Shown here: one piece after another, positions 1 through 64,000 of the stretch
Numbering within the stretch: the stretch's first letter is position 1
Layout: the number at the start of each line of letters is the position of its first letter
Source of the DNA: Salvelinus alpinus
Taxonomy: Eukaryota; Chordata; Actinopteri; Salmoniformes; Salmonidae
Reading direction: 5' to 3'
DNA: 64,000 nt
Assembly (NCBI RefSeq): GCF_045679555.1
Contig: NC_092099.1
Coordinates: 13,902,076 to 13,966,075 of the forward strand
Position numbers and translations under genes: made by a program
The notes under the pieces: model-generated
The model's database searches: none
The model's input: the letters and a program-made list of their open reading frames with translations, nothing else
What the model was told of the DNA's origin: nothing

Positions 1-578
1 TATTTAAATCAACGTCTGTATGTGCCTTACTAGTGGAGGCAGGTGAGATATAGTCTTTGGATATACGGTGTAAAAAATGGTCATTAGCTAATTGGGTTAG
101 GTTGAAAGGCTGTGAAGTTGAGCATCCCACTGCTACTGTTCTAGATGACTGTTGGGAATACACTAGTAGACAAGGCAGTGGTTTTGGTTGGACAGTTGGA
201 AAGCTTTCTGATGAAAAGGGTTTGAGGGAGTTGGCAGAGAAAATGAAAGATTGATCAGAAGTCAGTGATATAGGGAAACTGGTTGACAATTACATTGGTA
301 GAAGTGTTTATGCCTTTTTATCGCTTTTCACAGATGGATCCAAGGACCCAGATAGTGGGCGCACAGGACCAGGTGTTTATGTTTCTGCATTTGATGTGCA
401 GATAAGTGCAGATAGAAGACTAACAGATGAACTGTCAGTATACTCAGTTGAACTGTTGGCGATAGTAGTTGCCCTCCAGTGGGTGGAGGACATACAACCT
501 GGCAGAATTATAGTATGCTCAGATTCTCTGAGTAGTTTATCATCTGGTAAATCTAATAGGAGTGACCAGCTCCCCCCC
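1..578 (+). pseudogene. I-type (Nimb-like) LINE ORF2 remnant, first half of RNase H domain
   Basis: Two plus-strand frames (57-254, and about 320-578) read as the C-terminal part of a non-LTR retrotransposon polyprotein. The RNase H core is visible: FTDGSKDP supplies the first catalytic Asp, YSVELLAIVVALQWV the catalytic Glu, and IIVCSDSLSSL the second Asp. This RNase H placement is typical of I-clade LINEs. A stop near 252 and the split into separate frames show it is dead. The domain is cut just after SSGKSNRSD near 565-580, and the rest of the same domain resumes near 3.69 kb, so it is one LINE split by about 3 kb of later insertions. It enters the window already truncated. Clade assignment is by recognition only. 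Confidence 0.75.
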
Positions 579-863
579 CCCCCCCCCCAAAATGTAATCA
601 TCTAATATTCCAGTAATTCCTTAAACAATGTGTCTTTAATGTTCTAACATCCTAGTTTTGTTTTTTAATTTAATATTTTTTCAGCAAAAATAGCTTTTGC
701 ATCACTACCCCAAGTTTTCATATGTGGGTCAAATATGACCCATATGTATTTCCTATGGAATTCACTGCATTGCACTCGTCAAACTGACCTTTCTTTTTGC
801 TACAACAATAAAATCAAAGTAATTAATAAAATATTTATTCAATATATTCATTTCTCCTTTTTA

Positions 864-2491
864 CAGTGGCTTGCGAAAGTATTCACCCCCTTGGCATTTT
901 CCGATTTTTATACAACTTGGAATGAAAATAGATTTTTGGGGGGGTTGTATCATTTGATTTACACAACATGCCTACCACTTTGAAGATACAAAATATGTTT
1001 TATTGTGAAACAAACAAGAAATAAGGCAAAAAATTACAGAAAACTTGAGAGTGCATAACTATTCACCCCCCCAAAGTCAATACTTCGTAGAGCCACCTTT
1101 TGCAGCAATTACAGCTGCAAGTCTCTTGGGGAATGTCTCTATAAGCTTGCACATCTAGCCACTGGGATTTTTGCCCATTCTTCAAGGCAAAACTGCTCCA
1201 GCTCCTTCAAGTTGGATGGGTGCCGCTGGTGTACAGCAATCTTTAAGTCATACCACAGATTCTCAATTGGATTGAGGTCTGGGCTTTGACTATGCCATTC
1301 CAAGACATTTAGACGTTTCCCCTTAAACAACTCGAGTGTTGCTTTAGCAGTATGCTTATGGTCATTGTCCTGCTGGAAGGTGAACCTCTGTCCCAGTCTC
1401 AAATCTCTGGAAGACTGAAACAGGTTTCCCTCAAGAATTTCCCTGTATTTAGCTCTATCCATCATTCCTTCAATTCTGACCAGTTCCCAGTCCCTGTCGA
1501 TGAAAAACATCCCCACAGCATGATGCTGCCACCACCATGCTTCACTGTGGGGATGGTGTTCTCGAAAGGTGTTGAGTTTGCGCCAGACATAGCGTTTTCC
1601 TTGATGGCCAAAAAGCTCAATTTTAGTCTCATCTGACCAGAGTACCTTCTTCCATATGTTTGTGGAGTCTCCCACATGCCTTTTGGCGAACACCAAACGT
1701 GTTTGCTTATTTCTTTCTTTAAGCATTGGCTTTTTTCTGTCCACTCTTCCGTAAAGCCCAGCTCTGTGGAGTGTATGGCTTAAAGTGGTCCTATGGACAG
1801 ATACTCCAATCTCCGCTGTGGAGCTTTGCAGCTCCTTCAGGGTTATCTTTGGTCTCTTTGTTGCCTCTCTGATTAATGCCCTCCTTGCCTGGTCTATGAG
1901 TTTTGGTCGGCGGCCCTCTCTGGCAAGGTTTCTTGTTGTGCCATATTCTTTCCATTTTTTAATAATGATTTAATTGTGCTCCGTGGGATGTTCAAAGTTT
2001 CTGATATTTTTTTATAACCCAACCCTGATCTGTACTTCTCCACAACTTTGTCCCTGACGTGTTTGGAGAGCTCTTGGTCTTCATGGTGGCGCTTGCTTGG
2101 TGGTGCCCCTTGCTTAGTGGTGTTGCAGAATCTGTGTCCTTTCAGAACAGGTGTATGTATACTGAGATCATGTGACAGATCATGTGACACTTAGATTACA
2201 CACAGGTGGACTTTATTTAACTAATTATGTGACTTCTGAAGGTAATTGGTTGCACAAGATCTTATTTAGGGGCTTCATAGCAAAGGGGTGAATAGTTATG
2301 CACACACCACTTTTCCGTTTTTTTTTTTGTTGAATTTTTTGAAACAAGTAATTTTTTTTACTTCACCAATTTGGACTATTTTGTGTATGTCCATTACATG
2401 AAATCCAAATAAAAATCTATTTAATTTACAGGTTGTAATGCAACAAAATAGGAAAAATGTAAAGTGGGATGAATACTTTTGCAAGGCACTG
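864..2491 (-). mobile_element. Tc1-like DNA transposon, near full length (1,628 bp)
   Basis: The left end reads CAGTGGCTTGCGAAAGTATT and the right end is its imperfect inverse (AATACTTTTGCAAGGCACTG). TA dinucleotides flank both sides (862-863 and 2492-2493), as expected for Tc1/mariner TA target duplication. Length is in the usual 1.6-kb range. The broken transposase runs on -. The insertion lies inside the piggyBac-like remnant, so it is younger than that element. Confidence 0.9.
1087..2190 (-). pseudogene. Tc1-like transposase, frameshifted
   Basis: Read on -. The N-terminal HTH part (about 2100-1920) includes ELSKHVRDKVVEKYRSGLGY and LNIPRSTIKS, the paired-like DNA-binding domain. The catalytic part (1744-1139) shows the DDE triad context: [13 protein letters not shown] (first D), [13 protein letters not shown] (second D) and SPDLNPIENLW (E), spaced as in DD34E Tc1 enzymes. 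The two parts are in different frames, with a break around 1745-1900. Near 1150 a further frameshift and stop cut off the usual C-terminus. The enzyme should bind the element's inverted repeats and cut and paste at TA, but this copy cannot encode a whole protein. Confidence 0.9.
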
Positions 2492-2557
2492 TAACTCATT
2501 GAGTAAAAGGAGTTTCATAAGGAGGCTCATAAGAATGTTGGCAGATATACAACCAAA

Positions 2558-3210
2558 ATGGTTTTACAGATGCTGGATGAGAAAGCCATTGGTGCCTCTG
2601 ACTCAGAATCTGAGGTATCCAATTCAGATTACACAGACTATGTGCCTGTGGGTCAAGTTGGAGTTGTGGATGCACCTGGTAGTCCAGCTGTCCTAGATGA
2701 TTCTACAGACGGGAAAGACTCCTCCTCTGAGGAGAGTGAAAACCAGTCAAAAGGGGGTCTTACTGCAGCTTTCCTCCAGATGTGGCGCTTGTCATTCCAT
2801 CCAAAGAGTTCAATCTTGGTTTCATCAGACCAGAGACTCTTGTTTCTCATGGACTGAGAGTCCTTTAGGTGCCTTTTGGCAAACTCCAAGCGGGCTGTCA
2901 TGTGCCTTTTGCCGAGGAATAGCTTCCGTCTGGCCACTCTACCATAAAGGCCTGATTGTTGGAGTGCTGCAGAGATGGTTGTCCTTCTGGAAGGTTCTTT
3001 CATCTCCACAGAAGAACTGAGGCAATGGAAAGATGTGGGGTGATGAAAGAGAGCCATGCCACCACCACTCAGAGTAGCCAGGGCCGGAAGAGGTGCCAGC
3101 TCTGCCCACACACAAAGGATAGAAAAGTCAGCTGCTGGTGTTCTCAGTGCAACACACCCGTCTGCAAAGAGCACAGTCACATGCTTGTGGTTTGTAACAA
3201 ATGCAAATAA
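2558..3210 (+). pseudogene. piggyBac-like transposase remnant: acidic N-terminus and C-terminal zinc finger only
   Basis: The N-terminal frame 2558-2753 is acidic and Ser-rich (ASDSESEVSNSDYTDYV, SSSEESENQSK), as in many PGBD/piggyBac transposases. The C-terminal frame, about 3085-3210, carries a Cys-rich finger: RCQLCPHTKDRK, then CSQCNTPVCKEH and VVCNKC, ending at a stop at 3208-3210. This is the cross-brace finger found at the end of piggyBac transposases. The central catalytic DDD region is missing and replaced by about 265 bp of reverse-oriented Tc1 sequence. It is not functional. The assignment rests on the finger and overall architecture. Confidence 0.65.
2757..3020 (-). mobile_element. 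Tc1-like transposase fragment lodged in the piggyBac remnant
   Basis: Minus-strand translation gives [35 protein letters not shown] and [15 protein letters not shown]. This is the middle of a Tc1 transposase of the same subfamily as the copy at 27215-27918. There are no inverted repeats on either side, so it is a fragment, not a clean insertion. It sits where the piggyBac catalytic core should be. Confidence 0.8.
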
Positions 3211-3645
3211 CATGGACTAAGACAGCATAAGTAAGCATCACACACGCACACTTTGTTCCTTTTAGTGTTCATGTTTTCTAAATTCACAATTGTTAGTGTT
3301 GTCATTTATATTGATGATGAACTTTGGATTTTCAAATAAATGTTTTGAAATATTATAAAACATGCTTAAGGTGGTTTTATTTGGTTCTTCACACTAAAAG
3401 GTTGAATGTAAGATTGATTGTAAGAAAAATATGCTAATATTTTCAACAGCTGTTATGAATTTTCATAATATGTTATCATTGAAATGCGTATCAAACTGTT
3501 GAAGAGCGACTAAAAACATTTCAAACAATTAATTATTGAAAGTTCCAAATCACCACTCAAAATAATTATGTTCCACAAATTGATAATATTTTAGACTCAT
3601 ATAAATAAAACACAGATATTACATTATCGGGTCATTTTGACCCGG

Positions 3646-4330
3646 CACATGCATTCTTGGGGTGCCATGTTTACTATGCATCCTAGGAATAATGTTATTA
3701 TGGAGAATTGAGAGAATGGGTGAGGTAGTGAGATTCTGCTGGGTCGCAGCACATTAGGGTGTGGAAGGGAATGAAATTGTAGATCAGTTAGCCAACAGAG
3801 CTTTGAAAAACGAGATATAATGGATATTAATGCTCTAAATGTAAGATTAGAGCCCTTTTGATAGATGTGTGAAGATGGACTCTGAGCCCAAGGACGGAAT
3901 TTATATGCCCTCCAATGAAAGGTCGGTGGACCAAGACTCAAAGGTCAGATTAGGAAGGAAGAGGTGGTGTTCGCTCGACTGCGCTTAGAACATTGTACAT
4001 TGAACTCGTCATTACATCTGGTTGGCAAGCATGTGAATGGTTTGTTTCAGGAGTGTATGGTCGATGAAACGGTGGAGCATGTGTTGTTATATTGTTGTAA
4101 GTATGTTGAAGAGAGGGAAAGATTGAAGTGTTGGGTCATTGGGGTTGGGGGGGTTTGGAAGGGATTTGGGGGATGAGGGAGGGTCTATTAGAAGTTCATA
4201 GGTCTCTTTTTTATTTTCTCAGAAGTACTGAGTTAGGTAGGAGGATTTAGTAATGTTGTAAACCGTGATTGACCACACACTCCAGCACCTTTAACATTGG
4301 TTTGCGGACCGCCATTATATCATTGACGAA
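3646..4330 (+). pseudogene. I-type LINE ORF2 remnant, second half of RNase H and C-terminal Cys/His motif
   Basis: Continues the LINE of 1-578. About 3694-3830 reads WRIERMGEVVRFCWVAAH, a stop, then GVEGNEIVDQLANRAL, the RNase H C-terminal signature. 3964-4176 gives FARLRLEHCTLNSSLH and ECMVDETVEHVLLYC, the zinc-knuckle-like tail of I/Nimb LINEs. Beyond it, about 4260-4330, a CACACTCCAGCACCTTTAAC stretch followed by GAAGAAGGAGGA resembles the 3' end of this LINE type, and a related end recurs near 21,245-21,335. Confidence 0.7.
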
Positions 4331-4536
4331 GAAGGAGGATCTGTACTCTCAAAGGCTGTTGGGGCATTCACGTGCTCGTGGAAAGTGGGAAACTGAGAAG
4401 TGGGTTGTCAAAAGTCTGACATGATTGTGTTAGTGTTTTTTTGTGTGTGTTTTGACCAATTCTTCAACCAATTAGATTTTAGCTAGCTTGATAAGATAGC
4501 TAACATTGCTAATAATAAAGTTACTAGCCTGCACAG

Positions 4537-4811
4537 ATGCCTGACCTCAACCCCAACCTTTGGGATGAATTGGAAAGTCGACTACGAGTCAGGCCTAACT
4601 GCCCAACATCAGTACCCGACCTCACTAATGCTCTTGTGTGTGAATGGAAGCAAGTCCCCACAGAAATGTTCCAGCATCTAGTGGAAAGCCTTCCCGGAAG
4701 AACGGAGGCTGTTATAGCAACAAAGGGGGGACCAACTCCATACTAATGCTCATGGTGATTTTAGAATGAGATGTTCGATGAGCAGGTGTCCACAAACTTT
4801 TGGTAATGTAG
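4537..4811 (+). mobile_element. Tc1/mariner-like element, 3' fragment with C-terminal transposase piece
   Basis: The frame 4537-4746 reads PDLNPNLWDELESRLRVRP and FQHLVESLPGRTEAVIATKG, the end of a Tc1-like transposase. The sequence then runs into GGTGTCCACAAACTTTTGGT near 4785-4810, which matches the inverted repeat of the shorter element at 49942-50412. Only the 3' end is present. Confidence 0.75.
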
Positions 4812-4900
4812 AAAGGGAGGCAGACAGGCGGAGAAGAGAGATGAATGTTTTTATTTGTTGGCTTTAGACTTATGTATTTTACTTAGTTGATGATGGAAGT

Positions 4901-4961
4901 TATAGGCCTACTGCTGCATTGGCATATAGACTTATAGGCCTACTGCTGCATTGGCCTATAG
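4901..4961. repeat. Short tandem duplication (about 31 bp x 2)
   Basis: TATAGGCCTACTGCTGCATT appears twice in a row, with one base differing in the following GGC(A/C)TATAGAC. Confidence 0.8.
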
Positions 4962-5189
4962 ACTATCTGAGTTCTATGCTCTCATTTCATTAGCCGTCAA
5001 TGGATCACAGTTTATCAGTGTCCATATGGCAGAGACATGTTCACTCGTCATAGTTGAATTTGAACTTTTAGAGTTTGCATTTTACATCAGATTTTTTTAT
5101 TAAACATGTGACAATGATTTGAGAAACGAAAACGTAATTATTGAAATTAAACTGTTCCACGAAAATGTGCATATGGGGGGTGCTGAGGA

Positions 5190-5405
5190 GTATTTCTGTC
5201 TGTAATAAAACCCTTTTGTGTGGGGAAAACTCATTCTGATTGGCTGGGCCTGGCTCCCCAGTGGGTGGGCCTATGCACCCCTGCCCAGTCCAGTGAAATC
5301 CATAAATTAGGGCCTTATTAATTTATTTAATTGACCGATTTCCCTATATGAACTGTAACTCAGTCAAATATTTGAAATTGTTGCATGTTGCGTTTATATT
5401 TTCTC
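5190..5405. repeat. Dispersed repeat recognised as common in salmonid DNA
   Basis: Contains the run from TATTTCTGTCTGTAATAAAA through TTGGCTGGGCCTGGCTCCCC to TTGTTGCATGTTGCGTTTAT, which I recognise as a high-copy fish repeat. No coding capacity is visible. Classification as a nonautonomous DNA element is a guess. Confidence 0.5.
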
Positions 5406-6601
5406 TTGCCTACTTTTGAAAAAGGTCAAAGGTAATCGAGGAAACTCATTCGCCACTCACGTGTCATCAGGCAAATTACATTTACAGACAGGGGATCACC
5501 AAATACATGTTTAAAGGGCTATAAACAAGTGAAGTTAGTTGTGCAAGACATTTTATAAATAAAACATATCAGTAGCATGTTGTTTTTAAGCGTGTGTATG
5601 GTTTTCAAAACGTTTTCAAGACCAGACCGGGGTCTGGGGTTTGAGAAGTCAATGAGAGAAAGGAACAATTCTTCCTTAGTTGTTCATTTTCTCGAAATCT
5701 ATAGGCACAACCTAGATTTGAGGCAATGTCTTTGGTAGTAGAACATGTTATTACCCCAACCTCATGAAAGTGACACGTTTTGATTTTCGTCAAAAACAAC
5801 TTTATATCGAAGGAGTGCCTTTGAGTTGACGGCCTGCACATGCGCAGTTCGGTTCGAGAGACCGTTATACCCGATGACGTGTTTCCTACGTATCAGTTTA
5901 GCTAATCAACGTCGCCATGACATCACCTACGAGTGTGATCGGGGATTTATTTTGGACAAGCAGCTTTAGTCTATCTTCATACTGTACTGTCTTTAATGAA
6001 CCTCTGTGGGAGGACCGTCTTCCGTTTGCCTACGAACGAAATGACACTCCTCGTCCACTGGTCGTCACTAGTTACCACAGCCACAAAGTTATAGACCCCG
6101 CCTATTTCTAAAATGTATCTTCTTCAAATTGTTGTTTTCATGAATTTAATATAGACATTTTTACTTTGTGGTAACTAGTGTAAACCTCAACCACTTAGAA
6201 TCGGTTTAAGGGTCACAGCCTAAAGATGGGAACCTAGGTTACTTTTGTCCAAACAAGAAAACCCGAAAAAGTAGCCACAAGCGTCCTCTTCTCACAGCCT
6301 TTGTGCCAAAGAACCACAAGCGCGGCATGCGGGTGGGGTCAGTATTTTACATTCAGCGTGTTTGGTGCGCCACCTTGTGAAACATTATTGTTAAACCAAT
6401 GATTTTCAACTTCCTCTACAATTTAAAAATGGCGTTGGTGGTTGTCAAGTAAACGAAAGACGCATACTGGTGCTTGTAAGATGGCAAAAAATTTACCTAT
6501 AATCGGTTTCTATCTTGCCTTTTAAGAGTACATGTGGCCGCAGTATTCAGTTAAATATTTAAGATCTATTTCATTGCTGCAGTTTGAGGTGAAACGTTGC
6601 C
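5406..6601 (+). promoter_or_regulatory. Upstream region and presumed 5' UTR of ttc21b
   Basis: No coding exon recognised. The translation start of ttc21b lies at the end of this stretch in a good context (GTTGCCATGG). There is a short inverted repeat, CACTAGTTACCAC (about 6065-6080) versus GTGGTAACTAGTG (about 6168-6181). No TATA box stands out, so the start site cannot be placed. Confidence 0.4.
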
Positions 6602-25819
<19,218 letters not shown>

Positions 25820-26084
25820 CATAAATGTTTTAGCGAGAGAGAGTGCAGTGTGTGGGTGTATTATTGCTAAATCTTTTTTGATGTGTTTTGTTATCAAGCA
25901 TTATTACTTAGGTAAGTATTTGGATGTAATTATAAATGGAATTTTGGAGGGATGAGAGACAGTGCTTTTTATAAACGTGATTACAATACAAAACACATTG
26001 TTGTAGAGTTATTGTGTTTTTCTTACAATGCAATGAAAACAGTGACTCTGTTTCAACACTCTAAAGAAAGACGTATTGCTTTGC

Positions 26085-26122
26085 AATAAATGTCACAGAG
26101 TTCAATCTTAATCTTCAATAAA
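26085..26122 (+). terminator. ttc21b: Polyadenylation signals of ttc21b
   Basis: AATAAA at 26085-26090 and 26117-26122, about 270-300 bp after the stop codon. This gives a short 3' UTR from 25820. Which one is used is not visible. Confidence 0.6.
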
Positions 26123-26175
26123 TCTTAATTGTACACCTTATTAACATGTCATTATATACGAGAGCAGACATGGTG

Positions 26176-26241
26176 ATGTCCCAAATGTTCCTGGTCTAAA
26201 GTAGTTCACTACATAGGGAATAGGGTGCCATTTGGGACACT
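26176..26241. repeat. Short foldback repeat, copy 2 (partial)
   Basis: GATGTCCCAAATG ... GGGAATAGGGTGCCATTTGG, the same family as 17924-18034 with a shortened left arm. Confidence 0.6.
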
Positions 26242-26973
26242 GATTTCGAGGTTAAGAATGAATATGAACATCCAACTCAGTGCCACATAGACTCGATCTA
26301 GATATGGTATCGTCCACACCGTTTTTATTTATAAATATACATACATGGTTGTTACTTTTTAATGAAGGGAAATGCCACTCTGGGAGTTGCCAACTTGACA
26401 GCACCCTCCCATAAGGAGGTTGTGGCTACTATTAAATGTTGACATCAAGTCACACACCCGATTGTCTTGTAGCAGTCCATAATTTGACATTCAAATGTAT
26501 TTCTTTCCAAAAGTATTTGCACTGTTATCTATTTAGTTTAGGTTATAAAAACGGCAAGTAGCCTACATTATGCCAATTACCAGTGTAAGGACATAATATT
26601 GAAACGTTCACACACTAATTGAAATTGTATGCATTGACTATGTTTAGTAAAGCATTGATATTAAGAATCTAGAATGAATATATATTTTTTAAATCCCTCA
26701 TCAATCTACACATCCCATAATGAAAAAGCAAAAACAGGTTTTTAGAAATATTTGAAAATGTATTGAAAATAAAAACAAATATCTTATTTACATATATATA
26801 TTCAGCCCCTTTGCTCTGAGACTTGAAATTGAGCTTGGGTGCATCCTGTTTCCATTGATCATCCTTGAGATGTTTCTACAACTTGATTGGAGTCCACCTG
26901 TGGTAAATGCAATTGATGGGACATGATTTGGAAAGTCACACCTTTCTATATAAGGTCCCACAGTTGACAGTGC

Positions 26974-27918
26974 ATGTCAGAGCAAAAACCAATCCACGAG
27001 GTCGAAGGAATTGTCCATAGAGATCAGAGACAGGATTGTGTCGAGGCACAGATCTGGGGAAGGGTACAAAAACATTTCTGCAGCATTGAAGGTCTCCAAG
27101 AACACAGTGGCCTCTCATTTTTAAATGGAAGAAGTTTGGAACCACCAGGACTCTTCCTAGAGCTGGCCGCCTGGCCAAACTGAGCAATCGGGGTAGAAGG
27201 ACCTTCGTCGGGAATTGACCAAGAACCCGATGGTCACTCTGACAGAGCTCCAGAGTTCCTCTGTGGAGATGGGAGAACCTTCCAGAAGGACAACCATCTC
27301 TGCAGCACTCCAACAATCAGGCCTTTATGGTAGAGTGGCCAGACGGAAGCCACACCTCAGTAAAAGGCACATGACAGCCCGCTTGGAGTTTGCCAAAAGG
27401 CACCTAAAGCACTCTCAGACCATGAGAAACAAGATTCTCTGGTCTGATGAAACCAAGATTGAACTCTTTGGCCTGAATGCCATGTGTCCCATCTGGAGGA
27501 AACCTGGCACAATCCCTACGGTGAAGCATGGTGGTGGCAGCATCATGCTGTGTGGATGTATTTCAGCAGCAGGGACTGGGAGACTAGTCAGGATCAAGGG
27601 AAAGATGAACAGAGCAAAGTACAGAGAGATCCTTGATGAAAACCTGCTCAGGATCTCAGACTGGGACAACGGTTCACCTTCCAACAGGACAACGACCCTA
27701 AGCACACAGCCAAGACAATGCAGGAGTGGCTTCGGGACAAGTCTCTGAATGTCCTTGAGTGGCCCAGCCAGAGCCTGGACTTGAACTGGATTGAATATCT
27801 CTGGAGAGACCTGAAAATAGCTGTGCAGCAACGCTCCCCATCCAACCTGACAGAGTTTGAGAGGATTTGTAGAGAAGAATGGGAGAAGTGTCATAGCCAA
27901 GACAACTCGAGGCTGTAA
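26974..27918 (+). pseudogene. Tc1-like transposase, broken
   Basis: 27215-27748 reads [37 protein letters not shown] and [13 protein letters not shown]. The frame then shifts and 27718-27918 gives [20 protein letters not shown], the catalytic Glu region. The N-terminal part (27000-27200) is in yet other frames. It is the same subfamily as the fragment at 2757-3020. Inactive. Confidence 0.88.
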
Positions 27919-28011
27919 TCGCTGCCAAAGGTGCTTCCAACAAAGTACTGATGCACACACAGTACCCGATGTCAAAGCAAAAACAGGTTTCTAATTTTTT
28001 GCAAATGTATT

Positions 28012-28086
28012 AAAAATAAAAAACGGAAATATCAAATTTCAATATGTATTCAGACCCTCTGAATACATATTGAAATTTGATATTTC
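28012..28086. repeat. Inverted duplication (hairpin) at the Tc1 right end
   Basis: The left arm 28012-28051 (...GGAAATATCAAATTTCAATA...) is followed by a 9-nt loop (28052-28060) and the exact inverse from 28061 (GAATACATATTGAAATTTGA). The right arm is interrupted at 28086 by a LINE and resumes at 28575 (CGTTTTTTATTTTTATT). Confidence 0.8.
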
Positions 28087-28567
28087 ATTTACATTACATT
28101 TAAGTCATTTAGCAGACGCTCTTATCCAGAGCGACTTACAAATTGGTGCATTCACCTTATGATATCCAGTGGAACAACCACTTTACAATAGTGCATCTAA
28201 CTCTTTTAAGGGGGGGGGGGGGGGGGGTTAGAAGGATTACTTTATCCTATCCTAGGTATTCCTTAATTAAAGAGGTGGGGTTTCAGGTGTCTCCGGAAGG
28301 TGGTGATTGACTCCGCTGACCTGGCGTCGTGAGGGAGTTTGTTCCACCATTGGGGTGCCAGAGCAGCGAACAGTTTTGACTGGGCTGAGCGGGAACTGTA
28401 CTTCCTCAGAGGTAGGGAGGCGAGCAGGCCAGAGGTGGATGAACGCAGTGCCCTTGTTTGGGTGTAGGGCCTGATCAGAGCCTGAAGGTACGGAGGTGCC
28501 GTTCCCCTCACAGCTCCGTAGGCAAGCACCATGGTCTTGTAGCGGATGCGAGCTTCAACTGGAAGCC
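28087..28567 (-). mobile_element. 5'-truncated L2-like LINE copy, 481 bp, TSD ATATTTC
   Basis: ATATTTC occurs at 28080-28086 and 28568-28574 exactly around the insert. On -, the frame 28532-28263 gives MVLAYGAVRGTAPPYLQALI to RRHLKPHLF, identical to the other copies until the last residues, where a 4-bp TTAA insertion changes the end. The G-tract (28211-28227) and TTACATTTAAGTCATTTAGC tail are present. Confidence 0.9.
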
Positions 28568-28702
28568 ATATTTCCGTTTTTTATTTTTATTTTTTTCCGT
28601 TTTTTATTTTATTAACATATATTTTATCAATTTTAGAATATGGCTGTAACGTAACAAAATGTGGAAAAAGTCAAAGGGTCTGAATACTTAACGAATGCAC
28701 TG

Positions 28703-29694
28703 AGACTCGCCTATTATTCGCATAAGCTATTCGCCTATTTCAAACATAATATATAATAGAGACGGACTACTCCTGCATATGAAAAAGTCACTTCCACAAC
28801 TCGGTGAGATTGTGATCTGTAGGCTAAGTACCAAGAAGGACAGGAGAACGGTCACGGTAAACTGTGTCCCTCGTTGAACCTACTTGACAAGACTCCTACT
28901 GCGCACCGGAGTATTCCTCCTCCGAATGTCTACCGTGTCCACGTCTTATCTTTACCACCTCAAGCATCGAACACTTTACGAATACCATCTGCCAGGGGTG
29001 ACTTGGCAAACAGGAATATGTTGGGATATGTCTCAGAGGGTCCAACATGTTTGGTGAGTGGCAGATGTTTAGTCATTCCTTTTCTTAAGCCTTGAGATAA
29101 AATATGCAAGGTTGGACTTTGATTCTAGTGTAAACCGTAACCTTAGACGTATTTGCCTGTCGTGTAATGCTCTTTACCATCTGAGGAGTTCTATAGCTTT
29201 CTTACGCGATCCTACTGTATGATACTTTGTAACAGATGCGCTTGAGCGCCTTTGCTTGAATATTTGGCAATTCTGATAAACAGTTTGAGTTCTAATTGTA
29301 TTATGCCTACTATAATTAAACACTTGTACATAATCCAACATAGCTCATGCCCGATGTTGATCTGTTAAACAAACCAAAAAATTGTCCTAACTTATTTTTG
29401 CAGTGTAGGCTATAGGCTAACCCGTATTCTGTAAGCGACCCATTATTCTTCTAGCCTGATTGGATGCAGGGAGGTATAAGATACGCTCCTCCGATATTTG
29501 TAACCCAGCAACAGTCTCAATGAATGACTTGCTGAACAAATCCATGATTGTAAGAATTGATACCATTATTAGATCAGGCATATCCCGCGGTGTAGACTAT
29601 TTCCAAAATTGCATGAGACAAAGTTACTCTGCAAGATGACACTTTTTACATTTATTTAACCAAACTGGGCACAGCGAGTTATAGCTTTGTAGCT
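28703..29694. other. Intergenic region upstream of galnt3, no gene seen
   Basis: No ORF of recognisable function, no RNA gene and no clear repeat. It leads into the duplicated promoter segment. Confidence 0.5.
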
Positions 29695-30197
29695 GAAGTA
29701 AATCAAAGTGACTTTTGCAACTGACACAAATAGACTCATACTTCATGCGCCAAATGACAAATTGTTAATTTTTAAGCCACTGTTTTGCAATGTTTCACTA
29801 ATGTAACAAATGGCATGACTTTAGGGGTTTGACAAAGGGAGATCCGCTCTACGCACGCGTGCCAAATATAAGGGTCCCACCCTCTACCTGAAAGGAGCGC
29901 ACCTGAATCCAACGAGACGGAAGTAGTTTGCAAAGATTGAGAAACGAAGTAAATCAAAGTGACTTTTGCAACTGACACAAATAGACTCATACTTCATGCG
30001 CCAAATGACAAATTGTTAATTTTTAAGCCACTGTTTTGCAATGTTTCACTAATGTAACAAATGGCATGACTTTAGGGGTTTGACAAAGGGAGATCCGCTC
30101 TACGCACGCGTGCCAAATATAAGGGTCCCACCCTCTACCTGAAAGGAGCGCACCTGAATCCAACGAGACGGAAGTAGTTTGCAAAGATTGAGAAACG
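29695..30197 (+). promoter_or_regulatory. galnt3: Tandemly duplicated 251-bp segment with TATA-like box upstream of galnt3
   Basis: Copy 1 (29695-29945) and copy 2 (29946-30196) appear identical by eye. Each carries CCAAATATAAGGGTCCCACC, with TATAAG at 29867-29872 and 30118-30123, plus an ACGCACGCGT motif just upstream. The second TATA-like box lies about 230 bp before a good splice donor (CCCGGTAAGT, GT at 30352), which would end a noncoding first exon. The coding exon then starts at 30666 after TTTCTTTTTAAG. Promoter function is inferred from position and sequence. Confidence 0.6.
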
Positions 30198-30744
30198 CTG
30201 CACAACTGTATTCTTTTTGGGCAACAATTACTCTGGAATTTCACGTTATTTCGAAGATGATTTTCATTTAGCGATATGCTCGACATAACTTGATGGACTT
30301 TTAAATCAATAATTTGGAGGCCATTTCCCATCCTTTTTATGTAACGTCCCGGTAAGTCATATCATTTTCCCGAAAAGAATGTGAACATGCGGGACTATGA
30401 CAAGATACTTTTTATAGTAGCCTGATCTATCCTGTCATTTAGTAGACTGCTGTACAGTAGAACGTTTTCCAACTTTGTTGGACAGTAGGTTGTGGAGAAA
30501 AACAATCCTGCTTGTACATTCCTGCTTGTGTATGGTCATAATTCAAAGTGGCATAGCATGTAACACAAGAAATACTTGTCTTCCATTCATGTGAGACTGA
30601 GTTTTGTGATCCTGCTTTTTACCTCTGTTAATTTGACATATTTGTCACCTTTCTTTCTTTTTAAGGTTACCTCCTCTGGTGGTGCAACTGACTGGTAGGT
30701 GAAGTACTGTCTCAAAGCGATCTACCCCACACATCTCCAGAAGA

Positions 30745-38711
<7,967 letters not shown>

Positions 38712-40525
38712 CTACAGGACACACATGGTCCTCGGCACTAGTGGACGATGTGTGCCTTGGTATCCTAGAACCATTAGAACAAGTAGCAATTGGCGTACAT
38801 TTTTTTACGTTTTATTATCGAAGTTGAATTTTAATTTATTTTTATACGTAGAAGAACTGCTGCTGGAAAGTTTGCGATTTTTGAGAACGTGACCTCGGGA
38901 AGGAAGCGTTAAAACTGATACTGAAGACTGTTTGTTTTACTCCTTCCTTTTTTTTAATCATGATTTGGGTAAAGGAATTGTTTTTCTTGTCATTCACGCC
39001 AACCGCTCTCTGTAGATTGACGGAGGTAGCTGGGACTGTGGAAAGACTTTGGATGGATACTGAATGAAGAGAGATTTCTTTGAAGAATACAACTTGTCTT
39101 TTTTTCTTATAGTGTGTACTTCGGAGGCAAATCAACATGACATTTTATTTAATTACCAAGGTTTGTTCTTTATTGCCCACACTGAATAATTTATTAATAT
39201 AAATGTGAAAACCAACAACAAAATGGACTGTCAAATAATGCAATAGTGCACTTGCCTCTTGCACAAACTGAATAACTTCGATGTTATACACCAAAGACTA
39301 ATCAAGTTTAGTTTTTTTTCTATTAAAGACATGCTCCAGAACATTGGCAACTAGTTAGATTATGCATCCAGCCCATAGCGGAAGGTTAAAAAAATACTAT
39401 GAGGAGAATTACTGTCTTACCTCAATTAGACACGAAAATCCATTTACTGGAAGCGGTGCAGTGTCATTTTCCTTACAATTCGAGTTCCAGCAAATGAGGT
39501 TCAGCCCCTCGGAGAGAGAAATTATGTGGTGCACATATGTGATGTATGCAATTTTCGGGGATAATTTTTGGCTCGTAAGCTCTACTTTCAGAACTACTGG
39601 CTAAGAAGTATATGGGAAAATCTATTTTAAAATGTTTATTATAGGTTATTCAATATCTACCACTACTGCTTATTTTTATTATGTGAACTAGTCTGTCAGA
39701 TGTGACAGGAAAGCACTAGACATGCATCCTCCATTACCACTGCTAGAGGGTCTGATTTCCCCTCTCATCCAGCTGGTTTTCCTCACAAGCAGGAGGATAA
39801 AATATGAAGTCTCCAAAGTGGTATTTTAACCAAGGGCTTGAGTCGTGTGGTACTGTTTAATTGGGCACCTCTAATTCATAATCATCCGGTATTTGCAAGA
39901 TAAATCATTTTCTTTTGCTTTTCCATATTGCTTGGCTGGGGCGTTCAAAGGTGTTTTAATCATGTATACAGTTGACCTTTTTCTGAGACTTTATCAACAT
40001 AGCATTTTTAAACACAATTCCAGTCACTGCTGTGGTATTTGAAATGACCTGTTGTGTACACTCTGGTTGATTTCAAGTTTGATTGCAATGAAATATTGTC
40101 TTTTTTTCTTTGAAATCTCTCTTAAATGAATGTACATGTTTTTCTATCATGTTCATGGGGATTGGAAATTGTATATGTGGGCTTAAATGGGATCTGTAGA
40201 AAGGGGAAAAATGTTAACTTGGTTTACAACATGATTGTATTTTTTTTATTTTTTATTATTCAAGTCTCAGAGTTCCCAGTATCACACAAACGTCAGTGTT
40301 TCGATGTGAGGGTGTGGGCTAGTTTATACGAATCTATGGGAGAATGCTGACTGACAATGGAATGTTAGAATTTTGTTGAATATTGAATATGTCTGGGACT
40401 TAAACAGATGGGTCTACGGCAGTCTGTTAACAAATTAGAACCGTGTGCCTTTTATGTTTGGATCCTTGAGGTTTTCTATTTTAGTAAAAGGAACTCTGTG
40501 TAATGAGTACAATGACTGAATATGT

Positions 40526-40701
40526 CAGGGGTGTTGAACTTGTTCCATGGAGAGCCTAGTGTCTTTTTTTCTCTTCAATTAAGCCCTAGATAACCAGGTG
40601 AGGTGAGATCATTAGTAATTAGTGACCTTCATTCATCAATCAAGTACAAGGGCGTGAAACCCGTAGACACCAGGCCCTCCGTGGAATGAGTTTCACACCT
40701 A
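40526..40701. repeat. Foldback repeat in the galnt3 3' UTR
   Basis: CAGGGGTGTTGAACTTGTTC and GGAGAGCCTAGTGTCT are mirrored by AGACACCAGGCCCTCCGTGG and AATGAGTTTCACACCT. This is a short inverted-repeat element common in fish. Confidence 0.7.
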
Positions 40702-40821
40702 TGCTGTATGGCATGAGTACCGTTCTTCACCATTTCTTATGTTCAACGGGAGAGGGCGCTGTGCACAAAGGAATTCATCCTTGACCCATCCTTACTGGGC
40801 TGTTAGTGTACCCTTTTTCTG

Positions 40822-40827
40822 AATAAA
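40822..40827 (+). terminator. galnt3: Polyadenylation signal, galnt3
   Basis: AATAAA in TTCTGAATAAAAGTTGTTC, the last strong plus-strand signal before csrnp3 3' sequence. Confidence 0.55.
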
Positions 40828-40882
40828 AGTTGTTCAAGCTAAACGCATTAAACGGATAAAGAAAAACAACACACGGTTTCAT

Positions 40883-40888
40883 TTTATT
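40883..40888 (-). terminator. csrnp3: Polyadenylation signal, csrnp3
   Basis: TTTATT on + gives AATAAA on -, about 2.1 kb after the csrnp3 stop codon. Its cleavage would fall near 40,860. Other minus-strand signals upstream could also be used. Confidence 0.45.
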
Positions 40889-42965
40889 TAAAGGTCATGT
40901 ATTGTTAAAGCAAAAACGCAACAAAAAATGGCATAACATTTTGGCTTTATCTAACGTTAAGAAACCAAAACACATTGAAGCATTAATACCATTCTGTACA
41001 AAAAGTATTCTGTTTCACATTATAGTAAGCGATATAATGAAATCAGGCACATGGAGCTGTACAACTCACAACCATCATGAAACAAGCAACATTTTAGACA
41101 GAAACATGTTTTAATCCAATACAGACAGTTCAGTAAAGCACAATAAATACACATTTCAATATATCATTCATAATAAATACTGAAAATCATAAACACAGCA
41201 GAATTACTCAATTGGATGCAATGTTACTGTATCTTGCCTTCCCTTAAATACTTTGGCAGTGCTACTGTATAGTCCATACAGTAGCACTGATTGGCTGACA
41301 GCTGGATGCACTTTGTTTGCCAATGAGGTGAGGTAACATTATTACTTTATGTTTCAGTCAGGTGCAGAATCACAAATCAAGTAGTGTTGGTTGAATAGAG
41401 ACACGGTGCAGACTTAGAGGACAGGGATACATGCAGGGCTGCCCACTCCTTTAATGGGGAGGGAATGTTGGTATTTCATTGTAAAGGCTGTCCCTAACGT
41501 TTTAATACAGTTGTAGCAATACAAATCTGGAGCATTCTGTTCAATGGCCTTGTAAGTTATTTCATATGAGGGGTTCAATGTTATTTACAGATTTTCTGCA
41601 AATCATACTTTTCTCCCAATGTCTCAGGCTGATCAGTCATTCTCTAACTTGGCGCTGATATGAATCATAGGCTTGCTTGATTGTCCGACCTTAAATGCCT
41701 GATGTGGCTCTTCGAGAGTATGACATGGCTTTCATTAAGACCTTCGAAGGGTTGTTTTGCATTTCCTGTTCACACTTCTGTGTCACACAATAACGTTCTT
41801 ATCTGGACAAACAATCTCTTCAGGTATTTACTGTCCGTTGTCATAAGAGAATGGAATGTTTGTGCAAATATGTACTTGAAATAATTTCCCTGTCCAACTC
41901 AGCAATACAAATGTTGTCCCCAGTTTCGAAGAGTTACGTATTGTTTATTATGACATATTTATTGGAAATTAAGCCCCATGAAATATGATTTACTGATCAT
42001 ATTATTGTCCTGTTCCCATATATTTGATAGTTGTATATGGTCTTTGAGAGCTGTCAAAGTACTACATTAGTAGTCTAAACATCTACTGTGTGAATCATTT
42101 TAACTTGAATGTTTCCAATGAAATTATGCTCTTGGCATTATAATTCAAAATAAATAAATACAAGTGGTAGTCTGTTTCAAGCTTTTCCAGACCATATAAA
42201 AGCATGGATGTGACAACACAATAATAAGGTTTGTACAGTACATTGATACAGATTTTATCAACCCAAATTGACCATGGTCAATTTCTCATAAATGCCATTG
42301 AAAGACCCAAAGGAACATGCATTTATAGTTATCAAAACATAAGTATACACATACTTCAGAACCAATAAATAAACTGTGACAATATTTTTTTTACACATTT
42401 GACACAAACATAGAAAAGTCCCACTCACAATATATGCTTAAATCTTTACCTTTAAAATTACAAGATACATTGCACAGGCTTATAGCTTTCAGTTTTTGTT
42501 GACTGATTCCATCTTGCACTTTAGAATATTAGAAATCAGGGGGTTCATTAGAAATGTTTCTCATCATGGAACCTTTAGCTAAATAATGTCAATGTGATGT
42601 ATGGTCTTGCGAATTACTTGGAAAGTTTAGTTCCCATTAAAGGCCATAAAGATCTTCAACACTTGGTCAGCCTTCCCACGGGCCAAACACTGGTTGAATC
42701 AACGTTGTTTCCACGTCATTTCAACCCCAAAATCTATGCGATGACATTGAATCAATGTCGAAAACTGATTGGATTTGCAAAAAAGAATCAATGTAAGGGC
42801 ATTTAGTCTTTTCTTTCACCCAGCTTTTAACCTAAATCCAATGACATGGTAACATTTGTTGTTGATTTCACATTGAATTCACGTTAGTTGACATTGAACT
42901 GTGCCCAGTGGGTCGTTCATTAAGAAAAGACAACATGAAGTCTACAGACAGGTGAGCTAGGCCCA
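40889..42965 (-). other. csrnp3: 3' UTR of csrnp3 (presumed)
   Basis: A/T-rich, no coding exon recognised. A long 3' UTR is usual for this gene. Contains the repeat at 42676-42912. Confidence 0.5.
42676..42912. repeat. Short inverted-repeat element
   Basis: Ends CCCACGGGCCAAACACTGG and GTGCCCAGTGGG are approximate inverses. The interior has GAATCAACGTTGTTTCCACG, a repeat common in salmonid sequence. Confidence 0.55.
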
Positions 42966-45900
42966 CTAAACTGGTGCGACCTGGGGGAGATTCTCTGCTA
43001 ATGCAGAGGTCTTTGTACTGTCTGCTAGAGAAGGCCCTTCAGACAAATCATTAGCACTAGACACTTCCTTTGGCTGCTCTGTTACAAAACACTTCCCATT
43101 ACTACCGTAGCCTTTCTGGGAGCTCTTATTGTTCAGGTAGTTGTTGTGGAACTCCATCTGGCTAATGCCCCCAGGCTGCTCAGGGAATGTTCCTTTAGAT
43201 TGGACCATGTTGTTTTCCAGGTCAGGTGTGCAGCAGCCCATGGCAGTGGTTGCTGCTCTGCCGTTGGTCAGGGTAAAGTGTTGATTGGTGTACTGTTCCT
43301 CAGCCTGGTGGGCGTAGTCTGTGTACTGCTCTGCCTTGTCGGCGGCCATGTTGAATGGTCCTTGTGGCATGGCCCCGCTGCTAGTGCTAACTGGGTGTGG
43401 GAATGATAAGGCCTCTCCGTAAGTTTCACTGGGTTGGCTGGCCGTCCCGTTGGCAGAGGCAACAGCACTGGGGTTCTCCTGCTGATAATACTCGGCTTGG
43501 GAGCTGAGTAAATAAGAGTTTCCATTCATGTGCTTTTCAATGTGGTTGTCCTGTGGCACGGTGCCATCAGAGTAACACAACACAGAGGACAGGGGGACAA
43601 CCTCTGTGTGGGACACAGGCGCCGTCCTCACACCATCCTCAAAGTCCTCCGACTTCTCCTCCTCCTCATCCTCCTCTTCCTCAGAGTCACTGTTAGCCAA
43701 GCTCCGAGTGCTGGAGTCAGACAGTCCGCTGCATAAACTGCTGTTGTCCTCTTCGTCCTCCTCATCCTCCTCATTCTCCTCATCGTCCTCATCCTCATCA
43801 TCTAGAGGCTCTTCCATGTTGTCAGCTGTCTGGAGGTGCATGATGGCAGACTGTTGGAGTGTTGGGTCTGTCAGAGAGTACTCCAGACTATGTTGGGTCT
43901 GGACCAGCGGGTTGCCGTGGCTGTGGCTGTTGCTTTCGCCATGGTAACCATTGGCAGGGGAGGCCTGCTGCTGCTCGCGGCTCTTCTCCAGCTCTAGCTT
44001 CATGATGGTGTGCAGGAAGTGGGTCCGTACACGGATGGGGTTAAATTCCACCCGGCCGGCCGCGTTGCTACAGCCCTCCTTGGTACAGCCACAGGGAAAA
44101 GACATGCGGTCCACCTGTAGATTGGACCACATTGGGTTATATGACCATATATTCTCCAGTTTGCATGTAATAGATGAATTAGTGTAATCCTTTTGGCAAT
44201 ATCAGATAAGCAACTGTAATTATATAATGCTTTTTCAATAATGCAGTGCTTTCATCTACAGCGTCTAAAATATTTGATCACTTAACGATACATCAGCGTC
44301 AGTATGTCTGGGTCAGACTACCCAGAGATTTACCTGGCATTTGATTCCTGCTACACTGCACGCACATGTCTCTGGGTCACAGAACACTCTGCAGTCGCAG
44401 CCACAGTCCTCCCTGGACAACCGGATGGCCCGCAGCTCGTGCTTCTCCTCCACGTCAATTTTCTTCACCCCCGAGGTCCGCAGCAGAGCCCGGCGCTTCT
44501 TCGTGGTGAGGGGCTGGAGGAAGAAGTACTCATCCACCTCCGTGTTTTCCAGGTCAATGTCATCGTCAGAGATGTCCTCAGCCGTGAGCGTGTTGGCCTC
44601 CTCCGACTCCACTGTACCGTTCTTAGTCAGCTGAAAACGAACGAGGGGGGATCAAATTCAGTCTGGTTTGAAGAGTAAGCAACCAGCCGAAACAAATGAC
44701 ATACTGCATCTCAAAAGAGGATACAGAGTTAGCCGTTGAAAACACGTTCTGGATTTCTACGAGGATATGCTATGTCACAACTGTGCATCTAGTACCGTCT
44801 GTATATCATGATGCACTATATCATCTCCCTGTGTACAGTACATTTCATTAGCTCAGTAGCTTCCGTTTCTTTTAATACCTTGAGTTTAATGGAGTTGATT
44901 TTCTCCTCCTTCAGATGATCTCGGAGCATGTCTCTGTGGATCCTCTCCTGCTCCAGGGCAAACTCTCCCAGGGAGAACTGCCTGACACAGCTGTGTCTGT
45001 TGGACATGCCCAGCGTACTGCCTCCCTGACTGGGCACACTGGTGAAACCCTGGCGCCGGCTGAAGTAGTACACCGTCACGTTCTCAAAGTGCACCCTCCT
45101 CGTCCTCACACGCTTCTCTCGCTTCAGTATGGAATCAGCTAGAGGACCAAATGAAGAAGAAGTGGACGGTAAAAGGAGCATTAAAAAGCAGTGATAGCTG
45201 GCCTACTCATACATGAATAACAGGGGGAAGCAGGGTTATTTGTTCATACATGAATGAAAGATTAAACAGTTCCATGTGGTGGAACCGCCAGTATGACAAA
45301 AAGCTAGATTTAACCATCATTACAGCATGCAAGAACAAGAACACTGTTTCAAGGAAATGCACCTATTTAAAACTGCATCATGTACATGGGAAAGTGTTGT
45401 ATGTTTTTGCTGTCTGTGATGCGCTCTCAATGGTGTAGATGTGTAGCCATACTACAACAAGATAAAAAAAAAACGTTATATTCTGTGCTTACTTACTATT
45501 TGCATGATTTGAATACCTATTTTTATTTGACTTTTCATGACCCTAGAACCTCAGGAGTCGTTTTGCTAGCTCTCAGACAACAAGGACATGCTGTAACCCA
45601 ACCCAGTTCAGTAAAGCAGTGTTTCATCATCCCAACGCTGCCATTTGGCATGTCGATCCTACTTGTGGCTTTTTAAGGGCAGTTCTATGAGAGGGAGGGA
45701 GGGAGGGAGGGGAAAAAGGAAAGCAAAGACTGAGAGCATAAATAATCCCCCTTCCTGGCCTGGATGTAGAGTCGCTTTCCCAGCGGTCACTTGAGGTCAG
45801 ACAAACAGGACAAATGGGGACCATCTGGTTGGTGCAGCTCTCCACCCGGTGCCATAAGGACAATGTCTTCATTAACAACATGGGAGTGCCAGTCTGGGCT

Positions 45901-48900
45901 TCATGATTGGAATTTTTCTTTATTGTCTTGAAAAAAGGTTTATAAAATGTTATTTTGGGTATCCACGTGGTTTTCAAGCTTGCACCCTGAAGAAGGCACA
46001 GTGATGCCGAAACGTTGGTGTTTTTCTTACCCAATAAATTACTGGGAGGTTATACATGTGGCTCTCTTTGTTTTTAAAGCTTGCAATACCTAAATTCAAA
46101 AGGCACTAGCACATCTGAGCAATCTTATTTGCAGGTGCATGGCAACAATTTAACAAGATGAAGGAAAAAGGAAACCGCACACTGCTCTTGATAGTATCAC
46201 TGATATTTAATAAGCTTACGTATCGGCCTCACGGCCTTCGTCAGAGCTTTTGTGATTTTTTTAAATTTGCACCCTTATGTAGACCTGGCCCCACCCACAT
46301 CCGTTCCACACATCGAAGGGGGTTGGAGGCAAAGGAAAAACAAACAAGTGCTACCAAATATAACAATATGCATTTCATAAATATTACAAAAGTGTATAAA
46401 CAAGACGTATTGAACACGTCTGTAAAACCACAATGAAGACATAGCAAGTTTTCATTAATCATTGGGTACATCGTACGACAAACATCAGAGTAATCTGAAA
46501 TAGGCACATAATTCATGTTCAAATTCACAACATAACATACATAGGCATTTCATCATTAAGACCTTTAAGAAATAATGTCTAGAGGGTGAAAATCCCAAAA
46601 CATTATTTTTTACTCAGAGTATTATTAATATCACCTCCCCTGTCTGATATCTTAACTTTCTCTATGCCACAAAATCTAAAAGGTAGAAATGTCATGCTTC
46701 AGGTCATTGAAATGTACAGCGACTGGATAATCCCTGTCGTTTCTCCTGATTGAACCTATATGTTCACAAATTCTCTGTTTGAGAGAGCGGGAGATTTTAC
46801 CGACATAGCAGAGCCCACATGGACATTTAATAATGTAAATAACATGGGTGGTGGAACACGTAATAATGTCATTTATTTTGGAACCGTTTTCCTGTGTGTG
46901 GGTGGCAGAAATATTCACACTTCATCATATTGTTGCACTGTGCGCATCCTCTGCATTTATAGCTACCATTTGGTAGAGGGCGTAAAAGAGCCTGGCTGAT
47001 TTTCTTTATTGGCTGGTGTAACGGATGTGAAATGGCTAGCTAGTTAGCGGGTACGCGCTAGTAGCATTTCAATCAGTTACGTCACTTGCTCTGAGACTTA
47101 AGTAGTGTTGCCCCTTGCTTTGCAAGGGCCGCGGCTTTTGTGGAGCGATGGGTAACGACCGTGCTTCGTGGGCGACTGTTGTCGATGTGTGCAGAGGGTC
47201 CCTGGTTCGCGCCCGAGTCGGGGCGAGGGGACGGTTTAAAGTTATACTGTTACATTGATGCTGTTGACCCGGATCACTGGTTGCTGCGGAAAAAGGAGGA
47301 GGTTGAAAGGGGGGGTGAGTGTAACGGATGTGAAATGGCTAGCTAGTTAGCGGGTACGCGCTAGTAGCATTTCAATCAGTTACGTCACTTGCTCTGAGAC
47401 TTAAGTAGTGTTGCCCCTTGCTTTGCAAGGGCCGCGGCTTTTGTGGAGCGATGGGTAACGACCGTGCTTCGTGGGCGACTGTTGTCGATGTGTGCAGAGG
47501 GTCCCTGGTTCGCGCCCGAGTCGGGGCGAGGGGACGGTTTAAAGTTATACTGTTACACTGGCAGTTGGCATGAACCAATTTATCGCGTAAATTGCGACCT
47601 CTCCTATACACAATAAGTGGTGGATTTTTAAATTCAGGCGGCAAAACTGGGTCCGATGATAAAATACGCTAGTGTTTCTTGACCACACCTCCCACTTTTC
47701 GCGAATTCAAAGTATATATGTAGTTGTGAACATTACGGAGTGTTCTTTAGCGGGTCTTTTTTGTAGCAGTTCATCTCGTGTTTTTTCCAATGCCAGATTA
47801 TGAGCTTCATCCACACATTGTGACAAGCATGGACGTATGGCATTTGCAGCAAAGATATTCATATTCAGGTTTTGAGATAAGGTTGTTTAATAGGGCTTGC
47901 TCCAGATTAGAGCATATATCCCTTTGGAACACCTGTGTGGGATCAACACTCAGTTTTCTATAGAAACGTTCATTGCTGAGTTGTCTCTGAATTTCTTCTT
48001 GATATTTTTCATAGTCTAAAACAACCACAGCACCCCCCTTGTCTGCAGGTTTTATAACCAAAGATGAATCTTTCATTCATTCATTGAGTGCCTTTTCTTC
48101 TGTTCTTGCGATACCTAACATAGTTGGATTTTTCTCTGTATTTCTTCCTATTTCTTGTCCATTTTCGATTAGGGTTGCTACAACCATGTCTAAAAATGTA
48201 TCTTTGAGAATACATAGTAGCCCTTTTCAAAGACCTCACAATTCCAAGGCTTCTTCACTAAAAGCAATCACACCAGGAGAGGAGCTGGATTATTTCTTCA
48301 ACACTAACGTGACCCGAGACAGGTTTGTTCTGTATTCACCAGGAAACAATGCTACTGTACATCTCAGGAGCAAGCCTGATACATTGTGGCACCTCTTTAG
48401 TGGGGAGAAGCTGGGGGAGCCATGTATTGTGCTGCATAGTGCAGACTACAGCTTAGAGTAGCGTCCTCCTGGTTGCCTTTATCTGCAGCAGCTGACACAG
48501 AAGGCTCAGGAGCCTGGGGAAACAGTACCCTGGTCACTGGTCCACACATACCCCTGGGAGGAGCCCTGTCACTCACACCCATAATAAACCAGGGCAGGGT
48601 TACTGTATGCATCTGTCACCAAACACAACATAGATCTGTCACCTGAGGAACCATCCACCAAATTTTCCGTAGGTTGCCTACGAATAGCATCATATCTGCT
48701 CATAGAAAGATACAGGTAATCTAATACACAGTTCTTTTTTATCAGTGGCGCCATCAGTGGTGCCTGCCAAACTGGCTGTAGCCTTTCCAATAAGTAGCTG
48801 TGGAGCAGAGAACAGGTTCACTCGACTGAGAGCTTCTTAGAGAGCCTGACAGACACACCAATAGCTTTGCACGTGGCTAGAGACGAGACAGCCCGCACTA

Positions 48901-51453
48901 TGGCTACTTAGCTGAGAACACAGACACTACACTAGTTTAACTCAGACATGGCTAGAGACTAGACAGTCCTCCCTATGGCTACTCAGCTGAGAACACAGAC
49001 ACTACACTAGTTCAGCTCAGACATGGCTAGAGACTAGACAGCCCTCCCTATGGCTGCTCAGCTGAAAACACAGACACTAGTTCAGCTCAGACATGGCTAG
49101 AGACTAGACAGTCCTCCCTATGGCTGCTCAGCTGAGAACACAGACACTAGTTCAGCTCAGACATGGCTAGAGACTAGACAGCCCTCCCTATGGCTGCTCA
49201 GCTGAGAACACATACACTAGTTCAGCTCAGACATGGCTAGAGACTAGACAGCCCTCCCTATGGCTGCTCAGCTGAAAACACAGACACTAGTTCAGCTCAG
49301 ACATGGCTAGAGACTAGACAGTCCTCCCTATGGCTGCTCAGCTGAGAACACAGACACTAGTTCAGCTCAGACATGGCTAGAGACTAGACAGTCCTCCCTA
49401 TGGCTGCTCAGCTGAGAACACATACACTAGTTCAGCTCAGACATGGCTAGAGACTAGACAGTCCTCCCTATGGCTGCTCAGCTGAGAACACAGACACTAG
49501 TTCAGCTCAGACATGGCTAGAGACTAGACAGTCCTCCCTATGGCTGCTCAGCTGAGAACACAGACACTAGTTCAGCTCAGACATGGCTAGAGACTAGACA
49601 GCCCTCCCTATGGCTGCTCAGCTGAGAACACAGACACTAGTTCAGCTCAGACATGGCTAGAGACTAGACAGTCCTCCCTATGGCTGCTCAGCTGAGAACA
49701 CAGACACTAGTTCAGCTCAGACATGGCTAGAGACTAGACAGCCCTCCCTATGGCTGCTCAGCTGAGAACACAGACACTAGTTCAGACAAAAAATACATAA
49801 ATTACCAGGATTTCTGTGTTAATATGGAGGAATTAAAAATAATCGTATTTCTATACTAGTGGTGCGAGGCTAAGCTGAAAATGTGGACTCAGTAAAACAC
49901 TTTGTGATAAAAGCACCAAATTTGGCACAGAGGTAGATATACACTACATGACCAAAAGTATGTGCACACCTGCTAGTCAAACATCTCATTGCAAAACCAT
50001 GGGCATTAATATGGAGTTGGTCCCCCTTTGATGCTATAACATCCTCCACTCTTCTGGGAATGCTTTACACTAGATGTTGGAACATTGCTGCAGGGATTTG
50101 CCTCCATTCAGCCATAAGAGCATTAGTGAGGTTGGGCACTGATGTTGGGCGATTAGGCCTGGCTCGCAGTCGGCGTTCCAATACAACCCAATGGTGTTCG
50201 ATGGAGTCGAGGTCAGGACATAGGTGGCATCCTATGACGGTCCCACGTTGAAAGTCACTAAGCTCTTTAGTAAGGCCATTCTACTGCCAATTTCTGGCTA
50301 TGGAGATTGCATGGATATGTGCTCGATTTTATACACGTCAGCAACGGGTGTGGCTGAAATAGCCAAATCCACTAATTTTAAGGGGTGTCCACATACTTTT
50401 GTATATATAGTGTACAGTATGAAAATATATAGATATGGAGACACCCCAGATTTGGCCCCTGGGGGGCATGGCAGCCACTATAAAAAAAATCAATAGGCCC
50501 ATATATTGCCCATATTGGTGGCCATCTTAGGTCCTACCGTTATGTCAGATTAGCTCAGTCACCAATTTCTCAGCCTCTGAGTATCACAGAAGCACACACT
50601 TTGAATTAATAAATGACACATGTTCATAAGAAGTGGCTATGAAAGAAATTGATCAAAATCTGTTCATAGCATGGTAAACATACAAAAACATATGTTTTCA
50701 AACATCAAATTTGACTATACATGTGAGATTGTTTTTACATGAATGCTTATCTTTGAGAAATTAAACCATTTACTTGTATTACAAAAACCTAATCAAATCT
50801 AAAGTGTCACTGCTTGACAGAGAGTGTCTCTTTGCAATCATTACCAGTTTGGGGTCAAAATGGACCCCCCCCCTTTGCGATAAAAATATTTTGCCGCTTT
50901 CAGGGTTAAAGCACACAGATTGATCCAGTTTTTTCTCTTTCCTCTTCAACTGTGTTATCGGAATTATATTCCTACTGGCTATGGGTTGTTTTTGGCTTCA
51001 GAACTCAGAACATCACAAGTTATTATTGACAATATGTTTCCTAACACACTCAACATCCATTACAAAAGCAACATTATGATGGATTAGTAACAGAATGACA
51101 CATGCTTCATTAAAAAAGGAATGTCTCTTTCACTAATGTACAATATGAACAATGAATGTAGCTATTTGTTCGTTCTTTCGACACTGTGTCAGTGTTGAGC
51201 ATATCAATGAGTGTTTTGTAGTGTTTCGTTGACTGTAGGGGGAGAGAGCAGTGTGTGTGTGTGTGCATGTGTGTGTGTGCTTGTGTGTGTGGGAGCCAGG
51301 TGACTCACGGGTGAAGGTGGCCGAGGCCGAGGGGTTGACACTGTCGCTGCTGTCCCCGCTCTCGCTGCAGGAGACCTCGTAATCAGACTCCCGCAACGAG
51401 GAGCATGGCGAGGAGGACACCTCCTCAAACCTCCTCTTAAGTATTCCGCTCAT
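42966..51453 (-). CDS. csrnp3: Cysteine/serine-rich nuclear protein 3 (4 coding exons, 616 aa)
   Basis: Member of the CSRNP/AXUD1 family, nuclear DNA-binding transcription regulators. Exons in transcript order: 51453-51309, 45138-44879, 44630-44334, 44114-42966, all GT-AG, phases 1, 0 and 0, stop TAG at 42968-42966. The N-terminus [12 protein letters not shown] and the [20 protein letters not shown] block are family hallmarks. Exon 2 carries [16 protein letters not shown] and [20 protein letters not shown]. Exon 3 has KKRRALLR (basic, possible nuclear signal) and [18 protein letters not shown]. The Cys-rich domain continues in exon 4 ([20 protein letters not shown]), about residues 210-275. 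Acidic tracts lie at about 339-358 and 376-388. Human CSRNP3 is 585 aa, and the extra length is in the acidic, low-complexity C-terminal half. The 5' UTR reaches an acceptor at 51482, so at least one more upstream noncoding exon exists. Converges with galnt3. Confidence 0.96.
46160..48076 (-). pseudogene. Penelope-like retroelement remnant with GIY-YIG endonuclease domain
   Basis: In csrnp3 intron 1, same strand as the gene. On -, 48076-47810 reads [20 protein letters not shown] and [19 protein letters not shown], the N-terminal part of a Penelope-like RT. The RT core with its catalytic Asp motif is deleted. Then [20 protein letters not shown] (47640-47565), a Cys cluster CRGCAQCNN (about 46940) and the GIY-YIG domain, [19 protein letters not shown] with [14 protein letters not shown] (46840-46720). 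A CGGCCTCACGGCCTTCGTCA stretch near 46224 fits the 3' end. Interrupted by the two-LTR element at 47017-47557. Confidence 0.75.
47017..47557 (+). mobile_element. Miniature two-LTR element (TRIM-like): 238-bp LTR, 65-bp interior, 238-bp LTR
   Basis: LTR1 47017-47254 and LTR2 47320-47557 look identical base for base. Both begin TGTAACGGATGTG and end ATACTGTTACA (TG...CA). CTGG flanks the whole unit (47013-47016 and 47558-47561), fitting a 4-bp target duplication. The interior (47255-47319) starts TTGATGCTGTTGACCCGG where a primer site would be, and ends in a purine run (AAAAAGGAGGAGGTTGAAAG, then GGGGGG) just before LTR2, like a polypurine tract. It has no coding capacity. Each LTR carries GGTTCGCGCCC (47204-47214, 47507-47517), resembling a pol III box B. 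A 303-bp tandem duplication is the alternative, but it would not explain the CTGG repeats. Strand is set by the purine tract. Confidence 0.72.
48871..49787. repeat. 70-bp minisatellite, 13 units
   Basis: Units start with ACATGGCTAGAGACTAGACA at 48871 (variant), 48946, 49021, then every 70 bp to 49721. The first two units are 75 bp, with an extra ACACT. Units differ at a few sites (GTCCTCCC or GCCCTCCC, CAGACAC or CATACAC, GAGAACA or GAAAACA). It lies in csrnp3 intron 1 and shows no coding frame or spacer-repeat organisation. Confidence 0.97.
49942..50412. mobile_element. Nonautonomous Tc1/mariner-like element (471 bp)
   Basis: Left CACTACATGACCAAAAGTAT, right inverse (ACATACTTTTGTATATATAG TG), TA on both sides (49940-49941, 50413-50414). 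The interior keeps decayed transposase codons on -. It shares ends with the fragment at 4537-4811. Confidence 0.85.
51251..51291. repeat. TG/CA microsatellite next to csrnp3 exon 1
   Basis: Interrupted (TG)n on +, CA-rich on the transcript. It starts about 17 nt inside the intron from the splice donor of the first coding exon (exon end 51309). Confidence 0.95.
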
Positions 51454-52498
51454 GGCCCTCTTCTCCGTCTCCGCCACTGCACCTGCAACAATCAACAGGG
51501 AAGGAAGGTAACACATGATTTAATGCCCAGCTTAGGCCCCGCCGGTCTGGGCAGTACTCCTCAACACAGTCAATTAGCAGTGAGTCACAGAACACAACAA
51601 CCCCAGCTGCTGCCCAGCTCCCCCCCCCCCCCACCTCCCTGATGGTCCCCAGGCAATTGATCACCTTGCCACAAAGGAGCTTGGATGCATGGCAAAGGCT
51701 GCGAATTGCATGCTACGTCTACCTCTCAGGAAGTTCATTCTGCTGTCTTTGATTGAGTGACCACAGAAAAAGGACACTGGACTGAGACTGTTTCTTCTGC
51801 CCTGTCCTCGTGATGGTATTCATAAAAACACTGCCTGACTGTTGTTCAACTCAATAAAAATGTTATCACAAAAGAACAACATGGGGTGAAAATGAAATGA
51901 GACATTAATGCCCAAAGCAGGCTTTTAGTATCCGGCCACAGCACCATATGACAAATTCAAAACATTATGTGACTGTACTTAATTGTTGTTGCACCTCAGA
52001 AACACAATGAATGCATCCAGCCGGCTACTGATTGAAATTATCCACTGGCTTCAAAATGTATTAATTACATTTTAGGGGAAATTAAAAAAGCCTGACTACA
52101 GCTTGACTTATTTTGGGTTATGCAGTGAATTTAAATATGCCTGTACAAACTGTCTGAATGTGTGTGGGTGTGTGCGTGTGCGTGGGCGTGCGCACGTGAA
52201 TGTGTGTGGGTGTGCGCGCATAAGATGCATGCATGTAAAATCAAATAGTGATTTGTGAAATGGTTAACGTTGCACATTCAGTGCTCCTCCATAGAGGGGT
52301 TCCAATCTGAGGCATGACTTGTAGTATTTAGGGGGAAATTATGAGTGACATGGTTATACCTTCTATAAAAGAAAGTGAACATTTTCCAGTGGACCGGGAT
52401 GAGCACCCAGAGGGCTGTAAAGTGCTATTGGCTGAATAAAGGAACCTGAGTGTTTAGCTAGCTGTCAGTGTCACAGAGACGGAGGAAAGACCCTGGTA

Positions 52499-52606
52499 TG
52501 CGTCCAAAATGGCACCCTATTCCCTATATAGTCGGGATTTTGTTAAAAGTAGTGCACTAAATAGGGAATATGGTGCCATTAGGAATAGGGCGCCATTCGG
52601 GATACA
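52499..52606. repeat. Short foldback repeat, copy 3
   Basis: GCGTCCAAAATGGCACCCTA ... GAATAGGGCGCCATTCGGGA, same family as 17924-18034. Confidence 0.65.
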
Positions 52607-55600
52607 CATTCGGGATACAGCCCCTTTCTGAGTCCCTCATCCTCCCCAATGCCACTACACAGCAGACCACTACACGAGAGGCCAGTGGAGAGCAGCCACC
52701 AATGACAGCCATTAAACTCTGACAGATGATGCAATTAAACCAATCAAAACAAGAGCAGGCTCATCAGTCAACTACACAGATACTAAGTGCCAAATTAGGC
52801 TACTGACTTTAAGAAGTCTTACTTTGTAACTGTCAAACATTGTTTTTCTGGAACTTGCTATACCTTCCCTCCACAAATCATGTTACATCACTTGGTCTTC
52901 AGCCAGTCATTGTCTGCATCAGTAATCTGTAGCAATTATTTTGATATGAATAATGTCATTTTAAACATCAATAAATCTATGCGTTATTACACAAACAATA
53001 GTAATTGCATTTTGTCTAATAAATGTATGTCCCTCAACATGTTGACAACGTAACGTTATATGTGACAACAAGAGTCTGGCTTTTGTTTCTCTTACTATAT
53101 GACTTAGGAAGTCATCTTCTAAAACGCATCCAAGACCATTATCATACAGATAGACAGCAGAGCTAGAGAAGCATGACTGGCAGGTTCTCCGACTCCTCTT
53201 TGTTTTCGACACGGAAATAAAGAAACAAGACATTGAGGTAATGTGTGAACGTTTGTTCCCTCAAAAAACTTTGCTCAATTTGAGCTGAATGTATAAAAAC
53301 GTGTTGTCGAATTACAGATTCATGTTTGCCTTTGGAAGGCAACACTGCTGTTGGTTCAGCTTTATGCTCAAATTTTGACAAAATTCGCAATCATATTGCA
53401 GCTGGTTGCCTTACAATTGCACGTTGAATCAACAAACTCAGCTCGAAGTGAGCTGAATTTGAACAAGCTTGACAAGTCAAATTACAAATGTATGTTTGCT
53501 CAAAACCACTAAAAGCCATACCCATCATTATCATATTTCCCAGCATGCTCTATTGCAGGTTGATTTTCAGAATTGTTTGTTTCAATATCTGTGTTTGGTT
53601 GATTAATATCTTATGCTACACTAACATAAATTAAATACATTTTTCTAAACTAATCCAATCTGTTAGTAGTTGGACTTTTTGCACCCGTTACTGAGATGGC
53701 TGTACCAGTTTATATGACTTAGGTTGTCTCAATAATCAATCTTCCCTACCCTGGCAGTCATACTCAATGCAGGTGATTAAAAGTTCAAATTGTTAGATAT
53801 CCTCACTCTGGCTGGATTCCAATAGGAATTACGCATCACTTTGCAAGGCAGCATAATGGCACTTGCAGTCTTGATATAGCCTGTTAACCAGGAGTTTCAA
53901 CTAGGCCCTCAAAGAAAGGCCTTATGATATATGTAATAATTAAAGGTAGAATAAATTCTCAAGTTAAATTGTCTGTTCATTGTTCACTCAACCTATAATT
54001 CAAAGTTGAGTGAACATGCAATTTAACTTAAGAATGTATGTTTGTTCATCTATATGCCAAAATGTTAAGCCAACTCACAATCCCATTGCAGATGGCTGCC
54101 TTAAAATTGTACGTTAAATCAACTTTGACATTTTATTTTGACCATGTGTGGTAGTTGCTATGACATAGGTCTGCTTGCCCCTGGAGGAGATTCAACGTCG
54201 ACTACAGTAACTTGCACTGTGGAATGTCCAATGTGAGGCATCAATGTGAGGCACCCGCTGCATGTACAGTAGGCAACTCATGCTGTTGACGCCAATCATT
54301 CTTTTCCATTGTCACTTTAATGGATCACAACAAACTCTACATACCTTGATCCAAAACCTATCAGCATTTCCATTCATGAAATATTGAATCAGTCTAGAAT
54401 GGTCACTGGACCTTATCATTTAGCATCAAAGGGTGCACAGATGACGCAACTATCAAAGACTGCCTGAATGCTAAGATAATTGAAAAACTTGAAAGACTTT
54501 CATCCACCTTTTGGGTCATTCGGTGTGAAAATGAAACACCGTAAATGTCAAGGACATTGAGCAGTTTCCTGTAACCTACTGAGCCTTTTGATGTAGACTA
54601 TAACCAACGGAGGAAATGTAAAAAGGCATAAGAGGGTTAATACCTCTTTTTCTACAGGTGTCCAACTGGGAAGTTGGACAATGCTCCATGTAATTCAGGA
54701 AAAATACAAAATAGTACGGACATTTGAGTTCCATTTTACAAATGGGATGGCCCATACAATGTAAGTCTATTTTGTCATTATTTTAAGTGGTTCCCCATTG
54801 TTGAAAACCATTCGTATTCTTAGCCCTCAGCGGATGCTGCACTATTCTTTGATAGACAAAGTGGTTTCCATGGAAATGCTAATATACTAGCACAAATAGT
54901 GATTTCACAGTGATACTCCTCCAGCCCTATGTCTGTGAAGCATAAATGTCACCGCAGCACTACATCTGAAAACACATGAATACAATATAGATTGAGGATA
55001 ATCATTTTTGAGGAAATCACACAAATTAAGAATATAACAAGATAAATATCCTATTACCAGAATCCAAAGGCACACAAATATTATTTTCTGTATGAACAAG
55101 GATCATGATGTCTTATTTCACACTGTAGCTATCCCAAAATAGATCCATTCGGACAGGGTAACATCATCTGTATTGTAACACAGTGGTTAATGTAAGCAGA
55201 CTCCACTTCTAACAGCACAAGCCAGAGAACAGCGCTCGTTCCTCCTCTACATCATGCAGTTCTTTCTTTGTCTCCTCCAATGTTGTGTTCTAACTAATCA
55301 AGGCTGGGAATACACCACGGTGCATGAGAAAATGCTGGGAGAAATAATGCAGCAAAAGCCTGCTTGCAAAGCCCCTCCCTGTGCTGGCTTCACTGAGCGC
55401 ACACACATGTACAAACCAACTGTATTCCTTTAGGAACTGTATCCACAGCCCGCGGTGGCACACTCATATTCTGAATTAAACGGACAACGTTTTCCCCATT
55501 CATAAGGTTCACAAATCACCATACACAGAGGTGACACACAAGACTCACACTGCAGATCTGCTATATGGAGAGAGACACCGTGAAAGCTCTCGTCCCAAGT

Positions 55601-57119
55601 AATACTAACAAGCCCACAGCATCTGTAGCAAGTCATGACACATCAGGTCCTGCAAAGGAATACATAAGGGTGCACTTTGTGCCAACCCTGGTAGAAACGA
55701 CTGACCTGTGTCCACTGGCGTGTTTTCCGACTCCTTTGACCCCCTTCTCACAGTGAGACTTGGGAGCAAAATCTAAATGAAGCACTCAAAAAGAGGTGAA
55801 ACATGATAAATGAAGGGCTCCCATTTTGCTTTAGTCCACTGACTTACTGCGACCCTGCTGCTCTGAGGGCACGAGTGCCGGCTGAGAGGGAGAGATAGGG
55901 AGAGACACAGAGAGACTTGTACATTTCCCAGCCCTGACTGCCACTGCCGGTACCATATGTTTATTGTTAAATGAAGATAGGCACTCTCTCTTTAACTCTC
56001 CCTATCCCTTCCTCTCTACCTCCCCCTCTCTGTCTTACTCACCCTAGCCACACAAAGACTCATTAGCTGCTGCCGGCTGAAAGGCTGGATCCTGACTGGA
56101 GTGGAGGGAGGAAGCCTGTGAGATCACATGGGAGGGATGTCTGAGAGAGAGTCAGGCGTGCCTGTGCTCCTGCTGTCTGCAGATATATATTTTTTATCAG
56201 CATGAGCCTGGGAGGGAGGGAAAGACAGAGGGAGAGGAGGGGGGTAAGAGTGATGCAGAGGGGGAGGGTATGGTGAAGGGGAGGGGAAGAGAGGTAGAGC
56301 GAGAGAGTGAGCGAGAGAGGGGCAGGGAGCGGAAGAAAAACAGTTGATTCCAGGCTCAATAACCCAGTAAGATGAATGGGCACAATGCTTAAAACCACAG
56401 GAGGAACCATTGCATGGCTCACAACGTTGAGATTGGAAGTAAAATCTCCAGAAAGTGACAAATCCAGCAAAAGAGCATTATTTGTGCTTATTCTAAAGGT
56501 CTTCGAATCATTGAAAATTGTAAGTATACCTCAGACAAATGGGAATTAGCCTACCCCATACAAGCTAATTATGCCAAAAGTTTACTGGCCCCAAAACCAA
56601 CTAAATATCCAAACCATCACAGTAATAATATAAGGATCTCACATCACAGTGAATACTACAGTATATCACCCGCAGAGAGGAGCCCATCTACCTTTGTAAT
56701 AGTTGTCCCCAGTGAAGTGATTAAAGCAGAAGCACTTCCTATCCAAGGAAGTCCTGTTTAGTGTGGCTGTGGCTTGTGGAGTCGGAGGGATGATACCATT
56801 CTTACACGCAATCGGAGAATGATTCAACATTAGAAGCACTGCACTTCCTCCTACAGCTTTGGCTTAATCTACTGCTTTATAGTCACAGACAGGAAATAAA
56901 ATCAACACTGGAGCAGTGCTGTTAGGAGCTACAGGCACTATGGCTGATTACAGACAAAAGGCAAACATACAGAGACAGAGTTACACCAAATGTCAATAAA
57001 TGTACTTCAATACACACACAAATATATTATATTTACTCCTCTGCCCACAAAATGTGTATTCCAAGATGAAGACATGTAACACTTTGTGCGAGGGCCTAAT
57101 ACACAGTGCATAATGTAAA
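52607..57119. other. Upstream of csrnp3 coding start: no gene recognised
   Basis: About 4.5 kb with no coding exon, RNA gene or clear transposon that I can support. A GA-rich stretch lies around 56205-56340. Noncoding csrnp3 exons and promoter may lie here or beyond the window, but nothing in the sequence fixes them. Confidence 0.5.
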
Positions 57120-57180
57120 TCCACAATTTTAGAATAAGGCTGTAATGCAACAAAATATGGGAAAAGTGAAGAGGTCTGAC
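57120..57180. repeat. Tc1-like terminal fragment
   Basis: ATTTTAGAATAAGGCTGTAA followed by GCAACAAAATATGGGAAAAG matches the terminal region of the element ending at 28702 (TTTTAGAATATGGCTGTAAC). Confidence 0.6.
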
Positions 57181-57589
57181 AAACTCCCCTTGACTTTTTC
57201 CCCCAGGTTTTTTTGTGTAAATTAATAACAATTGAAAAGCTGAAATGTCAACATGAGTCAATAAATCAATACATATATTTAACCCCTTTGTTATGGCAAG
57301 CCTAAATAAGTTCAGGAGTAAAAATGTACTTAACAAGTCACATAATAAGTTGCATGGACTCAATCTGTGTGCAATAATAGTCTTTAACATGATTTTTGAA
57401 TGACTACCTCATCTCTGTACCCCACACATACAAATCATCTGTAAGGTCCCTCAGTCGAGCAGTGACTTTCAAATAGGGATTCAACCACAAAGAACAGGTA
57501 GGTATTCTAAAGACTCTCAAAAAGGGCACCTATTGGTAGATATAAAAAGCAGACATTGAATATCCATTTGAGCATGGGGAAGTTATTAA

Positions 57590-58498
57590 TTACACCGCAC
57601 CTGGCTTATCTCCCTCTCTAACTTTAAGCATCAGCTGTCTTAGCAGCTTACCGATCACTGTACCTGTACACAGCCAATCTGTAAATAGCACACCCGACTA
57701 CCTCATCCACATATTATTACTTACCCTCTTGCTCTTTTTCACCCCAGTATCTCTACTTGAAACATCATCATCTGCACATCTATCACTCCAGTATTAGTGC
57801 TAAATTGGAATTATTTTCGCCTCTAGGGCCTATTTATTGCCTACCTCCCTAGTCTTCTACATTTGCACACACGGTACTAGATTTTTCTTTTCTGTTATTG
57901 AATGTACGTGTCACGACTTCCGCCGAAGTCGGCTCCTCTCCTTGTTCGGGCGGCGTTCGGCGGTCGACGTCGCCGGCTTTCTAGCCATCGCCACTCCATT
58001 TTTCATGTATCCATTTGTTTTGTCTTGTTCCCTGCACACCTGGTTTTCATTCCCCAATCACACTACATGTATTTATTCCTCTGTTCCTCCTCATGTCTTT
58101 GTGTGAAATTGGTTTGTGTTATGTGCGCCAGACTGGTGTTTGTATATTTCCGTGTTTTGTCACGAGGTATGTTTATTTGTTTGAACATAATTATTGTGAC
58201 TGTTTGCGCGTTTTGCACTTTTGCATATTGGCTGGAGGTTTTGACACAGTGGTGTTCGTCTGTTGGTTTCTCCTGCCTAAATAAAGTATGCGCCTGTTCA
58301 CAACTCTCTCCTCTCCTGCACCTGATTCCGCTACCAGTACGCACACCATTGACAGTACGTTTGTTTTTGTGTAATTCTGTGTTGTTGTTTTTGTCGCACT
58401 GCTTTGCTTTATCTTGGCCAGGTCGCAATTGTAAATGAGAACAAGTTCTCAACTGGCCTACCTGGTTAAATGAAGGTGAATAAAATTTAAAATTTAAT
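57590..58498 (+). repeat. Dispersed repeat split by a solo LTR
   Basis: The outer pieces 57590-57908 (CAATCTGTAAATAGCACACC, TACCTCATCCACATATTATT) and 58355-58498 (TTTATCTTGGCCAGGTCGCA, TTCTCAACTGGCCTACCTGG) join into one salmonid-type repeat if the LTR is removed. Confidence 0.65.
57909..58354 (+). mobile_element. Solo LTR (Gypsy-like), 446 bp, TSD GTACG
   Basis: Starts TGTCACGACTTCCGCCGAAG, ends CACACCATTGACA. GTACG flanks both sides (57904-57908, 58355-58359). AATAAA at 58280-58285 lies about 70 bp before the end, as expected for an R/U5 boundary. There is no internal domain or second LTR. Confidence 0.88.
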
Positions 58499-58745
58499 AC
58501 AAATGTCAAGATTAAAAAGGGATTTCTTCAGCATTCATCACACCCAACATTCTATTCTATTCACTGTAAACAATGTAACTTATTACACAAATCAGTTACT
58601 TTGACCACTTTTCCAACTTCAAATTCTTTAAAACTTTTTATCAACTATAACTATAAACATGTGCATAAATTAGTATAAAACCTCACACCAAAAGTAAGTC
58701 TTGAACCGTTTAACCTTTCACTGCAGTTGGCTAAATCAGGGTCAC

Positions 58746-59228
58746 TGTCACGCCCTGGCCTTAGTATTCTTTGTTTTCTTTATTTTTTTAGTTAGGTCAG
58801 GGTGTGACATGGGTATTTATGTGGGTTTTGTAGTGTCCAGGGTGATTGTAAGGTTTAGGGGGTTTATTTAGAGTAGTTGGCTTTATGTTTAGTATAGTTG
58901 TCTAGCTGTGTCTATGTTGTGTGTAGTTGTCTAGGAAAGTCTATGGTTGCCTGAATGGGTTCCCAATTAGAGACAGCTGGTTTCTGTTGTCTCTGATTGG
59001 GAGCCATATTTAAGGTAGCCATAGGCTTTAGTTTGGTGTGGGGAATTGTCTATGTACAACGTTTGTAGCCTGTGTGTGTGCACTATGTTATTTAGCTTCA
59101 CGATCATTTGTTGTTTTGGTAGTTTGTAAGTGTTTTGTTTCGTTTTGCCTTCTTCAATAATTAAAAGAAGATGGCTTATTTTCCTCATGCTGCGTTTTGG
59201 TCCGAATCTCTTCCACACGATCGTGACA
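58746..59228 (+). mobile_element. Solo LTR (Gypsy-like), 483 bp, TSD GTCAC
   Basis: Starts TGTCACGCCCTGGCC, ends CACGATCGTGACA, flanked by GTCAC (58741-58745 and 59229-59233). Its ends resemble the reverse-oriented LTR at 14842-15199, so it is a related family. No internal coding region. Confidence 0.85.
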
Positions 59229-60227
59229 GTCACACAGTGTGTTTCTTGGTAGTCTTAAACAAATTTGAAACAAAAGTATACACCTCACACATGGTTATGA
59301 GTTTAAAAAATAAGACATCTGTACCATGTTAAATATAGAGTTGAAATGTATTCAATTTTGAGATTGCATCCAAATATTTACATTTTATAAACATCACAGA
59401 AGACTGAAATATAACAAAAAAGTTTGACATTAAAACACTGGATTTTCTGCGTTTGAAAAAAAGTATGTTTATTAATTATGAAATTATGAAAAATATTAAT
59501 AACATTCCACCCATGAGGCCACTAGAGGAGGCCACTAGAGGATGCTTCGGGCAATCGACTGAAGGAAATCGGGTTTCTTTCACATTCTAAAGCTTCCATT
59601 GTTGAAAACTCCCATGACTACCAACATTCTACTCACTGTAAACATTCTAACTTTTGACACAAATCAGCCACTTTGACCACTTTCCCAACAACTTAAACAT
59701 AAACTTGGAGGGTATGACATCTTGTTCTACTTCTATGGAGTGATTTTAGTGCCAACATAAATTGTATGTTTATTTCCATAAAACAAATGTTATTAAGATG
59801 TTGCATTGGTAATGCACAAATTGAATAACTGAATTCAGAAATTGAATTTCTGTTTAAATAATGAAATGAATATTGAATTCAGTTGTAAAATGTCATTTCT
59901 ATTTAATTAAATATTAAAATGAAATATTTCTGTATTAAGTTGCAATATGGTAGATATTGCATTCTTGGTCTGTGTATGAAGTTTAATCATCATTTCAAGT
60001 TGAGCAAAGTTTTATATATTCAACTTCTCTAATGCGTTCAGGTTCGGTTTTCTGATTCAAACCAACATCCTGGTACTTTGCCAGCTATTATGACCCCATG
60101 CCTGAAAGCTGAGACTATGGAGCATTTACATGCCTTCTGTTTCCCTTTACGATACTCACAAGCCGCACAGGACACATTACAAGGGAGTGTGACAAACAAA
60201 CACAATTTGGCCCCCATAAGAATATTG

Positions 60228-60863
60228 TTGAATATCCCTGTGTAGCAGAGCCTGGGGAGAGGCCACTACCACAGACCAGAGCTAGGAGGGGTTTCATGGT
60301 ACATAGGCTCAGTGAGGCAGAGTTCAAACGTAGGTTTTTATTATTTGTACTAATTTGTAATAACTAGGCTGAGTGAGTTTGCTGAACTCTGGACATTGTA
60401 TACGTTTATTAGTTACAGATGTTACAGCCATCATAACCCTGAAAGCGTAAAACAGGGCCAAAGTTTGCTGCACTTTGAGATTGTATATGATAATGTATTA
60501 CAGATGTTACAGCCTTAAAGATCACGGTGCAGTTGACACATGCGTGCAGTTGACACATGCGTGCGGTTGTATAAGTGGGTTAACCAACTTATACAACCGC
60601 GCCAGTCCCATCCCTCAGTTTTTTACCAAATCAGAGGTGGGGTGTTGCTTTGTTATCGTTTCAATTAGGGACAACGTTTTTTGTTACTGAGGTTAGAGTC
60701 TAAGTTCCTTCTTCTTGAGCATTTCTGTTTTTAAGTTATGTAATATAAATCTATGTTTGAACTGTTTACTGTGCCTCACTGAGCCTTTGTACCCTGAAAT
60801 CCCTCCTATCTCAGGTCCATGGCAGTGGCCCCTCCCCAGGCTCTGCTACACAGGGATATTCAA
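60228..60863. repeat. Inner foldback with about 118-bp arms
   Basis: The left arm 60228-60345 (TTGAATATCCCTGTGTAGCA, GCCTGGGGAGAGGCCACTAC, GGCTCAGTGAGGCAGAG) is inverse to 60745-60863 (CTCACTGAGCCTTTGTACCC, CAGTGGCCCCTCCCCAGGCT, TGCTACACAGGGATATTCAA). No coding content. Confidence 0.8.
60563..60600. repeat. Near-perfect 38-bp palindrome
   Basis: GCGGTTGTATAAGTGGGT followed by TAACCAACTTATACAACCGC. Only one base pair of the 19 is unmatched. It is preceded by two tandem copies of a 17-bp unit (AGTTGACACATGCGTGC). Confidence 0.95.
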
Positions 60864-60868
60864 CTACA

Positions 60869-61270
60869 GTGAGCTCCAAAAGTATTGTTTAAGCTCTGTA
60901 CTCCAGCACTTTGGATTTGAAATTATACAATGACAATGACTATGACTATGACTAATGACTATCGTGCAGACTGTCAGGTTTAATTTGAGGTTATTTCCAT
61001 CCATTAATTTTGAACCGTTTCGAAACTACAGCACTTTTTGTACATAGGGGACAAAAATAATTTGGACAAATTCACTTAAAGTCTTCCAAAGTTTAGTATT
61101 TGGTCCCATATTCATAGAACACAATGATTACATCAAGCTTGTTAATCTACAAACATGTTGGATGTATTTACTGTTTGTTAAGTTGTCTCAGATAATTTTG
61201 TGCCAAATATACATTTACGGAAAATAATGTATTGTGTCATTTTGGAGTCACTTTTATTGTAATTAAGAAT
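60869..61270 (+). mobile_element. Half of a Tc1-like MITE (same family as 7403-9990)
   Basis: Starts after a TA with CAGTGAGCTCCAAAAGTATT, then GTACTCCAGCACTTTGGATT and CTACAGCACTTTTTGTACAT. The right end was not found. Confidence 0.6.
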
Positions 61271-61514
61271 AAAATATGTTACTTAACACTAAACACACAT
61301 GCTAACATGATTACGGAAGGTCCTGAATAAATCATGAATAAAGATGAGTGAGAAAGTTAGATGCACAAATATCAATTTTGAGAACTGAATTTGAAAACAG
61401 AATCTGAATGCAACTGAGAAGAATATTTTAAACTTTGGTGCACTTGAAATTATGGTTTGTAAACTTGATACACAGACAAGGATTGCAATATCTACAATAT
61501 TGAAATTGAATATA

Positions 61515-63066
61515 CAGTACCAGTCTAAGGTTTGGACACACCTACTTATTCAAGGGTTTTTTCTTCATTTTAACTATGTTCTACATTGTAAAAGAATAGT
61601 GAAGATAACAAAACTATGAAATAACACATATGGAATCATGTAGCAACCAATTTTTTTTTCAATAAATCAAAATCTATGTTATATTTGAGATTCTTCAAAG
61701 TAGCCACCCTTTGCCCTGATGACAGCTTTGCACACTCTTGGGATTCTCTCAACCAGTTTCACCTGGAATGCTTTTACAACAGTCTTGAAGGAGTTCCCAC
61801 ATATTCTGAGCACTTGTTGGCTGCTTTTCCTTCACTCTGTGGTCCAACTAATCCTAGGGTGATTGTGGAGGCCAGGTCATCTGATGCAGCACTCCATCAC
61901 TCTCCTTCTTGGTCAAATAGCCCTTACACAGCCTGGAGGTGTGTTGGGTCATTGTCCTGTTGAAAAACAATTGACAGTCCCACTAATTGCAAACCAGATG
62001 GGATGGCGTATCGCTGCAGAATGCTGTGGTATGCATGCTGGTTAAGTGTGCCTGAACTCTAAATAAATCACAGACAGTGTCACCATCAAAGCACCCTTAC
62101 ACCTCCTCCTCCATGGTTCATGGTAGGAACTACACGTGAGGAGATAATCTGTTCACCTCTGTGTCTCACAAAGACACGGCGGTTGGAACCAAAAATTGCC
62201 ACATTTGGACTCATCACACCAAAGGACAGATTTCCACCGGTCTAATGTCCATTGCTCGTATTTCTTGGCCCAAGCAAGTCTCTTATTATTATTGGCGTCC
62301 TTTCGTAGTGGTTTCTTTGCAACAATTCGACCATGATGGCCTGATTCACGCAGTCTCCTCTGAACAGTTGATGTTGAGATGTGTCTGTTACTTGAACTCT
62401 GTGAAGCATTTATTTGGGGTGGAATTTCTTAGGCTGGTATCTCTAATGAACTTATCAGCAGAAGTAACTTTAGGTCTTCCTTTCCTGTGGCGGTCCTCAT
62501 GACAGCCAGTTTCATCATACCGCTTGATGTTTTCTTTTGAATGCACTTGAATAAACTTTCAAAGTTCTTGAAATGTTCCGGATTGACTGACCTTCATGTC
62601 TTAAAGTAATGATAGACTGTCGTTTCTCTTTGCTTATTTGAGTTGTTCTTACCATAATATGGACTTGGTCTTTTACCAAATAGGGAAATCTTCTGTATAC
62701 CACCCCTACCTTGTCACAACACAACTGACTGGCTTAAATGCATTAAGGAAAGAAATTCCACAAATTAACTTTTAACAAGGCAGACCTGTTAATTGAAATG
62801 CATTCCAGGTGACTACCTCATGAGCTGGTTGAGAGAATGTCAAGAGTGTGCAAAGCTGTCATCAAGGTCAAAGGGTGGCTACTTGGAAGAATCTCAAATA
62901 TAAAATATATTTTGATTTGTTAAAAAAAAAATTGGTTACTACATGAATCCATATGTGTTATTTCATCATTTTGATGTCTTCACTATTATTCTACAATGTA
63001 GAAAATATTACAAATAAAGAAAGACCCTGGAATGATTAGGTGTGTACAAACTTTTGACTGGTACTG
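61515..63066 (-). mobile_element. Tc1-like transposon with long (about 225-bp) inverted repeats, 1,552 bp
   Basis: Ends CAGTACCAGTCTAAGGTTTG and inverse (CTTTTGACTGGTACTG), TA on both sides (61513-61514, 63067-63068). The inverted repeats continue inward (TTTGAGATTCTTCAAAGTAG versus GGCTACTTGGAAGAATCTCA). Sits in the right arm of the foldback at 59733-63236. Confidence 0.92.
61790..62655 (-). pseudogene. Tc1-like transposase, decayed
   Basis: The N-terminus from ATG 62655-62653 reads MVRTTQISKEKRQSIITLRH, then EGQSIRNISRTLKVYSSAFK, the HTH DNA-binding domain. The catalytic part toward 61790 is present in scattered frames (CATTTGGACTCATCACACC at 62198 on + is the WSDE-type region), so it is inactive. 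Confidence 0.8.
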
Positions 63067-63274
63067 TATATTGAATTTAAATAGAATTTTAAAACGGAAT
63101 GCAATATTCATTCAATTCAGTTTCAAATCATTAAATATAAGTTCAATTTATGAATTTAACTATTCAATTTGTGCATTACAATTTCAAAAACAATGAATTC
63201 AAATACAATTTCTGTCGACACTTAAATCACTCCATATTCTTCTCTGCCATTTAAATATGAAATTCGAACAGAAA

Positions 63275-63668
63275 CTGAGTGTACAAAACATTATGAACAC
63301 CTGCTCTTTCCATGACATAGACTGACGAGGTGAATCCAGGTGAAAGCTATTATCCCTTATTGATGTTACTTGTTAAATCCACTTCAAATCATTGTAGATG
63401 AAGGGGAGAAGACAGGTTTAAAGCCTTCAGACAATTGAGACATGGGTTATGTATGTGCACAATTCAGAGGTTGAATGGGCAAGACAAAAGATTGAACTGC
63501 CTTTGAACAAGGTATGGTAGTAGGTGCCAGGTGCACCGGTTTGAGTGTGTCAAGAACTGAAACGCTGCTGGGTTTTTGACACTCAACGGTTTCCTGTGTG
63601 TATCAAGAATGGTCCACCACCCAAAGGACATCCAGCCAAGTTGTTCCTAATGTTTTGTACACTCAGTG
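63275..63668. mobile_element. Nonautonomous Tc1-like element, second copy
   Basis: CTGAGTGTACAAAACATTAT at the left and TTTTGTACACTCAGTG at the right with TA after it. Shares ends and interior (TCAAGAATGGTCCACCACCC) with 24040-24377 but has a different internal deletion. Confidence 0.82.
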
Positions 63669-64000
63669 TATATTATTTCAGAAAGAAAATATCACGTGTA
63701 AGTTTAACCATTTATCAGAAAAGATGCATGGTTTGGCGTTAGGGCTCTGCTCCTTCAGGATAGTTCACAGCCCAAGCGAAGTGTCATATGAAGATGATAT
63801 TATAACTACAGCCAGCTGATTAACTATGTGTATGACAGAATGCACCGTTTAAGAGCGCTCAATAGACCAGCGAAGGTCATTCTACCATACATGACTGACT
63901 ACTAGGCCTATGTGTACGTACTAACTATGTGTAGCATGAGCTAATGCAGCCGTATGACTATTTCACATATGACGCACCACCGGGTACCCTCGATGAGGCA
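63669..64000. other. Window end, nothing recognised
   Basis: No ORF, repeat or RNA gene that I can support. Confidence 0.5.

Follow-up and report, generated by a model that had tools for sequence, protein, structure and literature searches.

What is the pair of identical 238-bp repeats that lie 65 bp apart in this salmonid DNA: a complete miniature retrotransposon, the remnant of a tandem array, or a reduced copy of something larger? And if it is a retrotransposon, which polymerase would transcribe it? We analyzed the repeats, their flanks and the rest of the window (the whole 64,000-nt stretch of DNA), and compared the unit with published short LTR elements.

Structure and insertion site of the 541-bp unit

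Direct comparison of the two repeats revealed letter-for-letter equality (238/238), and the exact match reaches one base further leftward and none further rightward. A repeat search gives this pair a length of 242 nt, a 303-nt spacing and 99.587% identity, with one mismatch that falls in the outer bases. The repeats and their spacer make up 541 bp, the LTR termini are TGTAAC (start) and GTTACA (end), and CTGG both closes the left flank and opens the right flank. The sequence-only reading had described this architecture, and the repeats, their termini and their brackets proved exact to the base. The features of the unit and its surroundings are:

47013..47016, unstranded: left target site duplication, CTGG (flank comparison; present once when the flanks are joined)
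47017..47254, + strand: 5' LTR, 238 bp, TGTAAC...GTTACA (equal to the 3' LTR)
47255..47319, + strand: internal region, 65 bp, with no coding domain seen (sequence comparison; Pfam scan of two overlapping frames)
47256..47274, + strand: tRNA-His-like primer site (comparison with tRNA sequences)
47288..47319, + strand: interrupted polypurine tract that abuts the 3' LTR (base count)
47320..47557, + strand: 3' LTR, 238 bp (equal to the 5' LTR)
47558..47561, unstranded: right target site duplication, CTGG (flank comparison; joined empty site)
46676..48076, - strand: host site, a Penelope-like (GIY-YIG) element, decayed and with broken frames, apparently split by the insertion (PF01541 match; joined frame; presumed Penelope motifs)

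On these sequence features, the unit is very probably a TRIM (terminal-repeat retrotransposon in miniature), and a complete one. TRIMs are described as staying under 1000 bp, with a pair of near-identical LTRs that are ~100-250 bp long (PMC6934838), and the unit measures 541 bp with two identical LTRs of 238 bp. CTGG stands on both sides and a frame continues through the single-CTGG join. The earlier proposal of an LTR element of the TRIM kind is thus supported by the identical TG...CA LTRs, the 4-bp duplication, the frame-keeping empty site, the purine tract, a weak His-like site and the lack of a Pfam match. Its further claim that no protein can be encoded agrees with the frames that we found. 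Stop-to-stop frames of at least 60 aa that overlap the unit are 72-98 aa long, and Pfam (E up to 1) matched nothing in the two that were scanned, 47095-47346 (+) and 47069-47338 (-). A coding element was rejected on these grounds.

The flanks point to the sequence that received the element. A GIY-YIG-like stretch shows up in the translated left flank (match to PF01541 at E 0.0018, short of the curated cutoff), and the right flank encodes a protein motif that we take to be Penelope-type. If the element is removed together with one CTGG, a frame of 84 residues stays open from the right-flank motif across the junction into CQPIKKIS...CRGCAQC, while keeping or dropping both copies of CTGG shifts the upstream part to another frame. 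The two-CTGG and no-CTGG joins are also open (98 and 64 residues); the one-CTGG join is favored because the motif-bearing frame continues through it, not because of an open frame as such. Since flanks joined with one CTGG keep the Penelope-like frame, insertion is the most likely explanation. The GIY-YIG stretch and the junction peptide do not share a frame, and the host element must therefore have decayed. No relatives of the joined peptide were found in Pfam or PDB, so the Penelope label rests on the sub-cutoff GIY-YIG match and on presumed Penelope motifs. In viral contigs, seven stretches fit a short pattern from the peptide and none was confirmed.

Within the spacer, one base past the 5' LTR, the sequence agrees at 15/18 positions with the complement of tRNA-His and its CCA, and has one extra base. 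A comparison with tRNA 3' ends had been suggested earlier as a check; tRNA-His came out best of the 21 ends tried, and the match is an imperfect one. Its score was reached by 14 of 2000 random 24-mers from the window with the whole panel and by 1 of 5000 with His alone. The site is thus weakly tRNA-His-like, and its three mismatches and insertion count against it, as a fresh insertion should carry a good primer copy. Self-priming from the element's own RNA was rejected, with no exact complement of at least 8 nt to the first 30 spacer bases found within the unit. The purine run said to precede the second LTR is real (29/32 purines) but interrupted by two T's and by a T in the fourth position ahead of the LTR. 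Windows of 32 nt that are as purine-rich number 76 (+) and 31 (-) among 63,969, the element's own included.

The LTR pair shows 0/238 differences, for which the rule of three gives upper age bounds of 0.6, 1.3 and 2.9 million years at assumed rates of 1e-8, 5e-9 and 2.2e-9 per site per year. Each LTR contains 19 CpGs, with an observed/expected ratio of 1.17 vs 0.42 for the window; this ratio is reached by 8 of 536 window tiles, two of which overlap the element. The identity of the LTRs and their undecayed CpG fit a recent insertion, as had been claimed. The claim of a very recent date is tempered by gene conversion between the LTRs, which could also yield identity.

A TRIM of this kind would presumably be mobilised in trans. 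Its RNA would be reverse transcribed from a tRNA primer, probably tRNA-His, with enzymes supplied by an autonomous LTR retrotransposon partner. The purine tract would supply the primer of the second strand, and integration, with a 4-bp stagger, would be the work of the partner's integrase. Gypsy has been proposed as the partner of animal Helenus TRIMs (PMC10886601).

Further copies were not found in the 64-kb window: the LTR's best other matches there span 14 and 16 nt, and the spacer's best spans 23 nt at 87% (E at least 0.11). Collections other than fish gave a similar picture: exact patterns from the unit had no match in viral contigs and two in genome contigs (20-25 nt, bacterial, chance matches, both without ARAGORN tRNA genes), and blastn against phages and plasmids returned nothing at 1e-5. 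Short DNA strings of the element did not occur in the paper texts in which they were looked for. The LTR is presumably repeated in salmonids.

Several other origins of the unit have to be weighed against the TRIM reading. If the repeats arose by tandem duplication or are what remains of a 303-bp array (LTR-spacer-LTR), and owe their identity to recombination and not to reverse transcription, the outcome would be what is seen here, one spacer and two repeats and nothing more. TRIM arrays do exist, in zebrafish LTR-11_DR (PMC10886601) and Cassandra (PMC7215508), and a perfect tandem of 2 x 251 bp is present elsewhere in the window (29695-30197). However, the exact 4-bp duplication lies outside the repeats, the joined flanks keep frame, and the TG...CA ends, purine tract and primer-like site are where they would be expected, all of which makes a tandem origin improbable. 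A simple tandem duplication was rejected on the position of the 4-bp duplication at the outer edges and on the frame kept by the single-CTGG join; a former array may later have been reduced here to the present unit.

Internal deletion of one autonomous element, leaving a single defective copy without a family, accords with an element known from one copy. This origin too has little probability, in that the interior is pared down to a primer-like site and a purine tract, as in established TRIM families. Retrozymes are short non-autonomous LTR elements that bear a hammerhead, and those of plants have the same size class, 4-bp TSD and PBS/PPT layout (PMC4918200). Yet Rfam found no family, and so no hammerhead, in 46950-47620 at E up to 10, the LTR is shorter than the 300-400 bp described, and metazoan hammerhead repeats are reported without PBS/PPT motifs (both PMC4918200). 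The retrozyme reading was rejected and we give it almost no weight.

Promoter-like motifs and a predicted transcript

Taking the unit as a TRIM, we searched its LTR for features that bear on transcription, each of which is present once per LTR copy. They include a possible Pol III promoter, of which the sequence-only reading made no mention. The predicted transcript spans both copies.

47138..47151, again 47441-47454, + strand: box-A-like motif TTGTGGAGCGATGG, one mismatch to TRGYNNARYNNNGG (consensus scan)
47204..47214, again 47507-47517, + strand: box-B-like motif GGTTCGCGCCC, one mismatch to GGTTCRANYCC (consensus scan)
47136..47139, with the 3' LTR copy at 47439-47442, + strand: TTTT, the sole one of the 5' LTR and spacer, a possible Pol III terminator (motif scan)
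47106..47157, again 47409-47460, + strand: 23-bp hairpin in the LTR sense RNA (RNA folding)
47126..47442, + strand: hypothetical Pol III transcript, 317 nt (predicted from the boxes, the TTTT and RNA folding)

The two boxes have two mismatches jointly and lie at LTR positions 122 and 188, 66 nt apart, a spacing that exceeds that of most tRNA genes; the box-A consensus in this joint scan permits up to three extra bases. Their joint score was matched by 3 of 400 dinucleotide shuffles and by 1 of 400 random window pieces, the latter perhaps the element itself. Six of 1072 window tiles attained it: three are the element, one is at 43912 (+), and two overlap at 52599/52718 (-). As a control, 13/13 tRNA genes scored 0-2 in the same test. 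With simpler box-A forms, the site near 125 has three mismatches and another place in the LTR, 194, does better with two. The box-B-like motif lacks the A of the TTCRA core.

Likeness to a whole tRNA was not apparent. In local alignments of the LTR to 14 tRNAs, the best score was reached by 58/400 shuffles and that of tRNA-Val by 111/400. ARAGORN (bacterial code) reported no tRNA in the element region and the Rfam search of 46950-47620 (E up to 10) matched no family, and a canonical tRNA gene in the LTR was rejected accordingly. Judged from sequence, a tRNA promoter remnant in the LTR is plausible, with a recognisable tRNA absent. Separately, the minus-strand segment 52599-52955, which equals the LTR in the box A/B test, is possibly a tRNA-derived SINE.

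The hairpin occupies LTR positions 90-141, comprises 9 GC, 6 AU and 8 GU pairs, and includes both the TTTT and box A in its 3' arm. Its predicted stability is -31.9 kcal/mol on the + strand vs -14.3 on the - strand, and none of 200 shuffles was as stable on +, though the z-score is inflated because the 54-nt stretch was chosen after earlier folding results. Other parts of the window form hairpins that equal or exceed it in stability, at 15025 (-) and 58953/58957 (+), and stability alone is therefore not special. When 15,987 windows were folded on each strand, the strongest hairpin was the one at 58949-59014 (+), with -36.2 kcal/mol in 54 nt. Folded as a whole, the LTR is more stable than its shuffles in either orientation (z -2.88 and -2.69, 1/200 each), so that the sense-strand preference is limited to the hairpin. 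The LTR's last 75 nt and a 106-nt tRNA-like stretch fold about as their shuffles do (66/200 and 141/200 as stable).

Pol III usually starts ~12 nt upstream of box A and stops at a T run. A transcript that follows this rule would begin in the 5' LTR near unit position 110 and stop at the TTTT of the 3' LTR at position 426, giving an RNA of ~317 nt. TTTT occurs only at unit positions 120-123 and 423-426, with none in the spacer; the first copy lies ~10 nt downstream of the proposed start, and Pol III would therefore have to pass TTTT once. The RNA would have a very short terminal repeat of ~10-17 nt, and hairpin arms at its opposite ends would pair with each other. When the model RNA was folded (z -8.3, 0/100 shuffles), the arms paired end to end. 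Start 110 ranks third of 225 possible 317-nt starts, behind 109 and 108, a rank that is not independent because both termini of the proposed RNA fall within or beside the hairpin loop. Likewise, the hairpin, the T run and box A overlap, so they are not independent lines of evidence, and they come from a single sequence.

Choice of polymerase and relation to known TRIMs

TRIMs with tRNA-derived sequence in their LTRs are known as Helenus or TRIMp3 (Kojima 2024, PMC10886601). According to this paper, animal Helenus families have 4-bp target duplications, vertebrate families use tRNA-His, -Leu or -Lys as primers, the LTRs of fish families were aligned with tRNA-Val, and box B is conserved as GGTTC. 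The element is similar in its 4-bp TSD, in the GGTTC of its box B, in the order of primer-like site and PPT, in a primer match that may point weakly to tRNA-His, and in its apparently recent activity, which is seen in some fish Helenus (LTR-11_DR-related families, PMC10886601). It is unlike Helenus in that its tRNA likeness is limited to two boxes and is not significant over a whole tRNA. The host also differs: the fish tabulated are Ostariophysi (cypriniforms, catfish, milkfish), sterlet, paddlefish and coelacanth (PMC10886601), whereas salmonids are absent from Kojima's Table 1, and the likeness to LTR-11_DR is one of description. No paper on a salmonid Helenus or TRIM appeared by title among the matches listed. 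The earlier remark that vertebrate TRIMs are little described is partly outdated, as fish TRIMs have been published as Helenus/TRIMp3 (PMC10886601).

Canonical TRIM/SMART elements (plants, ants, bivalves, cestodes) share the two LTRs, the tiny non-coding interior and the PPT, and have a PBS where the element has its weak primer-like site. They correspond to TRIMp2, transcribed by Pol II, in Kojima's scheme (PMC10886601); the ant, bivalve and cestode families are likened here by description, and the PBS of bivalve TRIMs is described as not clear (PMC6934838). If the element were of this type, its A/B-box likeness and TTTT would be accidental. The empty results of the tRNA alignment and tRNA models agree with that, as do the incomplete core of box B and a two-box match that is modest at 3/400 shuffles. 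The same joint match nevertheless beats nearly all shuffles and window tiles, neither AATAAA nor ATTAAA was found in the unit by motif scan, and the 4-bp TSD with a His-like primer agrees with animal Helenus (PMC10886601). We regard a Pol II-transcribed TRIM as a substantial minority possibility and lean slightly towards Pol III transcription from a tRNA-like LTR promoter of the Helenus/TRIMp3 type. For Helenus and Ajax themselves, no conclusion on a functional Pol III promoter is drawn without experimental validation (PMC10886601).

The proposed Pol III transcript has an analogue in Cassandra, a plant TRIM whose transcript extends between the 5S sequences of its 5' and 3' LTRs and has an 18-bp repeat (PMC10886601), and whose structured RNA shows LTR-LTR pairing (PMC7215508). 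In our model the element would likewise have an LTR-borne Pol III promoter, a transcript that stops within the 3' LTR's promoter region, and pairing between LTRs. Unlike here, where it is tRNA-like at best, the Cassandra promoter derives from 5S rRNA, and the two are likened by description. The element could be a recently active, Pol III-transcribed, Helenus-like TRIM of a salmonid. The overlap of its TTTT and box A would then set a minimal terminal repeat, and its strand-specific LTR hairpin would open to an end-joining panhandle, possibly aiding first strand transfer. We offer this full scenario tentatively and consider it, taken as a whole, less likely than not.

The element is an additional TRIM of an already known type, possibly Helenus/TRIMp3, and it might widen the known range of fish Helenus families. 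The class of TRIMs with Pol III promoters was named only recently. Because the copy is apparently young, its boundaries are precise and its predicted transcript is simple, the Pol III claim would be directly testable in a well-sequenced group of farmed fish.

Other features of the window

The window is rich in other repeats. The tandem at 29695-30197 consists of two copies of 251 bp at 100% identity without a spacer, reflecting a recent duplication or an assembly effect. A 70-bp minisatellite (48874-49785, 12.9 copies, 96% matches) lies 1.3 kb from the element. Three L2-type LINE copies, 98-99% alike, are located at 7480-8319 (-), 16924-17762 (+) and 28083-28568; each has a UnaL2 3' element, and the second includes a reverse transcriptase domain.

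Tc1-like transposons or pieces of them occur at 1139-1969, 13251-16202, 27024-27883 and 31457-33079. Transposase domains were detected at 1139-1969 and 31674-32351, and the other pieces were recognised by mutual similarity. What we take to be salmonid Tc1 inverted ends are found at 31457-31483 (exact) and 33046-33072 (one mismatch), and a presumed salmonid HpaI-SINE tail at 14685-14717 (-) has 2 mismatches in 33. A salmonid SINE head and a second Tc1 end were not found in the window. Genes similar to TTC21B, a polypeptide N-acetylgalactosaminyltransferase and CSRNP stand in a row at 18898-44651, presumably in the vertebrate order ttc21b-galnt3-csrnp3.
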